IMG/VR virus record: IMGVR_UViG_3300028392_000049
Span: 24,680-88,679 of that record
DNA length: 64,000 bases
From: a virus
Reading direction: 5' to 3' (one strand)
Shown: piece after piece, positions 1 through 64,000 of the stretch
Numbering within the stretch: position 1 is the first letter of the stretch
How the letters are laid out: every line of letters starts with the position of its first letter
Position numbers and translations under genes: made by a program
The notes under the pieces: generated by a model
The model's database searches: none
What the model saw: only the letters and a program-made list of their open reading frames with translations
Told to the model about the DNA's origin: nothing

Positions 1-492
1 AATCCAGCCGTCAGCATGACCTGAAATGCCATGAGCAAGGCTAGACACAGGAACTTCCCTGTACTTTAACTTTTCATTTCCACAAGCCTCGCACTGTGTA
101 GGGCTCAAAGCCCAAAACGTATGGCTCTCATCCTTTTGGCACTGCCATAAACCGTACAGGTTACCCATGCCCCAGAACCATGTCTGGTAACGGTCATGAA
201 TACGATGGCCTTCTTCAAACACCAGCATTTGGTCAATGCTTGCTTTGAATTTGCTTGGGGCAGGCTTAGCACCCTGCAGAGTATAGTACTCAGCACGATG
301 GCACCAATCAGATTTAATCATTGCTGATGGATGAATAACGTTAGTGGCTCGGTCACCGTTCATAGGCTGAGCCAATACAAAACGCTCTAGTGAAGTAAGC
401 ACACGAGTTTCGCGCTTACCTGCGTCTACCAATTTCTTAAGCGTTCCAGCGGGGCGGGTTTTCTGGGTTTTCGTGGGGCCTGTGCCAGTCAT
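1..492 (-). CDS. PD-(D/E)XK exonuclease, Cas4/RecB-like (partial, runs off the left edge)
   Basis: The ATG at 492 opens a frame with no stop before the window edge, so only about 164 N-terminal residues are visible. They include a zinc-binding-like pair CEACG and the stretches FEEGHRIHDRYQTW and HGISGHADGW, typical of RecB/Cas4-type nucleases in which an acidic GHxD-like residue precedes the catalytic core. The catalytic half lies outside the window. The start overlaps the preceding zinc-ribbon gene by 56 nt. It heads the same operon as RecA, a resolvase-like nuclease and DNA polymerase, so recombination or end processing is the likely role. Family by motif reading; confirming it needs the remaining sequence. 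Confidence 0.6.
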   Translation of the reverse strand, partial: MTGTGPTKTQKTRPAGTLKKLVDAGKRETRVLTSLERFVLAQPMNGDRATNVIHPSAMIKSDWCHRAEYYTLQGAKPAPSKFKASIDQMLVFEEGHRIHDRYQTWFWGMGNLYGLWQCQKDESHTFWALSPTQCEACGNEKLKYREVPVSSLAHGISGHADGWI

Positions 493-706
493 TTGTTTCT
501 CCCTTTTTATTGTAACTATCTAATGGCTTGCAAGTATGCCAATCTTTATGCGCTACACGCTTATAGCATTTAGGGCATTGAATCATTGGCCTAGGATTGG
601 TAGGCATATCCCCACCAGGTTTCTTTACAGGTACTGTATCACAACTATGTGTTGCTGTGCGCCACCAGACTTTACAGTCGGGACATCTAAAAGGTGAGTA
701 TTCCAT
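437..706 (-). CDS. small zinc-ribbon protein
   Basis: An 89-residue protein with two knuckle pairs, CPDC near residue 8 and CPKC near residue 44, spaced by basic and histidine-containing segments (THSC, WHTC). This resembles a double zinc ribbon and suggests nucleic-acid or protein binding. The ATG is preceded by GAGGAG, a good ribosome binding site. The C-terminus overlaps the exonuclease start and is rich in Pro, Asn and His, so the tail may be constrained by the overlapping frame. No specific function is recognised. Confidence 0.6.
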   Translation of the reverse strand: MEYSPFRCPDCKVWWRTATHSCDTVPVKKPGGDMPTNPRPMIQCPKCYKRVAHKDWHTCKPLDSYNKKGETNDWHRPHENPENPPRWNA

Positions 707-1015
707 TCAATTCTCCTCAAGCCATTGCTCTAACGTTTTACCATTTCGAATAGCTTTACGGACTAAAGCGTTACGCTCTCGTCTGCTAAGCCCTCCCCAA
801 ATTCCGTACTCTTCATCCCTACCATGCGCGTAAAGTAAACAGTCTTTCTTTACTGGACACGGTGGTCGGCCATCTTTGCCTAAGCATACTGCCTTAGACT
901 GATCAGCAATCACAGTATACAAGTTTTTATCACGGGGTGGATACCAGTTATTAGTATCCATACCAATGCACTTGGCATCTGCTCGCCAGTTTTCTACATC
1001 TAGTGGGTCTCGCAC
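707..1015 (-). CDS. whiB: WhiB-like iron-sulfur transcription regulator
   Basis: A protein of about 102 residues with four conserved cysteines and the GIWGG turn followed by a basic segment (SRRERN), the hallmarks of WhiB-family [4Fe-4S] regulators, which are confined to actinobacteria and their phages. The usual CxxC pair is expanded here: the second and third cysteines are separated by eight residues (CLGKDGRPPC) before the normal CPVKKDC. The GTG at 1015 is chosen because AGGAG lies five bases upstream; a GTG six bases earlier has no usable spacing. It overlaps the resolvase-like gene by 16 nt. It probably modulates host or phage promoters through sigma factor contact, by analogy with the family. 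Confidence 0.88.
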   Translation of the reverse strand: MRDPLDVENWRADAKCIGMDTNNWYPPRDKNLYTVIADQSKAVCLGKDGRPPCPVKKDCLLYAHGRDEEYGIWGGLSRRERNALVRKAIRNGKTLEQWLEEN

Positions 1016-1332
1016 GTACACTCCTGGAGCTTTTGGCGAAGCTCCAGAAAATCATTTTCATCTAACATGACATAGTTCTCACCGTTAAGATGAAAACCAA
1101 GGACAGGCATTCGGCCATCAAGGATGGCTTCTTTGACAATTTTTTCTAGAACTGCCGCTTTGACAGTTACTTGTTGTTTACCCGTCCACTTATGTTCCAC
1201 TAGCAAGTCAGCACTTCGGACATCGCCTTTGCGACTCCAAAATGCTCCAGAAGCAGCAACGGTGCTGCCTCCAATAGCCTTGGCTAATCTATTTTCGTGC
1301 TTCTTAGACTGAATTTGGCCTTCAGACCGCAT
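1000..1332 (-). CDS. Holliday-junction-resolvase-like / PD-(D/E)XK nuclease
   Basis: About 110 residues. The arrangement SKKHENRLAKAIGG, then SADLLVEHKW, then a helix-rich end resembles small archaeal-type Hjc/PD-(D/E)XK resolvases (acidic D in ADLLVE, EHK as the ExK element). The ATG at 1332 sits inside the end of recA (11 nt overlap), indicating translational coupling; the upstream in-frame extension has no good start. Its position next to recA and an exonuclease fits a role in branch resolution during recombination-linked replication. The alternative is a packaging-independent repair nuclease of the same fold. Confidence 0.55.
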   Translation of the reverse strand: MRSEGQIQSKKHENRLAKAIGGSTVAASGAFWSRKGDVRSADLLVEHKWTGKQQVTVKAAVLEKIVKEAILDGRMPVLGFHLNGENYVMLDENDFLELRQKLQECTCETH

Positions 1333-2380
1333 CAGACACCTCAGATACAATTCCAGAGTCAGCGCGTACAACCGTACGAACATCTTTCTCTAGTGATTCC
1401 TTGAGGTCTACCTCTTCTCTAATAGATTTTACCACAGCATCGGCACCTTGCCATTTACGGTCACCGTAGCTATAGTAAGCACCTGCTCGCGTAATCAATT
1501 TGTAAATAATCCCGAGCGCAACAATCTCTTTAGCAAAATCGTACTCACCAGCATTACAAGCATCCGCGTTATCAAAATAGAAATCTACATAAGCAACCTG
1601 GGAAGGTGGGGCCGACTTATTCTTAAGCGTACGAATCTTAATTGTCTGTCCTACCTTGTGCTTTTCCTGACCAGTGCCTTCTTCAAGCCATTCATCACGC
1701 TTAACCTCAATGCGGGTAAAGAAAGCGTAGTTCTTAGCCTCTCCACCTGGGGTGGTACGAGGGTCACCATACATAACGCCAATCTTCATTCGGTACTGGT
1801 TGATAAGCAGACCGATGAATGGTCGTTCGTCTTCTACTAAAGATCGGCGAGCAGCGTGACCCATCTTGCGAAAGAACTTACCCGTAAGTAAAGCCCCACG
1901 ACCGACTGTAGCTTCGTCCATGTTTTTCTCGTCTTCAGTGATAGGTACGAGGGCAGGCAGTGAGTCAATGACTACGCAGTCAACGGACTTACTTTCTACA
2001 AGCGCAAGCACGGACTCGTAAGCTTCTTCCATGATGTTAGTAGCAACTACATACACCCGTGAGACATCAACGCCACACATCTCTGCGTACTGTGGTACCC
2101 AAGTCTCAGCGGCTACCCACACTGTGGTGAACTCTGGGTCACGGGCCTGATTAGCGGCAACAGTCTTAAGGGCTACTGCTGTCTTACCGTTTGATGCTTC
2201 TCCTACAATTTCGTGCCACTGGTTAACTGGGAAACCTCCACCCAAAACAACGTCAAGAGCAAGGGAGCCTGTAGTCATGCGAACTATTGATTCATCTTTG
2301 ATGTGTGAACCTAGAACAATCATGTCCGAGCCGAACTTCTTATTTAACTGGGCTACTACTTTAGCGAGATCTGCGTCCAT
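1322..2380 (-). CDS. recA: RecA-like recombinase
   Basis: A 352-residue protein with Walker A GEASNGKT near residue 60, a Walker B-like strand DCVVIDSLPAL near residue 135, and the RecA L2-type region NQYRMKIGVMYGDPRTTPGG near residue 213. It binds ssDNA and drives ATP-dependent strand exchange. The length matches bacterial RecA proteins. It overlaps its neighbours by a few bases on both sides, so it is co-translated with a zinc-ribbon protein and a resolvase-like nuclease. The C-terminal region is acidic, as in cellular RecA. Confidence 0.92.
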   Translation of the reverse strand: MDADLAKVVAQLNKKFGSDMIVLGSHIKDESIVRMTTGSLALDVVLGGGFPVNQWHEIVGEASNGKTAVALKTVAANQARDPEFTTVWVAAETWVPQYAEMCGVDVSRVYVVATNIMEEAYESVLALVESKSVDCVVIDSLPALVPITEDEKNMDEATVGRGALLTGKFFRKMGHAARRSLVEDERPFIGLLINQYRMKIGVMYGDPRTTPGGEAKNYAFFTRIEVKRDEWLEEGTGQEKHKVGQTIKIRTLKNKSAPPSQVAYVDFYFDNADACNAGEYDFAKEIVALGIIYKLITRAGAYYSYGDRKWQGADAVVKSIREEVDLKESLEKDVRTVVRADSGIVSEVSDAV

Positions 2381-2748
2381 TATATGTGACCTATGATTCC
2401 TTGTGGGTTGAAGTTATTGGCTGTAGTGGATTGACGCGCTGGCATGGTGGGGCCGTTGGCGGAGTTGCCTACACCAGACACACCGCTACCTGCCTGAACT
2501 ACTGGGTATCCACAGTCATAGCAACGAGCCTTAGCTTCTGGCGTCACTTGACCATAGTTACCACTACCGCATCCTGGACAGCGAGATGCCACTTGTGCGC
2601 TAGCAGGCAGGCGTGCAGGCTGTCCCTGCGGCATAGGTTGCTGAGGCACAGGATTGTATGGGAGATTGGGCATAGGAGAGGCTGGGGCGGGAGGAGCAGG
2701 AGATGGTACACCTGGCCCTAACTTACCTGCAAACCAATTATTACTCAT
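2380..2748 (-). CDS. proline-rich zinc-ribbon protein
   Basis: A 122-residue protein. The first half is a Pro/Ala/Met/Gln-rich low-complexity tract; near residues 57-80 comes a zinc ribbon, CPGCG ... CYDCG; the tail is Gly/Ser/Asn-rich. The disordered-plus-ribbon arrangement resembles adaptor proteins in actinophage replication operons. The start overlaps the previous stop as ATGA and the stop abuts recA, so all three are coupled. The role is unknown; recruitment of a replication or recombination partner is inference from position. Confidence 0.6.
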   Translation of the reverse strand: MSNNWFAGKLGPGVPSPAPPAPASPMPNLPYNPVPQQPMPQGQPARLPASAQVASRCPGCGSGNYGQVTPEAKARCYDCGYPVVQAGSGVSGVGNSANGPTMPARQSTTANNFNPQGIIGHI

Positions 2749-3200
2749 GCCATCGCCTCCATATGAAATGTTCCTGGGTCAACTACTATACCAAGTTTTA
2801 AAGCAGCCGAGAATGCTGGAACAAGAACTGATACTGCAATACTAGTGTATAGGTCAGACATTACTTCTCGTTCTTCATCTTTATCTAAACCACTGCTCTC
2901 AACTCCAAGAGCACTTAAGAAATCTGTGAACGTCTCAGTCAAAGTTTGACCTGCAATATCAGACATTAAGGCTAAGAAATCTACGTATGGGTCAAGGGCG
3001 CTTAATCGTTCTTGACTTTCTCTAAGCTCCATCTCTTCGCCCTCTTCACTAATCGGTAAAAAGCCCAGAGACTGTGCATGCTTATTAGGGTTAGGTACGG
3101 CACTATCATAAAGATACCAACGAAGCAAAGTGCTAGTAGGTACATCAGTCGTTTCCAAAACATATTCTGGGTCATCCTTTTTCCAAAACATCCAACTCAT
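2745..3200 (-). CDS. hypothetical protein between DNA polymerase and recA
   Basis: A 151-residue protein, not recognised. It begins with a MSWMFWKKDDP segment, and a similar MFWKKPQ start appears in the unrelated short gene at 48774-49010. It has an acidic central helix-rich part and a more hydrophobic C-terminus (around residues 115-140) that may be buried or weakly membrane-associated. The ATG overlaps the polymerase stop as ATGA, so it is translationally coupled to the polymerase. Confidence 0.6.
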   Translation of the reverse strand: MSWMFWKKDDPEYVLETTDVPTSTLLRWYLYDSAVPNPNKHAQSLGFLPISEEGEEMELRESQERLSALDPYVDFLALMSDIAGQTLTETFTDFLSALGVESSGLDKDEEREVMSDLYTSIAVSVLVPAFSAALKLGIVVDPGTFHMEAMA

Positions 3201-5170
3201 TTAGCTTCACCCCATCGGTTTACTGTAGTAATATCTGCAATCAAAGGTACATCTAAAAGTTGGATGCCCTCCATAGCCTCTTTAATAGCTTCCATGGTCT
3301 CTTCAACTTTCCCTTCAGGAGTTAATGTCACAAGTTCATCGTGAACAGTTAGTAGTATACGCGCTTCTTTTGGAATCATAGCATCTGCGCGAATCATTGC
3401 CAACTTGATAATGTCAGCGGCTGAACCTTGAATACGGGTGTTAAATGCCTGACGTTCTGCACTAGACCTAAAGCTTTGATCTTTAGAGTTCAAGTCAGGC
3501 AAGAACCGCTTCCGTCCCAGAATAGTAGTAACATGTGGAACTGCCTGCTTACGAGCCAACGCCAACAACTTTATTCTATACGAAGATACGGACGAGAACT
3601 GTGAGCCAAAACTGTCTAGCAAGTCACGAGCCTCGGAGACCGTACAACCAATCTGGCTAGCAATCTTAGCTGGCCCTACCCCGTACGCCATAGCAAGTAC
3701 AAGCACCTTACCAGCCTTACGGTCTACTCCCATAGTGTTGCCTACAGTTGTGTAGATGTCTCCACCGTCAAGATAGTTCTTCATCATGATGGGGTCTTTA
3801 GCCATAGATGCGATGACGCGAGGTTCAATCTGAGAGTAGTCTGCAACAACCAACTTGTAACCATCGGGCGCGTAGAAGAGGTTTCGGATAGCCTTACCAT
3901 GCGGCGTGTGAGGGGCGGGGACATTTTGAAGGTTAGGGTTGCGACTGCTGAAACGCCCAGTCTCAGCACCATGTTGCACAAAGTCACAATGAATCCGTCC
4001 GTTGATAAGAAGGCTTTCTTTTTGCTCACGCTTTTCTTTACCACCAGTAGTCCTGACAACTTCGCCTCCAAGGTATGGTACTACGTAAGTAGTACTCAGT
4101 TTATTAAGGTCAGAGTATTTAAGTAGAGCCTCTACCAATGGGTCTTTATCTCGGTATAGTTCCAAAGCCTCGGCAGATACAGAGTAATCAGAGAACTGCA
4201 AGTCATCAGAGTCTTTCTTCTGCCCAGCAGTGGTAAGGATCTTTGGCTTAAGCCCACGACCACCTTGGTCCTTGCCTGAGTACAATAAAAACTGCTTCTC
4301 CTGGTTGGAGTTAATGTTAAAGACACGACCAGCAATACGGAAGATGTCTGAACGAGCAACCTCAATATCTTCACGAAGTTGAGCATCAAGAGCGGTTAGC
4401 GCCTCTACGTCAATGGGCGCACCTGTTAGCTTTATTGTGCACAACACAGCAAGGACGTCCATCTCTAAGTCCATTACCTGGTTGAAGCCACCATCTTCAA
4501 TCTTTTTTCTAAGAGCTTTCCATAGCAGGAATGTGTACTTAGCATCAAGGTAAGCATACTTAGCCACCTCATCAAATGAGTAAACTTCTACTTCCTTGCC
4601 TACGCCTTTGACCATCTCGTATCCAAACTCACGCTTAAGGCAATCTCCCAAGCCACAACGGTTCTTGTTTCTGTTGTCACTTAGGAATGAAGCAATCATG
4701 GTATCAAAGTATGGGCCTACAGGAACCTGCCCACCGTAGTACTTAGCAACAGATGTCAAGTCAAAGATAAGGTTATGACCAACAGTCAGTACGTCCTTGC
4801 TAAACATAAGAGGACGAATTGTCTCAAATACTTCTGCAGGGTATAGCTGTTTAGGTGGTGCGCCAAAAGTTTTAGTAGCTTTTTTCTTATCGCGTGAGTA
4901 ATCACTGGGGCGAGCAGTAAGCCCAGCCTCTACGCGCTTTTCGCCTTGACCAGTTAGCGGGAATCGCTCTTCAATAAAAGCACCATTAGGATGACCCATA
5001 GGGATAACATCACAACGGCCGTGCGTTGCGAAAGTAATCCATAAAACTTCATTAATAGGCGTAAGCCCACGGTTATCTCCTACAGTTTCTACGTCAAATG
5101 CAAAAGCATCTTGCGTTAAATAAAATTCAACCATCTCATTTAACTGAGACATGCTTGTAATAATGTTCAT
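3197..5170 (-). CDS. polA: DNA polymerase I (family A) with 3'-5' exonuclease domain
   Basis: A 657-residue replicative-type polymerase. The N-terminal half is a DnaQ-like proofreading exonuclease (DVETVGDN near residue 28; DTMIASFLSDN and YLDAKYTFLLW further on). The C-terminal half has family A motifs: motif A DYSQIEPRV, motif B RKAGKVLVLAMAYG and motif C TVHDELV. There is no 5'-3' exonuclease domain, which is usual for phage enzymes. The ATG at 5170 is preferred because AGGGAG lies just upstream; an in-frame TTG at 5203 falls inside a hairpin arm and has no ribosome site. It synthesises phage DNA with the primase and DnaB-like helicase encoded near 12-14 kb. Confidence 0.93.
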   Translation of the reverse strand: MNIITSMSQLNEMVEFYLTQDAFAFDVETVGDNRGLTPINEVLWITFATHGRCDVIPMGHPNGAFIEERFPLTGQGEKRVEAGLTARPSDYSRDKKKATKTFGAPPKQLYPAEVFETIRPLMFSKDVLTVGHNLIFDLTSVAKYYGGQVPVGPYFDTMIASFLSDNRNKNRCGLGDCLKREFGYEMVKGVGKEVEVYSFDEVAKYAYLDAKYTFLLWKALRKKIEDGGFNQVMDLEMDVLAVLCTIKLTGAPIDVEALTALDAQLREDIEVARSDIFRIAGRVFNINSNQEKQFLLYSGKDQGGRGLKPKILTTAGQKKDSDDLQFSDYSVSAEALELYRDKDPLVEALLKYSDLNKLSTTYVVPYLGGEVVRTTGGKEKREQKESLLINGRIHCDFVQHGAETGRFSSRNPNLQNVPAPHTPHGKAIRNLFYAPDGYKLVVADYSQIEPRVIASMAKDPIMMKNYLDGGDIYTTVGNTMGVDRKAGKVLVLAMAYGVGPAKIASQIGCTVSEARDLLDSFGSQFSSVSSYRIKLLALARKQAVPHVTTILGRKRFLPDLNSKDQSFRSSAERQAFNTRIQGSAADIIKLAMIRADAMIPKEARILLTVHDELVTLTPEGKVEETMEAIKEAMEGIQLLDVPLIADITTVNRWGEAK

Positions 5171-5173
5171 TGC

Positions 5174-5220
5174 TGGCTCCCTAAAGCCACTAGCCACAGG
5201 CAAAGGGGGACCTGTGGCTA
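5174..5220 (-). promoter_or_regulatory. tandem hairpins in the leader of the polymerase gene
   Basis: Positions 5191-5200 and 5211-5220 form a perfect 10-bp inverted repeat (TAGCCACAGG / CCTGTGGCTA) with a 10-nt loop, and 5174-5187 forms a second small hairpin (GGCT/AGCC) that contains part of the AGGGAG ribosome site. There is no U-tract, so this is not a standard terminator; partial termination, RNA processing or control of polymerase translation are all possible. Confidence 0.45.
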
Positions 5221-5238
5221 GTGGCAGCCTATGTGTTG

Positions 5239-5919
5239 TTAGAGAAGATCGTTTGCAATCTCGGTCAGTTGAGCATGTGTATGCTCATGAATATCTGTAC
5301 GAGTGTATGGAACCATGGTCTCAAGAAGAGATTCAACTTCGGAGATATGCATACCGTAGTCCTCTTCAAGGTCGCGTGCCTTAAGTGGCATTAGGTTGTA
5401 GACCGTGGTCTGCTTAACTCCACTACGGCTCAGTGACCAGAAGTACTTGTTGAGCGGTCCCTGAGGCGAAGCGTTTGCTGAAGCAAGCGCACGGAACAAA
5501 CGAGGTGTGGCTGTGAGGATCTGGCGCTTAGGGCCACCCTCTGCGCTGAAGTTCACAATAGTGAACGAGCGCTTATCTTCAGCCTTGTGACCAAGAAGCG
5601 TGCAAAGAGGGCAGTCCTTGCTGTTCTTTGGGTCTAGGCAAACGTATGAACGCTTGCCTTCAGTCTTCTGGGTTAGGAAATGCATCTTGTAAGCTGCAAA
5701 TGGTCCGTCGCCCAGAAACTTGATAAGTTGTGGTGCTTCGCTCTGTCGGAATTCAGTTGGAAACTCCGAAGTTGGTGCAGTTAGCTTTTCAGCGTCTTCC
5801 CAGCCTGAGCCAATAGCGTTGGTGCTTGATGTTGTCTGCTCGGGACGAGCATCCAAATCAAAATCCTCACCGAATGAGGTTGCGGATGTGTACTTTTCTT
5901 CTGTTGGTTTGACGCTCAC
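5239..5919 (-). CDS. ssDNA-binding-like protein (gp32-type zinc motif)
   Basis: A protein of about 226 residues from a GTG at 5919. An upstream in-frame ATG at 6012 would overlap the preceding gene by 56 nt and lacks a clear ribosome site, whereas AAAGGA stands seven bases before the GTG. The N-terminus is Thr/Ser-rich and flexible. The centre has FLGDGPFAAYKMHFL and a zinc-like cluster CLDPKNSKDCPLC with a following GHK, reminiscent of the CPxC element in T4 gp32-type ssDNA-binding proteins. The C-terminus is acidic. Its place directly upstream of DNA polymerase supports an SSB role, but there is no diagnostic motif beyond that. Confidence 0.5.
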   Translation of the reverse strand: MSVKPTEEKYTSATSFGEDFDLDARPEQTTSSTNAIGSGWEDAEKLTAPTSEFPTEFRQSEAPQLIKFLGDGPFAAYKMHFLTQKTEGKRSYVCLDPKNSKDCPLCTLLGHKAEDKRSFTIVNFSAEGGPKRQILTATPRLFRALASANASPQGPLNKYFWSLSRSGVKQTTVYNLMPLKARDLEEDYGMHISEVESLLETMVPYTRTDIHEHTHAQLTEIANDLL

Positions 5920-5956
5920 GTCATTATCCTTTGTTCGATTAATGTGTTTAGTGTTA

Positions 5957-6418
5957 TCAGTTGTTTTCAATGCGTAAGTTTCCCCACGCGGTAGAAAGTT
6001 CTTGTGGAACATTCTTATAGCTAGACCACTCTATCCTAACGGAGTCAAGTAACCCATGTGCTGCAAATATTTCTACAGCGGTGGTAATCATATCACGAGT
6101 ATATAACCACCTGCCTTTTCTGGTGTCACCGTTTTTATCTATGACATCAGGAAGTCTATACGTTGACACTGGCATATAACCATTTGCAATCCATGTGCGG
6201 ACTGTAATGATCGGTCTACCAAGTGCTTCAGCTAGTGCTCCCAATGTAAAGAACTCAACGTCCTTACCATTCAAAGGCTTAATGTAAGGCCGAGAGTCCC
6301 AAGACTTTTCTTGAATGTCTTTGGCACGCTCTACCTTAACATACTCTTTGCGTTTTCGTTTACTACCTGGGTAGTATACATCAACCGCAGAGAACATTTC
6401 GTCAATGAGGTCATCCAT
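5957..6418 (-). CDS. MerR/excisionase-type helix-turn-helix protein
   Basis: A 153-residue protein with a winged helix-turn-helix of MerR/Xis type in the middle (FTLGALAEALGRPIITVRTW near residues 58-77, then a YRLPD wing and GRWLYTRD). The N-terminus is basic and may contact DNA. The ATG lies two bases after the preceding stop. It sits at the start of the ssDNA-binding/polymerase operon and could be a replication accessory or a regulator; nothing favours integration since no integrase is visible. Confidence 0.6.
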   Translation of the reverse strand: MDDLIDEMFSAVDVYYPGSKRKRKEYVKVERAKDIQEKSWDSRPYIKPLNGKDVEFFTLGALAEALGRPIITVRTWIANGYMPVSTYRLPDVIDKNGDTRKGRWLYTRDMITTAVEIFAAHGLLDSVRIEWSSYKNVPQELSTAWGNLRIENN

Positions 6419-6420
6419 GC

Positions 6421-6828
6421 TTAACTCTTCGACATCACTAACGCCCAGGTTATCTTAGCAGGAAACATCTTGTCAATGTCTTCCTCGGTGATAAGATTTT
6501 CCCAGTAGGCAGACATGATTTCATCTTCGTTAAGCACGGGTACCATTTCAATGCACCGTTCGTGCAGACCTTTGGCTTTGAGGATTTCTTCAGCAACTTC
6601 AATATCAAGAGACTTAGATACTTTACGCTGCTGCATGACTTCGCGTACGCCGCTAACTTCATCGTTAAGTTCTACTACAAGGTGACCCTTGTCGCTCTCT
6701 ACGCCAAGATCAGCAACACCCTCACGGATGTTCTTTTTAATCTCGGACTGGATTGCAGTAAGATCGCTAATACGCTCACTAAGTACTGCATTCTGCCTAA
6801 CGTAATCAAGGATTTCTGGCAAGTCCAC
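6421..6828 (-). CDS. hypothetical protein with N-terminal coiled coil
   Basis: A 135-residue protein from a GTG preceded by AAAAGGAG at seven-base spacing. The first 45 residues are helical and heptad-like (LSERISDLTAIQSEIKKNI), followed by a mixed alpha/beta part with MVPVLNEDEIMSAYW. It is not recognised. It is the first gene of the replication operon after the small ribbon-helix-helix gene and lies directly upstream of the MerR-type protein. Confidence 0.55.
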   Translation of the reverse strand: MDLPEILDYVRQNAVLSERISDLTAIQSEIKKNIREGVADLGVESDKGHLVVELNDEVSGVREVMQQRKVSKSLDIEVAEEILKAKGLHERCIEMVPVLNEDEIMSAYWENLITEEDIDKMFPAKITWALVMSKS

Positions 6829-6868
6829 GCGGTTACTCCTTTTATGCTAGATGTTACTTTACCACAAA

Positions 6869-7027
6869 TTATTGAGAAGCTCGTGCATTTTTTAAGTATT
6901 GTAAAAGGGCATCAATAATGATGCTAGTGACGGTGACTCCGTCAATACGGGCCTGTTCTTGAACGGCCTGCCACAATTCGTCATCTACCCGTAGGGTGCG
7001 AGTTGGGGTCTTAGGTGCATTAGGCAT
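6869..7027 (-). CDS. small ribbon-helix-helix (CopG/Arc-type) DNA-binding protein
   Basis: A 52-residue protein. The pattern TRTLRVDDELWQAVQEQAR followed by DGVTVTSIIIDAL is the classical ribbon-helix-helix: a short beta strand (TLRVDDE), helix A, the V-T-x-T/S turn and helix B. Such proteins dimerise and bind operator repeats, so this is a candidate repressor for the adjacent operon or the tRNA cluster. It starts at ATG 7027, 42 nt from the end of the tRNA cluster. Confidence 0.72.
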   Translation of the reverse strand: MPNAPKTPTRTLRVDDELWQAVQEQARIDGVTVTSIIIDALLQYLKNARASQ

Positions 7028-7069
7028 ACTTATATTATACCTGCCCGTACTGACAAATATAGGGTAAAG

Positions 7070-7141
7070 CTCCCGCTAGTGGATTCGAACCAATAACCCC
7101 AGAGTTAACAGCTCTGTGCTCTGCCGTTGAGCTAAGCGGGA
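7070..7141 (-). tRNA. tRNA-Asn (GTT)
   Basis: A complete cloverleaf on the minus strand: acceptor TCCCGCT/AGCGGGA, D arm, anticodon stem CAGAG/CTCTG with loop CTGTTAA (anticodon GTT), and T arm with GGTTCGAATC. The 3' CCA is not encoded. It is the last member of a four-RNA cluster transcribed toward lower coordinates and lies 5 nt after the tmRNA-like RNA. Confidence 0.92.
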
Positions 7142-7146
7142 TTGAG

Positions 7147-7224
7147 TGGAGTAGCAGAGAATCGAACTCTGGTCCTAGTAATTTCCGCGTGCGGTTTTAA
7201 TACTAGTCGAAACCTTCCTACCCC
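7147..7224 (-). ncRNA. tagless mini-tmRNA (tRNA-like domain of ssrA without pseudoknots or tag frame)
   Basis: A 78-nt element read on the minus strand. The 5' end GGGGTAG + GAAGGTTTCGAC and the 3' part GGAC + CAGAG-TTCGATT-CTCTG + CTACTCC + A match the tRNA-like domain of tmRNA base for base in layout (the GGxTTCGAC D-arm analogue and the GGAC joint are tmRNA hallmarks). The acceptor keeps the G3-U70 wobble and A73 that direct alanylation. No anticodon arm exists. In place of pseudoknots and the tag frame there is one stem, CTAGTA/TACTAG, closing a 20-nt loop with a CCG/CGG mini-hairpin. It lies one base from tRNA-Tyr and five from tRNA-Asn, so it is probably processed from the same transcript. 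It could be a decayed tmRNA, or a decoy for alanyl-tRNA synthetase or SmpB. CCA is not encoded. Confidence 0.7.
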
Positions 7225-7225
7225 G

Positions 7226-7304
7226 TGCTGGACCTTGGAATCGAACCAAGCGTGCTTTCGCGACAGATTTACAGTCCGTTGCCCCACCTTGGGGCCTGCA
7301 CAGC
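7226..7304 (-). tRNA. tRNA-Tyr (GTA), class II
   Basis: The anticodon stem ACGGA/TCTGT carries loop CTGTAAA, anticodon GTA. The D stem is CCCC/GGGG, there is a variable arm around GCGAAAGC, and the T arm is CTTGG-TTCGATT-CCAAG. The acceptor pairs GCTGTGC with GTCCAGC, with one mismatch and one G-U pair, so the acceptor stem is slightly weak. Discriminator A, no encoded CCA. It is separated from the tmRNA-like RNA by a single base. Confidence 0.85.
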
Positions 7305-7309
7305 TTACG

Positions 7310-7382
7310 AGCCTCAAGCAGGAATCGAACCCGCGACATCAATATTACAAGTATTGCACTCTGCCAACTGAGTTATTGAGGC
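7310..7382 (-). tRNA. tRNA-Thr (TGT)
   Basis: Acceptor GCCTCAA/TTGAGGC, D arm with AGTTGGCAGAGT, anticodon stem CAATA/TATTG with loop CTTGTAA (anticodon TGT), T arm GCGGG-TTCGATT-CCTGC. First RNA of the cluster in the direction of transcription, seven bases after the HNH gene. Confidence 0.92.
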
Positions 7383-7389
7383 ACAGCTT

Positions 7390-7860
7390 TTAGCTAACAG
7401 CACGTTGTTTAAGTTTAGCAGATTCTCTGTATTGATGTTTTCTGGCTTTCATATACTCAGCTTTTTTAGCCTTGCATGGAGCACATGGGCAATTACGTTT
7501 ACCTGAGTTTCCTCCGCCGTGCTCTACTGATTCAAGATCCCCTTCTGCGTAACTTTTTTTAATGTGGCACTCTTTACAGAGCACTTGACATTTAGCAAGC
7601 TCTGCTTGAACTTTAGCTTCACTGCCACCCCCAATAATTTTTCCTATTTCATAGGTTTTATTATTGGCATCAATGTGATCTAATTCAAGACTTTCAATCG
7701 ATCCACAATGAGCACACTGACTACCCAAAGCTTTAATGGCTGCGTCTCTACGTTTTTTATAGCGAAGCCTTTGGTATTCCTTCATATAATTGTTATAACA
7801 AGTACGACATTTACCCGAATTGATTGCGGGCTCTGTTGTGCAGAGGGAGCATATTTTCAT
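7390..7860 (-). CDS. HNH endonuclease
   Basis: A 156-residue protein. An N-terminal zinc knuckle (CSLC ... CRTC) is followed by the HNH core: CAHCG near residue 50, the metal-binding LDHID near residue 63, and CQVLCKECH near residue 95. A basic Cys-containing tail (CPCAPCK) follows. The ATG at 7860 has AAGG upstream at seven bases; a GTG two codons earlier is less likely. It abuts the tRNA cluster, a common place for homing-type nucleases, but being outside any intron it may equally be a free-standing nicking enzyme. Confidence 0.85.
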   Translation of the reverse strand: MKICSLCTTEPAINSGKCRTCYNNYMKEYQRLRYKKRRDAAIKALGSQCAHCGSIESLELDHIDANNKTYEIGKIIGGGSEAKVQAELAKCQVLCKECHIKKSYAEGDLESVEHGGGNSGKRNCPCAPCKAKKAEYMKARKHQYRESAKLKQRAVS

Positions 7861-7878
7861 GCCCACACCTTAGCATAA

Positions 7879-8061
7879 CTATTCCTGGTCGCGCAAACCG
7901 ATGGTAATGAGCCACATGACTAGTGTAAATAGGATAGCTGCACCTACTACGGTTTTAGCACTACCATCAAGAACACACCAAGCAATGAACATACCTAATA
8001 GTGTCCATAGCTGATTTAAGGTTTCAATAAAGGCATTAGCAAACCATTTAAGAAGACTCAT
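7879..8061 (-). CDS. small membrane protein
   Basis: A 60-residue protein with two hydrophobic stretches (WTLLGMFIAWCVL and VVGAAILFTLVMWLITIGL) joined by a short DGSAK turn and ending RDQE. It overlaps the upstream secreted-protein gene by 14 nt, so the two are coupled. A hairpin membrane topology suits a holin or holin-accessory role, but size and topology alone do not prove it. Confidence 0.55.
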   Translation of the reverse strand: MSLLKWFANAFIETLNQLWTLLGMFIAWCVLDGSAKTVVGAAILFTLVMWLITIGLRDQE

Positions 8062-9334
8062 GGTTTACCCCTCTAACGTTAGATGTTACTGATGATGTGG
8101 TTGGAGCCCTGCGAACCAAAGTAACCGCCGAAGTTCCAGCAATAATCTGAGTAACAACAACAGATGGAATGATAGCCCGCTGTGATTGCTTACGCTGAGC
8201 AGGTGTCATATCTGCACCGATATTCATGATGGCTGTAGCGAATTGTCCTGGCCTAGAAAAAAGAGCGTTAATTAAGTCCGAAGGGCTATTAAATAATTGA
8301 AGTGCTTGGGCCACTGTGACTGTAAGCTCAACTCCATTAGACAAAACCATAACTGCATCTACGTTGTTTAAGTTAGGATCTGAGGCTTGGCATACATCTG
8401 TGGCATTATCAAGATCTTCAGTATGCCCATCCCAGAATAAGTTATATCGCTGAGTTGCCGTCCAGCTAACTTCAGAATTATCTATAGGGCTATTACCTGT
8501 ACAAGGAACTTGTCTGGTCTCCACTGTAGGTGCGGGTATAGGGAATGTTGGAATAGCAGCAATACATGCAGCAGCTACCGTGTCAATGTCAACCGTATGG
8601 TTATCCCAGTATAAGTAGTAATGCTGATCAGCCGTACCATCTACTTGAGCCTGAGTGTACGGATTAGTCCAAGTGCATTGAACAGTACGAGTCTGAATGG
8701 TTGGGGCTGGTTCTGGGGAACACGTCTGATCTACGGGAATTACTGAGTTGTCCCAGCAAGTGTGGGTCTCTACAGGGCGGCCACCATTGACAGCAAACGT
8801 GCTGCTAATGGGAACAATAGCTTGACCTGATTGGAAACGAATACCACGACGTAGTGTGTTTGGAAGCGGTCCTGAAGAAGTTACTTCTCCATCCCATCCG
8901 CCATTAGCATAGCGGGTTACATGAAGTTCAATGTAAGTTAAAGTACCCGAGTCACTTGGGTATGGTCGAACAGCCCACTGAACGCAGAGCGTATTGGCTG
9001 TGGTTCCGTAACGTAAGTAAGCACCAGTACCCCAAGTTACCCAGTCATTACCTGCAACAGAAATGCTAGGAGTCTGCGGGTAATCCCAGTAAGTACCATC
9101 AGAGATCCCAAATGACAATAGACCATTAATGCTGGCGTAAACATTGGTGTAGCTAGTATTGCCAAGATTAAGGTTAAATGGTAGATGCATCTGAAAAGAT
9201 GAATCGTCTCCTGCTGGGAATGTGGTGCTATCACATACAAAAGTAGAGGTGTTTGCTTGAGCAGGTGTTACTAATGGTGCAAACCCAATTAAAGCAAAAA
9301 CGCTTAGGGAAGCAAAAATTTTAAAAAGTTTCAA
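8048..9334 (-). CDS. secreted repeat protein with nidogen-like beginning
   Basis: A protein of 428 residues from a TTG at 9334 (GGAAGAG eight bases upstream), giving a clean signal peptide MKLFKIFASLSVFALIGF...AQA. The mature N-terminus (NTSYTNVYASINGLLSFG ... W) recalls nidogen/NIDO-type extracellular domains. Two related 40-residue repeats follow (RTVQCTWTN ... YYLYWDNHTVDIDTV and RQVPCTGNS ... YNLFWDGHTEDLDNA), each with a paired cysteine. The C-terminus is hydrophobic then Thr/Ser-rich. It would be exported or displayed on the host surface. Superinfection or adhesion functions are speculation. It lies downstream of a terminator. Confidence 0.6.
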   Translation of the reverse strand: MKLFKIFASLSVFALIGFAPLVTPAQANTSTFVCDSTTFPAGDDSSFQMHLPFNLNLGNTSYTNVYASINGLLSFGISDGTYWDYPQTPSISVAGNDWVTWGTGAYLRYGTTANTLCVQWAVRPYPSDSGTLTYIELHVTRYANGGWDGEVTSSGPLPNTLRRGIRFQSGQAIVPISSTFAVNGGRPVETHTCWDNSVIPVDQTCSPEPAPTIQTRTVQCTWTNPYTQAQVDGTADQHYYLYWDNHTVDIDTVAAACIAAIPTFPIPAPTVETRQVPCTGNSPIDNSEVSWTATQRYNLFWDGHTEDLDNATDVCQASDPNLNNVDAVMVLSNGVELTVTVAQALQLFNSPSDLINALFSRPGQFATAIMNIGADMTPAQRKQSQRAIIPSVVVTQIIAGTSAVTLVRRAPTTSSVTSNVRGVNHESS

Positions 9335-9406
9335 TGCTAATTCTCTTCCTAGACTCAATATTAATTCTACAAGACTTAAGGCGGATAATCAGGGCTTAGG
9401 AATACG

Positions 9407-9438
9407 AAAAGCCCCCTACCTATGAGGCAAGGGGCTTT
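9407..9438 (-). terminator. intrinsic terminator after the transglycosylase gene
   Basis: AAAGCCCC at 9408-9415 pairs with GGGGCTTT at 9431-9438, with an inner CCT/AGG stem, and on the minus strand ends in GGGCTTTT. It separates the transglycosylase gene from the secreted-protein gene. Confidence 0.7.
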
Positions 9439-9502
9439 AAGTTCATCGGTCTAGGATGTAATTTTATTATACACCTTTTACCGAATCGGAGTGTTATTTC
9501 GT

Positions 9503-9967
9503 CTAGTACCAGTGATGGCTTTTCCAAAAGCCCCACGCTTGACAAGGGCTGCCATAGCGATTCTTAACGTATTTTAAACCCCAAGCAATTTGAGTATGGG
9601 GATTAGTTTTCCAGTCTTTACCCGCGCTTGCCATTTTACTCCCTGGCAATGCTTGTGGGATGCCGTGGGCACCCGAAGGATTATGCGCGTTTACGCGCCA
9701 TCCACTTTCTTTATTCCATAAGGTAACAAGACAAGAATATTCTTGTCCGCACCAGCCGTACTGTGTAGCCATGTAATACTGAGCGGCTGCTCTGTTGTAG
9801 TTTGGCGTGGCGTACGGTAACCGTAGTCCTGCCCGAGATGCCGTTGTAGCGGAATCTTGACAGGATGTTATATGGGTCTTTGCTTGACTCTGGGCAATGG
9901 GTAGCGATACGAGCAAGCTCGCAAGAAGCGCCACTGCGGGAGTCAGGCGTAGTAACTTGCCTAACAT
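9503..9967 (-). CDS. secreted lytic transglycosylase (SLT/Rpf-like)
   Basis: A 154-residue protein with a signal peptide (MLGKLLRLTPAVALLASLLV ... AQSQA) and a single soluble lytic transglycosylase-like domain. LWNKESGW supplies the catalytic glutamate (near residue 87), and the fold signatures NPSGAHGIPQALPGSKM and AWGLKYVKNRYG follow. Cysteines near CQDS, CGQEYSC and PCQAW may form disulfides outside the cell. It cleaves the peptidoglycan glycan strand and may assist entry, lysis or remodelling of neighbouring cells. It is Sec-exported without needing a holin, which is unusual for a main endolysin. Confidence 0.85.
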   Translation of the reverse strand: MLGKLLRLTPAVALLASLLVSLPIAQSQAKTHITSCQDSATTASRAGLRLPYATPNYNRAAAQYYMATQYGWCGQEYSCLVTLWNKESGWRVNAHNPSGAHGIPQALPGSKMASAGKDWKTNPHTQIAWGLKYVKNRYGSPCQAWGFWKSHHWY

Positions 9968-10001
9968 GAACTTCTAGCCTAGCAGACGTCTATCGGCGTG
10001 T

Positions 10002-11588
10002 CTAAACTGAAGTGTTAGCGACAAATGCCCTAAGAGAACCAAGAGTCAAGTCCACTCCACCCTTGTCATCAATGCCTTCGCCATCCATAACTGCATTGGC
10101 TACTGAGTTTTTTTGTTGCAAAGCGTCGTGTTGCCGTACTTCAATAGACCCATTAACTAAAAAATCTTGAATAACAATGGTTGCCCAAGTTGAAGACGCT
10201 CGTTTAATTCTTCCGTTTCTTTGAGTAGCCAACCCACTAGACCACGGTAAGTCATAGTTTATAAGTAAGTTAGCAGCAGGGAGATCAACACCATAACCCC
10301 CAGCATCGCTGCTAACCAAAACTCTGATGTCTGGGTTAGTGTTAAAAGAAATTTTGTTATCTTCTTTTGTTTTAGCATCTATACGTCCTGTGTATATAAG
10401 AGTTCGGTCAGCGCCGAGTCTTTCTTGGATAATGCTTACCATGTCAACGTAAGTAGCAAAAATAACTACCTTGTTGTCAGGCCTTTGATCAAGAAAATCT
10501 GTAACGTATTCAATAAGCATGTTAAGTTTAGGGGACGATGTGACGCCGTCCAGTATTCCTGAGTCTACCAAGTCATATGCATATTGTGAACCATCAGGGC
10601 CAAGATCGGCAAACTTTTCCGCACTGGTACGGATAAGATCGGGGTGGGAACACAACATTTTAAGCGCCCCTACTTTAGACATAATAGCTCCGCGCAGTTC
10701 GTCAGCCTGTCCGCCGCGTTGATTTTCAAACCCATAGTGAGCAAGCATATTAAATGAAGAGCCAAACAGAGCCTGTGCGTTATCCAAATCATAAAGCAAG
10801 TCGTTAACAATTTTGCTGTATACCTTGGCAGCTTTTCTATCAAAATGAACAAGAAAAGGATCTTTATGAATAGAGTCAGGAAGGTAAGGAGCTACGTCAG
10901 CGTCTTTCTGCGACTTGCGGACAGACGCCTCTTTCATCTTGGTGTGTAGTACAGGCAGATTTCGGTAGCGCTCTACACCACCCCAGGTGTTTCGTACAAT
11001 AAAAGTCTGGTCAAAGATATCAAAACGACCAAGAACGCTTTGGTCTACAAACTGCATAATGGAGTACAACTCTTCAGGCTTACCGTTTTCAATCGGCGTA
11101 CCTGTAAGAGCAAACTTGATAGGAGCATTGGCTAATTTTTTAACTTGCTTTGAACGTTTAGACTTAAACGACTTGATGGCTGTAGCTTCGTCTAACACCA
11201 CAAAAGATCTTGGTAACTTTTTGACTATGTCCCAGTCGTTAACTACCTGTTCGTAGTTCATGATGATGTAGTCAACGCCAGACATCTCCCAGTCCATAGC
11301 CTCAGCGTATTGAGCATGTCGTTGCTTAGGAGTTCCATCAATAACGATAGCTTTAGAGGTTCCCCCCGTAAATTTTTCTATGGAGTTAGACCATTGATAT
11401 TTTAAACTTGATAGGCAAACAACTAAACCTGGCCCAGCAATCTTGTCTTCTTGCTGTAGTCGCTCTATTGCAGCAATGGTGAGGACCGTCTTACCTAAAC
11501 CTAAGTCATATGCAACGAGCATCTTCTGCTGTTCGCACATTCGATCTACGGCCTCTACTTGGTAGGGCAGAAGTGTACCTGTAAACAT
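10002..11588 (-). CDS. SNF2-type DNA helicase/translocase
   Basis: A 528-residue SF2 ATPase. Walker A DLGLGKTVLTI near residue 28, motif II VLDEAT near residue 132 (DEAT instead of DEAH), motif III ALTGTPIENG near residue 160. The second RecA-like lobe carries VVIFATYVDM, SSDAGGYGVDLPAANLLI and motif VI QRNGRIKR. The order and spacing match SNF2/RapA-like phage helicases involved in remodelling or recombination. It stands between a terminator at 11606 and the transglycosylase gene. Confidence 0.9.
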   Translation of the reverse strand: MFTGTLLPYQVEAVDRMCEQQKMLVAYDLGLGKTVLTIAAIERLQQEDKIAGPGLVVCLSSLKYQWSNSIEKFTGGTSKAIVIDGTPKQRHAQYAEAMDWEMSGVDYIIMNYEQVVNDWDIVKKLPRSFVVLDEATAIKSFKSKRSKQVKKLANAPIKFALTGTPIENGKPEELYSIMQFVDQSVLGRFDIFDQTFIVRNTWGGVERYRNLPVLHTKMKEASVRKSQKDADVAPYLPDSIHKDPFLVHFDRKAAKVYSKIVNDLLYDLDNAQALFGSSFNMLAHYGFENQRGGQADELRGAIMSKVGALKMLCSHPDLIRTSAEKFADLGPDGSQYAYDLVDSGILDGVTSSPKLNMLIEYVTDFLDQRPDNKVVIFATYVDMVSIIQERLGADRTLIYTGRIDAKTKEDNKISFNTNPDIRVLVSSDAGGYGVDLPAANLLINYDLPWSSGLATQRNGRIKRASSTWATIVIQDFLVNGSIEVRQHDALQQKNSVANAVMDGEGIDDKGGVDLTLGSLRAFVANTSV

Positions 11589-11605
11589 AAGTTTACTCTA
11601 GCACA

Positions 11606-11633
11606 CAAAAAGCCCAGGCATAAAGCCTGGGCT
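11606..11633 (-). terminator. intrinsic terminator after the M23 peptidase gene
   Basis: A perfect 9-bp stem AGCCCAGGC/GCCTGGGCT with a 5-nt loop, followed on the minus strand by TTTTTG. It lies between the M23 peptidase stop and the helicase start. Confidence 0.85.
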
Positions 11634-11647
11634 GATTGCAGTAAAGG

Positions 11648-12073
11648 TTAAACCTTGAATAGAAAATCTGGGTTAAGATGACCATCCCAAGCCCAGTTAG
11701 CGGTCTTTTGAACTTCAAAGTGAAGGTGCTCACCAAAGACGTTGCCATCTTCTGGGTGCCCAGCGCGGCCGCCAGATTCACCAATGTGCTGACCCTTCTT
11801 AACGTGGTCACCGACTTTAACAAGAGCCTGCATTAAGTGTGCGTATACAGCCCAATACTTCTTACCAGCAACGTCATGCTCAACGATAAGCGAGTGTGTC
11901 CCAAAAGCAGCACCCCAAGTGCCAACTCCTACAACCTTACCGTCAGCAACTGCAAGTACATCTGTACCAGCTTTGCATGGAAAGTCACAGCCTTTATGGA
12001 CTCCGTGGGACCAAGCGTCCCCCTTTTCGCCATAGGGCGTTCCGATTTTTCCGCCTGCGATTGGTAATGCCAT
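11648..12073 (-). CDS. M23-family metallopeptidase endolysin
   Basis: A 141-residue protein consisting only of a peptidase M23 domain. The zinc ligands are in HKGCD (near residue 27) and EHLHFEV (near residue 114), with the beta-hairpin VKVGDHVKKGQHIGESG typical of the family. It hydrolyses peptide cross-links in peptidoglycan. There is no signal peptide or wall-binding domain, so export would need a holin. The ribosome site AGGAG overlaps the stop codon of the upstream 25-residue membrane peptide. Confidence 0.9.
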   Translation of the reverse strand: MALPIAGGKIGTPYGEKGDAWSHGVHKGCDFPCKAGTDVLAVADGKVVGVGTWGAAFGTHSLIVEHDVAGKKYWAVYAHLMQALVKVGDHVKKGQHIGESGGRAGHPEDGNVFGEHLHFEVQKTANWAWDGHLNPDFLFKV

Positions 12074-12081
12074 TGTGTCTC

Positions 12082-12159
12082 CTAGTGGTTATCAAAATAA
12101 AAAAGAATTGCTATGCCAGACATACAAGAAGCAAAAAACATAATATTAAAAAGAGTCAT
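12082..12159 (-). CDS. 25-residue membrane peptide
   Basis: An ATG overlapping the primase stop (ATGA) opens a 25-codon frame, M-T-L-F-N-I-M-F-F-A-S-C-M-S-G-I-A-I-L-F-Y-F-D-N-H, almost entirely hydrophobic, that ends in a TAG forming part of the M23 ribosome binding site. The perfect fit between two coupled genes supports translation. A single transmembrane span next to an endolysin suggests a lysis accessory peptide, but a simple coupling leader is possible. Confidence 0.45.
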   Translation of the reverse strand: MTLFNIMFFASCMSGIAILFYFDNH

Positions 12160-13091
12160 GCTGATGCCCCTAAGCCATAGCGAATTGAATGTACAGCTGA
12201 TTCTACACCATAAATGACTTCGGCTTTGCTCATTCCACCTATGTCTTTAGCATCAGTATGGCTGTAGTTAAAGAACCGTGCTTCCATTCCCAATTTGTTA
12301 ATAGTATCAAGGGATTTTGCTGAGCCTGTTAATCCTGCCTGGTCATTATCTAAAGCAAATATAATACTATCGGCTTTGGCAATGTAAGCCATCTGTTCAT
12401 CTGAGGTAAGGGCTCCGTAAATAGCCACTCCCCCTGAAAACCCAAGAGACTCTAGCCGAACCACATCTAGAGGAGACTCCACAACAATTATGTGACCTGA
12501 CACATATTTGTCATAGCCAAACATAGCTACGCTTTTCTTTATACCTGTTGGGTAGTTCTTAAATGACCTTGTTGCGTAGCCCTTCTCCTGCCAACCCATC
12601 AACTTACCTGTGCGTAACTCTCGCTGCGGGATAATCCAGTTGTTGTTTAAAGTATCCCAAAGCAACTCATGAAAGTCAGCCGCATAAGAAGTAAGGCCAC
12701 GAGACTTCAAAGCGTCTAAAGGTGGGCGAACAAAAGCCGATAACGATGCTTCGGAAATGTACTGTAAGTCTTCAAAGATCTCTGTTGGCTTTCTAATAGC
12801 GCGTTCAAACATTTCACTGAGTTCACCGCCATCGTTAAGCCATGACCTAGCCTCATCCCAGTCCTCGTATCCTTTCATGCGAGCAACTAGTGAAACAATG
12901 TTTCCCCGAAAATCGCAAGAAAAACAAATGTGTGCTCCAGTGTCATAGTTAATATACCAAGATGGGTTACGGTCTTGCTTACCTGTACGCTCTTCATGCA
13001 TGGGGCAAAAGCCCTGCACCTCAAAGCCATTAACGTTAACGTGTTCGATCCCAAGAGAATCAAGCACTCGTAGCATGTCGTCTTCGGTCAC
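12156..13091 (-). CDS. DnaG-like primase with CHC2-type zinc finger and TOPRIM
   Basis: A 311-residue protein. The zinc-binding N-terminus (CPMH near residue 29, CFSC near residue 55) is followed by a TOPRIM domain with VVESPLD near residue 201 and ALDNDQAG near residue 245. It is shorter than bacterial DnaG and lacks a helicase-interacting C-terminal domain. The GTG at 13091 overlaps the helicase stop (GTGA), with AAGG seven bases upstream. It synthesises RNA primers for the family A polymerase. Confidence 0.9.
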   Translation of the reverse strand: MTEDDMLRVLDSLGIEHVNVNGFEVQGFCPMHEERTGKQDRNPSWYINYDTGAHICFSCDFRGNIVSLVARMKGYEDWDEARSWLNDGGELSEMFERAIRKPTEIFEDLQYISEASLSAFVRPPLDALKSRGLTSYAADFHELLWDTLNNNWIIPQRELRTGKLMGWQEKGYATRSFKNYPTGIKKSVAMFGYDKYVSGHIIVVESPLDVVRLESLGFSGGVAIYGALTSDEQMAYIAKADSIIFALDNDQAGLTGSAKSLDTINKLGMEARFFNYSHTDAKDIGGMSKAEVIYGVESAVHSIRYGLGASA

Positions 13092-14317
13092 AGGTCATCC
13101 TTGTCTAACTCGCGAAAGTTTCCAGTTGCCCAATCCCATAACAAAGAAGTTTCCATTGGGCTAGTGTTACGACTTGCAAGAATCTTTAACAAACGAGTAT
13201 CATCTACATTCTCGTCTTCCTTTTGCAAAGCGTATGCTACGTCAGCGTCTTGTCCAAAAGATGATGAATAACCAATAGAGTCTAAGGTAACGTTACCATT
13301 CTTCATCTTCCAATTAAGAACCTGAGTAGAGATAACAATAGGAATCTGAAATTGCTGGGCAACATGCTTCAAGTTACGAGTAATGTTTGTCAAAGCAAGC
13401 GACGTATTGCGCTCCCCTGATTGCTCATCCGTCATAAGGTACACGCCATCAATAAACATAACGTCTGGCTGTAGTGATTGAATCTTGTTGGATATGCCTG
13501 AAATGGTATTAGCAGCAACGCTATCTGTAAGCCAAAACTTGTGACGCATCTGTTTCATACTACGAAGCTTTGCTTGGTAACGAGACTCTTCTTCGGCAGT
13601 CAAAGTTCCTGTGGTCAATCGATGATGAGACAAACGAGCACGCATAGCATCGTAACGATTAAGTTGTTCGTTGTTGTTCATCTCAAATGACTGGAACACG
13701 GGAACAGCACCATGCAAGTGAACGTTGTGCGCCCACTGCAAAAGCAAAGTTGACTTACCAGTTTTAGGTGGAGCAACTACAACGATCAACTGACCTGGTT
13801 GCATACCACTAGTGGCTTGGTCAATAGACGGAAAGCCTGTAGGAAGCCCACGAAGACCTCCTGGCAAAGCCTTGCGCTCAAGGTAATCGTCCCAACGCTT
13901 CTCGGCGTCAAGGGTAATATCTAAATCACTAGCTGCGGTAAGCCCGTCTTCATCCATACGAGCAATACCACGTTGAATTTTTCCAACGGCGCCCTCATGG
14001 TCTTGGCGAAGTTCTATATCAGTAATGGCTTCACGAAAAGCATTGTTAATTACGGCAACTCGGCGAGCCTCAACTACTTTGTCTAATAAATAATCAATGC
14101 TATCTGGGATAGTTTCAAACTTGTAAGTGGGAAAGTTATCAAGAATGACAGACTCGCTGGGGCACTCGTGGTACTGGGTGTAGTGGTTCTTAACAAAGTT
14201 CCACACACGCTTGTCATCATCGTTACCAAACCAAGTGTCTTTAACGCCACGCATAAACAGTGGAGATAAATCCCTATCAGCTAACGCTCGGCTTAGTAGT
14301 CGGTTTTCATAATTCAT
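13088..14317 (-). CDS. replicative DnaB-like helicase
   Basis: A 409-residue protein with a short N-terminal region and a RecA-fold motor: Walker A APPKTGKST near residue 185, FQSFEMNN, Walker B-like PDVMFIDGVYLM near residue 282, and VISTQVLNWK. These match the DnaB family of ring helicases. It unwinds the fork for the family A polymerase. It is coupled to the primase and separated by a few genes from the DnaC-like ATPase, which would load it. Confidence 0.9.
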   Translation of the reverse strand: MNYENRLLSRALADRDLSPLFMRGVKDTWFGNDDDKRVWNFVKNHYTQYHECPSESVILDNFPTYKFETIPDSIDYLLDKVVEARRVAVINNAFREAITDIELRQDHEGAVGKIQRGIARMDEDGLTAASDLDITLDAEKRWDDYLERKALPGGLRGLPTGFPSIDQATSGMQPGQLIVVVAPPKTGKSTLLLQWAHNVHLHGAVPVFQSFEMNNNEQLNRYDAMRARLSHHRLTTGTLTAEEESRYQAKLRSMKQMRHKFWLTDSVAANTISGISNKIQSLQPDVMFIDGVYLMTDEQSGERNTSLALTNITRNLKHVAQQFQIPIVISTQVLNWKMKNGNVTLDSIGYSSSFGQDADVAYALQKEDENVDDTRLLKILASRNTSPMETSLLWDWATGNFRELDKDDL

Positions 14318-14330
14318 TTAGTGCTCCCTT

Positions 14331-14726
14331 TTAAAAATCTATACCCAAACTACCGTACATCAATTGATGGGCTGGGTCAATTACTCCGATTACTTCTGGT
14401 CGATAAGGTAATTCAGCGACTAACTTCTTTGGAGAAGCATAGTGGTTATAGTACCTGAACGGATTGGTGCCCGCTCGGTCAATGTCGTTAAACAAAAGCT
14501 CTAGTTCTTTGTCATTAAATTCAAAAGAAATAAGTTCAAGGGTAACTCCTGCATGAGTAGTGTACACATAAAACTTATTTAAAAGAAACTTGTCATACCC
14601 AACATGCACGCTCTTTACAGGAAGTATTTTATATTTCTTTTCAATTACTGGTGTTTTAATAAATAAAATGTCTGCGTTTACAAGAACACGTTTAGGCATG
14701 TCATTGCTAATATCCCCTTTGTACAT
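14331..14726 (-). CDS. hypothetical protein in replication operon
   Basis: A 131-residue protein, not recognised. It is rich in Lys and hydrophobic residues in the first half and has a Tyr/Asp-rich C-terminus (YRPEVIGVIDPAHQLMYG). No membrane segments or known motifs were seen. It is flanked closely by the SWIM-type zinc protein and the DnaB-like helicase. Confidence 0.55.
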   Translation of the reverse strand: MYKGDISNDMPKRVLVNADILFIKTPVIEKKYKILPVKSVHVGYDKFLLNKFYVYTTHAGVTLELISFEFNDKELELLFNDIDRAGTNPFRYYNHYASPKKLVAELPYRPEVIGVIDPAHQLMYGSLGIDF

Positions 14727-14729
14727 AAT

Positions 14730-15041
14730 TTAACAGACCTCAATTTCCCCAAAATTAATTATGAATTCTCGAAAAGATTCAGCGGACTCTTTGGCCCGCT
14801 CAGCGTCTTCCTCTGTACAACGAGTTGAGATCTTTAAAGGATATACCCCATCATTTCCTTTAACTCTTGCAATTACAAACCGAGTGTGTATGCAAGTACC
14901 ACGACCTAGGTACCCAGGGCAGTTGCAAGAAAAAGTTTTATCTTTAGACAAGCTTACTTCAAACACGCCAAGACCTGGCGATGAGTTCTGACTTAGAAAA
15001 ATCTGGACAAGCCTAGAGTCTTCCATTATTTCCTCCATCAT
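14730..15041 (-). CDS. SWIM-type zinc-finger protein
   Basis: A 103-residue protein containing CNCPGYLGRGTCIH near residues 39-52, the CxCx(n)CxH arrangement of SWIM zinc fingers, which bind DNA or proteins in transposases and Rad51-paralogue partners. Before it is a beta-hairpin (FEVSLSKDKTFSC). The ATG overlaps the upstream AAA ATPase stop as ATGA. Expected to act with the helicase or primase; the specific partner is unknown. Confidence 0.62.
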   Translation of the reverse strand: MMEEIMEDSRLVQIFLSQNSSPGLGVFEVSLSKDKTFSCNCPGYLGRGTCIHTRFVIARVKGNDGVYPLKISTRCTEEDAERAKESAESFREFIINFGEIEVC

Positions 15042-15730
15042 TTGCGTAGGTCTCCTCTAATAGATTCTAGTTCAATTGTGACAAAAGCTTCATGTATAAA
15101 CGAACCAGTTGCTACCCCATACTCCGATTCCCAAGACTTAACGGGCAAATTTGTAGTCACTATAGTGGGAAGTCCGTTATTAAATCTGGTACGTAAAAGG
15201 TGATGGAGCACTGTGCTATTCCAACCACTAGCGGAAGTATGCTCCTTACCAACATCGTCGATAACAAGCACGCGTACGTTATACGCATCATGGTCGCATG
15301 CTCCGTGCATACCTAAAAATAACCGCTCTTGCTCATCACTTGCTGAGTGTCCAATGATAGAACCATTCAAGTCAATTACTGAACTAAACGTGGTGAAATA
15401 GCAGGGCTTAATTAAAGAGTTTGCGTCCTCAACTGAAAAAGCTTCGGGAGCAAATGTACGAAGCATCTCTTGAATAATAGTTAAAGCAAAAGCAGTCTTA
15501 CCTTGACCAGGCTTGCCTACAAGAAGTAGACCCTTACCACACGCAAGCGCACCCTCAGCACGAATGATATCTCCGCTCTCTACCTTAGACATCCAGCGCT
15601 TAACCTTGTCAAGGTCGCTAGGGGTAACATCCACGCAGTCTGCAAACTCCCAACCAAGTCTGGCTTTAGGAATACCTGCTGCTTGAACCCAAGTCTTACG
15701 GCGAACTGGTAAATCATTTATCTTTATCAT
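15038..15730 (-). CDS. DnaC-like AAA+ ATPase, probable helicase loader
   Basis: A 230-residue protein from the ATG at 15730, preceded by AAGGAG. Walker A LLVGKPGQGKTAF near residue 69, Walker B VLVIDDVGKE near residue 153, and the sensor I-like TIVTTNLPVKSW near residue 186 are typical of the DnaC/DnaI loader group. It would load the DnaB-like helicase encoded downstream. It overlaps the upstream small gene by 17 nt. Confidence 0.82.
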   Translation of the reverse strand: MIKINDLPVRRKTWVQAAGIPKARLGWEFADCVDVTPSDLDKVKRWMSKVESGDIIRAEGALACGKGLLLVGKPGQGKTAFALTIIQEMLRTFAPEAFSVEDANSLIKPCYFTTFSSVIDLNGSIIGHSASDEQERLFLGMHGACDHDAYNVRVLVIDDVGKEHTSASGWNSTVLHHLLRTRFNNGLPTIVTTNLPVKSWESEYGVATGSFIHEAFVTIELESIRGDLRK

Positions 15731-15857
15731 TGCTCTCCTTAGACAAATTTTCAATCCAAGCCTGCATCTTTTCCAAAGTCTGTTTGGTGATACCTGCTTC
15801 ACGCATCATACGCTCTTTCTCAGCTTCGTCAAGCCACGAATCCTTCATCTTACTCAT
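15714..15857 (-). CDS. 47-residue helical protein in replication operon
   Basis: A 47-residue charged, helical protein (MSKMKDSWLDEAEKERMMRE ...) starting inside the last codons of the winged-helix gene (8 nt overlap) and ending inside the start of the loader gene. The double overlap supports translation. No recognised family; probably a small partner of the initiator or loader. Confidence 0.55.
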   Translation of the reverse strand: MSKMKDSWLDEAEKERMMREAGITKQTLEKMQAWIENLSKESNDKDK

Positions 15858-16797
15858 ACAACCACTCCTGTGACTTCTGCGCTTGAGTATCAGCAGCCTC
15901 TGCTTCAATCTCTGATCTAACCATACCTCTAGCCTTGTTGGCAAGTTCATCTGCCCTAAATAAAAATAATCGCCATACAGGGTCGGCGCTTGTGTACTTT
16001 TCAAAGTCCACTGAGTCAAAGAACAAGTCAAGCATGGCGCACTCAATCTCACCATTGGTGTCAAGCCTATTGCGCATTCCACCAATAGCTTGAATAAAGT
16101 TTGTTGATTTAATAGCCCAGGGTGGAATGTTCCAGTAAAACTCTAGCCGATAAGAAAACTCATACGCAATATCTGAACATGTCCATAGCGAGGTTGCAAC
16201 TTTTGAACGGTCAGTAATCCGCCTAGTCGTAATCTCTTTCTTCTGTTGTTTAAAGCGTTCTTTGGCTTTCTTTAAATCTTCGGCACGATCGGCTACATAC
16301 TCTGAAGTTGGGTTGCTATCAAAAAAGTCGTACGGCACGTCTGTCCCTTCGCTGACTTGCTCCACTTGAAATGGAAGTGTTTGGTATTCTTCTTTATCGT
16401 CTTTAGACCATATCTTACTCTCTAGCTTATTTAAGTTCTTATAGCTATCTAGCTGACTCTGCCTAAAAAGGCTGTCGGATTTTCCGACACCTACGAATTC
16501 ACTCCACGGTGTTTGATTATCAGACCATGTGGCGCTCTCCGATGCTTGAATTTTAGACACCACAGGGGTCATAATGTACTCTCTGCCAAGGTCTGTAATA
16601 CGACATTCAGTCTGCAGACGATTGCCGATTGAGTAAGTCTTGCGAAATAAAAACCCTGCCTGAACTAACTCATCTGTCACGCTGTCCCAGACGTGCCTAC
16701 CCCCAGACTTAAAGTGATCTTTAAGCCCTTTGGAAGTAGGGTTCACGTCTGATAGCACACAGGCGTACAGAGCCCCTAGGGCTCGTGCTGATATCAT
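15850..16797 (-). CDS. winged-helix replication initiator-like protein
   Basis: A 315-residue protein. The N-terminal 85 residues read as a winged helix (ALYACVLSDVNPTSKGLKDH, then HVWDSVTDELVQAGFL and a wing), the middle is charged and flexible, and a helical C-terminal region starts at about residue 200 (SDIAYEFSYRLEFYW). The context, directly upstream of a DnaC-like loader and a DnaB-like helicase, fits an origin-binding or loader-recruiting protein comparable in organisation to lambda O. The function is inferred from fold and neighbours. Confidence 0.6.
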   Translation of the reverse strand: MISARALGALYACVLSDVNPTSKGLKDHFKSGGRHVWDSVTDELVQAGFLFRKTYSIGNRLQTECRITDLGREYIMTPVVSKIQASESATWSDNQTPWSEFVGVGKSDSLFRQSQLDSYKNLNKLESKIWSKDDKEEYQTLPFQVEQVSEGTDVPYDFFDSNPTSEYVADRAEDLKKAKERFKQQKKEITTRRITDRSKVATSLWTCSDIAYEFSYRLEFYWNIPPWAIKSTNFIQAIGGMRNRLDTNGEIECAMLDLFFDSVDFEKYTSADPVWRLFLFRADELANKARGMVRSEIEAEAADTQAQKSQEWLYE

Positions 16798-17435
16798 TTG
16801 CCAAGTGCCTTGACAATCTCAGCGGCTAGGGTCTCGGCAAAAATGCCCGCTATGACCCGTACAGCCTCGTAGAGGGGGTCTTCGTACCCCTCTTCATCCT
16901 CATCCTCATCAAAGCCTGTTTCGGCCTCTACGTCCGTTTCTGGCCTTTTTCTAATAGAGAGCTCCTCAAGTGCTGTCAAGGTCTCCATCTCAATAAAGTC
17001 TGGGCGTTCAATCTTCGTGATTTCTCCAGCAGGTTTAATCTCTACAAGACCATTGGTCAGGTCAAGGGCAAGGTAACCATACTTAGGTAAAACTTCTAAT
17101 GCCTCTAGGCAGGCTTGATCTTCGTCATTCCAGATAACAAAAGCCACAAGGTCTTGCACCTCTTCACAGGCGTGTTCAATCGGATACTTGTGCTCTTCAC
17201 GGGGTATTGTTACTGGTATGCCAGTCATCTTTGCGCCTGGAACCATGTACGCCTGAACGGTTTTACCATTGTCTTGGGCGTATGTTGCTGCCCAAACCTG
17301 ACCATCTGATGGGGCATCTTGAACTGTAATGAATACTTTTAACTCGGGGTTGGCATAGAAGTAATCATCCATCAAAGCTTCAACATTAGCCCTTGTGGTT
17401 TGACCACTTCCTACAACCAAAATTGCCTCGGTCAT
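16794..17435 (-). CDS. hypothetical protein with Rossmann-like start and acidic tail
   Basis: A 213-residue protein from the ATG at 17435, whose ribosome site TAGGAG sits in a hairpin arm. The first 35 residues (AILVVGSGQTTRANVEALM) look like a nucleotide-binding or SLOG-like Rossmann strand-turn-helix; that assignment is tentative. A highly acidic linker (DEDEDEEGYED) precedes a C-terminal helix. It overlaps the winged-helix gene by 4 nt and could be the first regulated gene of the replication operon. Confidence 0.5.
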   Translation of the reverse strand: MTEAILVVGSGQTTRANVEALMDDYFYANPELKVFITVQDAPSDGQVWAATYAQDNGKTVQAYMVPGAKMTGIPVTIPREEHKYPIEHACEEVQDLVAFVIWNDEDQACLEALEVLPKYGYLALDLTNGLVEIKPAGEITKIERPDFIEMETLTALEELSIRKRPETDVEAETGFDEDEDEEGYEDPLYEAVRVIAGIFAETLAAEIVKALGK

Positions 17436-17439
17436 ATTA

Positions 17440-17458
17440 TCTCCTAATCGGTAGGAGA
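17440..17458 (-). promoter_or_regulatory. ribosome-site-sequestering hairpin
   Basis: TCTCCTA/TAGGAGA, a perfect 7-bp stem with a 5-nt loop, ends four bases before the ATG at 17435. The 3' arm is the Shine-Dalgarno sequence of the downstream gene, so folding would block initiation. This suggests translational control of the replication operon's first gene by a protein, a structure switch or passing ribosomes. Confidence 0.6.
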
Positions 17459-17475
17459 CTAAGCATACACATCTT

Positions 17476-17703
17476 TTAGATGTCGTCAAGTTTTTGCACG
17501 TAGGCGGATACTACTAGGGATAAGAACGCTGCGGCTACTGCTATAACTATGTTGTGCCTAATAGGAAACGGCTCGTATAGTTCAACCGCAAAAGCTGTTA
17601 AAGATAAGGAAACAATGGATTTATAAATACCTAAGAACAAGTATTCAGAAAGTATTACTATAAAAAATGCTGCAAATAATGAGACCGATATAAGCTCCAA
17701 CAT
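17476..17703 (-). CDS. small membrane protein
   Basis: A 75-residue protein with three hydrophobic stretches (ISVSLFAAFFIVIL, YKSIVSLSLTAFAV and IVIAVAAAFLSLVVSAYV). It lies between the last tail gene and the replication operon and shows no family motif. Holin-like, superinfection-related or unrelated roles cannot be separated from the sequence. Confidence 0.5.
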   Translation of the reverse strand: MLELISVSLFAAFFIVILSEYLFLGIYKSIVSLSLTAFAVELYEPFPIRHNIVIAVAAAFLSLVVSAYVQKLDDI

Positions 17704-17711
17704 TTTAATCC

Positions 17712-18194
17712 TTAAGGTCTGCCATAAATAATGTGGTATGCCCCTAGATTACCATTTTTTTGAGAAGTAGTGCAGAAAGGGTTAACAAAATCCCCAGTGC
17801 CAATGCTTAGTGGGCTTCCTGGATAAGCTGTGTAATAAAAACCAGTAGCTCCAGGAGCTGTAGATGGATTAGTATCAAAGTAGCCATCATTTATACTTGC
17901 TGGGCATTTAATGACAAATGAATTTTCCCCAACTACTTTTACAATTGGTATATCAGTTAAAGCTAAAAGAGTTTGAGTATAAGGGGTCGGAACCATTGTT
18001 GCGTACAATCCATTAATTGTTACATTATTTCCCGCAGTAAAGTTATGAGGATCTTCAGTAGTAATTAAGGCGTATTTAGATAGTGTTCCTGGGTAATAAC
18101 CATAAGTATTAAAGTCATTATCTTTAGTAGTAAAGTCTAAAGCAAACCCTACTACTCGGGCAGACAAGGAATCAAAGCTAGCTTTTCTAGGCAT
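17712..18194 (-). CDS. tail-tip structural protein
   Basis: A 160-residue protein from the ATG at 18194, which overlaps the stop of the large baseplate gene by 8 nt. It contains a beta-rich module DPHNFTAGNNVTINGLY of the same kind found in the 1,206-residue neighbour and in the surface protein at 51372. The C-terminus is Gly/Tyr-rich. Position at the end of the baseplate cluster suggests a fibre tip or receptor-contacting component. Confidence 0.5.
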   Translation of the reverse strand: MPRKASFDSLSARVVGFALDFTTKDNDFNTYGYYPGTLSKYALITTEDPHNFTAGNNVTINGLYATMVPTPYTQTLLALTDIPIVKVVGENSFVIKCPASINDGYFDTNPSTAPGATGFYYTAYPGSPLSIGTGDFVNPFCTTSQKNGNLGAYHIIYGRP

Positions 18195-21100
18195 AGTACA
18201 TTCCTTCCAAAACAATTCGATCTACAATACCCGTGTTAACTACACGGTTTTGGTACAGGTGACTTCTACTCCAACCAGCTTCTTCTTCCCACATAGAGTC
18301 CCTATCTGAAAGGTAGCTATACCCATCAAAGTATCCATCAAAATAAGGGTTAATTGAACTTGATTGCTCGGCTAAAATTCCATCTACATATACGCTTGCA
18401 GAACTACTTGCTGTGCTCTCTAGTTTCATGATTGCGTAAGACGCCGTTGCTGGAGCTAGCGCATTGGCAATTCCGACATTAGTCCAGGCAGTATTACTAA
18501 TGCTTGTTGCCGTACCAGTAGATGTGGATAAAAGGTTTGTATTAAAATCATACCAAGAAACTGACATGGTAAACGTCTGGTTTGCTGAACCACCATTAAC
18601 TTTTAAGTATGCACTAAACGAATACGCATTTCCTGGTGTAACTGTTACAGGGACTGGTCTATTGTACGGACCAAAAGTATTATTATCAGTTCCCATTGTC
18701 ATGCCAAAGCCACTAGTAGCGCCCGCAACTGACATAAGAAGACATGCTGATGTAGGTCCTACGTAACCAGTGCTAGTGTTGCGAGCAATAGTAGTAGTAT
18801 ACGACGATCCGACTAATCCTGAAAATCCGATAAGGGATGTGGTTGGGTACAAAGTAGGATTTGGAAATAGATTTGTTCTTGTCGGATTAATTTTTATACT
18901 AGTTGTCCGCGCATCTTCAAAGCCTACTGGAACAGAAGAAACGTATCCAGTTTCAGAAACGTATGTTTCTGCGGTGGCTTGAGTTCCGCCATTGTAAGAG
19001 AATGAGTAAACCTTAGCAGGAGTATTTTGATACACTGCCGTGATTGCTACGTTAGACGTGTTATAGGTCGACGTACTAGTTTTAACTGTGACGCTATTTC
19101 CGATAACAAAGTTATGTGGGTTTGCTGTATACAAAGTGTAATTAGAAAATGTGTATGGAGCGGTTACTCCAAATGCAGCGGTGCTTGACATGGTTACTGT
19201 TCCAGAACCTATAGCCGTAACTGTTCCACCACCAGCAGGACCACTTACAGCCATGCCTACTACAATCCCTGCTGTTGAAGTAACAGATGTAAGAACATTT
19301 GATCCAGTAGTAGCAGTTGCCGTGCTTACAATTTTTGTAAATAATCGACCAGTTACTGCAATGGGAGGAACTAATTGAGCGGCATCCACCCAGTAACCTG
19401 CGGTTGTTAGAGTTTGGATATCAAAACGTGGGCAACAGAACGCAGCAGTAGCTGGGCTTAGGTCACTAACCTGTGCCTGTGCCCAGGTGTTGTTTGTTTG
19501 AGATGCAGAGGATAAAGTTCCCACAGCAGACGTGCTAATGAATGCCCCGTTTTTATCGTACCAATCTAATTTAACAGTTGCTGTACGCTTAGTTCCAGAT
19601 CCGCCATTAAAGTACATTCCAAATGCGTATGGAGTATTAGGCTCAATTGCCACTCCTGCTGTAATAGCGCTTGAGGAATCTACATTAGGAATATCAGAAA
19701 AAATTAACTGTGTTCCAGTTGGAATGCTTGACACAATATATTGAACGCCATTTTTATCTTTAAAGGCCACGCGTGAAGTTGATGAGTCAATGCTTGATAC
19801 ATAAAGACCTTTTGGTAGACTATTATTGGTTTGATCTACTACGTAGTCTCCAACTTTTGCTTTAAAAGGTCTAATAACTATTGCAGTGCTTGAACTAATA
19901 GATACAACTTGTGCTCGGCGTGGGCCCATAACATACGATGCCGTTACCCCAGAACCACTTTCGGTAATAACATATCCAATATTTGAAGTAGTATTGTTAG
20001 AAAATGCTAATGAAGACCCAGCTGATGTTACAGAGGTCGGCGGTTTATTGACATGAATAGTTGTGCTATTAATTACAGCAGTTACTTGCATCTGTGGCGC
20101 AGGACTTGTTCCGCTAGTCAAATTATATATTTGACTACCTAGCTGGATTTTAGATGAGTCTGTAACGTAAAGAGCAATTCCATTATTGACAACTTGAGAA
20201 AGAACTCCAAAAGTTGTGGCTGTACCAGGAACATTGTTGTTACTTATTGTCACTGTTGTAGAGGTAGTTGCAGTAATTACGCCTTGAGCATTGTAACCAG
20301 AAGGAGCCATTCCCACAGCAATTGCAGACTGACCTAAAACAAATGGGTGCCCAGATCCCACAGTGTACGTAATGGTACTAGACGTCGTTGATGCTGCAGT
20401 AATTGCCCACCCAAATTGAGCTGAGTTAGTTGTTTTAATTTCGTAAAAAGGCACACCATTACCATATGCTGGGTCGGCTGTTATATTAAAGTAAGATGAT
20501 ACCGACCCTTGAGGCGCAGAAACTTTTGCAAACAGTGGTGAATATAGTGTGCGTGTAAACGGGGCTGTTGTAGCCACCGATGACTGGTTATACCCAATGG
20601 TAGATGTGTAATCGGGCTGCCACCATCCAGTTGAATTGACAAAAGATGAGGTATCATAATCTGGCAAAATATTTTTAGGCTTAGCTATAGTAACCCCGTA
20701 GCCTGTGTAGGATTCAATTAGCTCAGAAAGCCCTAAAGTTGAACCATTGTTTTGATATACCCTAGATATATTTTTAAGCAGCTTGCGAGCTTGGTCAATG
20801 GTATTAACATTGCTGTAGTCTCCACCAAATTGTTGAATCCATTTTTTAAGAAATACTTCGTCTGCTGTTTTAGGGTTACTTAAATTAAGCACGCCTTTAT
20901 TAAGAGCAGTGTAAGTATCAATATGAAAAGCAAGTAGACTAAGAAAAGTTTTAAGATCAGTATTTTCCTTGCCATCATTTGTTAAAGTATAAAATCTAGG
21001 AAGATGTGAAGTTAAAATATCAAGTGTTCCATTATCTGGAACAGCTAGGCAAGAAACTTGACCTATGTTTTTCCAATAAAATTTTGATAATTTTGCTGTA

Positions 21101-21807
21101 TCAACAAGGTCCGCACTAGAAAAGGTGCTTGTGGATACCCGAGCAAATAAAGTGTAGTAATACTTTGGAGCAGCGATTACTTTATTATTTCCAGATACAG
21201 TATTTACCGCAGTTCCTACTACCCCATAGCCTGAATTAGTAGTTTGAGCAGTGGACGTTCCTGTATCAAAAATATGGTAGTTGTTAGCTACTCCCAAAGA
21301 AGTAGTTGAGGTACTAGTTGATCCTAAGTACTTACCACTAATTCTAATAATATCATTTTGAGAGTACCCAGAACCAACCGCATTAACCACTGCAGTTGAT
21401 ATGCTTCCACTAGAATTAGTAGTGACAGTAAAGGAAGCTCCACGACCATTGGTGGGGGTAGTGGTACTAGAAACAAAGTTAATTGAGGATGAGGTTGTGG
21501 TTACAACAGTTGTTGTGCTGACTGTATAAGCGTTTGCTTTTGAGTAAGTAAGAGTCGATCCTGTGATACCGCCATTTGAATCTACAGATGTTACAGTAAT
21601 TTCAACACTATCTGTGGTAGATGTGTAAATTTGCACACCATCATTTGGATTATTTGGATAACCTGAAGTTTTTCTTACTAGTACTAAATCTGTCCAGTTC
21701 AATGCTTCTGGAACAGTTGACCAACTAATGTGATTAACAAAGTAGTTTGATGGACGTGCATCCATAACTACATCATAGTTTGGATCAACGTTAGTTAAAA
21801 ACGTCAC
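18187..21807 (-). CDS. large baseplate protein with gpI-like wedge region and adhesive beta modules
   Basis: 1,206 residues from a GTG (GTGA overlap with the gpJ-like gene). Residues about 255-380 (FHIDTYTALNKGVL, WIQQFGGDY, ARKLLKNISRVYQNNGS) match the phage P2 gpI tail protein family, which anchors fibres to the wedge. The N-terminal 250 residues and everything after about 400 are Thr/Ser/Val-rich beta modules, including HPFVLGQSAIAVG, NPHNFVIGNSVTV and GIVVGMAVSGPAGGGTV, then two similar carbohydrate-binding-like blocks (YAFGMYFNGGSG and YSFSAYLKVNGGS). It appears to fuse a wedge protein with receptor-binding domains. Confidence 0.72.
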   Translation of the reverse strand: MTFLTNVDPNYDVVMDARPSNYFVNHISWSTVPEALNWTDLVLVRKTSGYPNNPNDGVQIYTSTTDSVEITVTSVDSNGGITGSTLTYSKANAYTVSTTTVVTTTSSSINFVSSTTTPTNGRGASFTVTTNSSGSISTAVVNAVGSGYSQNDIIRISGKYLGSTSTSTTSLGVANNYHIFDTGTSTAQTTNSGYGVVGTAVNTVSGNNKVIAAPKYYYTLFARVSTSTFSSADLVDTAKLSKFYWKNIGQVSCLAVPDNGTLDILTSHLPRFYTLTNDGKENTDLKTFLSLLAFHIDTYTALNKGVLNLSNPKTADEVFLKKWIQQFGGDYSNVNTIDQARKLLKNISRVYQNNGSTLGLSELIESYTGYGVTIAKPKNILPDYDTSSFVNSTGWWQPDYTSTIGYNQSSVATTAPFTRTLYSPLFAKVSAPQGSVSSYFNITADPAYGNGVPFYEIKTTNSAQFGWAITAASTTSSTITYTVGSGHPFVLGQSAIAVGMAPSGYNAQGVITATTSTTVTISNNNVPGTATTFGVLSQVVNNGIALYVTDSSKIQLGSQIYNLTSGTSPAPQMQVTAVINSTTIHVNKPPTSVTSAGSSLAFSNNTTSNIGYVITESGSGVTASYVMGPRRAQVVSISSSTAIVIRPFKAKVGDYVVDQTNNSLPKGLYVSSIDSSTSRVAFKDKNGVQYIVSSIPTGTQLIFSDIPNVDSSSAITAGVAIEPNTPYAFGMYFNGGSGTKRTATVKLDWYDKNGAFISTSAVGTLSSASQTNNTWAQAQVSDLSPATAAFCCPRFDIQTLTTAGYWVDAAQLVPPIAVTGRLFTKIVSTATATTGSNVLTSVTSTAGIVVGMAVSGPAGGGTVTAIGSGTVTMSSTAAFGVTAPYTFSNYTLYTANPHNFVIGNSVTVKTSTSTYNTSNVAITAVYQNTPAKVYSFSYNGGTQATAETYVSETGYVSSVPVGFEDARTTSIKINPTRTNLFPNPTLYPTTSLIGFSGLVGSSYTTTIARNTSTGYVGPTSACLLMSVAGATSGFGMTMGTDNNTFGPYNRPVPVTVTPGNAYSFSAYLKVNGGSANQTFTMSVSWYDFNTNLLSTSTGTATSISNTAWTNVGIANALAPATASYAIMKLESTASSSASVYVDGILAEQSSSINPYFDGYFDGYSYLSDRDSMWEEEAGWSRSHLYQNRVVNTGIVDRIVLEGMYYA

Positions 21808-23495
21808 GAACTGCCGCCTGTTGTAGTGACTGTAATGTATGAAGGTTCATATACTGGAACTTCATTAGCACTAAAAGTTAGATCACGGTTACCTGCAGTC
21901 AGCCCATTGTTTCCTTGAACACTGATTGTTGTTCCTGTAGCTGTAGTAGCGGTTGCTCCACTAGATAATGTAAACACAGTAGAACTGGTGATTGAGTTAA
22001 TGGTTTGACCCACCATTGATGAAGGTGAATTAATTAATGCTCCTGCGTACAAACCCGCAGTACTATTCACTGTAACAGAAGTTGCTGCAGATGCTGTTGA
22101 TCCATTTGTTACTGCTGTTTGACTATAAATACCCGAAGACGCCGTAGACGCAGGTAGCTTTTCGAAGTCATTAATAGTAATGTAGTTAACGCCATTAACT
22201 GCCTTACATGTAGCAAATACGTCTCCCTCACTAATAAGGTCAGCAAACGTCACATTATCAAATGCAAACAAGCTAGCCAGCGCAGCAGTTACCTGTGCTT
22301 GAATATTAGCGGCGTTGTACTGTGGGAGTACTGCTACTGTTACATTTAAGTATGGAAATGCCTTTGTGTAAGCTACTGGGGTTACAGTCGTGCCTGGAGG
22401 AATCTTATCGGAGAACCATGACTTAATGCTTGCAAGTAACGTGGAGTCGGGAACGCCAGCATTAGCCAACGCAATGTATAAAGACACACTGCCATATGTG
22501 GAGGCTACTGCCGCAGCCTTAGCCACTGAGGCATATGTCAGTGCAAGTGCTTGATAATCAGCTAAAGATACTGCACGAGTAATTGTACGTGCTGCTAAAG
22601 GGGCATTAACTCTGATTGAATCTGTAGTCTCAATGTCAGTACCTCCACTAAATGCATTTGCATTTGTTACAGATACTGCGGCCCCAGTAAGGGCGCTTAC
22701 ATCGATGGCTACAATTGATGATGCAGGTACATTACCTAATGAACCTGTGGTATCTGAGTAACGGTAGCTAACTGTAATGGATGCCCCGTTTGGAGGTATG
22801 GCCCCCGAAACCCCATCGCCAAAACCTACGTAGGTAACGCCGTTACCATCCGTGTAGTTATAAAATGATTGATCGGTTGACGCGGCGTCAATAATAGATG
22901 CTACACGGTTATAAGCATAACCATTTACATATACCAAAATAAGATTGCTGGTTAAACTTCCTGGCATTACTCCAGTATTAGCAAGAGCAAACTCTTGGTT
23001 AGCAGATCCAGTAGATGTTCCAACAACTTCATTGGCTACTAATAGACCTTGAGTAACAGTAGCCGTAGTTGAAGTATTGGCTCCAACAGTGAATGCGCTA
23101 TCTACAGTAAATAGCACAGGAGTAGTTCCGCTAGAGTACACTTGCGTTCCCGCAGGAATGGCTTGAGAACTTCCGTTAGCATTAGTAAAAGTTACTGTTC
23201 CTGTTGCTGGTGTTATGTCATTTGGAAAATACCCAAGAAGACTAGCTAGATTAAGAACAGTATCCCGTTGAGTAGCGGTGGACAAAAAAGCTTCATTAGC
23301 CGCACGGTCAATTTGAAAATTAAGCAAGTCACCCATGTAGGAGAACAGTTCAAGCAAAACAATGCCAAAGTCACTGGAGTCAGTAGACTTCCAGTTTGGG
23401 GCAAAGTTAGGGATGAGGGCTTTTAGGTCATCACGAATAGCCGCGTAATCACGTGAAGTATAATCAACCTGTGGCAGGTACATGTTGTCAGCCAT
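21804..23495 (-). CDS. baseplate J-like protein
   Basis: A 563-residue protein beginning VDYTSRDYAAIRDDLKALIP and continuing with DFGIVLLELFSYMGDLLNF, the recognised start of gpJ/gp6-like wedge proteins, followed by a central beta region and a C-terminal Thr/Ser/Ala-rich module (AGLYAGALINSPSSMVG). It builds the baseplate wedge with the gp25-like and gpI-like proteins encoded on either side. It abuts the gp25-like gene with no gap. Confidence 0.88.
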   Translation of the reverse strand: MADNMYLPQVDYTSRDYAAIRDDLKALIPNFAPNWKSTDSSDFGIVLLELFSYMGDLLNFQIDRAANEAFLSTATQRDTVLNLASLLGYFPNDITPATGTVTFTNANGSSQAIPAGTQVYSSGTTPVLFTVDSAFTVGANTSTTATVTQGLLVANEVVGTSTGSANQEFALANTGVMPGSLTSNLILVYVNGYAYNRVASIIDAASTDQSFYNYTDGNGVTYVGFGDGVSGAIPPNGASITVSYRYSDTTGSLGNVPASSIVAIDVSALTGAAVSVTNANAFSGGTDIETTDSIRVNAPLAARTITRAVSLADYQALALTYASVAKAAAVASTYGSVSLYIALANAGVPDSTLLASIKSWFSDKIPPGTTVTPVAYTKAFPYLNVTVAVLPQYNAANIQAQVTAALASLFAFDNVTFADLISEGDVFATCKAVNGVNYITINDFEKLPASTASSGIYSQTAVTNGSTASAATSVTVNSTAGLYAGALINSPSSMVGQTINSITSSTVFTLSSGATATTATGTTISVQGNNGLTAGNRDLTFSANEVPVYEPSYITVTTTGGSS

Positions 23496-23912
23496 TTAGT
23501 TTACCGCCTTAGTTTCTCCAGAGTTGGTCAAGCTATTATTATTAATTTTAACAGAATCTACGTCACCTGTGGGCAACTGGTAGTAAATACTTAGGCTAAT
23601 TGCCCCAGCAGCACTATCAAATCCTGATTCAATTCGCACTAGTTTTAGCTCAGGGAGCCATGACGCAAAAGTCTGAGTAATGGCTACCTTGGCATCTTCA
23701 ATAGCAGCAGTGGATGGCTCAAATAACAAACTAGTTAGATTAGCGCCATAGTCATAATACCAAACACGCTCGTTAGTTCCAGTGGAGAACACCGAAAGAA
23801 CTTTATTACGCCAAAACTTTGGGTCATCATTACGGATGGTATTGACACGCCCGTTGGAAAACGCAAACGGTAAATCAATAATATAATTAACTGTAGTTGA
23901 TATAATGGTCAT
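23496..23912 (-). CDS. gp25/gpW-like baseplate wedge protein
   Basis: A 138-residue protein of the lysozyme-fold-like gp25 family: DLPFAFSNGRVNTI, RVWYYDYGANLTSLLFEP and AITQTFASWLPELKLVRI follow the family pattern, with the EPR-like element present as FEPST. It joins the sheath to the wedge in contractile tails. Length and position between spike and gpJ are as expected. Confidence 0.88.
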   Translation of the reverse strand: MTIISTTVNYIIDLPFAFSNGRVNTIRNDDPKFWRNKVLSVFSTGTNERVWYYDYGANLTSLLFEPSTAAIEDAKVAITQTFASWLPELKLVRIESGFDSAAGAISLSIYYQLPTGDVDSVKINNNSLTNSGETKAVN

Positions 23913-24632
23913 TTAGAACGCTCCTAGCCATAGTGGGAAATTGGGGTCTCCGCCTTCAAACATTACCCAACAGCCATCTCCAGGAGTTGGGGTATAGTTC
24001 CCTACAAGGGTGGCGGTAACAATCATCGAAGCAACTGCTGGAGATGCGGGTGAAGTAGTTGCTGTTTGTGCTTCTAAAGTATTGGCCGCATCATTGCTCA
24101 TCCAAACAAATTCAAGGTAATCATTTGCAGCCAAAGTAAGCACATAATTCCAAGCAGGAAGAGCATGATGATTCTGATTAGAGGTAGTTATTTCGCCATT
24201 TGACCAATCAACATTCGTGCCATTTTTACGCAACCAAAAGTTTGCTGTAGAAGTTCCATTGTTTGCCACCTGCGCAGAAAACTGGATATTGTATTCTCCT
24301 GCGTAAGTAAACTTAATTCTTGACTTGTATGTGGAATCTATCGTAATTCCATTATTTTCCGCAGTCGTGTTTAATGTAATAACTTTAGGGGTATTGGCTG
24401 CTGTTAAAGTTTGAGTAGTTGTGTCATAAAAAGACCCATATGGAGTTTTACTATGCACAGGCAAACCAATAATAGGCCAAGCCCAGTTAGTTGCTGTATT
24501 ACCTAAAATTTGTGGAACTTTTAATTTAATACGGTGTTGATTGGATGGGTCATCTGTATTGGCTACCACCCCACGGTAAACCCCGTAAAAACGTTGGTCA
24601 CTAGGATCCCCAATAAAAACATCGCTGTACAT
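23913..24632 (-). CDS. baseplate spike/hub OB-fold protein with inserted jelly-roll domain
   Basis: A 239-residue protein. The start (FYGVYRGVVANTDDPSNQHRI then KVPQILGNTATNWAWPI) and the end (GDGCWVMFEGGDPNFPLWLG) are the two halves of a gp5/gpV-type OB fold. Residues about 60-205 between them read as a C1q/TNF-like jelly roll (YAGEYNIQFSAQV, TANFWLRKNGT, VLTLAANDYLEFVWM). No PAAR tip or lysozyme domain is present. The insertion in the OB fold is unusual and may decorate the spike. Confidence 0.72.
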   Translation of the reverse strand: MYSDVFIGDPSDQRFYGVYRGVVANTDDPSNQHRIKLKVPQILGNTATNWAWPIIGLPVHSKTPYGSFYDTTTQTLTAANTPKVITLNTTAENNGITIDSTYKSRIKFTYAGEYNIQFSAQVANNGTSTANFWLRKNGTNVDWSNGEITTSNQNHHALPAWNYVLTLAANDYLEFVWMSNDAANTLEAQTATTSPASPAVASMIVTATLVGNYTPTPGDGCWVMFEGGDPNFPLWLGAF

Positions 24633-25963
24633 TAGATTGGTATCCCCTTTCCGCGCAGTCGTGTAATAACAGTAGCTGTTCTGTTTTTTACGTCGGTATC
24701 TGAATTAGTATTTTTACCTTTATCAGCAACATACGAATGAGGAACCCCTTTGGCATCTGTTGATATAGGGGCTCTGTTAGTAATCTGAGTTAAGTTAGTA
24801 TTTTTGTATGTCCCAGTTCCTTTAGACAACACTGTGTTGTGCTTAACAGGTATATTGCGCTTATTGGGAGTAATCTTTCTGTATTTAATTCCTTTAGGAG
24901 ATGAAAGATCTGGGGCATTAAACTTTCTAATAGCGCCTAGTGAATCAGTACCTACCTCTAGATACGTTGTGTACTGAAACACGTTAGGTGAAGTTTCAAT
25001 TACTTTATGCTGTGACGAAAGCACCATCCAGTAACCAGAGTACACATCGCCAATTCCAGATAAAAACACGGGCTTATCAGGATTAAGATTAGGTGTACCT
25101 AACACTTGAATACGTGCTCGGTAAGGGAATCGGTTGCGTTCATCTGCGGCAGCGGCTTCATAGAAAGCTACTGTTTGATTAGGGCTAACTGTACTGGTAG
25201 CAAACGAATCAAAAAGTTCAGTCTCAGCAGTAACACGTGTAGTGGTTGGGCGTTTGATATTAGTGGCAATACTTGCTACACCTGTGTACGCGTCCACGCC
25301 ACCAAATTGAACTGCTGACTTGTAGCCATCTGTGTACTTGTAGCTTTCGCTAAGTATTAAATTAAACGAGTAAAGTGTAGATCCTTGCGGGTCGTTAGCG
25401 TTACGCATAATAAAGTTAGGGGCAGAGTCCTTAAAAGCGTTAAAGTCAGTAGTCAGTTTTTTAAAGTGAATAGCAGTATTCTCAATACGGAATGTATATC
25501 CACACTGCTTAGCCAAACGAGAAAGCAACTGAAGGTCAGTAATTCCTGCTTGAGTAATTTGTGGGTAAACACGTGGATGCTCGTCTACCTCATAAGAAAA
25601 GTTATGCGATTTGGCAATGCGCCTAACTACTTCAGTAGCCGTAGTGTCATGGTATACCCGCTGGCGAGATTGCTTCATCTGGAAAGATGCTCCAATAATT
25701 TTGACATTGACAAACCGTTTACCTGGAGAAATTTGTGGGTTAATGTCATGCACGTAGCCATAGAACACTCGGTCAGAAATTTCACCACGAAGTGTGCACT
25801 TTACAGGATGTCCAGGTTTAACTTGAGAATACTGAACGTCCCAGTCTCTAAACTGAATGTCAATAATCTCATGAGCATAACGCTCCTGAGTAACTGTGAA
25901 TGACGTGATGCGTTGAGGAGGGTTATCCGCTAGCGCAAAATCAATGGCAACATAATTAAACAT
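24632..25963 (-). CDS. tail hub protein, gp27/gpD-like
   Basis: A 443-residue protein with the P2 gpD / T4 gp27 pattern: HEIIDIQFRDWDVQYSQVKPG, then HDTTATEVVRRIAKSH and LQLLSRLAKQCGYTFRIENT. The C-terminal 90 residues are basic and probably disordered (KYRKITPNKRNIPVKHN). It forms the trimeric hub on which the tube and spike sit. It overlaps the LysM gene by 8 nt. Confidence 0.82.
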   Translation of the reverse strand: MFNYVAIDFALADNPPQRITSFTVTQERYAHEIIDIQFRDWDVQYSQVKPGHPVKCTLRGEISDRVFYGYVHDINPQISPGKRFVNVKIIGASFQMKQSRQRVYHDTTATEVVRRIAKSHNFSYEVDEHPRVYPQITQAGITDLQLLSRLAKQCGYTFRIENTAIHFKKLTTDFNAFKDSAPNFIMRNANDPQGSTLYSFNLILSESYKYTDGYKSAVQFGGVDAYTGVASIATNIKRPTTTRVTAETELFDSFATSTVSPNQTVAFYEAAAADERNRFPYRARIQVLGTPNLNPDKPVFLSGIGDVYSGYWMVLSSQHKVIETSPNVFQYTTYLEVGTDSLGAIRKFNAPDLSSPKGIKYRKITPNKRNIPVKHNTVLSKGTGTYKNTNLTQITNRAPISTDAKGVPHSYVADKGKNTNSDTDVKNRTATVITRLRGKGIPI

Positions 25964-26237
25964 GAGGTATTCTCAACACCGTGCCGTCTGCAATATGTAA
26001 AAAGTCCGTAAGCTCAGGGTTGTACTCAGCAATAGTCCACCATAAAGCCGCGCTGTGGAAGTACTGTAAAGCAATGCCTTGAAGCGTCTCTCCCTTTGTG
26101 TACCTATGAGTAACGTACTTAATGTTCTGCAAGTCATCAAACGCATACAAAGTAATTGGGTAAGACTGACCGTACTCTGTTTTGCGGAAGTAATCCACAG
26201 TAGAGTCTTCGTAACGAGATCCAGAATGAATAGGCAT
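25956..26237 (-). CDS. LysM-type tail/baseplate protein (gpX-like)
   Basis: A 93-residue protein with a LysM-like domain, HRYTKGETLQGIALQYFHSAALWWTI followed by NPELTDFLHIADGTVLRIP, as in the gp53/gpX group of contractile tails, where it links the hub and tube initiator. Immediate neighbours are the hub and the tube-initiator-like gene. Confidence 0.82.
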   Translation of the reverse strand: MPIHSGSRYEDSTVDYFRKTEYGQSYPITLYAFDDLQNIKYVTHRYTKGETLQGIALQYFHSAALWWTIAEYNPELTDFLHIADGTVLRIPHV

Positions 26238-27154
26238 TACTTTGTCGCCAATCCAGCCGTAGCCATAAGATTAAATTGAATGTTTACGTCAGTAACCATA
26301 GGTATCATGCCTTTAGTAAAAGATGTGTGGTTAATGCTCAGGCTATTTACATAGCCAATATAACTTAATGGGCCTAAGTCAATACGCAAAAGTGTAGGGC
26401 TCAAGAAGCCGATGTCTGAACTAGCTCGACCCGTTGCCTGATTAACCCAGCCTGGTCCATTGATAGCCTTGTACAAGTACTCAATATCAGCAATAGTTCC
26501 TAGCTTTTGAAGCTCTTTAATTTTATCTTCAAACGTTCCAGAAAATCCTTTATCAAAACTATACGCAGGGTTGTAGAACTCTGATTTGGCATACAACTTT
26601 GCGTAAGTGTCATAGCCTTCTCCAGGTTTTGCTGAAAGAGGCATCGAATGAATGCACGCAAAATCGTTAGTGCGGTCAAGGCGAACGCTGAAAGACAGGT
26701 ACTCACCGCTAGGGAAAGCCCCTGCTACGCCTACAAACTTGTCAGCAAAAGAAGGAGTTATCTCCATGTTCATAGCAACACTAGTTTGAATTGACTGCGG
26801 GTTCCATAGGAACTGAAATCCGTAACGGGGGTCGCTGGCGTTGTTACCTATTCCCGTGTTATATGTTTCGCTCTTAATGTAATCGTTGTCTACTCGTGCA
26901 TACCAGTAGATACGCCCACGGCGATAGCGATGCTGAGAGCCAAGCGAGTGTGCCGTTGAGTTCTGTACTATAGGATCCACTAGAGAAGGCTCTACGGGCA
27001 TGCTCCATTGATGTGGGGGCAGGTTCCACTTGTAACCAGATAACCCTAACGGGCTCTTAGTGCTTTGTGGTTCCTGATTATTAGCTTTTGCCGCTACAAC
27101 CTTACCAGCTACTTTTTTTCTACCCAGGATTCCTCCTGTACCGCCGCCAGCCAT
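26237..27154 (-). CDS. tail tube initiator / hub-associated protein
   Basis: A 305-residue protein with a basic, Gly-rich N-terminal tail and a domain containing YGFQFLWNPQSIQTSV and SFSVRLDRTNDFACIH, then PTLLRIDLGPLSYIGYVNSLSINHTSF. The latter resembles proteins that cap the hub in contractile injection systems. The immediate LysM neighbour supports this. No enzyme motif was seen. The start has no gap with the tape measure gene. Confidence 0.6.
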   Translation of the reverse strand: MAGGGTGGILGRKKVAGKVVAAKANNQEPQSTKSPLGLSGYKWNLPPHQWSMPVEPSLVDPIVQNSTAHSLGSQHRYRRGRIYWYARVDNDYIKSETYNTGIGNNASDPRYGFQFLWNPQSIQTSVAMNMEITPSFADKFVGVAGAFPSGEYLSFSVRLDRTNDFACIHSMPLSAKPGEGYDTYAKLYAKSEFYNPAYSFDKGFSGTFEDKIKELQKLGTIADIEYLYKAINGPGWVNQATGRASSDIGFLSPTLLRIDLGPLSYIGYVNSLSINHTSFTKGMIPMVTDVNIQFNLMATAGLATK

Positions 27155-27155
27155 G

Positions 27156-28676
27156 CTATGACCTCGCTGTCAAGGCACTGCTAATAGCAAGGCCATAGGA
27201 ATAAGGATCAGATGACGGAGGAGCAGTTACATTAACGGTAATAGCTCCAGTATACAAAGGGCCAGAATTAGATGCAGCAGTTGGCATAAATGAAAGATCG
27301 TTAGCATTAGCGGGTCCTGCAGCGTTAGGACTAGAGCTTGCTCCACTAGGTAGTGCTGCTGCTCCTGCAAGTAATCCAATTCCACTAAGAAGTTTTCCAA
27401 CACCTCCTGAGCCAAAAGCTGTTCCAGCTATTCCATTAAGATTTTCAAGAATAGCTTGGCCACCGCCACCACGAGCCCCAGCAAATGTACCTAAAAAAGT
27501 ACTTAAATCTTGACCTTTATTAAGCCCAGCCCGCAATGGCCCAGTAGAATTAGCAAAAGTTCCATACGTTGATTGCAAAAAGTTATTAGCATTAACTGTT
27601 TGATTAGCAGTGCGCTCAGCAAAAGATTGAATAAGACCTAGTTCAGCTGTAGAACGGTTTCCTGTAGACGTAACTGCCCCAGTCAAACCACCGCTTTTTG
27701 CCAGCATCTCTTTAGTGCCAGAAGTACGAAGGGATGTTCCTCCGTTGTTAGCCATTTGAACAAGGCCAGAAAGTACAACTTGTTTAAGGTTTTGATCTCC
27801 ACCAAAGTACTGGTTAAGCAAACTATCCAACGCATTACCAGGTTGCATAGAAACAGCGATATCTTTTACTGTAATTGACTTACCTTGAGAAAGTAATTTA
27901 TAGATCTGCTCAATAATAGACGGCAAGTCATTCATTCCAGTACCAGAGCTATTACGAACCTGAACACCCAGCATTCTTAACATGTTAACATTTTGTGCTT
28001 GGTTTAATGATCCCATAGCGGCCATGCCGCCTTGAAGGCCAATGCCAGGGTTCAAGTTTGAAGCAAGTGCGGCTCCACCAAGAACACCTGAGTAACGAGT
28101 TGTATCAGTATTGGCTCCAGTATTATAGTTAGATAATCCAGGAAGTAATCCCATTCCTACGCCAGCATTTATTGCTGCTCCAGCATCCATAGGGTTAAGG
28201 GCAGATCCAGCAGCAGAAAAACGTTGCTGCATGTTGTAACCAACTTTTTGATTAGTGCCAAAACTTTGTTGGTTACCGCTATAGAATTTAATACGGTCAG
28301 CAAGCTGCTGAGTCATCACTGCCTCTTGAGATGTAGGCAAGAAAGACATTGCTCCAATAGCAGCTCCTCCTACATTTCCCATAAGTCTATAGAAGTTAGC
28401 TGAGCCGTTGGTAAAGCGAGGAGTGTCCCCAGCCGTGCTAGCTTGGTAAGGGGATCCTCCCCCTCCACCAGTTCCGCCTCCACCTGGGGCTCCTGAGCCA
28501 CCATTATTGGTAGGTGCTCCACGGTTAGCTACTTGAGAAGATGACCCTGCGCCCCTAAGTTTGTCTGCAAACCCCGCAATTTTTTCAAAATTACTTTTTA
28601 AACGATCGGAATCATCTGCCATCGATGAAACTGATTTTGCAGCGGCGTCTAGTCCGCTATTAACATCTCCAGCCAT
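27156..28676 (-). CDS. tape measure protein (short, by position)
   Basis: A 506-residue protein. The N-terminal 50 residues are helical; next comes a Gly-rich linker (GGGGTGGGGGSPYQ); the remainder is Ala/Gly/Asn-rich with hydrophobic segments (GGAAIGAMSFLP, LLSGIGLLAGAAAL). The gene order chaperone - this gene - hub is the tape measure position. At about 0.15 nm per residue the length would predict a tail near 75 nm, short for a myovirus. No long coiled coil is obvious, so the role is inferred from order. Confidence 0.6.
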   Translation of the reverse strand: MAGDVNSGLDAAAKSVSSMADDSDRLKSNFEKIAGFADKLRGAGSSSQVANRGAPTNNGGSGAPGGGGTGGGGGSPYQASTAGDTPRFTNGSANFYRLMGNVGGAAIGAMSFLPTSQEAVMTQQLADRIKFYSGNQQSFGTNQKVGYNMQQRFSAAGSALNPMDAGAAINAGVGMGLLPGLSNYNTGANTDTTRYSGVLGGAALASNLNPGIGLQGGMAAMGSLNQAQNVNMLRMLGVQVRNSSGTGMNDLPSIIEQIYKLLSQGKSITVKDIAVSMQPGNALDSLLNQYFGGDQNLKQVVLSGLVQMANNGGTSLRTSGTKEMLAKSGGLTGAVTSTGNRSTAELGLIQSFAERTANQTVNANNFLQSTYGTFANSTGPLRAGLNKGQDLSTFLGTFAGARGGGGQAILENLNGIAGTAFGSGGVGKLLSGIGLLAGAAALPSGASSSPNAAGPANANDLSFMPTAASNSGPLYTGAITVNVTAPPSSDPYSYGLAISSALTARS

Positions 28677-28685
28677 ATCTAATCC

Positions 28686-28796
28686 TTATCTCGTGGCTCT
28701 TGCGATCCAATTGTTTCTTTCTCTAAAAGAAAGAGAGCGGATGTCGCCCATACTCCAGCCAGGAAATGCTCGGGATAGTAGTTCATAAGAGTCCAT
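28686..28796 (-). CDS. tail assembly chaperone, downstream frame (GpE-like; probably a frameshift extension)
   Basis: From the ATG at 28796 this frame encodes 36 residues (MDSYELLSRAFPGWSMGDIR then SLSFRERNNWI). The W-S-M-x-D-I and RER-x-x-W spacing recalls P2 GpE-type chaperone tails. The ATG has no ribosome site. The frame stays open upstream through the end of the preceding gene (about 20 more codons, back to a stop near 28845), reading FDYKPLDYVNL in front of the Met. This fits a +1 (or -2) ribosomal frameshift producing an extended chaperone, as in many tailed phages. Confidence 0.55.
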   Translation of the reverse strand: MDSYELLSRAFPGWSMGDIRSLSFRERNNWIARATR

Positions 28797-28818
28797 TAAA
28801 TTAACGTAGTCTAAAGGC

Positions 28819-29619
28819 TTATAATCGAAATAAATCGACCAGACTTAACGATAGATTAATTTTACTATCGCATGCCTCGCAAGTCTTGCTCACCTCCCCA
28901 AGGCGTGGGCCTGGGGTCCTATCTGATAACTCAGTCACTAGCAGAGTTCGATCTGCCATGCTTAAGTTTAAAGCCGTTGAGCGCCCCATAGAAGGGCTGC
29001 CATCTACAGACACAATGCATCCTGCCAAAATGTCGGTGAACATCTCGGCTGTGGTCTTTTCATCAGAGTCAACCAATTTTTTCTGGGTAACTCCATTAGG
29101 CAAAGCCACTACAATTTCCCCAGCCTTAGCATTGACAGAGAATACTCTGTCCCTGACTGGGTCTTCTAGTTCATCAACCTCAACGTCATGTACTAAATCA
29201 ATAGTAATGTTTTGTTCGGTAGCGCATGAAACACATACAACTGGATAGGTAACCGTCTCGCCAAATGTAGCTATCCGAATACCTAGAAGGACGGCATCCC
29301 GATCTCCAGTAAGCATCGCGTCAAGTTCAGTAAGTGTGGGCTTTACGTCACCAATACTTACTAGTCCTCGTTGAAATGCTACCTGCAAAGACTTAGTTGC
29401 TGAACCAGCCTTAGCCATAGCTTCCTCATCGGAACCATTTAGCTCTCTAATTTCAGCGGTCTTAAACAGTTCCCCCGACTTAGTAATAAAGCCCGCAGGC
29501 AATGCTACTTCGTTTGAAGGGGGTTGCTGAGTTTCTATTTCTGCTTGTACGCCACCTGCAGCTTGAAAAGCCGCGATGGCTTGGTCCATATCTGGTAGGC
29601 CTAATGTTGTCTCAGTCAT
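28819..29619 (-). CDS. T4-type tail assembly chaperone / baseplate assembly protein
   Basis: A 266-residue protein with the T4 baseplate-assembly family pattern (KTAEIRELNGSDEEAMAK, DRDAVLLGIRIATFGETV) and two cysteine pairs, CVSC near residue 144 and CEAC near residue 246, that look zinc-binding. The C-terminus (LSLVDLFRL) overlaps the start of the second frame described at 28686. It lies between the tail tube and tape measure genes, the standard place for chaperones that coat the tape measure before tube assembly. Confidence 0.72.
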   Translation of the reverse strand: MTETTLGLPDMDQAIAAFQAAGGVQAEIETQQPPSNEVALPAGFITKSGELFKTAEIRELNGSDEEAMAKAGSATKSLQVAFQRGLVSIGDVKPTLTELDAMLTGDRDAVLLGIRIATFGETVTYPVVCVSCATEQNITIDLVHDVEVDELEDPVRDRVFSVNAKAGEIVVALPNGVTQKKLVDSDEKTTAEMFTDILAGCIVSVDGSPSMGRSTALNLSMADRTLLVTELSDRTPGPRLGEVSKTCEACDSKINLSLSLVDLFRL

Positions 29620-29656
29620 AATTCTCCTTATTAATACTTATATAGTTTACTACAGA

Positions 29657-30280
29657 TTAGAAGCCAGCAGGTTTAACCGATCCTGCTAGAGGTGTTCCAT
29701 TAGCATTAACAAACCCGACTGACAGGCCTTCATGTACAAGCGTCATGGTTTCGTACATAAGCTCGTTCTGACCAGCGTTAAGGTCGGTGTAGCTTAGGTT
29801 AGAAATCCATGCATTGTGCAAGTAGAATGCCATACGTGGCGTGTTAGTTGTTGATCCAGCCTGTGGGTGGTCCATCAATTCGATAGTAACGTTGACTCGG
29901 AAGCCGCCCTTACCTGAATCAGTAGAGTTAATGCCTTCTCCTGCTGACGCACCAAATAACCCACGCATCCAAGTAATAGCGCTATCATTACCAAACAATG
30001 CACCGCGTGAGAATGTCACTGGGCCAAAGTTGGTCATGCCTGGGATCTGATGAATGGTAGTGTTGTAGCCACCTTCACGGTAAGGAATTGGCGCTACAGA
30101 GTATGCCAAACCTGAGATTCCCGTGAAGCCACCACTGAATGATGTGATGCGGTTATCAAACGTAGTTGTAACACCTTGAGCCACCTTGAAGGTTGCGCGA
30201 AACTTGAATACGCGCATCGGGTCAGTTTGAATGGTGCCCCGTGAATCAATGTAATTGAGGTTCTTCTTTGTTTCTGACAT
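29657..30280 (-). CDS. tail tube protein (gp19-like)
   Basis: A 207-residue protein with PMRVFKFRATFKVAQ, SFSGGFTGISGLAYSV and FYLHNAWISNLSYTDLNAGQ, typical of T4 gp19-like tube proteins in contractile tails. It forms the inner tube inside the sheath encoded next door. The short gap to the sheath gene suggests separate ribosome loading at high rate. Confidence 0.9.
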   Translation of the reverse strand: MSETKKNLNYIDSRGTIQTDPMRVFKFRATFKVAQGVTTTFDNRITSFSGGFTGISGLAYSVAPIPYREGGYNTTIHQIPGMTNFGPVTFSRGALFGNDSAITWMRGLFGASAGEGINSTDSGKGGFRVNVTIELMDHPQAGSTTNTPRMAFYLHNAWISNLSYTDLNAGQNELMYETMTLVHEGLSVGFVNANGTPLAGSVKPAGF

Positions 30281-30293
30281 TGTTTACTTCTCC

Positions 30294-32471
30294 TTAAATA
30301 GAAGTGGTTACGGTAGCGCCGCCATCAGTCTGACCGAGCTTAATGATTACAAATTCCGCTGGTCGCTGCAATGCAACACCAACTTCAATGCGGAGTTCTC
30401 CAGCAGAGATTACTGCTGAAGTATTAATGGATGCGTCACACTTGACGTAATATGCCTGGTCCGCAGTTGCGCCGTAAAGGCCGCCTGCACGCCAGAAGCC
30501 ATCTAGGTACCCATTGACAATGCCAGTAACTTCATTCCAAAGTGTCTGGTCGTTGTTCTCAAACACTGCAAACTGCGTTAACGCACGAAGGTTATTTCCT
30601 AAGGAATTAAGGGTTCGGCGTGTTGAGACATATCGGTCTGAGAAGCCTGAGCTAAGTGTGCGAGCACCCATGATGCAGATTCCTGAACCTGGAACATAAC
30701 GAATAACGTTTACGTTCTTGGCTCCCGAGTTGACAAGGTCAAACTCTTGGTTAGTAAGCGAAGGTACGGATACCGCAGAGTTAATAACTGAGTAGTAACC
30801 AGCAGGTGCCTTGAACACTCCACGAGTTGCGTCTGTAGAAGTATAAACTGCGGCTACCGCTCCACCTGGTGCAACTGCCTTAGTCGCTCCTGCAGTTGAT
30901 GCAGGGTCAGCAATTGAGACAAATGGGTAGTAGATAGCACCGTAGTTGTTATTGACTGCACCATAGCCAGATGTCAAAGTAAGCACATCTGATGCTGAGG
31001 TATTATTAACCGAAGCGTCAAGAACTACAAACGAGTCTCCACGATTAGCTGCGTAACCGATAAGCTTAACCGCTGCTGTTTGGTTATTTGTTTGAGTAGC
31101 GGCAGCGTCCGCAGCAGCCAGCGGGAACCGTGAGTTTGACATATCTGGGTAGTTAATCAACAGCGGTGCTGTAATTGAGTCCAGACGAGGCAAGATATCT
31201 GTAGCCACGTAAGAACCTACAGACCCAAGGTCAGCTGCACTTGAGCCTTCTGAGCCAACAATGCCTGCAACGGTACACTTAGTAGTAGTAGTAACTCCTA
31301 GACGTACTTTATCAACCTGTGCAGCTGTTACACCTGTTGCAGAGGTAGAACCTGCAGCAGTGTACGTTGTGCCAGTGATTGAGCTAGTAACTGCTGAGGC
31401 TGCCCATACAAATGAACCGTCTGTTGAATTGACATTAGCCCCAGTAGAAGCCACCGACCAAAGAGTAGTAAACAATGGAAGACGGTTGTAACCAGATGCA
31501 GATGAGCCGCCATCAGTTGCGGTAATCCAAGTAGAATTAGCGTTAATAACATTAACCGCATAGCGAGCATCACTAGATGTCATAGTCAAATTAGTGAAGG
31601 ACTCAACACGGTCATTAGCAGTAAGGTCAGATGCTGATGCTACGACACGAGTGGTGTAGTAAACGTTTACATCAAAGTAGTTAGTAGAAGAACTTGGGGT
31701 AACAGATACCCAAAGGTTATTACCCCAAATACCATGATCAGCCGCATTGAACTGTAAGGTACTTGCAGTGGTAGATGATGTTCCACCATTGATAACAATG
31801 CTCGTACCAGTCTGAGTAGTTTCAGCAATAGTACCTGTTTTATAAATAATAGTAAACGACTTACCATCCGTCGCTACGTCAGCAACAACCCATTGTTTTC
31901 CAGGAGCGCTTAGCACCGAATACCCTGTAGTACTAACTCCACTAATAGTTACTACACGACCTGGCTCTAATGTGGAGAACTCAGCAGTGGATGAATAGAT
32001 AGAGATCTTTCCAGCATTGGCAGTTCCGTTGAGTGTCCATGTACCTGCCTGGGTAATTCCTTGGTTGCTGTCTTTGAACTTAGCAACAGCTTGGATTGAA
32101 TCTTTATTAAGATTACGAACAATGTAAGCCTGTGAGCCACCATTATCGAAGAATGTCTTGACTGCATACTTAAGGGCAGACGAGGCTGTACCAACAGTGT
32201 TGTTGTATGCTTGGCTAGATGCCGAAGCAACCGTAGCAGTAGCATCAAATGGGCCAACAGTTGAGCCATAGCTGAACTCGTTGACAAAGTCTGACCATGA
32301 GCTGACCAAAAGAGGGGTACTGATGATGCTACCTGCAGCACCAGTAGGGTTACCGCCACGGTCTGCAATACCAATAAATACTGCAACCGAGTCGCCAGTG
32401 GTTTGAGCCACAGGCTTATTTGGGGATAGCGACTCTTGGACGTAGACGCCAGGCTTATTAATTGTAGCCAT
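30294..32471 (-). CDS. contractile tail sheath protein
   Basis: A 725-residue protein. The N-terminus NKPGVYVQESLSPNKP is the sheath start; the C-terminus has GICIMGARTLS, DRYVSTRRTLNSLGNNLRAL, VGVALQRPAEFVII, the core that intertwines subunits. A large Thr/Ser-rich insertion at about residues 140-420 would be the surface-exposed variable domain. It contracts to drive the tube through the cell envelope. Long for a sheath, owing to that insertion. Confidence 0.93.
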   Translation of the reverse strand: MATINKPGVYVQESLSPNKPVAQTTGDSVAVFIGIADRGGNPTGAAGSIISTPLLVSSWSDFVNEFSYGSTVGPFDATATVASASSQAYNNTVGTASSALKYAVKTFFDNGGSQAYIVRNLNKDSIQAVAKFKDSNQGITQAGTWTLNGTANAGKISIYSSTAEFSTLEPGRVVTISGVSTTGYSVLSAPGKQWVVADVATDGKSFTIIYKTGTIAETTQTGTSIVINGGTSSTTASTLQFNAADHGIWGNNLWVSVTPSSSTNYFDVNVYYTTRVVASASDLTANDRVESFTNLTMTSSDARYAVNVINANSTWITATDGGSSASGYNRLPLFTTLWSVASTGANVNSTDGSFVWAASAVTSSITGTTYTAAGSTSATGVTAAQVDKVRLGVTTTTKCTVAGIVGSEGSSAADLGSVGSYVATDILPRLDSITAPLLINYPDMSNSRFPLAAADAAATQTNNQTAAVKLIGYAANRGDSFVVLDASVNNTSASDVLTLTSGYGAVNNNYGAIYYPFVSIADPASTAGATKAVAPGGAVAAVYTSTDATRGVFKAPAGYYSVINSAVSVPSLTNQEFDLVNSGAKNVNVIRYVPGSGICIMGARTLSSGFSDRYVSTRRTLNSLGNNLRALTQFAVFENNDQTLWNEVTGIVNGYLDGFWRAGGLYGATADQAYYVKCDASINTSAVISAGELRIEVGVALQRPAEFVIIKLGQTDGGATVTTSI

Positions 32472-32499
32472 TATTTCTCCTTAATAGAATTGATAAGTT

Positions 32500-33186
32500 T
32501 TAGACGGGATACATAGTCGTAGGTACATCACTTTGTACCCAGGATCCAGATGTGTTGTGGTTTACGCTTACAGCCGTTACAATTTGTGACGACACAGCGC
32601 TTGCCACAGCAGGAGTCATCTCACTAACAACTCTTACTGTGAAGGTATTACGTAGCAGTCGCTTATTTCCATTTTCGCCTTCTGCTTTGTCATTCTTAAT
32701 GACACTGTCTAAGAACATATGGCGCCGAGCGGTGCTTGTTCCAAGTTCATTCTTGACTTCCAAGTGCCCATACATGGCAGGAAATCTTTGATGCAATGTA
32801 TAAAGTAGCGTCCTGTCATGCCGTGGGTGGCGCGAGTAAGACGTGACTTGATACATTAAATCGTATGCAACTGGTACGTCATAACTGTACCAGTTTGCAG
32901 GTACACCGTCAGGGTAAGTTTGGTTTGAGCCTGGGGTTATGTACCAATTGGTAGCAATAGTTCCAGCGTTATCGCTGTCAATAACCAGACCAGAAGACTG
33001 CCGTTCACGGGCTTGGCGGATGCCAATCAAGTCAATAGTTACAAAGGGAAAGCTCTGCTGGCGGACTTCTACGTCAGGGTAGCCAAACCATACGCTCACT
33101 GCTCGGCTTGGGGATTTTTCGTCCGATACTGTAATGCCCGAAAGGTAAGTTTTAAGGGCAGCATCTTCATTAAGAATAAAAGGCAT
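32500..33186 (-). CDS. tail completion/terminator-like protein
   Basis: A 228-residue protein directly upstream of the sheath. VSVWFGYPDVEVRQQSFPFV and the VPVAYDLMYQVTSYSRHPRH segment resemble tail terminator proteins that cap the tube and sheath. The C-terminal half is Val/Ser-rich and beta-like. The match is by position and general pattern. Confidence 0.6.
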   Translation of the reverse strand: MPFILNEDAALKTYLSGITVSDEKSPSRAVSVWFGYPDVEVRQQSFPFVTIDLIGIRQARERQSSGLVIDSDNAGTIATNWYITPGSNQTYPDGVPANWYSYDVPVAYDLMYQVTSYSRHPRHDRTLLYTLHQRFPAMYGHLEVKNELGTSTARRHMFLDSVIKNDKAEGENGNKRLLRNTFTVRVVSEMTPAVASAVSSQIVTAVSVNHNTSGSWVQSDVPTTMYPV

Positions 33187-33506
33187 TAAAATAAACCTTT
33201 TTCTTTAAGGTAATCAGACAGGGCGGTAAACACGGCTTTACCAACTTCAGGTTGGGCATGCTCTTTGAAATTACGCATTGCCGCTCTAGGGGGAATGCTC
33301 TCATCCCCGTACTCGGCCGACATTACTTTGCTGTGCATGCTAGTAGGGTAAGAAAGACCTACGCCATTGCTATGGGAAACTACCTTGACAGCAGAGTGAA
33401 CATCCTCATCCCAGTGATGTGCCTGGGCAATATTAGACCAATCATTATTTAAAGTATCGGTTGAGGAGTCAAGCTGAGTTTTTAAAAGCTCTGAAAATGA
33501 AGACAT
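33186..33506 (-). CDS. neck / head-completion-like protein
   Basis: A 106-residue protein (MSSFSELLKTQLDSSTDTLN ... PEVGKAVFTALSDYLKEKGLF). A helix at each end with a loop rich in His and Gly is compatible with HK97 gp10-like neck proteins, consistent with its place between head-associated genes and the tail terminator. It overlaps the next gene by one base. Confidence 0.5.
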   Translation of the reverse strand: MSSFSELLKTQLDSSTDTLNNDWSNIAQAHHWDEDVHSAVKVVSHSNGVGLSYPTSMHSKVMSAEYGDESIPPRAAMRNFKEHAQPEVGKAVFTALSDYLKEKGLF

Positions 33507-33631
33507 TAATCCCGACCCAAGCGAAGAAAAGCCCCATACAACAATCCATCCAAGAAACCGCCTGCTTGATGATGCATAGCACCATAGTAGAATGCAGGGA
33601 AAGAGGCTTGAGAAACAGTCTCTTTAGCCAT
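33506..33631 (-). CDS. 41-residue head/neck-associated protein
   Basis: An unrecognised 41-residue protein (MAKETVSQASFPAFYYGAMH then QAGGFLDGLLYGAFL) rich in aromatic and glycine residues. The stop overlaps the next start (TAATG), so it is probably translated. It follows a terminator and starts the head-to-tail transcript. Confidence 0.5.
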   Translation of the reverse strand: MAKETVSQASFPAFYYGAMHHQAGGFLDGLLYGAFLRLGRD

Positions 33632-33712
33632 AGTATTTCTCCTTGGAGGAGTAGCAGGGTTTCGCATGGGTGGTGATGTAGTTCCTGCAGTGGAACTTCT
33701 TTAATAGTAAAT

Positions 33713-33735
33713 GAAAAAGCCCCCTTTCGGGGGCT
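33713..33735 (-). terminator. intrinsic terminator downstream of the decoration-type gene
   Basis: AGCCCCC/GGGGGCT stem with a short loop, followed on the minus strand by TTTTTCATT. It separates the 33752 gene from the neck and tail genes. Confidence 0.85.
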
Positions 33736-33751
33736 AAATCAATATTAGTTT

Positions 33752-34084
33752 TTACGAAGCCGAACCAGTTTGAACATATGAAGCTAGAACAATACAAGTA
33801 GAAGTCATAGCAGCCGAAGCGTACCCATAGATAGTATCTCCACCATTTGCCCAAAACTGAAGCACACCAACAGCAGAAGTAGCAGCACTACTGGCAGCAG
33901 CAGGTACTTTAAGACCACCATTGGTAGTTCCAAGACCATCTAAGGTATCATCGCCAATAGCCAAAGCAGCAGTTGTATCTCTATTTTGAATAGTGACATA
34001 TGCCTGGGTAGCACCCTTAGGTACTGTGTAAATAAGTGTCTTAGTAGTCGCAGGAAGCGAGACTGTGACGTGGTCAAGAGCCAT
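33752..34084 (-). CDS. small beta-rich virion protein, decoration-like
   Basis: A 110-residue protein (DHVTVSLPATTKTLIYTVPK, then Ala/Gly/Ser-rich beta strands, ending VLASYVQTG). The compact beta composition, the length and the following strong terminator suggest an abundant small structural protein such as a head decoration protein. No family motif confirms it. Confidence 0.5.
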   Translation of the reverse strand: MALDHVTVSLPATTKTLIYTVPKGATQAYVTIQNRDTTAALAIGDDTLDGLGTTNGGLKVPAAASSAATSAVGVLQFWANGGDTIYGYASAAMTSTCIVLASYVQTGSAS

Positions 34085-34296
34085 TACTTCTTGCCCTTAA
34101 TCTTCTTGGCAAGGGCGGTATCCTTCTTGATATCTTCCTTTTTGGACATAGGCTTCTTATCCATCTTCTTGTCTTCCTTAGCAAACTTAGCCTTTTGAGC
34201 TGGGGTCATACCCTTCATTGTCTTGGCATCTTGCTTCTTGTCTGCAGCCTTAGTTGGGCCACATGCACACTTTGCTTTACCGCACTTCTTGCACAT
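34084..34296 (-). CDS. lysine-rich protein with N-terminal Cys cluster
   Basis: A 70-residue protein starting CKKCGKAKCACG followed by an almost purely Lys/Ala/Asp tail (KKMDKKPMSKKEDIKK). The cysteines may bind zinc; the tail could bind nucleic acid or the capsid interior. First of several similar Lys-rich small genes joined by TAATG overlaps. Confidence 0.5.
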   Translation of the reverse strand: MCKKCGKAKCACGPTKAADKKQDAKTMKGMTPAQKAKFAKEDKKMDKKPMSKKEDIKKDTALAKKIKGKK

Positions 34297-34412
34297 TATT
34301 TCTTACCAGCTTTCTTTGTAGTAGTTTTCTTAGCAAACTTCTTATTAGCAGCTGCTAGAGTCTTTTGACCGTGCTTATTCTTAGGCTGCTTACAGCCACA
34401 GGTTGCGCACAT
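34296..34412 (-). CDS. 38-residue Cys/Lys-rich protein
   Basis: MCATCGCKQPKNKHGQ followed by a Lys/Ala/Thr tail. It resembles its neighbour at 34084 (Cys cluster then poly-basic tail) and is joined to it by a TAATG overlap, suggesting an internal duplication. Probably a DNA-binding internal head peptide; unproven. Confidence 0.5.
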   Translation of the reverse strand: MCATCGCKQPKNKHGQKTLAAANKKFAKKTTTKKAGKK

Positions 34413-34648
34413 TACTTGCTCGCTTTCTTATGAGGATTGTTTTTATGCCAGTCTTTAGTGGCTTTAACCCCAGCCTTGACTGTCTTGGCCCCAGCTTTTT
34501 TAGTTAAATCAATCTTGTCGTACTTGCCGTTTTCCTTTTTTGAGCCAGCATGATCGACAACTACGTCACCTTTTTTGTCCTTATAGACACGGTGAACTTT
34601 ACCCGACACTTTAAGTGTAGCAGGACTTTCTTTTTTCTTAGCGGCCAT
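34412..34648 (-). CDS. lysine-rich protein with SH3-like core
   Basis: A 78-residue protein with a beta-hairpin pattern (VSGKVHRVYKDKKGDVVVDH) and a basic, Lys-rich C-terminus (HKKASK). TAATG overlaps on both sides place it in a run of coupled head-associated genes. Function unknown. Confidence 0.5.
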   Translation of the reverse strand: MAAKKKESPATLKVSGKVHRVYKDKKGDVVVDHAGSKKENGKYDKIDLTKKAGAKTVKAGVKATKDWHKNNPHKKASK

Positions 34649-35112
34649 TACGCCTTACCTTTCTTAGTTCCTCGATAAGTACGTGTGTGTGCTTTTGAAT
34701 CCCCTGTGCCTGCGTCAAGGACGGTGTGAGCGGCAACAATGTGAACAGGTGAGCCTGGGCGCACTGTGTGCTCTTGCTCTACAGCGTGTTCATCTGGGGC
34801 ATTGTATTGAGTGTAAATAGCGGGTAACTCTTTGTCTGCACGTTCTTTAAGTAATGCGTTGTGCTCTTCACTGCCAGGTTGGATAACATGACGTTTATGA
34901 ACTCTGGCTTCTAGGACTGTGCCTTTAGACGACTCAGGCTCCCAAGAATTTGGGTCATCCTCATGTGGGTCTATCCCTAAAGAGAACCCAAACGCAGTTT
35001 CTCTATTCGGAGTCCAATGCATACCTAAGTTTTCAGTGTCAATGTCGGTGCGTGCTTTATCATTGAAGCCACGATACAAAGTAATGAATTGTGCCCCAGG
35101 TTCAACGGCCAT
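34648..35112 (-). CDS. ADP-ribosyltransferase-like protein
   Basis: A 154-residue protein with an R-S-E-like order: LYRGF near residue 12, HWTPNRETAFGFS near residue 32 in the STS position, and VEQEHTVRPGS near residue 110 supplying an ExE motif. Such a trio marks arginine-type mono-ADP-ribosyltransferases. It would modify a host protein with NAD as donor. It lies in the head gene run, so a virion-borne enzyme injected with DNA, as T4 Alt, is a plausible inference. The match rests on these three motifs only. Confidence 0.55.
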   Translation of the reverse strand: MAVEPGAQFITLYRGFNDKARTDIDTENLGMHWTPNRETAFGFSLGIDPHEDDPNSWEPESSKGTVLEARVHKRHVIQPGSEEHNALLKERADKELPAIYTQYNAPDEHAVEQEHTVRPGSPVHIVAAHTVLDAGTGDSKAHTRTYRGTKKGKA

Positions 35113-35273
35113 TACTTACCCTTCTTTTTCTTAGCAGCATTCATATTATCCACAAGATTAGGGTAAGGACGACCAGCAGCCTTAGCCTTTGCTTTGGCAG
35201 CAGCCTTTTTCTTAGGTGTAAGTTTTTTGTCTTTCTTGCTAGGATCAGGTGTGTCCCACACTTCTTTAACCAT
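35112..35273 (-). CDS. 53-residue lysine/alanine-rich protein
   Basis: A 53-residue protein (MVKEVWDTPDPSKKDKK, then KKKAAAKAKAKAA, ending NMNAAKKKKGK). Histone-H1-like composition, probably DNA-associated in the head. TAATG overlaps on both sides support expression. Confidence 0.5.
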   Translation of the reverse strand: MVKEVWDTPDPSKKDKKLTPKKKAAAKAKAKAAGRPYPNLVDNMNAAKKKKGK

Positions 35274-35578
35274 TATTTTTTCTTTCCATTGTTACGAGCG
35301 GTAATAGCCGCAGCCTTCTTCTTAGCATCGGCCTTGCTAGAAGCGCCCCATGCATTTAATGAAAGCAATAAGCGAGTAGGCTCACCATTTGGTTTATGCT
35401 CTGGCCCAGGCATTCCACCCATACGGGCAAGGAAAGACGCACGGCGTGGGCTATCTCCAGATTTAACTGGGGCTTTTAGATCTGAACCTGGATGAGACTT
35501 CTCGTAAGACTTGCGGCCTTTTTCATTAAGTCCGCCCTTCTTATTTTGGCCTTCCTTTTTCTGCCATTTTTCAGTCAT
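35273..35578 (-). CDS. DUF6321-like virion protein
   Basis: A 101-residue protein with the recognisable core GGLNEKGRKSYEKSHPGSDL, LKAPVKSGDSPRRASF and ARMGGMPGPEH, then TRLLLSLNAWG. This pattern is found in uncharacterised proteins of many marine and freshwater phages. The C-terminus is Lys/Ala-rich like its neighbours. The function in those phages is unknown. Confidence 0.6.
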   Translation of the reverse strand: MTEKWQKKEGQNKKGGLNEKGRKSYEKSHPGSDLKAPVKSGDSPRRASFLARMGGMPGPEHKPNGEPTRLLLSLNAWGASSKADAKKKAAAITARNNGKKK

Positions 35579-35586
35579 AGTAAATC

Positions 35587-36348
35587 CTAATTAGCGTAAT
35601 ACTGGAACTGAGGATCGTTAACCAGTTCTTCAGATAGAATCTGCTGGCAATCGAAAGTCAGTAAGGTGTATCTCTCATTAATAATACCAGCATATTGACT
35701 GCTGATAGGACGATATACCTGGTTCTTCCAAACAATGCGGTCACGATTTAGTGGGTCAGGATTCTCAGAATCATTGGGGTCCAGCTTATATAGCATTTCA
35801 GGAATGGTGTTAATAAGCACATCATGGTCAATAGTGAAATGGATACGGTCAGCGTTGTAGAAACCCTGCTGAACCATGTTAGTTTGACCTTCTTTAAGGA
35901 CGGCTCGGATAACTGGGACTGTAATTCCAGGCTTCCATTGGCGACCATCGCTAGTAAAGTTAACAGAAGTTCCCGCACTGATTGGGGCAATATTCTTTAG
36001 GGTAAGCTTTACTACTGACCCAGTTATACTTACTACCACAGCCCCATTGGCTACGCCTACACCATTAACTGCCATACCAACGGTAACTCCAGTAGTAGAA
36101 GATACGGTAATATTAGTTGTGGCAATAGAGCCTGTCATGGTGGTATTAATGCTAGCCCCAGTTGTACTGGTTGCGTAGTTAGACCCGACGTCATAAATTG
36201 GATCAATATTGCTTACCGTAGGATTCCATACAAACCACTGCACAGTTGTACCAGCAGGATTAGTTAAATCTTTAGTGATGGCATCATGGATTTCCCCAGT
36301 TTCAAAGTCGGTGTCAAACCGACCGCTAGGGGTATATGGCCTACTCAT
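35587..36348 (-). CDS. neck/head-tail connector protein with inserted beta module
   Basis: A 253-residue protein. The flanking parts (TVQWFVWNPTVSNIDPIYDV and IHFTIDHDVLINTIPEMLYK, NQVYRPISSQY) look like a connector fold. Between residues 65 and 125 sits a Thr/Val/Gly-rich module, TTGVTVGMAVNGVGVANGAV, that recurs in other structural proteins of this genome. The start overlaps the preceding stop (ATGA). Confidence 0.5.
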   Translation of the reverse strand: MSRPYTPSGRFDTDFETGEIHDAITKDLTNPAGTTVQWFVWNPTVSNIDPIYDVGSNYATSTTGASINTTMTGSIATTNITVSSTTGVTVGMAVNGVGVANGAVVVSITGSVVKLTLKNIAPISAGTSVNFTSDGRQWKPGITVPVIRAVLKEGQTNMVQQGFYNADRIHFTIDHDVLINTIPEMLYKLDPNDSENPDPLNRDRIVWKNQVYRPISSQYAGIINERYTLLTFDCQQILSEELVNDPQFQYYAN

Positions 36349-36446
36349 CGTACCCTCAAACTTGTTTTATCAATATTGATACCACGGCAGCAAGCTGCGT
36401 AGTCTTCACAGTCCTGAGTTGGACAACCTGTTCTACAAGCCATCAT
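36345..36446 (-). CDS. small Cys-rich peptide (CRTGC type)
   Basis: A 33-residue peptide (32 if the second Met is used): MMACRTGCPTQDCEDYAACC then RGINIDKTSLRV. Short CRTGC...QD...Y...C peptides recur next to virion genes in actinophages. Six cysteines could hold zinc. Both ends overlap neighbouring genes (ATGA), so it is translationally coupled. Function unknown. Confidence 0.55.
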   Translation of the reverse strand: MMACRTGCPTQDCEDYAACCRGINIDKTSLRVR

Positions 36447-36592
36447 TCCCACTCTTCCTCAGTCTTTACAGGAGTACTGTACGTATAGCATCCACCACAT
36501 AGAGTTTTATCCCCAGCATCAACAAGGCGAGTTTCCTCATTGAACACGGGGCATTCATGGTTTTTGCAAGTCGCTATATAAATATACCTCAT
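36443..36592 (-). CDS. small zinc-ribbon protein
   Basis: A 49-residue protein with ATCKNHECPV and TLCGGCYTY, a clear four-cysteine zinc ribbon with an acidic tail (KTEEEWE). It overlaps the fibre gene by one base (TAATG) and the Cys-rich peptide by four. An assembly adaptor is possible. Confidence 0.55.
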   Translation of the reverse strand: MRYIYIATCKNHECPVFNEETRLVDAGDKTLCGGCYTYSTPVKTEEEWE

Positions 36593-37935
36593 TACGCAGC
36601 CTCATATGTAACAACAAAGTTAAAGTGATCAGCATTAGCCCATGTTCCAGGAATGGTAGAAGACATACTGGTAAATGAAGCATATGTTCCAGCAGCATTA
36701 CCAATAGTCATTGACCATGTTGTTGTTGCGTTCAAGTATCCTGTACCAGAAAAAGCGGCACCACCAGAAAGCACCATTGCTTGATGTGGAAAGTAGTATG
36801 CTCCACCAACCTTGGCAGTTACTGGCAAAGTTAATATCGGATTACCTGAAACAGTTGTACCACTCAAAGTAAATTTACAACGCCAAGTAACTGTTTTACC
36901 AATTTGAGTGTAAAAAGAATCAAATGTCCCACTGCCCTTAGTCCAGTTAGTCATTACTGGAGTAAATGTACTCCAAGCACTAACAATACTTGTGCCATTT
37001 AATTGAATATCACTTGTATGGTTAACTGTAGTAGCAGTAATAATATTAGCGCTAAAGTTACCTGAACCATCACGAATAACAAGTGCATTATTAGTAGCTG
37101 CTGACGTAGCAGACACACTATTCATTTGAACAGTAGTTCCATTAACTGTGGTAGCAGTAACAGTAGTAGCAGTTACCGTAGTGGCTGTAACAGCGGTGGC
37201 TGTTAATGAGCCTGAACCAAGAGAAAGACTGTTATTGGTAGGAGATGCGGCATTGCTTAGATCTGTCCACATAGTTGTTTTTGACGCATTTGTAGCGGTA
37301 GCAAAAATTAAAGATGTTCCAGATACCCACATGTCACCAATAACATAGTTACCAGAAGTAGGAACAGTTCCAGATGCTGGAATATTTACAGATGCTCGGT
37401 TAGTTGCCGTAGTTGCAAGGCTAAGTTTTCCAGTAAGAGTGGCTGTTGTAGCATTAACCGTAGTGGCATTTACAGTTGTAGCAGTTACAGTAGTTGCAAC
37501 AACAGCGTTAAAAGTTCCCGTAGCAGTAAATGAAGCCGTAGTTCCCGAAATAGTATTTGCTGATAAAGAATTATTACCTGCAGTAAGTGCTAAAGTTCCA
37601 GAGTTATTTTGGAATGCAAAAGAACGACTTGCGGTAAGTGAGCCAACAGAAAAACTAGCACCCCAAGAATTAGTTGAGTCATATATAAAAGTATTTCCAC
37701 TTAAATAGGTAGTTGTGTTAGCGCTTCCTAAACTCAGCGTTCCATCGAATGTTCCATTAGAAGGGTTAATGCTGATGTCACCTGTAACAGATGCCGCTGA
37801 AGCATATATCTGAGCAGGTGTTACATACGGACCTTCTAGGATTCCTGTAAAACTCATATTAGCTATATTTGACAATCCAGACGTAGTAAACGTCTGAGCA
37901 CCAACAGACAAACCACTAAGAAATTTTTTGGACAT
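36592..37935 (-). CDS. tail or head fibre protein with TATTV repeats
   Basis: A 447-residue fibre-like protein. A short N-terminal anchor (KKFLSGLSVGAQ) is followed by a Thr/Ala/Val-rich repeat region (TATTVTATTVNATTV and variants between about residues 140-170 and 240-310), then a C-terminal globular beta domain (TFTPVMTNWTKGSGTF ... TWRCKFTLSG). The repeats suit a trimeric beta-helical shaft and the end domain a receptor-binding tip. No chaperone gene is adjacent. Confidence 0.62.
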   Translation of the reverse strand: MSKKFLSGLSVGAQTFTTSGLSNIANMSFTGILEGPYVTPAQIYASAASVTGDISINPSNGTFDGTLSLGSANTTTYLSGNTFIYDSTNSWGASFSVGSLTASRSFAFQNNSGTLALTAGNNSLSANTISGTTASFTATGTFNAVVATTVTATTVNATTVNATTATLTGKLSLATTATNRASVNIPASGTVPTSGNYVIGDMWVSGTSLIFATATNASKTTMWTDLSNAASPTNNSLSLGSGSLTATAVTATTVTATTVTATTVNGTTVQMNSVSATSAATNNALVIRDGSGNFSANIITATTVNHTSDIQLNGTSIVSAWSTFTPVMTNWTKGSGTFDSFYTQIGKTVTWRCKFTLSGTTVSGNPILTLPVTAKVGGAYYFPHQAMVLSGGAAFSGTGYLNATTTWSMTIGNAAGTYASFTSMSSTIPGTWANADHFNFVVTYEAA

Positions 37936-37944
37936 ACTACTAGT

Positions 37945-40371
37945 TTATCCTATAATTACAGCAGTGTATGAAGTCGCCGTAGTAGCCGCTACTGCAAATG
38001 TGACAGTAGTTGAGTTAGTTACGGTAACATCTAGTTCTACAAGAACACCAGATGGATCAAATACCTGAACCAAAACTGCGGTGGTTCCTAGTGTGTGGGT
38101 AACTGTAGTGCTGGTTACCGATGAGAAGTTTAGAGTTCCAGTTGCCTTAGATGTAGATGTGCTAATACCCAAAAGCGTACGTACTGAAGATGTAGAGGTA
38201 GGAACATACTTAGTTCCATCGCCAACAGCAAAGTAGTTATTAGTAGCAGTAGCCGAGTTGCCTGTACCACCCTGAGCCACAGTCAAAGCAGTTGTAAGTC
38301 CAGTAATGCTGGTGATATCTGAGTTAGCGCCCGATCCCGCTGCTGATAAAGCTGTACGAGCAAGTGCAGCCGTAGTTGCCGCAGTTCCACCCTGAGCAAT
38401 AGATAGCGCAGTTGTTAAACCTGTAATGCTTGTGATATCTGAGTTAGCCCCTAATGAAGCAGCGCTAAGTGATGTGCGAGCAAGGGCAGCCGTTGTAGCA
38501 GCAGTACCACCTTGAGCAATTGATAATGCAGTAGTCAAACCGCCAAGGCTAGTAATATCAGTATTAGCACCTGAAGCGGCTGCTGACAAAGATGTGCGAG
38601 CAAGAGCAGCCGTTGTTGCCCCAGTACCACCATTAGGAACAGAGAGTGCAGTAGTAAGAGTTGTGATACCGCTTGCGGTAATATATCCCGAGGCATCTAC
38701 TTTAGCAACAGCAGTAGACGTATTTCTCCATTGTTGAAGATCGGCCGTTTGACTTGTAGTTCCGTATACACTCAACGGAACTGAGTTGGTAGCCACTGAT
38801 TGGATAAGAACACCATTAGTACCTGGGTTAGAAATACCAACACCAATAGAGTTAAACTGTGCGTTGGATCCAGTTCCTAAATTTAATGCAGTAGCAGCTT
38901 GTGTAGCAGTTATTTGACCCGTACCACCTTGACCAATAGACAGAGCAGTTGTTAAACCAGATAGCTGTGTAATGTCTGAGTTAAGCCCAGAGGCCGCTGC
39001 AGATAAAGCTGTGCGAGCAAGAGGGGCCGTAGTAGCCCCCGTACCACCATTAGCAATAGCTACGGTACCTGTTACGTTTGCGGCATTGCCCGTGATATTT
39101 CCTGAAATTGCAGAACCAGGAACTGAGGTTGAGGCTGTTACGGCACTAGCGCCGTTACCATACAAGAACCCTGTTAGACCTGTAAGAGTTGCTCCAGCAA
39201 ATGTTGGGCTGGCACTAGTAGCCACAGATTGTGGAATACCAATTTGTAGAGTACCTGAGCCAACAGTGGCAGTGATGTTGCTAGTTGAAAGTGAAGCAAC
39301 CGTGTAGTTAGTGCCGTTACCAATAAGAAGCTGACCATTGGTAGGAGTAGCCGTTGTTCCAGTACCGCCTTGGTTAGGGTTTACCGTACCGCTGATGTTA
39401 CCATTGGCAAATATCGAAAATGTAATAGCGTTAGCTGTGGTGTTATTGCCTGTAATTGCCACAGGTTTGTTTACTTGAATGTAAGAAAATTTACCATTGG
39501 CTGTTCCGTTAATTACAAAAGCAAAATCTCCAGCGGCTACGTTAGGTACAGAATTGTAGTCGGTAGCACGAGTAAGTACCCAGTTAGTTGAAACACTTCC
39601 AAGAGTTGTTATTACATAAACACCATTTTGGTCTGTAAAAGTCTGGTCTTTTAAAAGAACACGAGTACCGTTAGTTACATCAGAAGCTTGGAAAGTGTAA
39701 CCATCAAGAGCAAATATTGCTTGTGTTCCGCTATTAGTAAGCGTTGCGCCTACTCCAGAGGTACCATTTGCGTAAGTTCCTGCAAGGTTTGCTGTTGACG
39801 CATAAGAAACAGCATCGTGAGCGTTAAGCCCCGTGGCAATTGTATCAACATAACTTTTGTTAGTTACATCTAAAGCGTTTACAGGTGTTGTAGCGCGAAT
39901 AGTAAACCCAGAGCCGCTGAAGTCCACATTAGCACTGAGCGTGTTACTTAGGTCACTTAATTTGATTGCTGAGTGGTCTGTTCCAGCATGACGGTGAACG
40001 TGGTCAGAACGGGCATAGGTAAGGGCTGTACCGTCAGCAGCAGTAGCAGCAAGGTTAGCAGGAGAGCCAAATGCATCAGCCTGAGTCCACGTAGAGCCGT
40101 TTGAATAATAGATAAGTGTGTTGTCTGTAGCATAGTAGAAAGTGCCTACGTTACCTGCAGCGGCTGACGGACGGGCAGATAAAAGACCAGCGGTAATACC
40201 GCCAGCGTTAATCCAGCCAGAGCCATTGTAGAAGTACAACACATTAGCAGTAGTGTCGTAGTAGACCTGACCAGCAACAGGAGATGCGGGAGATCCCGAT
40301 AGGTTTTGAATACGGGCATTTTGAAGCTCGTTTTTACCAAGATCGATTGGGGTTAAAAATTTACGTGCCAT
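37945..40371 (-). CDS. long tail fibre protein with 40-residue tandem repeats
   Basis: An 808-residue protein. The N-terminus ([20 protein letters not shown]) resembles the anchor of the neighbouring fibre. [14 protein letters not shown] module follows. Residues about 430-700 contain four copies of a 40-residue unit ([18 protein letters not shown] then [13 protein letters not shown]), a common shaft repeat in phage fibres. The C-terminus is beta-rich ([10 protein letters not shown]). It likely forms a trimeric fibre with the other fibre proteins. Confidence 0.7.
38268..38645 (-). repeat. 120-bp in-frame tandem repeats in the fibre gene
   Basis: Three contiguous diverged copies, plus a fourth separated copy near 38950-39050, of a 120-bp unit encoding 40 residues ([18 protein letters not shown]...). 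The reading frame is kept, so this is expansion of a structural shaft, not a regulatory array. Confidence 0.65.
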
Positions 40372-40380
40372 TTACATCTC

Positions 40381-40728
40381 CTAAGATAGGTACGCCACGC
40401 CACTGAAAGCGGCTGAAAAAGATACGGTTAAAGCGTTGTTACTAGTCCATACAACAGAGCCCTCTACTTGAGAGCCTCCTGAATCCACTACAGACACATT
40501 TGGAAAATAACCCAAGTTATGTGTAATAGTCCATGTAGATGCTGGAGAGTTCTGTGTGAACTTGTAGTTTCCACCAGATACTCCCTGTGGACCAGCAGGG
40601 CCGACAGGGCCTTGAGGACCAATAGTTGTACCACTGACATTGACAGCGCTAGTGGTCGTTGAGCTTGGTGTGGGGGGCACCACAACTACAGATGGAGTAG
40701 TTGGTGGAATAACTACTACAGTTGTCAT
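40381..40728 (-). CDS. short collagen-like fibre/whisker protein
   Basis: A 115-residue protein. A Pro/Thr/Val-rich start (VVVIPPTTPSVVVVPPTPSS) precedes a collagen-like GPQGPVGPAGPQG near residue 40 and a C-terminal beta domain (STWTITHNLGYFPNVSVVDS) of the kind found at fibre tips. The triplet repeat implies trimerisation. Confidence 0.6.
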   Translation of the reverse strand: MTTVVVIPPTTPSVVVVPPTPSSTTTSAVNVSGTTIGPQGPVGPAGPQGVSGGNYKFTQNSPASTWTITHNLGYFPNVSVVDSGGSQVEGSVVWTSNNALTVSFSAAFSGVAYLS

Positions 40729-41786
40729 GGTGTCACCGTAATTTGCTTATTAGCAAAAACCAATCCACGAACATAGGTCTGATCAAAGGTTCCATCGGCG
40801 CTAGTAACCTGCATGTCCCAGAAAGACTTAAGTGGGAAAATTTCAGTCTGGGCAGGAGTTAGGGAAAGAGTGACCTTACCATTTACACGGTCTGTGTAGG
40901 CAACGGTAAACTCTGCTACAAGTAGAGGTGAGCCTGGGTAAGTTCTAGCTTGAGCCTTGACCGTGTATCCAGTTAAGTTAAATCCAGTAATGTCAAACTC
41001 AACACTCCAGTTGTCTCCTTGGGTAAAGACAATGTCATATACGCCAACTGGATCTGGAAGTGGAGTGCGGCCTCGCATGTCATTTTCAAGGTATACGCGC
41101 TCTGCCTGAGTACTATCATCAATTTCTTGAGGCATGTACACAGGAACAAGACGATTAGTTGTACGGCTAATGCGACGTAAAATACCAACTTCAATACGCC
41201 ACAACCCAATGTTTAGGGCTGAACAAAGCTCACGGTATTGTTCTTTACGCTGTCCAATGATTCCAGAAAGTTGTTGAAAACGTTGACCGCGAGGAATGTT
41301 TACGCCATCTGGGGCAGAGATGTTAATATCAAAAGCTGCGTCAGTAGCTAGTGCCCATAACGCCTCTACCGTGGCCAGGAGAGCTACTGGATACTCTTCT
41401 ACGGGTGGTATAAGAGCTAGAGTAATATTTCTACCATAAGCATCTGTTTTGTTGTCCGTGTGTTGTAGAACGGCAGTGTTAATAAAAGTATTTAATTCAG
41501 TCGTTGTGAAGTATCGATAGTGAGTTCCAGCAATAACAATGACAGAGTTTAAAGCGGGGGCAGTGGCAAAGTGAATAATTCCAATGTTTTCTTCTACAGT
41601 AAAATCTGCAGGGTTAGCCTTAGCCGTACCATTAACGGTAACCGTTAGGTATGTGGCATCCACAGGCTTCACTTTAAGATAAAAATCTTTGGTAGACCCA
41701 TCACCAGTAAGTGTGGTTGTAAACTGAGCGGCGTTATCGCCAAGCTCTAGACGTACCCGTGACATCAAGTCGGCAATAACAGCCAC
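40725..41786 (-). CDS. head-tail connector-like protein with BppU-like C-terminal domain
   Basis: A 353-residue protein from a GTG with AAGGAG upstream. The first about 220 residues (ADLMSRVRLELGDNAAQFTT, TELNTFINTAVLQHTD) suggest a connector or adaptor; the C-terminal about 120 residues (DIVFTQGDNWSVEFDITGFN and FPLKSFWDMQVTSADG) resemble BppU-type baseplate upper domains that hold fibres. It may anchor the fibre encoded downstream to the head or neck. It overlaps the fibre gene by 4 nt. Confidence 0.5.
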   Translation of the reverse strand: MAVIADLMSRVRLELGDNAAQFTTTLTGDGSTKDFYLKVKPVDATYLTVTVNGTAKANPADFTVEENIGIIHFATAPALNSVIVIAGTHYRYFTTTELNTFINTAVLQHTDNKTDAYGRNITLALIPPVEEYPVALLATVEALWALATDAAFDINISAPDGVNIPRGQRFQQLSGIIGQRKEQYRELCSALNIGLWRIEVGILRRISRTTNRLVPVYMPQEIDDSTQAERVYLENDMRGRTPLPDPVGVYDIVFTQGDNWSVEFDITGFNLTGYTVKAQARTYPGSPLLVAEFTVAYTDRVNGKVTLSLTPAQTEIFPLKSFWDMQVTSADGTFDQTYVRGLVFANKQITVTP

Positions 41787-41855
41787 AAAAACTCCTTAGA
41801 TACGCTCTAATAAATAATGCCCTATTTCTTAATGAAATACTGCCTAAAACAGAAA

Positions 41856-41873
41856 TGGGGCCCGAAGGCCCCA
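41856..41873 (-). terminator. hairpin terminator after the capsid-associated gene
   Basis: A 7-bp TGGGGCC/GGCCCCA stem with a CGAA/TTCG tetraloop, followed on the minus strand by ATTTCTGTTTT. It lies downstream of the 41888 gene and before the connector gene. Confidence 0.7.
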
Positions 41874-41887
41874 CCTCTAAAACCTGC

Positions 41888-42256
41888 TTAGATTACTCCA
41901 GCAAGGTATCCTTTTTCTTCAAGGTGACGAGCCAAGTCTTGATCTACCTGGTACTTTTGGCCTGGCTTAAAAGAATAGTAATTTCCTGCGCCGAAAGTCA
42001 TGTTTTCAATTTCTTCGACTACGCGGATAGTGACGGTCTTGCCTTCGTTAGAAACGATGGTGGGTTCGTCTACAATGACTGTTGCACGGTTAGGAACCGT
42101 TGCGTCAATAATGTCGTTATTAATTGCGTTCTGCTTTTCCGCAGTCGCCATTGCCATTGTTTCGGCAGCCTTTTGCTGCTGTTCTGCTGCAGCTGCTGCA
42201 GCTGCTTCACGCTGACGACCTGTTGCGTCAGTAGGCTTTGCTTTTGCTGTTGCCAT
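41888..42256 (-). CDS. capsid-associated protein
   Basis: A 122-residue protein from the ATG at 42256 with GGAG upstream; a frame extension to 42271 begins with TTG and is less likely. The N-terminal 50 residues are Ala/Gln-rich and helical (AAAAAAAEQQQKAAETM); the C-terminal part (EGKTVTIRVVEEIENMTFG ... GQKYQVDQDLARHLEEKGYL) is a small beta/helix domain like the one in head-completion proteins. Located between two terminators right after the capsid gene, so likely expressed at capsid levels. Confidence 0.5.
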   Translation of the reverse strand: MATAKAKPTDATGRQREAAAAAAAEQQQKAAETMAMATAEKQNAINNDIIDATVPNRATVIVDEPTIVSNEGKTVTIRVVEEIENMTFGAGNYYSFKPGQKYQVDQDLARHLEEKGYLAGVI

Positions 42257-42295
42257 GATTGTTTTCTCCAATGTTAGTGTCTGTAAAGGGGTGAA

Positions 42296-42317
42296 AGGGG
42301 GGCCCGAAAGCCCCCCT
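42296..42317 (-). terminator. intrinsic terminator after the major capsid gene
   Basis: AGGGGGGC/GCCCCCCT, an 8-bp GC-rich stem with a 6-nt loop, followed on the minus strand by a short pyrimidine run. Partial readthrough would set the capsid to downstream ratio. Confidence 0.75.
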
Positions 42318-42330
42318 CTCGGAGTCTTGA

Positions 42331-43401
42331 TTAGTTAGTTTCGGCGATTACGATAGCCTGATCGGTAATGAGGCCCAGTCCGAAGATTGAGTACCATGCA
42401 AGGGCATGCTCACGACCGAAGTCAAGGATACCACCATCACGCAATTCAACTGGCAATGAGATAGCGTGACCGAAAGCGTTGTCACCAATGAAGATGGCGC
42501 TGTAGCGGTCTGCTGAACCATTACCTGTGAAGGTGTTAGGTGTTGTGTAGCCTCCACCAGCAGAAACAACAGGAGTCGAAACAGCTGTATCTGCGGTGTA
42601 GCTTGTGCCTGCTCCACCTGGAACCTTGAGAACCTGTGTGGTTTCAATGAACACGGTGTCGTACAAGCGACCGATTTCACCAAGCATGAAGTTACCAGGT
42701 GCGGCGTACTTCGTTACTTCAATGAATTCAGGGTTGTCGCGGAGCTTGCGGCTCTGGTGCGGGTGAACGAAAGCAACGTATGTTTCGCCCAGACGTGGGA
42801 TATTCTTGGTAGCAAGTGTTTCAACAGCGTCCTTGACGGTTGCAGTTGTAAGACTGAAGTTACCAGTCATCGATGCACGGCTTGTGCCCTTTGTACCATA
42901 GTCGTACCAGTTGTTGACTGCTGACAAGCTTGAACGGTCGTAACCGTAGATTGCTGACGTAGCACCGTAAAGGGTGTCGCGTGAAATCTGGTCAAGGTAG
43001 ATAGCCATGTTGCGACCCAGAAGACGTGAAGCCGAAGCCATAACATCATCGAAAGAAGCATTGAGGAGAAGTTCTGAAACAGCAAGCGCGTAGCCGTGCT
43101 CCGAAACTGTGATGCTGAACTGCTGTGCAGTCAAAGCATTTGTGGTCATACGTACGCCTTCAACCAATGGCTGTGCAAAGCCAAGGTTGTTGTAACGCAT
43201 GAAGTTGATTTGCAAACCTGGTGCAACACCAAGTTCTGTCTTCTTTACAGCAAACTGCTCAAAGCGAAGAATCGGCATAGCCTGGAAAAGGATTTCCTTT
43301 GACCAGATCTGCTGAATCGCCTGAGTAAGCTGCGAGTTTGTGCCTGAGTAGGCGGTAGGTGACGCGGCGAGATTGCCTGTACCTGTTAATGCGCTAGCCA
43401 C
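42331..43401 (-). CDS. major capsid protein
   Basis: A 356-residue protein from a GTG with TAGGAG upstream. The pattern (QIWSKEILFQAMPILRFEQF, VAPGLQINFMRYNNL, LLLNASFDDVMASASRLLGR, then FVHPHQSRKLRDNPEFIEVT) matches the N4 gp56/HK97-fold major capsid families. It lies after the scaffold and portal genes in transcription order. HK97 fold assigned by similarity of layout, not by structure. Confidence 0.85.
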   Translation of the reverse strand: MASALTGTGNLAASPTAYSGTNSQLTQAIQQIWSKEILFQAMPILRFEQFAVKKTELGVAPGLQINFMRYNNLGFAQPLVEGVRMTTNALTAQQFSITVSEHGYALAVSELLLNASFDDVMASASRLLGRNMAIYLDQISRDTLYGATSAIYGYDRSSLSAVNNWYDYGTKGTSRASMTGNFSLTTATVKDAVETLATKNIPRLGETYVAFVHPHQSRKLRDNPEFIEVTKYAAPGNFMLGEIGRLYDTVFIETTQVLKVPGGAGTSYTADTAVSTPVVSAGGGYTTPNTFTGNGSADRYSAIFIGDNAFGHAISLPVELRDGGILDFGREHALAWYSIFGLGLITDQAIVIAETN

Positions 43402-43437
43402 TTGTGACTCCTAGTTGTTGTTTTTTGATTTTTGGGA

Positions 43438-44229
43438 TTAACCGAACAAGCCCTTTGACTGCCCTTGAGCTTTGTTGCTCAAGAGTTGGCTACGATACTT
43501 AGCGTAATCATTCAACGACATAGACGAGATGTCTTCTGCCGTAAACTGACGGTTACCAGTTTCGATATCCAAAGGACCAGCATTCGAAGGGGTAGTGACT
43601 CTTGTTCCTGGCATATCCCTACGAGCAGCTTGCATAGCTTGCTGTGCTGCTTCTAGGATACTGGAGGACTTAGCCTTTAGTCCTTGAATACTGTCTTCAA
43701 TTTCTTCGGGGGTGTTACCTTGTACGTAGTCAATCAGATCAGGAATGATGTTCTCGGATTCCTGCTGAATGCGTTCTGTACGGTAACTGTTTAGTTCTGC
43801 AAACGACTTTTCGCGTTCCAGAAGAGCAAAGGCTCGTTCGCGTTCGTTACGCTCACGTTCCAGCTGCTCCGACCATTCAGTTTCCTTGACCTTAAGTAGG
43901 TCGCGGAGTTCAAGCTCTTCTTCTTGCTTGCGCTTAGATTCTTCAGCAATTTGGGCTTCGCGAGCGGTTTGCTCGGCTAGCTTCTGTGCTGATTCTTCTT
44001 CACGTTCACGCTTAATGGCATCAAGTTCTTCTTTGAGGCTACTAATTTGTGGGTAGAGCTTATCTTTTTCCTGGCTGCGAACTCGTGCCAAGTCCTCATC
44101 TGTGTATAACTTGTTTGAGTTTGCCGAAGTAGCAGCGGGTGCGTCAGCGCCCGAATTTACTGCTACTGGAGTTACGTTTGCTTCAGATGCAAAAGCATCT
44201 ACAGCGTCTGCATTTACAGAAGTTGTCAT
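43438..44229 (-). CDS. capsid scaffolding protein
   Basis: A 263-residue protein with an Ala/Asn-rich start, a long coiled coil between about residues 45 and 175 (LKEELDAIKREREEESAQKL, EELELRDLLKVKETEWSEQL) and a short C-terminal domain (TAEDISSMSLNDYAKYRSQL) that probably contacts the capsid. Coiled-coil-rich proteins between portal and major capsid genes are the usual scaffold; it organises procapsid assembly and is lost afterwards. Confidence 0.82.
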   Translation of the reverse strand: MTTSVNADAVDAFASEANVTPVAVNSGADAPAATSANSNKLYTDEDLARVRSQEKDKLYPQISSLKEELDAIKREREEESAQKLAEQTAREAQIAEESKRKQEEELELRDLLKVKETEWSEQLERERNERERAFALLEREKSFAELNSYRTERIQQESENIIPDLIDYVQGNTPEEIEDSIQGLKAKSSSILEAAQQAMQAARRDMPGTRVTTPSNAGPLDIETGNRQFTAEDISSMSLNDYAKYRSQLLSNKAQGQSKGLFG

Positions 44230-44358
44230 ACTATTTCCTTAGTTTTCTCTGGGTCGTTTTCCGAATTTGGGTTAATCCCGTAACACATTTGACCGAACAT
44301 TTGTTTCTATACTTATTTTTGTACGAATACACGCCGTTGTCTGGTTAAACTAGTGCGT

Positions 44359-46083
44359 TTACTCGTACTCTGACGGAGCCCTTCGGTTAGGAAGAGTTGT
44401 TCCGTAAGCCTTTGTAACGAGGTCCATGCGAAGCTGTTGTTCGGCCTCTGAGGACGCAATGAGTGCACCATCCAATGGAGGTGCTACTGGAGGCACTGTC
44501 TCAGCACCAGGAGCAGGTGCAGAAGGGCCGCCAGGCTGTCCTGGACCCATAGGAACTGGTTGACCACCAAGTCCGCCTGAGAGCATTCCTGTGAGTTCAG
44601 CGATGGTATTTTCAATTTGAGTTTGTACCAACTTAACAGCGCCATCAGCCTTAGCATCTTGCAAGAGTTCCATACGAATTTCTTCAAGCTTTTCGTAAGG
44701 GAATTCTTCGCCAAGCGTGCGCAAAGCACCAGCCTTTGACTCTAGTCCCAAAGACATCTTGGTCTGTACCTCGTTAAGTACAATCAGTTTATCCAAAGGC
44801 AATGGTGGCATGAAATGAACTTCATTTTGATAAGTCAATGGATCATTGATATCAAGAATTTGGGCTTCTCCTTGATTTAATGCGCCTTCAATAGCAGGGT
44901 TCCAAATAAGAGCTTCAGGTTCTTTGATGGCAAGATTAAGAAGGATTAGTTCGTTAATACGTTGAATGCCACGCTTGTACTGAGTAATCTTCTGGTGCCA
45001 CTTATTCATTAAAGGTTGGAACTGAATAGAAAGTGCAACACCAGAGGTGTTAGAAATGGGTTGCGCCATGCCCAAAGCAGTTTCAGGAACGCCCACCATT
45101 TCGTGCATGGCCTTCTTCATTAGGGCTAGGAACTCCATAGCGCCCTTTAAGCCCTGTGAGCCACCCTCAAGGTTTTGAACCTTAGCGTCCTTAGGAAGAC
45201 CGCCCCAGACCTTGTTAGCGCCCTTCTCTAACTGATTAGCCTTAGCTCCAGTAATAACAGTAACAGGAGCAGCGTGGTAGTTAACAATGTCGGCAATGTC
45301 CGTAGAAACTTCATTGTACGTACGGTTGATTGGGATAATGTCGTAGCAGTCGGCAAGACCCCAAGGAGAGCCTGAAACGCGAACATTAGGAATATGAATG
45401 ATAGGAATAGTGCCGAGAGGATTAGGTCGTGAATCAATAAGTTCGTCATTGATATACTCCTCAATAATGTCATCTGTCAAGATTTCAGTGTAAGTGAATA
45501 CCTGCCGAGTTCCTTCAAGCGAGGTGCCCCAGAATCGGTACTTTAGCTTGAATCGGATCAACCGTTCGCGGTCATGCGGGTGAAACTCGGGGAAACAAAA
45601 CGATGCGTTAAGTGGCAAGATGCGAACCTTGCCTGGGTGCATACGACCAATGGTGTCAGCGTAAGCTTCTTCATAAGCAACCTTAACAAAGCAATCTCCA
45701 GAGACTGAGCCTTGCTGACCCATTTCCCAAAGCACAGTACCTTTGTCGTTGTCAGTATCCCAAACGCGTTCTAGAAGATCGGGCACAATGCCTTCGGTCT
45801 GCTTAGGGCTACGGAAGTGCATTCCATGCCCAAATGAGAAGTTGATAATGTAATCTGTGAGCGCACGGTAATAGTTAAATACCATTGAGGGCTCACCAGC
45901 CTGACGGCGGTAAGATGTATGATGGCCTAGGTACATAGCCCAGTTAAGGGAATAACGGTTTAGGCGGGGGCCGTGAACTTCAAATTCTTCATCAGCAAGT
46001 TCTACAAGACCCAAAGGTGAAATGGAGATAGTAAGGTCAGACGATGCCGCCCTATAACTGGGTGGCGAGAAGTCAATACTCAT
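44359..46083 (-). CDS. portal protein
   Basis: A 574-residue protein with the SPP1/HK97-type portal layout: NYYRALTDYIINFSFGHG, PIIHIPNVRVSGSPWGLADC, MKKAMHEMVGVPETALGMAQ, SGVALSIQFQPLMNKWHQKI. The C-terminal about 90 residues are Pro/Gly/Ala-rich and probably face the head interior. It forms the dodecameric DNA gate joining head and tail. It lies downstream of the terminase in the transcript. Confidence 0.88.
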   Translation of the reverse strand: MSIDFSPPSYRAASSDLTISISPLGLVELADEEFEVHGPRLNRYSLNWAMYLGHHTSYRRQAGEPSMVFNYYRALTDYIINFSFGHGMHFRSPKQTEGIVPDLLERVWDTDNDKGTVLWEMGQQGSVSGDCFVKVAYEEAYADTIGRMHPGKVRILPLNASFCFPEFHPHDRERLIRFKLKYRFWGTSLEGTRQVFTYTEILTDDIIEEYINDELIDSRPNPLGTIPIIHIPNVRVSGSPWGLADCYDIIPINRTYNEVSTDIADIVNYHAAPVTVITGAKANQLEKGANKVWGGLPKDAKVQNLEGGSQGLKGAMEFLALMKKAMHEMVGVPETALGMAQPISNTSGVALSIQFQPLMNKWHQKITQYKRGIQRINELILLNLAIKEPEALIWNPAIEGALNQGEAQILDINDPLTYQNEVHFMPPLPLDKLIVLNEVQTKMSLGLESKAGALRTLGEEFPYEKLEEIRMELLQDAKADGAVKLVQTQIENTIAELTGMLSGGLGGQPVPMGPGQPGGPSAPAPGAETVPPVAPPLDGALIASSEAEQQLRMDLVTKAYGTTLPNRRAPSEYE

Positions 46084-46126
46084 TTACACATCTCTCCAAG
46101 TAGTAGACTTAATAATACCATAGTTC

Positions 46127-46438
46127 TTAACCACGTAGATGTTCGCCACGAATCAAGTTACGCCCCATAGGCTTAGTAACTTTTTTCTTTTGGGCGGCTT
46201 CTTTTTTGTCTTGCTCTTCTTTTACGTAGTCGCGGAAACGTGGGTCAATATCTTTTTCATGGTCAACAAATCTTCCGCCAACTTGAATGTAGCGCGAGTG
46301 TACCCAGTGGGCAGCAGCAGGTGACGGGTATACGCGAAACTTAGATTTAGCCTGTGCGACATACATGTTCCACAACTTAGGGTTAGCAGGCAACTGCTTA
46401 GGACCTTGTTGTACAGACTTGCCTTGAATAAGAGCCAT
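46127..46438 (-). CDS. DUF5872-like small virion protein
   Basis: A 103-residue basic protein. PKLWNMYVAQAKSKFRVYPS followed by AHWVHSRYIQVGGRF fits the pattern of a short conserved phage protein family (P-x-LW ... AK-x-KF-x-x-YPS ... W ... Y ... GG). The C-terminus is Lys/Arg-rich. It lies between portal and terminase, usually occupied by head maturation genes. Confidence 0.55.
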   Translation of the reverse strand: MALIQGKSVQQGPKQLPANPKLWNMYVAQAKSKFRVYPSPAAAHWVHSRYIQVGGRFVDHEKDIDPRFRDYVKEEQDKKEAAQKKKVTKPMGRNLIRGEHLRG

Positions 46439-46456
46439 GATAAATCCTTAGTGCCC

Positions 46457-46481
46457 CCCTCTAGCGTAAGGATCTAGAGGG
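46457..46481. other. hairpin between two head-associated genes
   Basis: CCCTCTAG/CTAGAGGG with a 9-nt loop. There is no U-tract on either strand, so it could be a weak terminator, a processing site or a barrier protecting the downstream message. Confidence 0.45.
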
Positions 46482-46503
46482 AGGCGTCCCAGGTAGCGGG
46501 CTA

Positions 46504-46908
46504 TTAGTCCTGAACGACAGCAGGGCTTAGGCGGAACTGATGTCCACCATCGCGGAAGACCTCTTCAAAATGATTGTCGCCATGGTCAGCAAAAGCTTCC
46601 GAGGCAAACTCATTAAGAACAGTTGGTGCTTCCACCCAAGCAGCAGAACCAACGTGAGCACGCTCACGCATTGTTTCTTCAGGGAACTTTTCGAAGACGT
46701 TCTGGTTGTGGTTCGGACGGCCTGGTGCTGGGATGTATCCCTGCATAGCGCCCTTGGTGAACTCCATAGGAACATCGGTATCTGTTGCGATACCTTCTTC
46801 AAAACGTAGCGGACCACGTTGACCAGGCAGGGCTGGGCTCATGGTACGGTCGTATACAGTGCCTGGACGCTCTGGGAGCTGTGGCGCTGGTGCGATAATT
46901 TCTGACAT
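46504..46908 (-). CDS. conserved small virion-associated protein
   Basis: A 134-residue Pro/Glu/Phe-rich protein (TMSPALPGQRGPLRFEEG, IATDTDVPMEFTKGAMQGYI). No enzymatic motifs. It follows the terminase gene and a possible promoter gap (46909-46993). Possibly a head-associated or packaging accessory protein; function unknown. Confidence 0.55.
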   Translation of the reverse strand: MSEIIAPAPQLPERPGTVYDRTMSPALPGQRGPLRFEEGIATDTDVPMEFTKGAMQGYIPAPGRPNHNQNVFEKFPEETMRERAHVGSAAWVEAPTVLNEFASEAFADHGDNHFEEVFRDGGHQFRLSPAVVQD

Positions 46909-46993
46909 TGGGAGAATCTCCTTAAATTAAGGTTGAGGTTACCTCACTTAAAATTGTGCCATTTATTAAGTGATTTGTATGACTAAACGCGAC

Positions 46994-48574
46994 TTATCTG
47001 TAGAATGGTGAGCTTGATGTTTCTGCCTCTGGCATGGTGATGTCCAGAGTCAAAGAGCAAGCAATAGCAAGCGAGTCAGCATAATCATCATGAGCGTGTG
47101 CCTCATCAGGGGCTGCTGCCATGAAGTTAGGTCCCTTGAACTTAGTCTCAAGGTCGGTCATCTGTTGGTAAAAGCGCTTCCAGTTGCGTAAACGGCGGGT
47201 CTTAGCGTGGGCAGGAAAACCTACCATGCGGCGGTCAATAAGTTGTTTGAGATGCTTCCAACGCTTAGATTGCTCGGTTGGGCTACTTGTTAGAGAGATT
47301 ACATCGGCTCGTGGCATTAATAGCTTAAGGCGCTGAGCTACTGCGTCACCAACACCATTAGCATCTACTCCAATAAGGAACACATTGTAGTTTGAGAGAA
47401 AAGTTTGAATTTGGAAATACTGGTCTTCCCAGTCATCTCCTTGAATTTCAAGCCAGTTAAGTACTCGGTGGTCATAGTACCCAAACTCATCTGGGCGATC
47501 CCAGTCCACCCATACAACAGTAACTACCGTTGAGTCCATTTTTCGGGCAGGGTCAATACCGACCACAACAGGGCTACGATGCCACGAGCGAACAACTTCT
47601 TGACTGGTATCACCTAGATCATCCATAACTGTAGAGGTAATGAACATACCCTTTTCCAACATCCACTTACAGTTGTAAGACATTTGGAATTCATCTGAGT
47701 CTTCGCCAATGCGCATGACTTCTTTTTTAATGAACTTTTCGTACTTAGGGTTGATTTTAGAGACGTCTCGCCAGTCCCACTGAAAGTGATTTTGGCGCTT
47801 GCCCCTGTTAGTTTGACGGCGCTTATTGAGTTGAATAGAGCGGTAAAAGTTGTTCTTAACGTTTGTTGGCGTTCCTGTCTTAACCATTGTTCCTGAGTAG
47901 TATGCGAGCATAGGGCTAATAGATTTAGATACAATAAAGTCATCAGCGCCTTGACACTCATCAATAACTACTAGGTGAAATGACTTAGATTCAATTTTAG
48001 CGCGAGGGTTAGCCGTCATCATCATAAGTGTAGAACCAGAGTTCTTAAGTTTGATCTGACGGGTAATGCCAGGAACTTTTCCTAAAGAGTCGTCAATTTC
48101 AGAATCGTTAAGGATTTCTTGAGCACGTTCGGATGTAAGGCGATTGACAGTTCTACCAAACAGCGTTTCTACCTGCCCTTCAACAGGAGCAAACATGCCA
48201 ATCCAGATACCATCTTTAAACTGCCCAAGTAAGTCTGGGTACATTTGAGCAAGGCGCGGAAGTAGAACCATAAGTGTGGCTACTGTGTTAGCAATGGTTT
48301 CAGACTTGCCAGACTGGCGTGCTGCGAGGGCTGTAATCTCTTCGCCATCGTTAATAATGACGGATTCCATAATTCGGCGGGCTAGCGGAATTTGATAGGG
48401 GTGAAGCCCATGACCTACAAGGGCTTCCATAAACTGCATCATTTTGTCAATGAGCATGGCGACAAATTCTTTAGATAATTCGTCTAACTCTTCTTCTTCA
48501 GGTTCATTAAGCAGAATGTCGGGGTTCTGCTCATCTTCCTCTGAAGACTCTAAATAGAACTGATGTTCAGTCAT
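46994..48574 (-). CDS. terL: terminase large subunit
   Basis: A 526-residue protein. ATPase: Walker A ARQSGKSET near residue 85, Walker B LVVIDECQ near residue 202. Nuclease: GIDPARKMDS near residue 346, GVDANGVGDAV near residue 404, and DDYADSLAIACSL near residue 493. It cuts and pumps DNA into the head through the portal. No small subunit gene was recognised nearby. Confidence 0.93.
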   Translation of the reverse strand: MTEHQFYLESSEEDEQNPDILLNEPEEEELDELSKEFVAMLIDKMMQFMEALVGHGLHPYQIPLARRIMESVIINDGEEITALAARQSGKSETIANTVATLMVLLPRLAQMYPDLLGQFKDGIWIGMFAPVEGQVETLFGRTVNRLTSERAQEILNDSEIDDSLGKVPGITRQIKLKNSGSTLMMMTANPRAKIESKSFHLVVIDECQGADDFIVSKSISPMLAYYSGTMVKTGTPTNVKNNFYRSIQLNKRRQTNRGKRQNHFQWDWRDVSKINPKYEKFIKKEVMRIGEDSDEFQMSYNCKWMLEKGMFITSTVMDDLGDTSQEVVRSWHRSPVVVGIDPARKMDSTVVTVVWVDWDRPDEFGYYDHRVLNWLEIQGDDWEDQYFQIQTFLSNYNVFLIGVDANGVGDAVAQRLKLLMPRADVISLTSSPTEQSKRWKHLKQLIDRRMVGFPAHAKTRRLRNWKRFYQQMTDLETKFKGPNFMAAAPDEAHAHDDYADSLAIACSLTLDITMPEAETSSSPFYR

Positions 48575-48616
48575 GTCTTATTACCTCTTGAGGCGTAGGT
48601 GTAATGTTATCCGTAA

Positions 48617-48648
48617 CTAATCATGTGATTAGCGTGTCTCGTTCTATA
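48617..48648 (-). promoter_or_regulatory. candidate promoter with inverted-repeat operator upstream of terminase
   Basis: On the minus strand TTGTAT is followed 18 bases later by TATAGA (at 48643-48648). Just downstream of the -10-like site, CTAATCA-TG-TGATTAG (48617-48632) is a perfect 7-bp inverted repeat with 2-nt spacer, placed where an operator would overlap the transcription start. The promoter call is weak; the repeat is plain. Confidence 0.4.
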
Positions 48649-48710
48649 TCAGGCTAACTGAGTTCCATACAACAATCTTGTTAAAATACAACTTTTTGTA
48701 CAAAAGAAAA

Positions 48711-48728
48711 CCCCAACCGAAGCTGGGG
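48711..48728 (-). terminator. intrinsic terminator upstream of the terminase operon
   Basis: On the minus strand CCCCAGC-TTCG-GTTGGGG is followed by TTTTCTTTT, a typical intrinsic terminator ending the transcript of the gene cluster at 48774-50024. Confidence 0.85.
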
Positions 48729-48773
48729 TAATCTTTGTCACCTTAGGAGAGGATAAGAAGTGAGCAGTTATAA

Positions 48774-49010
48774 CTATAGCATACTACGCTTATGTAACTC
48801 GGCTACTAGATAATGAATAGCCTCCGCACCGATAAGCATGTCACTTAAATCAGTTATTGCTTTAGTCTTTATATACGCAGACGTAGCTCTATTAGTCTCA
48901 TTCATTGCCTGCTCAATCCATAATGGAAGATCTGCAGTAGGGATGCGCTCTACTCGCCTAACCAGTTTTTCGGAGAACGCGATAGGGGGTTGCGGCTTTT
49001 TCCAAAACAT
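48774..49010 (-). CDS. hypothetical protein upstream of terminase
   Basis: A 78-residue protein. The ATG at 49010 overlaps the previous stop (TAATG), preferred over an earlier in-frame start. It begins with MFWKKPQ, the same aromatic-basic tag as the 2745 protein, and ends in a helix (AEAIHYLVAELHKRS). It may bind DNA or protein; not recognised. Confidence 0.5.
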   Translation of the reverse strand: MFWKKPQPPIAFSEKLVRRVERIPTADLPLWIEQAMNETNRATSAYIKTKAITDLSDMLIGAEAIHYLVAELHKRSML

Positions 49011-49273
49011 TAGTCCCATTCTAAAAGCTCCTCTAATGTTACGTCTAACTCTCTTCCCCAAATTGCTGCTGTAAGCGCCTCAGTCTCATCCTGAGCTCTT
49101 CCAAACCACCCAATAACCAAGCCAGGCTTAGTGAAAGGTAATCTAAAAACAAGGCAACTGCCTTTACGATAAGGCTCATCGATTTCATTAGTCCATCCCT
49201 TTTCTACAATAGGTAAAGCATTCCTATGTGGGTATTTAATTATCTGTCCGTATAGTGATCCAATATTAATCAT
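49010..49273 (-). CDS. hypothetical protein
   Basis: An 87-residue beta-rich protein (GSCLVFRLPFTKPGLVIGWF) with an acidic end (LEELLEWD). No motif seen. TAATG overlap with the next gene and one-base contact with the KTSC gene show co-translation. Confidence 0.5.
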   Translation of the reverse strand: MINIGSLYGQIIKYPHRNALPIVEKGWTNEIDEPYRKGSCLVFRLPFTKPGLVIGWFGRAQDETEALTAAIWGRELDVTLEELLEWD

Positions 49274-49758
49274 TATTTATTTCTTCCTATAATTTGATCA
49301 ATTGTGGCGTACTTTCCCGCTTGCGCTTTACGGGATTGTTTAGCCTTCTTAGAGTAGTAACTCTGTGAGTGACCAGATACCTCACCTTTATTAGACCAGT
49401 TATCAAGTTCGCCCTGCATATATTTACCTTTAGAGTCAGCAAGCCTAAACTCACGCCACAAAGACGGGGGAACATCGTAGTAGTTGTAAAGGGTCCCATC
49501 TCTAAATTGAATAGTTAAAATAAAGTTCTTTTTATCGTATCCAGCAGCCAATGTACGCGGCTGCTCTACGTTAGAAGTAGAAGTAGGGTTATCTGTTAGT
49601 GGGGCCCATTTTGAGCCGTCAGAGGCCTCTTCTGGGGTACTAACATTCTCAGGATCTGGCTGGTCAAGCTCTAGTTGCTCAAGTTCTTCTTGGAGCATGC
49701 TGGAGTAATCTTGTTGATTTAAGTCACTCCAGAGTTCATCTGGTTCGTAAACGGACAT
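49273..49758 (-). CDS. KTSC-domain protein
   Basis: A 161-residue protein. An acidic N-terminal half (SMLQEELEQLELDQPDPEN) precedes a KTSC-type beta domain: RTLAAGYDKKNFILTIQFRD, GTLYNYYDVPPSLWREF, ADSKGKYMQGEL. KTSC domains are common in phage and bacterial proteins of unknown function, sometimes near lysyl-tRNA-related genes. The C-terminus is basic. Confidence 0.72.
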   Translation of the reverse strand: MSVYEPDELWSDLNQQDYSSMLQEELEQLELDQPDPENVSTPEEASDGSKWAPLTDNPTSTSNVEQPRTLAAGYDKKNFILTIQFRDGTLYNYYDVPPSLWREFRLADSKGKYMQGELDNWSNKGEVSGHSQSYYSKKAKQSRKAQAGKYATIDQIIGRNK

Positions 49759-50024
49759 CAGTCCTCACATTCGTGTTGTGCAGTTTCCGTGTCGCGAACA
49801 CGGGCATGGCAATCATAGCACCTAAGCCACACAGGAGGTTCAAAGTTATTTTGAGCAGTGGCTCCGTCTGCAAAGTCCGACCCATCTTCAGGAAATGCTT
49901 GGTCGTACTCATAATTAACGGGTTCTTGAGCAAATAGCTCTGGGGGGAACGGGCCCATAGGACGCGTAATTCTGGTGGGAACTGGGTGCCCTTGAAAAGT
50001 TTCTACTGTCCTAATTACATGCAT
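49758..50024 (-). CDS. small Pro-rich zinc-knuckle protein
   Basis: An 88-residue protein, Pro/Phe-rich at first (PVPTRITRPMGPFPPE), with a C-terminal knuckle RCYDCHARVRDTETAQHEC providing four Cys/His ligands. Ends one base into the KTSC gene. Unknown role. Confidence 0.5.
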   Translation of the reverse strand: MHVIRTVETFQGHPVPTRITRPMGPFPPELFAQEPVNYEYDQAFPEDGSDFADGATAQNNFEPPVWLRCYDCHARVRDTETAQHECED

Positions 50025-50041
50025 AGACTAATGATAGCAAA

Positions 50042-50063
50042 AAAGCGCCCCGTAGGGCGCTTT
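50042..50063 (-). terminator. intrinsic terminator after the holin-like cluster
   Basis: AAAGCGCCC/GGGCGCTTT with a CGTA loop; on the minus strand it ends with TTTTTTGC. Separates the holin-like genes from the 49758 gene. Confidence 0.85.
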
Positions 50064-50071
50064 CCTGGAAG

Positions 50072-50338
50072 TTAAGATTTACGTGGTTTACTAGCGCTGG
50101 CAACTTCGTTGTCAACTTTAGCAAACGCTGCATCAATCTCGTCATGCGTAAGGTCTCCGTCAATAAGGTAAGACCTAGCAAGCTCTTCGGATACGACTGC
50201 TACGCCCATGAGGGCGGCAAGACCAGCGGTCTTCCATACAGCAATACCCACTAGCGACCCTGCGCCTATAGTTCCTAGACCAGTAGCAATAATTACGGCA
50301 ACCATACGGCTCACTATTGCGCGAGCTTTGCGTAACAT
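50072..50338 (-). CDS. holin-like membrane protein
   Basis: An 88-residue protein with two transmembrane stretches (VAVIIATGLGTIGAGSLVGI and TAGLAALMGVAVV), a basic N-terminus and an acidic-then-basic C-terminal tail (DLTHDEIDAAFAKVDN). The size and topology suit a class II holin. It is the last of three small membrane genes, placed without gaps. Confidence 0.55.
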   Translation of the reverse strand: MLRKARAIVSRMVAVIIATGLGTIGAGSLVGIAVWKTAGLAALMGVAVVSEELARSYLIDGDLTHDEIDAAFAKVDNEVASASKPRKS

Positions 50339-50599
50339 TTACTTAACCTTTTTAGCCGACTTTGCTGATGCCTCTACAACTTCAGTAGCAATCTCAGCTA
50401 TTTCTGGCGGAAGTGCGTTAATGCCAAACTTTACTTCGTTTGGGTTTAAGGCTGCAATAATTGGACCAAACGCACCCGCAAGAGCGGCTACTGCCAAGTC
50501 TTTAGGTTCGGTTTTGCCTGCAGCAAAAGCAGCAGCAATAGCAGCAATAGCAGCATAAGCGTATTGTTCTGCAATAGCAATAAGTTTCTTGTTGTTCAT
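50339..50599 (-). CDS. holin-like / membrane-associated protein
   Basis: An 86-residue protein from the ATG at 50599. Two Ala/Ile-rich hydrophobic segments (YAYAAIAAIAAAFAAG and LAVAALAGAFGPIIAAL) separated by KTEPKD, then an amphipathic basic tail. Paired with the membrane genes on either side it may form part of a holin/antiholin set. Confidence 0.55.
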   Translation of the reverse strand: MNNKKLIAIAEQYAYAAIAAIAAAFAAGKTEPKDLAVAALAGAFGPIIAALNPNEVKFGINALPPEIAEIATEVVEASAKSAKKVK

Positions 50600-50606
50600 G
50601 ATTCTC

Positions 50607-50879
50607 CTAATTAGGACGGTTGTTGTCAATGTGATGCTCAAGACGATCTTGAAGCTTCTCTACTTGACGTTCAATACGGTTGACAGCATCGCGCATACTG
50701 GATCCGCCATTTGGCTTATACTGCGTTTCTAACGCGTCTAATCTATCCGTAATTTCGTCAAGTTTTTCTAAACGAGTAGTTATTTTATTAACAAATCTAA
50801 AACCCGCGTATAAAAGTCCAATAATTTCAATAACAGTGATTAGAATCTGAGAGGCTGAACTGGTGTCAGAAAGCGACAT
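50607..50879 (-). CDS. membrane-anchored coiled-coil protein (holin or spanin accessory)
   Basis: A 90-residue protein from the ATG at 50879 with AAGG upstream. One transmembrane segment (ILITVIEIIGLLYAGFRFV) is followed by a coiled coil (LEKLDEITDRLDALE and VNRIERQVEKLQDRLEHHI). This design is common in actinophage lysis cassettes. It starts the minus-strand lysis operon next to the divergent whiB gene. Confidence 0.55.
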   Translation of the reverse strand: MSLSDTSSASQILITVIEIIGLLYAGFRFVNKITTRLEKLDEITDRLDALETQYKPNGGSSMRDAVNRIERQVEKLQDRLEHHIDNNRPN

Positions 50880-51042
50880 GCTAAGGACCTTAATAGTGAG
50901 GTTAAATGTGCTTATACCATGGTGTTGTACTAATAAAAACCCGTTACTACAATTAAACCGTATTTTGCATGGTACGTCTTGCTCAATTTGCATTTGTCAT
51001 ACACATGCTGTACGATTTCTGTAACTTACTTAGGAGAACACC
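50880..51042. promoter_or_regulatory. divergent intergenic region between lysis operon and whiB
   Basis: Only 163 bases separate the minus-strand lysis operon from the plus-strand whiB gene. On the plus strand TTTGCA (near 50988) and TACGAT (51011) are 18 bases apart, a possible promoter for whiB; on the minus strand a TATAAG-like -10 lies near 50915. Both are weak matches. Confidence 0.35.
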
Positions 51043-51348
51043 TTGAATAATGCCCCATCATTTGACGGAACCCAACCCTGCATGAAAGTAGACCCAGAGT
51101 TGTTTTTTCCAGAAGTATATGTAGAAGTAGACGAAAATGGTAAAGAGCGACGCCCATCTGCACATGCATTAACTGTTTACAAACGTGCAGTGGCTAATGC
51201 TAAAGAAGTATGCAATGGATGTTCTTTTGTAAGCCCTTGCTTAGAGTACGCAGTAAAGACCAATGCATACGGAGTTTGGGGAGCCACGGATGAAAAAGAC
51301 CGCCGCCGTATTAAAAAGAACATGAGAATACAAAAGAGCACCCCGTAG
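51043..51348 (+). CDS. whiB: WhiB-like iron-sulfur transcription regulator
   Basis: A 101-residue protein on the opposite strand to its neighbours. A TTG start is preceded by TAGGAG at seven-to-eight-base spacing. The four cysteines are at about residues 13, 57, 60 and 66 (VCNGCSFVSPCLEYA), with GVWGATDEKDRRR as the conserved turn. The spacing is canonical, unlike the 707 gene. Its stop codon lies inside a bidirectional terminator. It may regulate the divergent lysis operon or host genes. Confidence 0.9.
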   Translation: MNNAPSFDGTQPCMKVDPELFFPEVYVEVDENGKERRPSAHALTVYKRAVANAKEVCNGCSFVSPCLEYAVKTNAYGVWGATDEKDRRRIKKNMRIQKSTP

Positions 51349-51357
51349 GGTGCTCTT
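51334..51357. terminator. bidirectional terminator between whiB and the surface protein gene
   Basis: A perfect 10-bp stem AAGAGCACCC/GGGTGCTCTT with a CGTA loop. Both sides show T-rich ends (CTTCTGCTT on plus, CTTTTGT on minus), so it ends both convergent transcripts; the whiB stop codon TAG (51346-51348) is within it. Confidence 0.85.
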
Positions 51358-51371
51358 CTGCTTGAGGTGTT

Positions 51372-53330
51372 TTATAGACCGTAGTTACGCGTAATACCAA
51401 CGGCTAGGTTATCCGTACCCGTTGTAAGAACTGTACCAGCTGCTGGGGACTGAGCCGAAACAACTCCATTCTTAGGACGGAATACAAGCGCTGTTGCGCC
51501 AACTGTTCCTGTGCAACCAGCGGCATTAACGGTGAAGCTAACTGTGCTAGGTACTGCAGAAACTACTACGTCAGCAAGGTTAAGCGTAGTGTTGGAAGAA
51601 CCGCTCAAATTAACCGTGTCGCCAACCGAAAGGTTGTGGGCAGTTCCCGAGGTAACCGTAAGGGTTGTGCTTGTTGTAGCGACAGTTGTTGCGGTGATAT
51701 CAGTTGAGAACTGAAGGAACCCTGGCTTTAGAGCCGCAGAACGAATCTTTTGGATTGCGTTTGAGATCGGCAGACCAACAACGTTTGGTACAACGTATGT
51801 TGGGTAGTAGTCTGGGTAACCCACGCGACTTGTTGTAACAATCTCGTGGTTATCTAATGCTGGGTTTAGCTGACCCGATGGGTACAGGTAAGTTGAAGCC
51901 CAACCATTATCACCAAGTGATACGTTAGCCGAACCCGAGAAGGCCCCACTATTCTTGATTACAGCACCAGCGGCTGTTACAGCCGTAGTTGTAGTATTAG
52001 CCACAGAGAACGAACTAGCTGTAGGTGCAGGTGTAGTTAGCACTGTTGCGTTTACAGCATTGTATCCTGTTGGAGCCATTCCAGAAATAGTAACCTTGTC
52101 TCCACCAGCTAGGCCATTTGCCGAGTCTGTGTAGTAAGTTACGTTAGTTCCGTCACCAACAACGCCAGTTCCTGCTGTGCCCGATACCTTAAGGATCTTG
52201 AAGCTTGTTCCAGGAACCGACAGGGTCTTTGAGTCAACAACAGTTACTACGCCATTTACGTTGTAGTTAGCATTGCTAGCACCTGTAATCGCTACAGACT
52301 GACCTGAAGTGAGGTTATGTGGGAACGCAGTTACGTACTGATTTCCCGTTGAAGCCGAGAATGTAATAACAGCGGCAGAAGCTACTGTATTAGCATTAAC
52401 TGCTGGGTTAATTGTTACAGTACCTGAACCAATTGCGGTAATAACTGTACCTGCAGCAATACCTGTTGAAGCAGTTGCGCTAACGCCCATACCAACAGCA
52501 AGACCAGAAGTCGAAGTGATGGCTAGAGAAGTAGCAGCAGCGGCAGCAGTCGCAGTTGTTGTGGAAGTTGATCCTGCGTAAGCTACAACGCCAACAGCAG
52601 ACACAACGCGAGCCTGAGCTCCACCAAGTGGTGACTGATTTGTGATAGCACCATTAGCGTATGAGGCTACTGTGTCAGTTACAGTACTGTTGAAGATAAT
52701 TGACGTTGAGCCAGTTGCAGCAATTGTACCTTCAATGTTGTATGAGTTAGGAATGATACCCGTAACTGATACAACTTGACCTGCAACAAGACCGTGGCCT
52801 GAAGCAACAGTGTATGTAACTTGAGCACCATTAGCTGAAACACCTGTGATAGCAACCTGTGCAGCACGAGCATCGTTAGGCTGAATTGGGAACGTGTCGC
52901 CCCATTCAAGACCGACCTGGTAGTTAGATGCAGCAGCAGCAGCCGATGATGTTGGAAGCCATGCGTTTTCCCAAGGGCCGTTAGAAACGAGTGTATCGTT
53001 AATAACAGTACCCTGTGAAACAGAAGCAGTAGCAACAACTGATGGTGCCTTAACAGTGAAGGTGTTAGTTCCAGTTACAGAAGCAACAACTGCTGGGGTA
53101 CCAAATCCAAGAGTGCTGTCATTAGCAAGGCTTGGATTGAAGTTAAATGATGCGGAGCCAGTTCCATAAATGATTACTGGTGATCCTGCTACAAGGTTGT
53201 GCGCACTTGTAGTTGTGTACGACAAAGTCGTGGTGTTGTTAGCAGACGCAGCAGATACAGCGAGTGTACGTAATGGGTCTGTAACAGGTAGTTTACTCTG
53301 GTTATAACCAGAGGTTTCCTTGTTTGCCAT
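51372..53330 (-). CDS. large surface protein with FCCH-like repeats and an interrupted PASTA domain
   Basis: A 652-residue protein. It contains at least five 45-60-residue modules of the form HxLxxGxxVxIxG...YN (SAHNLVAGSPVIIYG, SGHGLVAGQVVSVTG, FPHNLTSGQSVAITG, SANGLAGGDKVTISG, TAHNLSVGDTVNLSG) and one GLAVGMGVSATASTGIAAGT module. Near residue 520 a PASTA-type sequence begins (YVVPNVVGLPISNAIQKIRS), is broken by one such module, and resumes at NGVVSAQSPAAGTVLTTG. PASTA domains bind peptidoglycan-like ligands. Terminator context suggests strong expression; a head fibre or host-wall-binding protein is likely. Confidence 0.62.
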   Translation of the reverse strand: MANKETSGYNQSKLPVTDPLRTLAVSAASANNTTTLSYTTTSAHNLVAGSPVIIYGTGSASFNFNPSLANDSTLGFGTPAVVASVTGTNTFTVKAPSVVATASVSQGTVINDTLVSNGPWENAWLPTSSAAAAASNYQVGLEWGDTFPIQPNDARAAQVAITGVSANGAQVTYTVASGHGLVAGQVVSVTGIIPNSYNIEGTIAATGSTSIIFNSTVTDTVASYANGAITNQSPLGGAQARVVSAVGVVAYAGSTSTTTATAAAAATSLAITSTSGLAVGMGVSATASTGIAAGTVITAIGSGTVTINPAVNANTVASAAVITFSASTGNQYVTAFPHNLTSGQSVAITGASNANYNVNGVVTVVDSKTLSVPGTSFKILKVSGTAGTGVVGDGTNVTYYTDSANGLAGGDKVTISGMAPTGYNAVNATVLTTPAPTASSFSVANTTTTAVTAAGAVIKNSGAFSGSANVSLGDNGWASTYLYPSGQLNPALDNHEIVTTSRVGYPDYYPTYVVPNVVGLPISNAIQKIRSAALKPGFLQFSTDITATTVATTSTTLTVTSGTAHNLSVGDTVNLSGSSNTTLNLADVVVSAVPSTVSFTVNAAGCTGTVGATALVFRPKNGVVSAQSPAAGTVLTTGTDNLAVGITRNYGL

Positions 53331-53474
53331 AAGAGTTTAATCCTTCCTTAGGCGTTGAATAACTAGTTATTTTGCCAACTGTATAGCGGTGAAGAAGGAG
53401 ATGCCTCTCACGTCTTCTGGCATATTCAGTGTATCTAATTCTGTTTCAGGCAACTGCCTAAACTAATTAGTTTC
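53331..53474 (-). promoter_or_regulatory. leader of the surface protein gene with two palindromes
   Basis: Contains the perfect 14-bp palindrome AATAACTAGTTATT (53358-53371) and, near 53450, an AGGCA-GT-TGCCT inverted repeat also seen as CAGGCAACTGCCTGG near 59440. No clear promoter hexamers. Candidate operators for a phage regulator. Confidence 0.4.
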
Positions 53475-53711
53475 CTATCTTGGGTTTTCTTCTTCCCATG
53501 ATCGGTTCTGGTCATGCGCGTTTTCATGCAGAATTACATTTGACTCAAGATGGTCAGCATCTCGCCCTGTAATGTTTATTCCGCATTCACGACAACGTTC
53601 TTTAAATGACTCATGCCTACGGCTACTGTCATTAGAACGGTCTTGTGGGATTTCTGGAATGTAACCCTTGCGAGGAGACATGTCGCTTTTACTTGGTTGC
53701 CATTTAGCCAT
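53475..53711 (-). CDS. small protein with Cys/His motif
   Basis: A 78-residue protein (SKSDMSPRKGYIPEIPQDR, then ERCRECGINITGRDADHLES and ILHENAH). The CRECG and the H-E-x-x-H-like ILHENAHD could bind a metal. Unknown function; part of a run of small genes after the surface protein. Confidence 0.5.
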   Translation of the reverse strand: MAKWQPSKSDMSPRKGYIPEIPQDRSNDSSRRHESFKERCRECGINITGRDADHLESNVILHENAHDQNRSWEEENPR

Positions 53712-53719
53712 TATCTATC

Positions 53720-53878
53720 CTAGTTCTGGTGTTCCCCGCTGGCTCCACGCCCAGGGCTACTGTATGAAAATACTGAAGGTAGCTCAATATTTTTTGGAAA
53801 GGTTCTTAGACCAAACCGCGAATCCCGAATAGGCTCTGGCTTGGCTACTGCGCTAGAAAAATTAACCTTGCGGTTCAT
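53720..53878 (-). CDS. 52-residue hypothetical protein
   Basis: MNRKVNFSSAVAKPEPIRDS followed by RFGLRTFPKNIELPS and a Gly/Ser-rich tail. No recognisable motif; short gaps to neighbours on both sides suggest a real gene. Confidence 0.45.
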   Translation of the reverse strand: MNRKVNFSSAVAKPEPIRDSRFGLRTFPKNIELPSVFSYSSPGRGASGEHQN

Positions 53879-53881
53879 TTT

Positions 53882-54061
53882 TTATTTATCCCATCTGTTT
53901 TGCTGTAAAGCCTGCGTAGGGATGCCGCGAACACCGCCAGTTACTTTAGTAATAGCATCACGGAAATCTCTAGGGCTTGCCTTTGACCGATTAAGTAGAT
54001 AGCGCTCTAAAGCCTGAGACTGTAAGTCAGAGGCTGGTTTAAGGTTACTCTTTTTAGGCAT
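53882..54061 (-). CDS. 59-residue hypothetical protein
   Basis: Basic and helical: SDLQSQALERYLLNRSKA, DFRDAITKVTGGVRGI, ending ALQQNRWDK. No family recognised. Abuts the next two genes with gaps of three or fewer bases. Confidence 0.48.
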   Translation of the reverse strand: MPKKSNLKPASDLQSQALERYLLNRSKASPRDFRDAITKVTGGVRGIPTQALQQNRWDK

Positions 54062-54063
54062 GA

Positions 54064-54672
54064 TTAAAAAAACGGCTTTTCGATACCTGTTGTGGGATTT
54101 CCGTGGTGGTCATTTCCAAAGCCGCTTGAAGGGTTGTCTAACTCATTTAACTCATTACCTGATGGAGGGGAGCTAAAAGGAACAGCTACTGCTGGACGTG
54201 GCTTTGGGTTAAGCACTTCAGCAGGATATTTTCCTGCGTTGCCTTCATCAGGCTGCAAAAATTGGGCGGAACGAGACCCAATTTGCTGTCCTAAAGCACC
54301 ACCAATTTTTGCACCAAGTACTGTTCCCTCAGGACCAGCTAAAGTTCCTATACCACCACCAATAAGCTCTCCAGCGGTTTTTCCTAAAGTTTCTCCAAGA
54401 CCTGCTTTAATGGTAGCTTTGCCCTTACCAGGGTTGCGGCTTTCGTACTCTTCTTTAAGGCGGTACTTATCAGCAAGTTCTTCACGGCGGTTTTGTGACT
54501 TATAGCGCTCTAGTTCAGCCTGGTTCTTAAACAGTGCACGCTGGTTAGCGCCTTTAATGGCACGTTTAATGCCACGATTCCACACACCCTGAATCATGCC
54601 AAGGCCTTGTTGTCCACCTACCTGCTGGTTAGAGTTGGCCATTCCACCAATATTATTAATATCCATAGACAT
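54064..54672 (-). CDS. glycine-zipper virion protein
   Basis: A 202-residue protein. A helical, charged N-terminal half (NQAELERYKSQNRREELADK) leads to a glycine-zipper (AGELIGGGIGTLAGPEGT then VLGAKIGGALGQQIGS) typical of membrane-inserting segments, and a Pro-rich tail. Such proteins may be ejected with the DNA to help it cross the membrane. The inference is by analogy with other phage ejection proteins. Confidence 0.5.
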   Translation of the reverse strand: MSMDINNIGGMANSNQQVGGQQGLGMIQGVWNRGIKRAIKGANQRALFKNQAELERYKSQNRREELADKYRLKEEYESRNPGKGKATIKAGLGETLGKTAGELIGGGIGTLAGPEGTVLGAKIGGALGQQIGSRSAQFLQPDEGNAGKYPAEVLNPKPRPAVAVPFSSPPSGNELNELDNPSSGFGNDHHGNPTTGIEKPFF

Positions 54673-54968
54673 TACTTTTCGTTCTCCTTCTTGCCAGCGC
54701 GGCGCTTATTTTCTTTAGCTACGTTTTTAGAGTGGCTCATTGCCTGCAAATTACTTTGCCCATCGTGGCCTTTACGACCACCATTATCTTTATGGTCAAC
54801 GTCTGTGTTCTTAGAAAGCTTTCCATGCTTATCCTCATAATCCACACGGGCTTTATTGCTTGACGTTGTTTCCCACTTGCCGTTTACTTTTTTCTTGTAA
54901 ACGTAAATTGGACGACCACCATTTTGCTCAGAGCCTTTATACGGACCAAATCGCTTTGCTTCAGACAT
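54672..54968 (-). CDS. HNH endonuclease
   Basis: A 98-residue basic protein with the HNH-type arrangement TDVDHKDNGGRKGHDGQSNL, then QAMSHSKNVAKENKRR. The DH and N...H residues could form the beta-beta-alpha-metal site. Overlaps the neighbouring gene starts by one base on each side. HNH proteins beside structural genes can be packaging nucleases or mobile. Confidence 0.68.
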   Translation of the reverse strand: MSEAKRFGPYKGSEQNGGRPIYVYKKKVNGKWETTSSNKARVDYEDKHGKLSKNTDVDHKDNGGRKGHDGQSNLQAMSHSKNVAKENKRRAGKKENEK

Positions 54969-55939
54969 TACAGCCGTCCTACAGGAGCAACTTCTTGCGA
55001 CTTACCAGAAGTATCTTTAGCGGTTGTGTCTGTATTGCTTGACATAGAAACATCTGTTGGGGCTGACGTACTCGGCCTAAACTGTGAAGATGAGCTAGCA
55101 GGGGTAGGTACTGAAGAGGACATGCCTGTTGGAGCGCTAGAAGAATTTAATCCGCCAAACAGTGCTCCTAAAGAGAACCGCGTGCCAGGGGCACGAAGGG
55201 CCGCTGAGTCGGACGCTGAAGGCGCAAAAGTATCTGAGCCGCTGCTAGCAGGAGTAGATGAAGTCCCGCTATATTTAGGAACTGCAGGGGCTTTACCTAC
55301 TGTGGAAGTGTCGTACTTAATATACTGAGCACTGCCACCACGCTTACCTTGAATAGCGTCTGACCAGCCTAAGTACTTACCTGAGCCTTTTCCGCCCCAT
55401 AGTTGGTCGTACCTAACTTTACCCACGCGGTCGCCATTAGCATCTGTAGAATACACATAGCCACCACCAGCAGATACCGCAACGTGGCCTTGTTGCGTGT
55501 CAGCATTGCCAGCGTAAAAAACAGGAACACCAGCAGGAGGAGGGGTATCGGTGTTGTAATGTGAGGAGCCTTGTTTCTTAGCCCAGTCATTGTATTCTTT
55601 AGCTGTGTTGTAAACTCCAGTATGCCCAAGAATAGATGACTCACCAAAAGTTTGGCATAAACCATGATCATGAGATTGGCCGTTTGCGTGAGCAGCGCGT
55701 GCTGTAATAGTCTTCCAGTCAAGCCCATCATTGTTAACAATGGTGGATGGAATAGCCTCGGGAGTTGCTTTAGCTGCAGTGGTTGTAGCAGCTTTTACTT
55801 TAATAGGATTAGGCGCAGGTGCAACAGGTGCTGGACGGTCTACAGTAGACTTTATAGCAACTGTTTTAGCCCGTGCTGTACTAGCAGCAGCAGGCTTTGT
55901 AGAAGTTGGCACAGGGGCCGCAGGAGGTCTCGGCAACAT
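54968..55939 (-). CDS. CHAP/NlpC-like cysteine amidase with low-complexity arms
   Basis: A 323-residue protein. Residues about 80-210 form a CHAP-like cell-wall hydrolase region: SHDHGLCQTFGESS gives a candidate catalytic cysteine, GHVAVSAGGGYVYSTDANG the histidine. The N-terminal 75 residues (Pro/Ala/Thr) and C-terminal 100 residues (Ser/Ala/Thr) are disordered. This suits a virion-associated peptidoglycan hydrolase used during entry. The catalytic triad is inferred. Confidence 0.6.
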   Translation of the reverse strand: MLPRPPAAPVPTSTKPAAASTARAKTVAIKSTVDRPAPVAPAPNPIKVKAATTTAAKATPEAIPSTIVNNDGLDWKTITARAAHANGQSHDHGLCQTFGESSILGHTGVYNTAKEYNDWAKKQGSSHYNTDTPPPAGVPVFYAGNADTQQGHVAVSAGGGYVYSTDANGDRVGKVRYDQLWGGKGSGKYLGWSDAIQGKRGGSAQYIKYDTSTVGKAPAVPKYSGTSSTPASSGSDTFAPSASDSAALRAPGTRFSLGALFGGLNSSSAPTGMSSSVPTPASSSSQFRPSTSAPTDVSMSSNTDTTAKDTSGKSQEVAPVGRL

Positions 55940-56496
55940 TAGTTAACCCGAGTAATATTAACATTTTGTCCAGGAATAGACATGCTACCTGAAGTAAAGT
56001 GGTGAAGTCGGCGATTCTTACTCTTGCCTTCTTCTTCATCCTTTTTAGACTTAGAAGCGTTTTCTTCCTCAGCTTTAGCCGCATCTTTTTCTGCGGTCGC
56101 TGCGCCTTCTTCGGCCTTTACTGCGCCTTTAACGCCAGTTTCAGCGGCATCCTTAGCAAGAGCCTCTCCACCTGCACGACCAGCCTGTGCGGCCAGCTCA
56201 GCGCCTTTAACGGCCTCTCCAGCGCCAGGTACTACCATAGCTGCGGTAGCACCAAGTGCGGCAGCTCCCCAAGCTGCGGATTTAAGAGCATCGCCCCAAT
56301 TACCTGACTTGGCAGAGCGGTACGCTTGACCCCAGTCTTTAGCACCAAGCATTGTGTTAGCAGCTACGTCTACTGCGCCATGCACGGCGTCTTGGGCTAC
56401 ATTGCCCCATCCACCTTGACTTTTAGCATAACCAGAGGCTATGTCAGAAAATTGGGATGCACCATTCTGCATTGTGTCAACCATGCCATCAGACAT
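55939..56496 (-). CDS. alanine-rich virion-associated protein
   Basis: A 185-residue protein: repeated Ala/Gly helices with a hydrophobic middle (AAWGAAALGATAAMVVPGAG), then a highly charged Lys/Glu segment (AEEENASKSKKDEEEGKSK) and a short tail. Overlaps its neighbours by one base. Its composition resembles DNA-ejection or internal-virion proteins; function unproven. Confidence 0.5.
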   Translation of the reverse strand: MSDGMVDTMQNGASQFSDIASGYAKSQGGWGNVAQDAVHGAVDVAANTMLGAKDWGQAYRSAKSGNWGDALKSAAWGAAALGATAAMVVPGAGEAVKGAELAAQAGRAGGEALAKDAAETGVKGAVKAEEGAATAEKDAAKAEEENASKSKKDEEEGKSKNRRLHHFTSGSMSIPGQNVNITRVN

Positions 56497-56642
56497 TATC
56501 CACCCGTTCCTAGCACGACATCTCGTGCTGCGTAGCTTGTGCTATAACGCTGATAGGACGGCCGAGGACCAGAGAACATACCAACGTTACTATTTCTAAA
56601 TTGTACATTGGATAAACGGGGAAATACCCCTTTACTATTCAT
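56496..56642 (-). CDS. 48-residue hypothetical protein
   Basis: MNSKGVFPRLSNVQFRNSNV, then GMFSGPRPSYQRYSTSYAAR. Aromatic and basic, with no recognised motif. Single-base TAATG overlaps at both ends support translation. Confidence 0.5.
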   Translation of the reverse strand: MNSKGVFPRLSNVQFRNSNVGMFSGPRPSYQRYSTSYAARDVVLGTGG

Positions 56643-56872
56643 TACTTATCGTCTTTAGCCTTTTGGGATGCAATCCAAGCATCAGTCCAACCATCGGAAG
56701 CGCCGCCGACTGGACGCCATTTAAGATGTGAGTTTTCTTTTTCTTCATTAGTGCGCATGTCAATGTGATGCTCATGCCAAGGGTCGCAATGATTGCAGTC
56801 TTTTTGATTGCCCATCATCTCATCGCGGTGTAGTCCGCTGATGTGCTCTTTGAAGTGGTCGCGGTTAGTCAT
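56642..56872 (-). CDS. small Cys/His-rich protein
   Basis: A 76-residue protein from the ATG at 56872 (8 nt overlap with the MPFKS gene). DCNHCDPWHEHHIDMR gives a dense Cys/His cluster, likely metal-binding. Ends WKRPVGGASDG-like and Trp-rich. Unknown role. Confidence 0.5.
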   Translation of the reverse strand: MTNRDHFKEHISGLHRDEMMGNQKDCNHCDPWHEHHIDMRTNEEKENSHLKWRPVGGASDGWTDAWIASQKAKDDK

Positions 56873-56987
56873 TTGTTTCAACTTTCTTTGGTAGATCGCC
56901 CTTAGGCGTGTGCTTTTCCCATTGGGATGCCATACGTGGGTGTTTTGCCCACATCCAACGGCGTTGTGCGTCTGACTTAAACGGCAT
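56865..56987 (-). CDS. 40-residue MPFKS-type phage peptide
   Basis: MPFKSDAQRRWMWAKHPRMA then SQWEKHTPKGDLPK. The sequence 'PFKS-x-AQRRWM-x-A-x-HP-x-MA-x-x-W' is a widely distributed short phage signature of unknown function, often near virion genes. Overlaps the neighbour by 8 nt. Confidence 0.6.
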   Translation of the reverse strand: MPFKSDAQRRWMWAKHPRMASQWEKHTPKGDLPKKVETND

Positions 56988-57079
56988 TACGCGTCCTCAA
57001 GCTCTCGTTCACGTGTACGTCTAGTATGACGTGTCCATGGGCTTTCTTCTTCTTGAAACTCTTCGTCTTCTTCACTCAT
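56987..57079 (-). CDS. 30-residue acidic/basic peptide
   Basis: A peptide with an acidic N-terminus (MSEEDEEFQEEESPW) and a basic C-terminal part (TRHTRRTRERELED). Overlaps by 8 nt with the next gene and by one base (TAATG) with the previous. Short but the strict overlaps favour translation. Confidence 0.42.
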   Translation of the reverse strand: MSEEDEEFQEEESPWTRHTRRTRERELEDA

Positions 57080-57242
57080 TTTTGTCTTTTTCGGCCTGTT
57101 CGCGGGCTTTTTGAGCGAGAAATGCTGGATGACGACCCTTTGCAGCCTCTAGAAGGGAGTCTTGGTCACCAAATTTGGCTTTGCGGTACTCATCTAAGTT
57201 AATAACACGCGCACCATCTTGTGCTTTATCGTTAATAGCCAT
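57072..57242 (-). CDS. 56-residue helical protein
   Basis: MAINDKAQDGARVINLDEYR, then KAKFGDQDSLLEAAKGRHPA. Predominantly helical and charged. The region near 'NLDEYRKAKFGD' resembles short regulatory segments; no function recognised. Confidence 0.48.
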   Translation of the reverse strand: MAINDKAQDGARVINLDEYRKAKFGDQDSLLEAAKGRHPAFLAQKAREQAEKDKNE

Positions 57243-57424
57243 TAAAATTCCCTCTTTGATGTCGCTGGGTCTGCATTCTGTGCATAATGGTCACCGAATG
57301 CTCGTGCTGCACGATCATCTCGAAACGCGGCTAAGGCCGTACTTACACCCTGTTGGGGATGTGGGGGTTGAAATGATTGTGCAAGCTTATTAAAGTGTAA
57401 TGCATGTAGTTGCTCAATGTTCAT
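57242..57424 (-). CDS. 60-residue hypothetical protein
   Basis: A 60-residue protein (MNIEQLHALHFNKLAQSFQP, then ALAAFRDDRAARAFGDHY). No motif seen. Its TAATG junction to the following gene places it in the same transcript. Confidence 0.48.
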   Translation of the reverse strand: MNIEQLHALHFNKLAQSFQPPHPQQGVSTALAAFRDDRAARAFGDHYAQNADPATSKREF

Positions 57425-58020
57425 TAACGTAGTCCTTTTGTGCTAGATGAGTTTACTAACCACTCTTGCTCGTTTCCAAGGCTAGGTACTCCGTAGTCTT
57501 CCATGCGAATTCCACGAACAGAGCCAGGACCAGCCGTGTACACCCGTGCAGCGCCTCGTCCTCTTGGGGTATCTGCAAAACGTTTAGCTACATCGTGAGA
57601 TTCACTAAATGAATGATAGCCCTGCAAGTTCTCTGCGGGATGATGGCTTGAGCCTGTATACAAGGAAACTGGGTTAGGACGAGAGTTTCTCTTTACTTCT
57701 GTGTTAAGTGCTTGTCCCGCTGCTAAATCAATATACGAACCAAAAAGTGCACGGCCATTGCTAGAACTTATCCTGTGCCTTTTTAACGCATGTCTTACTA
57801 GTTCTTCATGTGGCCTGGCTACTGATAGATCGCGTTCCATCTCATCTACACGTAAATCGTTTTCCGCGCGTTGGCGTGTATAAATACCTGTAGAAGGAAG
57901 GGAGCGAGCATAGTCAGCATACTCAGAGTGGGTCATCTCTGCGCCAGAGAATGGGTGTCGCATATTACCTTGAGTTAATTTCTTTGTGGCAAGGTCATGC
58001 CACTGTGCTCCTCTATCCAT
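57424..58020 (-). CDS. ADP-ribosyltransferase-like protein
   Basis: A 198-residue protein from the ATG at 58020 (8 nt overlap with the preceding gene). Three ART-like elements are in order: SLYTGSSHH near residue 118 (R/H position), YHSFSESHDVAKRFAD near residue 135 (S-[ST]-S-like), and SLGNEQEWLV near residue 183 (ExE). Toxins and phage ARTs with this fold move ADP-ribose from NAD to a host target. The N-terminal half (ALKRHRISSSNGRALFGSYI) is unassigned. The related sequence order at 34648 suggests a second member. Confidence 0.55.
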   Translation of the reverse strand: MDRGAQWHDLATKKLTQGNMRHPFSGAEMTHSEYADYARSLPSTGIYTRQRAENDLRVDEMERDLSVARPHEELVRHALKRHRISSSNGRALFGSYIDLAAGQALNTEVKRNSRPNPVSLYTGSSHHPAENLQGYHSFSESHDVAKRFADTPRGRGAARVYTAGPGSVRGIRMEDYGVPSLGNEQEWLVNSSSTKGLR

Positions 58021-58357
58021 TAGATGTGCACTCCTCACAAAAATGCGGATGCTCGCCTCTACCAATGGTCTTAGCAATGTGATGGATGTACTCAGGATTA
58101 GTTGTTGTGTATGGAGCAAATGTTGAATGCTTATCGCACTTAAGCGTGTACTTGTCTTGTCTGTGAGTTCTATCGCTTACACGTAGTTTTTGAATGCTTA
58201 AGCCAGATTCTCTATTGGTGCGTACATGTTCGTAAGCGTCATCAAGCATGTGAGGTTTAATCCACTGTTTAGAGGCATGCGAAGCTGCAGTAACGTTTTT
58301 GTAAATGTCTTCAGAGGTAAGGTGCGGCAAGTCGCGCCATTCATTTTCTGTAGCCAT
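58013..58357 (-). CDS. zinc-knuckle protein
   Basis: A 114-residue protein with candidate metal ligands LKCDKHSTFAPY near residue 72 and HPHFCEECTSN near residue 105. The first half is helical with WIKPHMLDDAYEHV. No family recognised. Overlaps its neighbours by one and eight bases. Confidence 0.5.
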   Translation of the reverse strand: MATENEWRDLPHLTSEDIYKNVTAASHASKQWIKPHMLDDAYEHVRTNRESGLSIQKLRVSDRTHRQDKYTLKCDKHSTFAPYTTTNPEYIHHIAKTIGRGEHPHFCEECTSNG

Positions 58358-58803
58358 TAGTGCTTTACCCCACCCTCATCAAAATGGGTTTTCAAAGTCT
58401 TAGCAGCGTTCTCACCAAGAGTGCTACCTACGGTATCTACATAAGTCTTAGCAAAAGCCTCACCATGACCTGATGCAGGTGATATGTGATGAGCAGCTTC
58501 ATGAAGAATTGCCCCAACTTCCATTCTCCGACCAGGAAGAATGCGCCCTCTTGGATTGAAGAACGTGTCTCCAGGCTTGCCGCACCAGTCCTCTGAGTTT
58601 GTTTGAGCAAATGCATGGATATCAAACTTGCCTAAACGGCGATCAATCTTTACTCGGGCCTCTGGATTACCCGTCACCTTACGCACAAGACGCTGTGCAC
58701 GCCAAGGGCCCATCTTACGACCAAGAGTTTTATCTGATCTAATTGCAGACCATTCAGAGCCGTACAAGGCTTTTGTTTGGTCAAATTGAGGAGTTTCTTC
58801 CAT
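58357..58803 (-). CDS. zinc metallopeptidase-like protein
   Basis: A 148-residue protein with the zinc motif ILHEAAHHISPASGHGEAF near residue 100 (HExxH then a distal His in GHGEAF) and a helical tail. The layout recalls SprT-like and related phage metalloproteins. Could process virion proteins or attack host proteins. The third ligand is presumed from GHGEAF. Confidence 0.6.
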   Translation of the reverse strand: MEETPQFDQTKALYGSEWSAIRSDKTLGRKMGPWRAQRLVRKVTGNPEARVKIDRRLGKFDIHAFAQTNSEDWCGKPGDTFFNPRGRILPGRRMEVGAILHEAAHHISPASGHGEAFAKTYVDTVGSTLGENAAKTLKTHFDEGGVKH

Positions 58804-59021
58804 TAGAACAACTTACCTTGATTGCCACGATTAGCTACGTGGTCAGCGATGTGCTGGGGATCTTTGAAAGTTTTACAATGCTCACAGGTCATACGAGCGC
58901 TTGGCTCTATGCCCATTTTGTTTTCGTGATTGACTACATCAATTGGGAAACGAAAAGTACGGCTACCATAAATTGCTCGTGCCGAAGTAACACCTGGGAT
59001 AGGGTTTGGCGTTTTCGCCAT
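58803..59021 (-). CDS. small zinc-finger protein
   Basis: A 72-residue protein with CEHCKTFKDPQHIADHV near residue 46: a C-x2-C ... H-x3-H zinc finger. The N-terminus contains YGSRTFRFPIDVVNHE. Probably DNA-, RNA- or protein-binding; one base overlap with the metallopeptidase gene. Confidence 0.55.
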   Translation of the reverse strand: MAKTPNPIPGVTSARAIYGSRTFRFPIDVVNHENKMGIEPSARMTCEHCKTFKDPQHIADHVANRGNQGKLF

Positions 59022-59047
59022 CTAAGCCTCCTGATAATAAAAGTGAC

Positions 59048-59350
59048 TTAGCGTGCAGAGCGCGTAGTGATATCTTCAGGACCAGCTTCAGCGGTTTGCT
59101 GTTGTCCCTCTTCAATTGCCTGAAGGCACGCAGGGCAATGCATGCCCTTGTCGTTATGCTGTCCAGCTTTATGGTAATCGCGGGCAACTACGTCGCCGTC
59201 AATGTCAAAGTGAGCCGTATGTTCATTACCACGGCTAGCATAGCCTTCTTTAGCCTCAACCGCTTTGCTCATGTCGATGCCTTCTCCGCAACCAACACAG
59301 TGATGTCCGCCAGCAGCTAGACCCTTACCAAATTCTTTTGAACGACTCAT
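59048..59350 (-). CDS. zinc-ribbon protein
   Basis: A 100-residue protein with HHCVGCGEGI near residue 16 and MHCPACLQAI near residue 70, giving four cysteines of a zinc ribbon around a His-rich middle (HTAHFDIDGDVVARDYH). Unknown role. Confidence 0.55.
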   Translation of the reverse strand: MSRSKEFGKGLAAGGHHCVGCGEGIDMSKAVEAKEGYASRGNEHTAHFDIDGDVVARDYHKAGQHNDKGMHCPACLQAIEEGQQQTAEAGPEDITTRSAR

Positions 59351-59364
59351 GAATTCATTATCTC

Positions 59365-59601
59365 CTAAAACGGCTCTTTATTCTTGTCCAACTCTAGACA
59401 ATACGCAACATACGCATCACCCAGCATACTCATCAATTCAGGCAACTGCCTGGAATGCCTCGCATCAAAATGACGTTTCCAATCTGTAGCATATTTGTAC
59501 ATCGAAGCACAACCAGCATTTATATCAGAAAAAGCAACATCAGCAAAACGCCCCACCGAGCCCTCAGTGCCACGCTGCTCCATCAACCAGGAAGTAAACA
59601 T
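59365..59601 (-). CDS. YozE-like small phage protein
   Basis: A 78-residue protein. FTSWLMEQRGTEGSVGRFAD followed by a helical region (WKRHFDARH, LPELMSMLGDAYVAYC) resembles YozE-type SAM-like small domains and a family often seen in actinophages. It is the first minus-strand gene, divergent from the plus-strand early genes. Start at 59601 chosen because the upstream extension has no ribosome site. Confidence 0.5.
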   Translation of the reverse strand: MFTSWLMEQRGTEGSVGRFADVAFSDINAGCASMYKYATDWKRHFDARHSRQLPELMSMLGDAYVAYCLELDKNKEPF

Positions 59602-59873
59602 ACCCAATGATAGCCAAACCCGCAATCTCTGTCTTAGCAATCTCCCACTTTAGGCTACTGCCAGCCCTCTCCACCTTCCACCTAAGCGTGAGGCCTGCCC
59701 CCACGCGCTCGGGCGTGTCGCTTAAGGGCTACCCCTCCTAAATAGGTAGCCTGAGCGTTATCCACAGCCCTACAACAAAAAAGTTTCAGCGGTGAATAAT
59801 TGCCTGATTATGGTGTAGTCTCTTAAGTGTCAGAGAGCGAGAAACACTCGCGTAAATGACGAAAGGGGTTCAC
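59602..59873. other. divergent control region with hairpins
   Basis: 272 bases. Contains a GGCTACC/GGTAGCC inverted repeat (59728-59752), a nested GC-rich hairpin near 59690-59725 (CACGC/GCGTG within AAGCG/CGCTT), and copy 1 of the DnaA-box repeat (59758-59820). It separates the minus-strand late genes from the plus-strand early genes. No protein-coding frame was seen. Confidence 0.5.
59758..59820 (+). repeat. copy 1 of the DnaA-box/promoter-like repeat
   Basis: Starts TTATCCACAGCCCTACAAC, continues AACAAAAAAGTTTCAGC and GAATAATTGCCTGATTA. The first nine bases equal the DnaA box TTATNCACA. It lies 54 nt upstream of the gene at 59874. Promoter function is inferred from its consistent position. 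Confidence 0.65.
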
Positions 59874-60194
59874 ATGCTTACTGTGAACATTACACGCGAG
59901 AGCGTGCCACAAAAGTTGGCGGAACTTAACGGTTCTTTCTTCTACGTGGAGTACACGTCCAAGCAGACAGGCGAAGATAAGTCTGGCTTGTACACTACGA
60001 ACGTACGTAAGTACGGACGTACGGGCAAGGGTCTATCGTATGACCCCACCGAAAAGCGTCTAACGCAGGTCACCGACATGATTGCGGCACGACGTGCCAA
60101 ACGTCACGGGGGCTCGTCCGACCGCATGCTCTGGTGGGACGGCGTTAAGATTATCCGTGTCCGTGCCAAAGGTATTGAATACCACGTCCATTAA
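59874..60194 (+). CDS. early plus-strand protein
   Basis: A 106-residue protein from the ATG at 59874, with AAGGGG upstream; an ATG 18 bases earlier has no ribosome site. TVNITRESVPQKLAELNGSF, RKYGRTGKGLSYDP, LWWDGVKIIRVRAKGIEYHV. Beta-rich with a basic middle, similar in flavour to small SH3-like phage proteins. Probably expressed immediately after infection. Confidence 0.6.
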   Translation: MLTVNITRESVPQKLAELNGSFFYVEYTSKQTGEDKSGLYTTNVRKYGRTGKGLSYDPTEKRLTQVTDMIAARRAKRHGGSSDRMLWWDGVKIIRVRAKGIEYHVH

Positions 60195-60202
60195 CAAGCC
60201 TG

Positions 60203-60224
60203 AGAGGGGGCGCAAGCCCCCTCT
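60203..60224 (+). terminator. hairpin terminator after 59874 gene
   Basis: AGAGGGGGC/GCCCCCTCT with a GCAA loop, then TCTCTAT. The U-rich run is short, so termination may be partial, with readthrough to 60247. Confidence 0.65.
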
Positions 60225-60246
60225 CTCTATCCCTTAAGGAGGGGTC

Positions 60247-60426
60247 ATGATAGAGAACATCATCAACATTGCCAAAATTGGTATCGAGGACTTGGAGTAT
60301 CAAGCCAACCAACTTGGCAAGTATGACAACAACACCGACATGCTAGTGCTCGCGGACAGCAAGCGCGAAATTGCCGACGCTATCCGCCAACTCATCAACC
60401 TAGCCGAACAGTACGACAGGCTATGA
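60247..60426 (+). CDS. 59-residue helical protein
   Basis: MIENIINIAKIGIEDLEYQA, then NQLGKYDNNTDMLVLADSKR and IADAIRQLINLAEQYDRL. AAGGAGGGG precedes the ATG. Compact and helical with no known motif. Ends overlapping the next start (ATGA). Confidence 0.65.
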   Translation: MIENIINIAKIGIEDLEYQANQLGKYDNNTDMLVLADSKREIADAIRQLINLAEQYDRL

Positions 60427-60566
60427 GTAAGCACAAGCGACCACAGCCACCGCTACGCCTGACCCTTCGGGGTCAGGTCGTAGTGGCGGGGCTAACCATT
60501 ATCGCAATCCACTATGGATTAATAGCACTGTCATACATGTGCCAGTTCATCATTAACCACCATTAG
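60423..60566 (+). CDS. 47-residue membrane protein
   Basis: A basic N-terminus (MSKHKRPQPPLRL) followed by one hydrophobic span (VVVAGLTIIAIHYGLIALSY), ending CQFIINHH. Translation is coupled to the upstream gene (ATGA). Early membrane protein of unknown role, perhaps superinfection exclusion or host takeover; speculative. Confidence 0.55.
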   Translation: MSKHKRPQPPLRLTLRGQVVVAGLTIIAIHYGLIALSYMCQFIINHH

Positions 60567-60622
60567 GAAACCCTGCTAGGTAGTGCACAGCCTAGCCTTA
60601 ACCTATACTGGAGGACGCCATG

Positions 60623-60670
60623 CCCCCTAGCCACAGCCGATTAACAGCGCGGTGGCTAGGGGGTTTTTTT
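60623..60670 (+). terminator. strong intrinsic terminator
   Basis: CCCCCTAGCCAC/GTGGCTAGGGGG, a perfect 12-bp stem with a 17-nt loop, followed by seven T. It ends the 60247-60566 transcript. An ATG with GGAGG just upstream (60620) would start translation into this hairpin, so an attenuator role is possible. Confidence 0.9.
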
Positions 60671-60769
60671 ATTCTCCCCGAAGGGGGCGGGGTGGGAGGG
60701 CCAACACAAACATCATGGCTTTACGGGTGTAGGCGACAAACTGTACCCCAAACCCCAAAAGAGAGAAGC

Positions 60770-60832
60770 TTATCCACAGCCCTACAACAAAAAAGTTTCA
60801 GCAAAGAATAATTGGCTGATTATGGTATAGAG
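60770..60832 (+). repeat. copy 2 of the DnaA-box/promoter-like repeat
   Basis: TTATCCACAGCCCTACAAC, AACAAAAAAGTTTCAGC and AAAGAATAATTGGCTGATTA. Nearly identical to copy 3 in the first 50 bases. Upstream of the 60917 gene by 85 bases including a GC-rich leader hairpin. Confidence 0.7.
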
Positions 60833-60916
60833 TTGTCTTATTGGTTAGGGCGACGACCGACGGGTGTGGGCGGAGACACCGCCCACCCCTAATCATGTGA
60901 GAGAGGACGTGCTCCC

Positions 60917-61123
60917 ATGGATGCACAAACCGACTACGAGATAGTCACCTATCAAGGTGGCTATGCTACAGTCATAAGCCCTGACGGTTGCGACGCACGC
61001 GTAATGCGCTTCGCGGACAACGGTCGCACACACGTGGTGCTCAAAACCTTTACGGGCGAAACAGCGCACCAGGACGCGGAACGCCTAGTACTGAGTTACG
61101 TACTGCGCCTAGTGCACGGATAG
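60917..61123 (+). CDS. early plus-strand protein
   Basis: A 68-residue protein (MDAQTDYEIVTYQGGYATVI, then DARVMRFADNGRTHVVLKTF). A beta-rich, compact, probably DNA- or protein-binding domain. GAGAGGACG lies about 10 bases before the ATG. No family recognised. Confidence 0.62.
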   Translation: MDAQTDYEIVTYQGGYATVISPDGCDARVMRFADNGRTHVVLKTFTGETAHQDAERLVLSYVLRLVHG

Positions 61124-61129
61124 CCAACT

Positions 61130-61154
61130 GGGTAGCCCTTCGGGGCTACCCTTT
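61130..61154 (+). terminator. intrinsic terminator after 60917 gene
   Basis: GGGTAGCCC/GGGCTACCC, 9 bp, with a TTCG tetraloop, followed by TTTAT. The tail overlaps the next DnaA-box-like site. Confidence 0.75.
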
Positions 61155-61180
61155 ATCCACAGCTTATCCACAAGCTGTGG
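61153..61180 (+). other. two DnaA-box-like sites in a small hairpin
   Basis: TTATCCACA occurs at 61153-61161 and again at 61164-61172, eleven bases apart (one helical turn). CCACAGCTT (61157-61165) pairs with AAGCTGTGG (61172-61180). With the copies at 59758, 60770, 61271 and 62658, six boxes occupy 2.9 kb: a candidate origin or DnaA-responsive region. Confidence 0.55.
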
Positions 61181-61186
61181 AGAGGC

Positions 61187-61259
61187 CCAACACAAACAAG
61201 CCAAAAGCCATAGCCCGCCCTAATGGCGTTAAGGCTGGCTTTTGGCTTGTTTGTGTTGG
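61187..61259 (+). repeat. long intergenic hairpin, copy A
   Basis: Arms at 61187-61210 and 61236-61259 are perfect reverse complements over 24 bases, starting CCAACACAAACAAGC. The 25-nt apex contains CGCC-CTAAT-GGCG followed by TTAAGGC. Between the terminator of the previous gene and the DnaA-box repeat of the next. Confidence 0.85.
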
Positions 61260-61270
61260 CCTTGCTTCAC

Positions 61271-61332
61271 TTATCCACAGCCCTACAACAAAAAAGTTTC
61301 AGCAAAGAATAATTGGCTGATTAGGTGATAGA
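61271..61332 (+). repeat. copy 3 of the DnaA-box/promoter-like repeat
   Basis: TTATCCACAGCCCTACAAC and AACAAAAAAGTTTCAGC are identical to copy 2; they diverge at the end (GATTAGGTGATAG). It lies 11 bases after hairpin A and 33 bases before the GP88-like gene. Confidence 0.7.
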
Positions 61333-61364
61333 TTAGTTTCATAAGCACGAGAGAGGGAAACACT

Positions 61365-62102
61365 ATGCTTAAACGCTCTAATGATGCCAAAGTTACTAAC
61401 CTAATACGTGTTAGTAATACGGCTAAAGGCATTAAGTACGTTAGTAATCTAGCCAACTCATTCGGGTTGCCTAGCGGGCTATCGTTCTCATGCCCTGGCG
61501 CTACGTCAGTCTGTGAGTCTGTCTGCTACGCGGGCAAACTTGAACGACTACGTCCAAAGGTTCGCAATGTACTACAGCACAACTGGGATCAGTTGCGCAA
61601 TGCGAACTACAGCACGATGTTCAAACTGCTATCAGTAATGATTCGCGGGTTCGATGCAGAGTGTGACGAGAAGGATGCAGAGAAGTTATTCCGCATCCAC
61701 TGGGATGGCGACTTCTTCAACGATGACTACACGCAAGCGTGGGGAGACGTTGTAAGAGCCAACCCGCAGATTCGGTTCTGGGTTTACACTCGCACCGAGA
61801 AGAGCGCTATCATGCTACAGGATATGAGACTAGATAACCTAGCCTTGTACTTCTCAACCGATAGCGCCAACAAGTCAATAGGCGAAAGCCTAGCGATAAA
61901 TCACGGAATCAAGTTAGCCTACCTCGCGGACACATTCGCGAACGGTAAAGCTGACATGGAATCCATATCGCTCAAGTCAGTGCGATGCCCTGAGAATAAC
62001 AAGGCTATCAAAATCATTGACGAGAACGGTAGCGCATGCATCAAGTGTGGTGCTTGTGTATTCGGTCGCAATAACGTACTATTTAGTGCGACTAAAAAAT
62101 AA
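61365..62102 (+). CDS. GP88-family protein with two Cys clusters
   Basis: A 245-residue protein. GLSFSCPGATSVCESVCYAG near residue 40 and SACIKCGACVFGRN near residue 228 give two cysteine clusters, and the middle (LFRIHWDGDFFNDDYTQAW and FWVYTRTEKSA) fits the gene-product-88 family seen in phages and plasmids. An iron-sulfur or zinc site is likely and the barrel-like spacing hints at a radical-SAM-like fold, though no CxxxCxxC of that type is seen. Function unknown. Confidence 0.75.
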   Translation: MLKRSNDAKVTNLIRVSNTAKGIKYVSNLANSFGLPSGLSFSCPGATSVCESVCYAGKLERLRPKVRNVLQHNWDQLRNANYSTMFKLLSVMIRGFDAECDEKDAEKLFRIHWDGDFFNDDYTQAWGDVVRANPQIRFWVYTRTEKSAIMLQDMRLDNLALYFSTDSANKSIGESLAINHGIKLAYLADTFANGKADMESISLKSVRCPENNKAIKIIDENGSACIKCGACVFGRNNVLFSATKK

Positions 62103-62153
62103 ACCAACGGGCGGGGGAGCAATCCCCCGTCCACCTATTGAGGGAGTACTACA

Positions 62154-62498
62154 ATGACTATGAATACTTACTGTAGCGAAATTGACCACGACGGTTACAG
62201 CGGGCTATGGGTTATCCACGAACTAACCGAGGACAGCAAGGGCATTGAAATCAAGTTCAACGTCAATGATTCCTGGTCAGATAAGGATACCTACCTATTC
62301 GGGCGTACATGCGTACGAGCAGAGCGTGATGAATACCGAGGTGAGGAATGCGCCGAGAAGCCATGGAAGTTCACCAACACAATGATGGACATTCTGCAAG
62401 AGGACATTGACAACGGATGCCAGAACATGGATCATGTCAGTCAGTTCTTGAATGATGCTAAGTTCATTACAGTCCTAGACAGTTACGAACGACTATAA
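62154..62498 (+). CDS. early plus-strand protein
   Basis: A 114-residue protein (YCSEIDHDGYSGLWVIHELT, WKFTNTMMDILQEDIDNGCQ). Acidic, with GAGGGAG upstream of the ATG. It follows the GP88 gene without its own promoter repeat, so the two form one transcript. No family recognised. Confidence 0.6.
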   Translation: MTMNTYCSEIDHDGYSGLWVIHELTEDSKGIEIKFNVNDSWSDKDTYLFGRTCVRAERDEYRGEECAEKPWKFTNTMMDILQEDIDNGCQNMDHVSQFLNDAKFITVLDSYERL

Positions 62499-62501
62499 GC
62501 C

Positions 62502-62542
62502 AAGCCACCCAGCCCACTTCCCTCGGGCTGGGTGGCTTTTTT
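62502..62542 (+). terminator. strong intrinsic terminator
   Basis: AAGCCACCCAGCCC/GGGCTGGGTGGCTT, a 14-bp perfect stem with a 9-nt loop and a following T run. Ends the GP88 transcript. Confidence 0.9.
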
Positions 62543-62548
62543 ATTGCC

Positions 62549-62619
62549 CCAACACAAACAAGCACAAAGCACAGCTCGCTTTTGGCGTTAAAGCTGTGCT
62601 TTGTGCTTGTTTGTGTTGG
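62549..62619 (+). repeat. long intergenic hairpin, copy B
   Basis: Arms at 62549-62576 and 62592-62619 are perfect reverse complements over 28 bases; they share CCAACACAAACAAGC with copy A but differ beyond it (CACAAAGCACAGCT instead of CAAAAGCCA), and the opposite arm has the matching changes. The 15-nt apex is CGCTTTTGGCGTTAA. Confidence 0.88.
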
Positions 62620-62657
62620 CCTGTCATATCCCTTTAAACAATGGCCTAGAAGAGAAG

Positions 62658-62720
62658 TTATCCACAGGCTTACAACAAAAAAGTTTCAGCAGAGAATAAT
62701 TGGCTAGTTATCGTGTAGTG
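62658..62720 (+). repeat. copy 4 of the DnaA-box/promoter-like repeat
   Basis: TTATCCACAGGCTTACAAC and AACAAAAAAGTTTCAGC, slightly diverged, followed by AGAGAATAATTGGCTAG. It is 38 bases after hairpin B and 126 bases before the DUF932 gene. Confidence 0.68.
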
Positions 62721-62846
62721 TTGGAGACATCAAGCCAACGGCACGCAACGGCTGGCGCGGAAGTACCGCGTACCGCTGTGGCGGACACGCACCTAGTGCG
62801 TGTGTCAGGGTGTGCACGTTCGCTTGTGTGAGAGGGGTGTTGCTTT

Positions 62847-63878
62847 ATGGCACACAATCTTGAAATGAATAACGGCAACGTTGCATTCGCTTTACGCGGT
62901 GCACCTGCATGGCACGGGCTGGCACAGCACGTCTTCACCGAGGACGAGCACGTCACTACCGCGCAGATGTTGGACAGCGCGTTGCTGTCGGGTTGGAATG
63001 TACGTCTTGAGGACATCATTCTGCCCGAGGGTTACACAACCGACAAGGCACACCAGATGGTGGTGCGCGACAATCCATTCCCTGATAAGGCTGGAGAGCG
63101 CAACGTCCTAGGTGTTGTCGGAGAGCGTTACCACACCTACCAGAATGAAGAGTTATTCGCTTTCGGCGATAACCTGCTTGATGGTGGTGGCTATTGGGAG
63201 TCTGCTGGCTCTATTAAGAATGGTCGCGTGGTATTCGGTTCTCTCAAGTTGGATAAGGACTTCGTCCTAGACCCACAAGGCATTGCAGATAAGACCGAGT
63301 CTTACCTGCTCATTACGACCTCGCACGACGGTTCAGCCGCTATCCAAGCGATGACAACCCCAGTGCGCGTAGTGTGCCAGAATACGCTTAACGCCGCGCT
63401 TGATGGTACTAAGCAGTCCTACAAAGTCCGCCACACTGCCACGGCTGGTGGACGCGTAGACCAAGCGCGACTAGCGTTGGGACTCACGTTCGATTACATG
63501 GACAAGTTCCAAGCAACCGCCGAAGCGCTGTTCGCCACGTCAATGACGGACAAGCAATTCCACGACATCGTCAAGGCTCTGTACCCAGAACCTGCCGAGG
63601 ACGCTGGCAAGGCAAGCGTGACCAAGTACGAGTCCAAGATTGAACTAATCAGCGACCTGTACTTCGATAGTCCAACTCAGTTGGGTATCAAGGGAACCGC
63701 TTGGGGAGCATACAACGCGCTCACAGAGCGTGTGGATTACTTCCGCCAAGGTCGCTTGGTCAAGGGTGCTCAGAACTCTGAGGACGCTCAACTAGCGAGC
63801 GCGTCAGGCTTCGACGCACAAGCCACAGCCGAGAAGAACCGCATTCTAAGCGCGGTACGCGAACTCGCTGGGGTATAG
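62847..63878 (+). CDS. DUF932-family phage/plasmid protein
   Basis: A 343-residue protein, starting MAHNLEMNNGNVAFALRGAP and AWHGLAQHVFTEDE, with VVGERYHTYQNEELFAFGD and SYLLITTSHDGSAAIQAMTT. This is the DUF932 (phage/plasmid-like TIGR03299) family, a conserved protein of mobile elements, probably nucleic-acid related but not characterised. It is the longest of the early genes and is preceded by a long structured leader. Confidence 0.85.
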   Translation: MAHNLEMNNGNVAFALRGAPAWHGLAQHVFTEDEHVTTAQMLDSALLSGWNVRLEDIILPEGYTTDKAHQMVVRDNPFPDKAGERNVLGVVGERYHTYQNEELFAFGDNLLDGGGYWESAGSIKNGRVVFGSLKLDKDFVLDPQGIADKTESYLLITTSHDGSAAIQAMTTPVRVVCQNTLNAALDGTKQSYKVRHTATAGGRVDQARLALGLTFDYMDKFQATAEALFATSMTDKQFHDIVKALYPEPAEDAGKASVTKYESKIELISDLYFDSPTQLGIKGTAWGAYNALTERVDYFRQGRLVKGAQNSEDAQLASASGFDAQATAEKNRILSAVRELAGV

Positions 63879-63895
63879 CAAGCCCAATAAGGAAA

Positions 63896-63926
63896 CCCTC
63901 TAGCCGAAAGGCTAGGGGGTTTTTTT
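63896..63926 (+). terminator. strong intrinsic terminator after the DUF932 gene
   Basis: CCCTCTAGCC/GGCTAGGGGG with a GAAA loop and seven T. The stem resembles that of the 60623 terminator (CTAGCC/GGCTAG core), so the two may share an ancestor. Confidence 0.88.
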
Positions 63927-63935
63927 ATGCCCTCT

Positions 63936-63949
63936 GCCAGGATCCTGGC
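63936..63949. other. 14-bp palindrome
   Basis: GCCAGGATCCTGGC is a perfect palindrome just after the terminator. Such sites can be regulator or recombinase targets; no partner was seen in the window. Confidence 0.4.
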
Positions 63950-63961
63950 CAGGAAGCTGTC

Positions 63962-64000
63962 CCAACACAAACAAGCATCAAGCTCGCCTTTTTGGCGTTA
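63962..64000 (+). repeat. long intergenic hairpin, copy C (cut by the window edge)
   Basis: The left arm CCAACACAAACAAGCATCAA plus GCT and the apex CGCCTTTTTGGCGTTA match the layout of copies A and B. The right arm, predicted to be AGCTTGATGCTTGTTTGTGT plus TGG, would lie beyond the window. Confidence 0.72.

Follow-up and report, generated by a model that had tools for sequence, protein, structure and literature searches.

A detailed inspection of a 64,000-nt stretch of viral DNA (hereafter the window) revealed that its minus strand encodes, from position 7224 down to 7147, a 78-nt RNA whose identity as a tmRNA consisting of the tRNA-like domain only is secure. tmRNA is the RNA by which bacteria rescue stalled ribosomes. 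We use the term mini-tmRNA (or mini) for a tagless tmRNA that is reduced in this way to the tRNA-like domain. At least ~90 distinct relatives, nearly all of them on viral contigs, were identified by pattern scans and with a covariance model. With regard to function, we infer, with confidence that is about evenly divided, that the minis constitute a class found across viruses, namely tagless tmRNAs charged with alanine and bearing a loop hairpin of their own, which would act on stalled host ribosomes via host SmpB, either shutting down trans-translation or giving tag-free rescue, and which would be selected in phages of several bacterial groups.

Read from 5′ to 3′, the mini is composed of GGGGUAG, GAA, GGUUUCGAC, a 6-bp stem with a 20-nt loop, GGAC, the T arm, CUACUCC and a final A, all on the minus strand, and thus extends from G1 to the discriminator A73. 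The seven nucleotides of the 5′ acceptor strand (GGGGUAG, 7218-7224, with G3 at 7222) all pair with those of the 3′ strand (CUACUCC, 7148-7154, with U70 at 7150), and G3-U70 is present in every relative read directly. Within the D-arm analogue GGUUUCGAC (7206-7214), GG and GA are invariant and the remaining positions nearly so in alignment A1. The P2 stem, formed by CUAGUA (7201-7206) and UACUAG (7175-7180), is a covarying helix, the GGAC joint (7172-7175) is invariant in alignment A1, and the 5-bp T arm (CAGAG-UUCGAUU-CUCUG, 7155-7171) shows two-sided changes at four of its five pair positions among the relatives. All of the landmarks of the tRNA-like domain of tmRNA listed in the original prediction could be read in the sequence. 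The features that characterise this domain are present: an acceptor of 7 bp carrying G3-U70 and A73, a reduced D-arm that contains GG and UUCGAC, the GGAC joint, and a 5-bp T arm with a TTC loop. Minimum-energy folding of the window sequence alone slightly favours an alternative to the T arm (-24.1 versus -20.7 kcal/mol), so the fold given here rests on comparative evidence.

The Rfam tmRNA model (RF00023) matches positions 7144-7224 from end to end, with ~300 model positions skipped, and yields 52.1 bits (gathering cut-off 47 bits; E 1.2e-17 over the window); model R1 gives 94.3 bits (E 3e-24). Between GAC and GGAC there is only a short stem-loop (~30 nt), with no messenger domain and no pseudoknots, in agreement with the proposal of a reduced tmRNA without a tag frame. 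The mini has GGUUUCGAC, G3-U70, GGAC and the T arm in common with bacterial tmRNA (RF00023), from which it differs in that this stem-loop closes the gap left by the messenger domain and pseudoknots. Three other assignments were rejected: (i) a full tmRNA, for which there is no conserved tag frame with a stop codon and there are no pseudoknots, (ii) a permuted (two-piece) tmRNA, since RF04321 (cut-off 47) scores it at only 20.3 bits and both acceptor strands lie inside one 78-nt unit, and (iii) an ordinary tRNA. In the last case, the D stem and anticodon arm expected of a tRNA were not found, the tmRNA model outscores the tRNA family of the same Rfam clan, and ARAGORN calls the three flanking tRNAs of the locus but not the mini, which would thus escape annotation by tRNA finders. 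A hidden tag frame was sought in the loop and none is conserved, a GCN-to-stop frame occurring in 35 of the 119 unique middles, with mixed lengths, among the matches listed.

The mini is the third gene of a minus-strand operon with the order tRNA-Thr (TGT; 7309-7382), 4 nt, tRNA-Tyr (GTA; 7225-7304), 0 nt, mini, 5 nt, tRNA-Asn (GTT; 7069-7141), and so indeed sits in a phage tRNA cluster. The Thr and Asn genes were detected by both ARAGORN and Rfam; tRNA-Tyr, called by ARAGORN, has a low score (RF00005, 31.9 bits) and an apparent mismatch in its acceptor stem. A search for promoters and terminators around the operon revealed nothing convincing, and comparison of the nucleotide sequence of the whole window with phage records gave no match. 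The DNA polymerase encoded in the window is nearest to those of exactly five mini-carrying Streptomyces phages (~39% identity), a similarity that makes the window distantly related to the BRock-like actinophages and shows the mini to have been kept across that distance.

Unannotated minis were found in seven Streptomyces phages: BRock, pSt2308, LuckySocke, Alone3, GiJojo, Tomas and Riptide. In the isolate Streptomyces phages the mini comes after tRNA-Val(tac) within the tRNA cluster. The copies in pSt2308 and BRock, found by nucleotide search, score 61.0 and 64.5 bits, respectively, with the Rfam tmRNA model, whose scores for the relatives span 42-81 bits; a match above the Rfam cut-off is present in 47 of 49 carrier records and a weaker one in the other two (G015 and G043). 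The loop pattern, comprising part of the loop and the T arm and leaving positions 3 and 70 both free, matched 31 viral contigs; in each of the 31, the T arm and all seven acceptor pairs are formed, a requirement that the pattern did not impose in full. The generic pattern, which is without the loop, fixes U70 but not G3 and does not require the 5′ acceptor strand. It gave at least 120 matches in viral contigs, and a full 7-bp acceptor is present in 112 of the 119 viral matches read (among the matches listed) and in only 11 of 79 matches from cellular genomes. Of 84 cellular-genome matches to this pattern, 11 are true minis (at least 49 bits); the remainder were rejected (at most 38 bits, mostly without the 5′ acceptor strand). 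With the covariance model built here, minis mostly score 45-98 bits, compared with at most 38 bits for full-length or permuted tmRNAs and tRNAs.

Several candidates proved not to be minis. SM1, DLP_6, QDWS359, SRUTV-1 and a human-gut clone were rejected as carriers, as they contain ordinary full-length or permuted tmRNAs (at most 35 bits with the mini model). Unannotated tmRNAs of this permuted or full-length kind were noted in Pseudomonas phage SM1 (L245:2474-2773), DLP_6 (L247:1484-1705), QDWS359 (L241:2487-2781, overlapped by the annotation of a "hypothetical protein") and SRUTV-1 (L239:2157-2532). Microbacterium phage Quenya, which gave a partial match, has no tmRNA up to the Rfam cut-off, and three "tmRNA" calls made by ARAGORN over minis were artefacts assembled from adjoining sequence. 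Locus L043, with a long GC-rich loop, is a marginal member of the family, as is the second match in L109. The smallest form observed, of 64 nt (L205:737-800, on an Anaerolineae MAG contig), has its P2 closed directly by a GCGA tetraloop. A 136-kb viral contig (G038, the contig of L093) carries two minis (42520-42602 and 109671-109753), ~67 kb apart. Other structured RNAs were also observed: inside a phage tRNA cluster, a ROOL RNA (L083:3239-3835, minus strand) lies 27 nt downstream of a mini (L083:3863-3941, minus strand), and a match to the pistol ribozyme (L192:1621-1716, 54.8 bits) is located near a mini on a Prochlorococcus single-cell contig, possibly of viral origin.

The same form is retained in the relatives, with G3-U70 and the T arm kept. 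Fourteen ungapped sequences of the actinophage type keep 96% of pair cells and show two-sided changes at 15 of 23 pairs, and no shuffle attains either value. In a 92-sequence alignment, 95% of base-pair cells are kept, two-sided cells number 580 versus 176 in shuffles, and the covariation score is 0.68 versus 0.15; sliding the partner by one column abolishes the signal. This alignment was model-fitted, and the ungapped set together with the raw pattern counts constitutes the cleaner evidence. Covariation over ~90 sequences involves the two strands of the acceptor as well as two other stems.

Within the acceptor, pairs 4-6 vary freely and take many forms, while pair 3 stays G-U. A 7-bp acceptor bearing G3-U70 and A73 was found in the window and in all 31 loop-pattern loci, for which neither position 3 nor position 70 had been fixed. 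With only U70 fixed, G3 is present in 113 of 113 cases and A3 never, among the matches listed, though an A-U would pair; the lone A-U at pair 3 in the fitted alignment (L157) is due to a 5′ strand placed out of register by the model. In tmRNA, alanine identity is conferred by a G-U at acceptor pair 3-70 (PMC3985003). Since pair 3 is invariant next to freely varying pairs, it is probable that evolution keeps the mini chargeable with alanine, and the original view that the window RNA could be charged with alanine is supported. This retention is the strongest hint at function that the sequences provide, and it suggests selection for something beyond passive titration of SmpB.

The predicted 6-bp stem with a 20-nt loop is present in the window, but the loop is not featureless: it holds a conserved hairpin, CCG-CACG-CGG (7185-7194), flanked by AAAA and AA. 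The hairpin is invariant in the actinophage set (loop sequence AARCCGCACGCGGAA), and its third pair covaries family-wide in the 92-sequence alignment. Outside the actinophages, the loop motif consists of an A-rich bulge, CC, a short loop, GG and A; among the matches listed, it occurs in 53-62% of the unique generic matches without the exact loop, versus 3-13% in shuffled loops.

In the carriers, the mini sits in tRNA clusters, just ahead of the gene for the capsid protein, or amid genes of replication. A tRNA lies at most 500 bp away in 28 of 92 copies (random positions, 13%) and on the same strand in 27 of these 28; as this holds for no more than roughly one copy in three, the mini often stands alone as a gene. 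Nine siphovirus contigs (L041, L057, L058, L076, L081, L087, L088, L096 and L108) carry it after the gene of the prohead protease and 66-271 nt ahead of the reading frame of the major capsid protein, and the capsid proteins of these contigs share only 43-88% identity. In another group of carriers it is found among probable replication genes. To judge by position, the same-strand tRNA neighbourhood and the pre-capsid site would both be fit for high expression.

No SmpB gene was found in the 49 carrier records or in the 88.7-kb virus record of the window itself (50 in total), and any SmpB partner must consequently be that of the host. The record of the window contains no second tmRNA. Three carriers possess both a mini and a full-length tmRNA: Riptide (L235:20001-20077 and L235:31565-31831, respectively), Tomas (L243:15001-15078 and L243:24118-24390) and a 124-kb viral contig (G025, the contig of L051). 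The minis of Riptide and Tomas have lost GGAC and UUCGAC and kept G3-U70 and the loop hairpin, which could reflect relaxation or specialisation. The mini of G025 (46486-46567) is canonical, with both motifs kept, and the accompanying tmRNA match is of 392 nt (77588-77979).

An RNA with these tmRNA features should take alanine and bind EF-Tu and SmpB; without a tag, trans-translation cannot finish. We rank first, as a proposal whose chances we regard as balanced, that the mini, in its charged form, competes with host tmRNA for stalled ribosomes and is dominant-negative for trans-translation. The predicted course of processing, charging, SmpB/EF-Tu binding and inhibition would be as follows: (i) the mini would be transcribed together with the neighbouring tRNAs and excised in tRNA fashion, (ii) host alanyl-tRNA synthetase would charge it with alanine, (iii) host SmpB and EF-Tu would bind the charged form, (iv) stalled ribosomes would receive it instead of host tmRNA, and (v) in the absence of a tag frame the nascent chain would gain one alanine at most and no degradation tag. 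As the net outcome, trans-translation of the host would be impaired in a dominant-negative manner in the course of infection. The basis for this proposal is the tmRNA-type structure, the selection in many viruses, the strict G3-U70 and the absence of a phage SmpB.

Published work lends it further support, as do the settings fit for high expression. A tRNA-like-domain-only RNA resembling that of mycobacteriophage DS6A strongly inhibited E. coli tmRNA, chargeable or not, perhaps by titration of SmpB (Mao 2009, as cited in PMC4131195 and PMC11915505), so the decoy role first suggested for the window RNA is plausible and has a published precedent. The same result counts against a charged competitor in one respect: because the inhibition needed no charging, simple titration leaves the strict G3-U70 unexplained. 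Moreover, the full-length tmRNAs that Riptide, Tomas and G025 themselves encode would also be hit by such an inhibitor.

The second-ranked explanation, possible but distinctly less probable, is that the charged mini, with SmpB, enters stalled ribosomes and takes over the nascent chain, and that the ribosome is recycled with no tag being added; ribosomes would stay free for the phage, whose own proteins would be spared degradation, in parallel to mitochondrial tmRNA. In mitochondria, tagless tmRNAs have been retained alongside SmpB, and a helping role on incomplete mRNAs has been suggested for them (PMC11915505). The strict retention of the alanine pair indicates that the charged form matters, and the conserved inner hairpin could play a part in one of the events on the ribosome. 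Against this, we know of no step by which the peptide would be freed if the RNA has no stop codon. In addition, the sole experiment on such an RNA, described second-hand in PMC4131195, showed inhibition.

That inhibition, independent of chargeability as reported there, would suit a mini that merely sequesters SmpB (or EF-Tu), charging being irrelevant. This third-ranked explanation is improbable, as selection for SmpB binding alone offers no obvious explanation for an invariant G3-U70 beside freely varying pairs 4-6. Still less probable is a role in RNA processing, in which the tRNA-like structure would direct RNase P and tRNA 3′ processing of a polycistronic transcript, e.g. just before the capsid gene. 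The same-strand position within operons and the location 66-271 nt ahead of the capsid frame in nine phages are in its favour, but neither G3-U70 nor the D-arm analogue is needed for processing, any tRNA would suffice, and the mini of the window already sits among tRNAs.

Two further explanations can practically be dismissed. A decayed full-length tmRNA, as the original prediction had also considered, or an integration-site (attP) copy of a tmRNA 3′ end would account for the missing messenger domain and for the Riptide and Tomas copies without GGAC and UUCGAC, but decay is contradicted by the strong purifying selection and the covariation of the acceptor strands and two more stems in ~90 relatives, the mini is kept beside capsid proteins as divergent as those described above, and an attP copy would not have a compensated 5′ strand. 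Equally implausible is a tRNA-Ala of aberrant form that lacks the anticodon arm: G3-U70 and A73 are also features of tRNA-Ala, but the tmRNA model scores higher, ARAGORN does not call the mini, and UUCGAC and GGAC are tmRNA motifs.

The original statement that no tagless version was known has to be corrected. Mycobacteriophage DS6A encodes a tmRNA described as "TLD only" (PMC4131195) and CDS-less (PMC11915505), and there are mitochondrial and plastid cases. The DS6A tmRNA is likewise a phage RNA that barely exceeds the tRNA-like domain and has no tag frame; it was reported as a single case, and its likeness to the mini of the window is one of published description, not of sequence. The definition of this kind of tagless phage tmRNA (little beyond the tRNA-like domain, no tag frame, phage setting) fits the window RNA. 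Jakobid and other mitochondrial tmRNAs are also without a tag frame, but they are organellar, usually have circularly permuted genes, form Rfam family RF02544 and have a nucleus-encoded SmpB (PMC11915505). The CDS-less tmRNAs of Mallomonadaceae plastids (~65 bp), similarly lacking a tag frame, are organellar as well. Full-length phage tmRNAs (Streptomyces BE1 phages, Bxz1) have the same tRNA-like domain and also occur in phage tRNA clusters, but, unlike the mini, they comprise 267-392 nt with a tag and pseudoknots. Literature searches for the phage form described here yielded no report beyond DS6A. Tagless tmRNA as a kind is thus already known, from DS6A and organelles, whereas the breadth of the family, the invariant alanine pair in a freely varying stem, the loop hairpin, and the capsid-side and tRNA-operon settings appear to be undescribed.

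Known so far from one phage, through a passing mention, this kind of RNA proves to be encoded by a viral gene that is widespread and strongly selected. Phages able to grow on laboratory Streptomyces contain it without annotation, and annotation pipelines based on ARAGORN miss it. The retention of G3-U70 poses a testable question, namely what need a phage has for a charged tmRNA that is unable to tag. The family suggests that phage counter-measures include ribosome rescue among their targets, and it could yield small RNA inhibitors of trans-translation.

What the first reader, a model, noticed from the sequence alone, without database searches (positions are those of the whole stretch)
60701..64000. 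Repeated intergenic hairpins with compensatory arm changes
Three hairpins (61187-61259, 62549-62619, 63962 onward) share CCAACACAAACAAGC at the base of the left arm and a GGCGTTA apex, but the upper stems differ (CAAAAGCCA, CACAAAGCACAGCT, ATCAAGCT) and in both complete copies the opposite arm carries the matching changes, giving 24 and 28 perfect pairs. Divergence with retained pairing points to selection on structure. The elements sit between a strong terminator and a DnaA-box repeat in each spacer and have no U-tract. A lone half-arm at 60701-60712 looks like a decayed copy. Arm-to-arm copying by template switching could also preserve pairing, so RNA function is not proven. Possible roles are 3'-end protection, replication-fork or recombination structures, a small RNA, or a mobile palindrome.
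Basis: partly seen in the sequence, partly recalled or inferred. Interest (0 to 1): 0.86.

Follow-up and report, generated by a model that had tools for sequence, protein, structure and literature searches.

The report
Perfect DNA hairpins between phage genes
Between the early genes of this uncultured bacterial virus, and of many relatives, sit long and flawlessly matched DNA hairpins with a shared base but different upper parts, apparently marking the borders of swappable gene cassettes.

Summary
The three hairpins have 24, 28 and 24 perfect pairs. The missing right arm of copy C exists as predicted, because the record's first 127 nt repeat its last 127 nt. The same element occurs in 37 other viral contigs. 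Its outer 11-13 nt are shared within each phage group, its inner arms differ between copies, and it lies between a terminator and a group-specific operator/promoter region of early-gene cassettes (DUF932, MoxR/VWA). Five related base motifs occur. Within one co-directional array the C/A-rich arm comes first in early spacers and the G/T-rich arm in later ones, so transcription polarity does not explain the layout. Inner stems held 617 Watson-Crick pairs and no G-U in 59 elements; neighbouring terminators do show G-U and RNA-type tetraloops, which the palindromes largely lack. Orthologous arms are more conserved than flanks and the next gene, and modules change at the hairpins. I read them as DNA-level (foldback/cruciform) boundary and regulatory elements, kept perfect by arm-templated copying plus selection. 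RNA function is not excluded; what they do is inferred. Closest known: actinophage ESAS/cluster EG inverted repeats, T4 PeSLs, N4 hairpin promoters. None fits.

The parts
60623..60672 (+). intrinsic terminator (CCCCCTAGCCAC...GTGGCTAGGGGG + T7) of the spacer with the solo motif
   Evidence: inverted repeat I10
60701..60712 (.). solo base motif CCAACACAAACA without a partner arm
60769..60841 (+). TTATCCACAG box plus ACAACAAAAAAGTTTCA repeat, operator/promoter-like region
   Evidence: direct repeat D1
61130..61155 (+). terminator GGGTAGCCCTTCGGGGCTACCC + TTTAT before hairpin A
61187..61259 (.). hairpin A, 24 perfect pairs, C/A-rich arm first ('in' class)
   Evidence: (I4)
61270..61342 (+). box + operator/promoter-like repeat
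   Evidence: (D1)
61365..62102 (+). GP88 family gene of the cassette after hairpin A
   Evidence: PF17338
62154..62498 (+). 114-aa ORF, no family match
62502..62545 (+). terminator AAGCCACCCAGCCC...GGGCTGGGTGGCTTTTTTA
   Evidence: (I14)
62549..62619 (.). hairpin B, 28 perfect pairs
   Evidence: (I2)
62657..62729 (+). box + operator/promoter-like repeat
   Evidence: (D1)
62847..63878 (+). DUF932 gene, the gene most often next to these hairpins in relatives
   Evidence: PF06067
63894..63927 (+). terminator CCCTCTAGCC-GAAA-GGCTAGGGGG + T7
63961..64000 (.). left arm and apex of hairpin C; the right arm lies past the window (record position 129-152, L008), 24 perfect pairs in all

Best explanation
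These are copies of a phage DNA foldback (palindrome) element that occupies the gap between the terminator of one early-gene cassette and the operator/promoter of the next. SHOWN: fixed location, shared base motif per genome, different inner arms, all-Watson-Crick stems, arms more conserved than flanks, gene neighbours that change on either side of similar hairpins. INFERRED: the working form is DNA (a cruciform or ssDNA hairpin); a DNA-binding protein recognises the base motif and has co-evolved with it, giving five related motifs; the folded element insulates or gates the adjacent early promoter and serves as the junction where cassettes are exchanged; arm-templated DNA synthesis removes single-arm mutations, so changes appear on both arms at once.
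For: Location: a terminator was found on one side in 45 of 59 elements, on both in none and on neither in 14; median gap to the hairpin 4 nt. Pairing: 617 inner pairs all WC, no G-U, no mismatch; after removing near-duplicates 508 of 508 WC against 391 WC and 7 G-U in 34 neighbouring terminators, Fisher p 0.003. Loops: RNA-type GNRA/UUCG in 10 of 16 terminator tetraloops but 1 of 28 palindrome tetraloops; GNA-type triloops, known as very stable DNA mini-hairpins (PMC4686876, passages), in 15 of 28 triloops. Class switch inside co-directional arrays. Base motif shared within a genome while inner arms differ. Arms: median identity 1.00, loop 0.91, upstream 60 nt 0.86, downstream 100 nt 0.83, next 400 nt 0.755 over 17 ortholog pairs. 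Similar hairpins with different neighbours: after F19 before F4 or F8; before F8 after F19 or F23; after DUF932 before F19 or F23. Palindromes containing inverted copies of the neighbouring operator sequence (G028:389, G028:1201, G032:4115).
Against: No experiment shows folding in vivo or any binding protein. RNAfold puts some G-U in the loops: 43 of 1894 pairs in type I and 132 of 1421 in the 46 shorter-stem pairs, which include chance hits. The stem walk drops elements that break early, so the zero is partly conditioned. The GNA count includes orthologs and is mostly from type II elements, not the window's copies. In one ortholog pair (L211/L233) the hairpin differs while flanks are conserved. 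In two of five aligned sets varying pairs with a non-WC state outnumber clean double changes (3 to 1 and 4 to 3). No cause for the in/out switch was found; skew follows gene direction.
Confidence: 0.48

Rival explanations
1. RNA hairpin: read-through past the terminator makes a ~2-turn perfect double-stranded RNA that acts as a back-up terminator, RNase III site or 3'-end shield, insulating the next cassette.
For: Sits next to a terminator in the sense direction; stems mostly of 18-36 bp; in 'in' copies the 3' arm is U/G-rich; compensatory changes in orthologs.
Against: It lies beyond the terminator and before the presumed promoter, so it would be transcribed only by read-through; no G-U in 617 inner pairs; RNA-type tetraloops nearly absent although terminators beside it have them; no Rfam family; in/out classes swap arm order under the same transcription direction.
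Confidence: 0.25
3. Replication or priming signals: foldbacks plus DnaA-type boxes form single-strand initiation sites or an origin region.
For: 8 of the 11 exact TTATCCACA sites in the record lie in the array; branched 105-143-nt forms precede the MoxR gene.
Against: Boxes missing in 7 of 8 records with other base motifs; no GC-skew switch at the array or at the in/out border beyond what gene direction gives.
Confidence: 0.12

Closest known systems
ESAS (extended start-associated sequences) of cluster K mycobacteriophages, and the cluster EG/O inverted repeats (PMC3203893, PMC7302621; passages read)
   Same: Inverted repeats repeated in intergenic gaps of the non-structural half of actinophages; base consensus differs between sub-groups; function unknown.
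   Different: ESAS are imperfect 17-bp repeats with mostly 4-13-bp spacers placed at start codons; here arms are mostly 18-36 bp, perfect, with a constant base and variable inner part, placed after the terminator.
PeSL promoter/stem-loop cassettes of T4-type phages (Arbiol 2010, Comeau 2014: not held; known here from a passage in PMC4503421)
   Same: Stem-loop plus early promoter between genes, associated with shuffling of modules.
   Different: Here a separate terminator exists and the extra palindrome lacks a T run.
Phage N4 early hairpin promoters (PMC4496689; passages read)
   Same: DNA hairpins at early promoters whose stem has conserved and variable bases.
   Different: N4 hairpins have a short stem (7 bp in the structure described), a 3-base loop and serve a virion RNA polymerase; here stems are far longer and lie upstream of an operator region.
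Template-switch maintained hairpins (PMC8794818; abstract and passages read)
   Same: Explains simultaneous changes on both arms.
   Different: A mutational process, not a functional class.

Membership tests
ESAS / short actinophage inverted repeats | imperfect 17-bp arms, 4-13-bp spacer | tested here: not met
   perfect arms mostly of 18-36 bp with loops of about 12-57 nt
ESAS / short actinophage inverted repeats | immediately upstream of a start codon with an SAS | tested here: not met
   hairpins A and B end 105 and 227 nt before the next ORF start; SAS motif itself not searched
PeSL | stem-loop and early promoter in one spacer | tested here: inconclusive
   order terminator-hairpin-operator is clear but no promoter was mapped
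PeSL | stem-loop is the terminator | tested here: not met
   a separate terminator precedes the hairpin in 45 of 59
N4 virion RNAP promoter | short stem (7 bp in the structure read) with 3-base loop | tested here: not met
N4 virion RNAP promoter | giant virion RNA polymerase gene | tested here: inconclusive
   longest ORF in the window 1206 aa, no Pfam or PHROG match
Integron attC array | tyrosine integrase | tested here: not met
   PF00589 in 0 of 19 records, control rings in 14 of 14; records may be fragments
Intrinsic terminator | T run after the 3' arm | tested here: not met
   window copies A, B and C
Rfam RNA family | match at gathering score | tested here: not met
   0 matches in 8 loci; window stretch gave only sub-threshold microRNA and sRNA hits

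The most novel reading that the evidence does not exclude
A DNA-structure based control system of actinophage early genes: each cassette is preceded by a foldback whose base motif is read by a co-evolving hairpin-binding protein, with two arm-order classes and branched forms. The upper arms diversify freely as long as the DNA fold stays perfect.
Probability: 0.25. Interest if true: 0.86.

Novelty: new variant of a known kind. Interest (0 to 1): 0.67.

Why it matters
Hairpins that change on both arms at once are the classical sign of functional RNA. Here is a natural series in which the same sign appears with no G-U intermediates in the stems, beside terminators that do show them, so the series can be used to separate RNA selection from DNA-level copying. 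If the boundary role holds, it also names the physical joints at which early gene cassettes of these viruses are exchanged and separately regulated.

Tried and rejected
A 15-mer scan of viral contigs gave mostly chance hits but contained L040, which opened the family. Scans with the window's exact inner arm or its operator repeat found nothing. A scan for the window's arm order found only three unrelated stretches. The one bacterial hit (L265, Acetobacteraceae MAG) lies between chromosomal genes; one such match in a collection this size may be chance.

Replication-origin reading of the in/out switch: rejected for now, because arm order in a palindrome is the same on both strands and skew shows no break of its own. 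Integron-like reading: rejected. DUF932 as the binding protein: not pursued, since most of the 80 DUF932 loci lack the hairpins. Cultured phages: no motif-bearing hairpin in the six regions (scan) nor in the three stretches of DSL-LC01 fetched, which leave out record positions 60001-79999.

Literature: searches showed no description of this element; some searches were the ones aimed at it. The PeSL papers themselves are not held.

Rows dropped before counts: 46 of 105 motif pairs with stems under 18 were left out of the pair count; seven loci named in the script were left out of the loop count as coding or chance pairs; hits in L262-L265 were left out. The flip list used missed some reversed loci; redid the orientation.
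Full report
What was checked. Hairpins A and B are exactly as described. No perfect stem in 12 dinucleotide shuffles of the region exceeded 11 bp, against 28 observed. Each spacer runs terminator, hairpin, TTATCCACA box with the ACAACAAAAAAGTTTCA repeat, next gene. The genes of the array read rightward. The nearest annotated relatives of the DUF932 gene are in phages of Streptomyces and other actinobacteria, so the host is probably an actinobacterium (inference).

The family. L040 carries four such hairpins, but with the arms in the other order: GTTTGTGTTGG first and CCAACACAAAC last. A scan for that order found 55 stretches of viral DNA, chance pairs included. A DUF932 profile scan then brought in phages with other base motifs: TTGTTGAGTTGG, TTGTTGGGTTGG, TTGTTAGGTTGG and TGTTTGGGTTGG. 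Over all loci held, 118 perfect hairpins (91 distinct) of at least 18 bp with a loop of 9-75 nt and a loosely defined motif lie in 39 records; one is the bacterial MAG, so 38 are viral, the window's included (which left out L001-L007 as duplicates of the window's record). Of 17 further rows listed without the motif, 14 are in L287, L288 and L298 or their second copies, most with a clipped motif or operator sequence, and three are unrelated. In 84,980 species genomes the pattern GTTTGTGTTGG...CCAACACAAAC occurs once.

Anatomy. In 59 elements of the first motif group (stem at least 18), a GC-rich terminator lies on exactly one side in 45 and on neither in 14; the median gap is 4 nt. Beyond the hairpin comes a TTATCCACA-type box in 41 of 59: CTGTGGATAA in 36 and TTATCCACAG in 2 with the G/T arm first, TTATCCACAG in the window's 3. 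The other motif groups have different tandem motifs there (read by eye) and mostly no such box. Gene order in the array varies around a common set (DUF932, F8, F4, F12, MoxR, VWA; the F names are my family numbers; MoxR and VWA are named from recall of the sequences). Some elements are branched, with two or three inner hairpins; those before the MoxR gene reach 105-143 nt.

In and out classes. Within single contigs the C/A-arm-first class fills the upstream spacers and the G/T-arm-first class the downstream ones: 4 then 3 in G026, 3 then 3 in G027, 1 then 3 in G029, G030 and G031, 3 then 4 in G032 (a small hairpin that the call also labels IN in G026 is a terminator stem, and a nested repeat in G027 was not counted). 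Genes run the same way throughout apart from small, probably spurious ORFs. Because a palindrome reads the same on both strands, this is not a direction signal. I have no explanation for it; skew does not change there.

DNA or RNA. The inner pairs of the 59 elements are 617 Watson-Crick with no G-U and no mismatch. With near-duplicates removed they are 508 of 508, while 34 neighbouring terminators have 391 Watson-Crick and 7 G-U (p 0.003). This count is conditioned on stems of at least 18 found from their outer ends; RNAfold on whole elements does place some G-U pairs, 43 of 1894 in these 59, 22 of 1061 in 35 elements of the other groups and 132 of 1421 in the 46 shorter ones. Terminator tetraloops are GNRA or UUCG in 10 of 16, palindrome tetraloops in 1 of 28; that GNRA and UUCG are the favoured RNA tetraloops is recalled. 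Palindrome triloops are GNA on one strand in 15 of 28, against a 7% background; orthologs are included, so the p-value is optimistic. GNA loops make very stable DNA mini-hairpins (PMC4686876, passages). Template switching in DNA replication can create and maintain such stems (PMC8794818, abstract and passages). Three palindromes contain inverted copies of the neighbouring operator sequence, one with 64-bp arms.

Selection and shuffling. In 17 ortholog pairs median identity is 1.00 in arms, 0.91 in loops, 0.86 in the 60 nt upstream, 0.83 in the 100 nt downstream and 0.755 in the next 400 nt; the pairs were chosen by hand, are not independent, and one (L211/L233) goes the other way. Five aligned sets gave 18 varying pairs that are Watson-Crick throughout and 8 with some other state; 7 of the 8 are in two poorly aligned sets. 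Similar hairpins occur with different genes before or after them (the clusters are single-linkage and loose).

Conclusion. The elements work most plausibly as DNA foldbacks at the borders of early-gene cassettes. What they do there, whether insulating or gating the promoter or serving as exchange joints, is inference. ESAS and cluster EG repeats, PeSLs and N4 hairpin promoters are the nearest known things; each fails at least one tested defining feature.

Noticed in passing
L282:10840-10979, L270:11328-11470, L232:2775-2914: Branched element upstream of the MoxR ATPase gene: a 7-11-bp closing stem, three long hairpins, and conserved CCCACCC linkers.
   Followed up: partly
L376 (G028), reverse-strand positions 389-528 and 1201-1313: Palindromes with arms up to 64 bp that include inverted copies of the adjacent operator-like repeats.
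   Followed up: partly
L081:2519-8411, L088, L110, L100: The motif CCAACACAAACA recurs on one strand at roughly 0.4-1.3 kb spacing without partner arms, a possible start- or promoter-associated repeat in other phages.
   Followed up: no
L074:9287-9701: A tandem array of CCAACACAAACA, mostly at 30-nt spacing.
   Followed up: no
L265:303-373: The same base motif on a perfect hairpin between chromosomal genes of an Acetobacteraceae MAG.
   Followed up: partly
L127, L128: DUF932-bearing phages with several copies of another intergenic repeat (GGCCCGCAAA...GTTACG followed by a TGTCAG...TATAAT promoter-like repeat).
   Followed up: no
L008:12234-13730 and 10140-12158: The phage encodes a queuine tRNA-ribosyltransferase-like protein and a ribonucleotide reductase.
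   Followed up: no
window 18187-21807: A 1206-aa ORF without Pfam or PHROG match.
   Followed up: no
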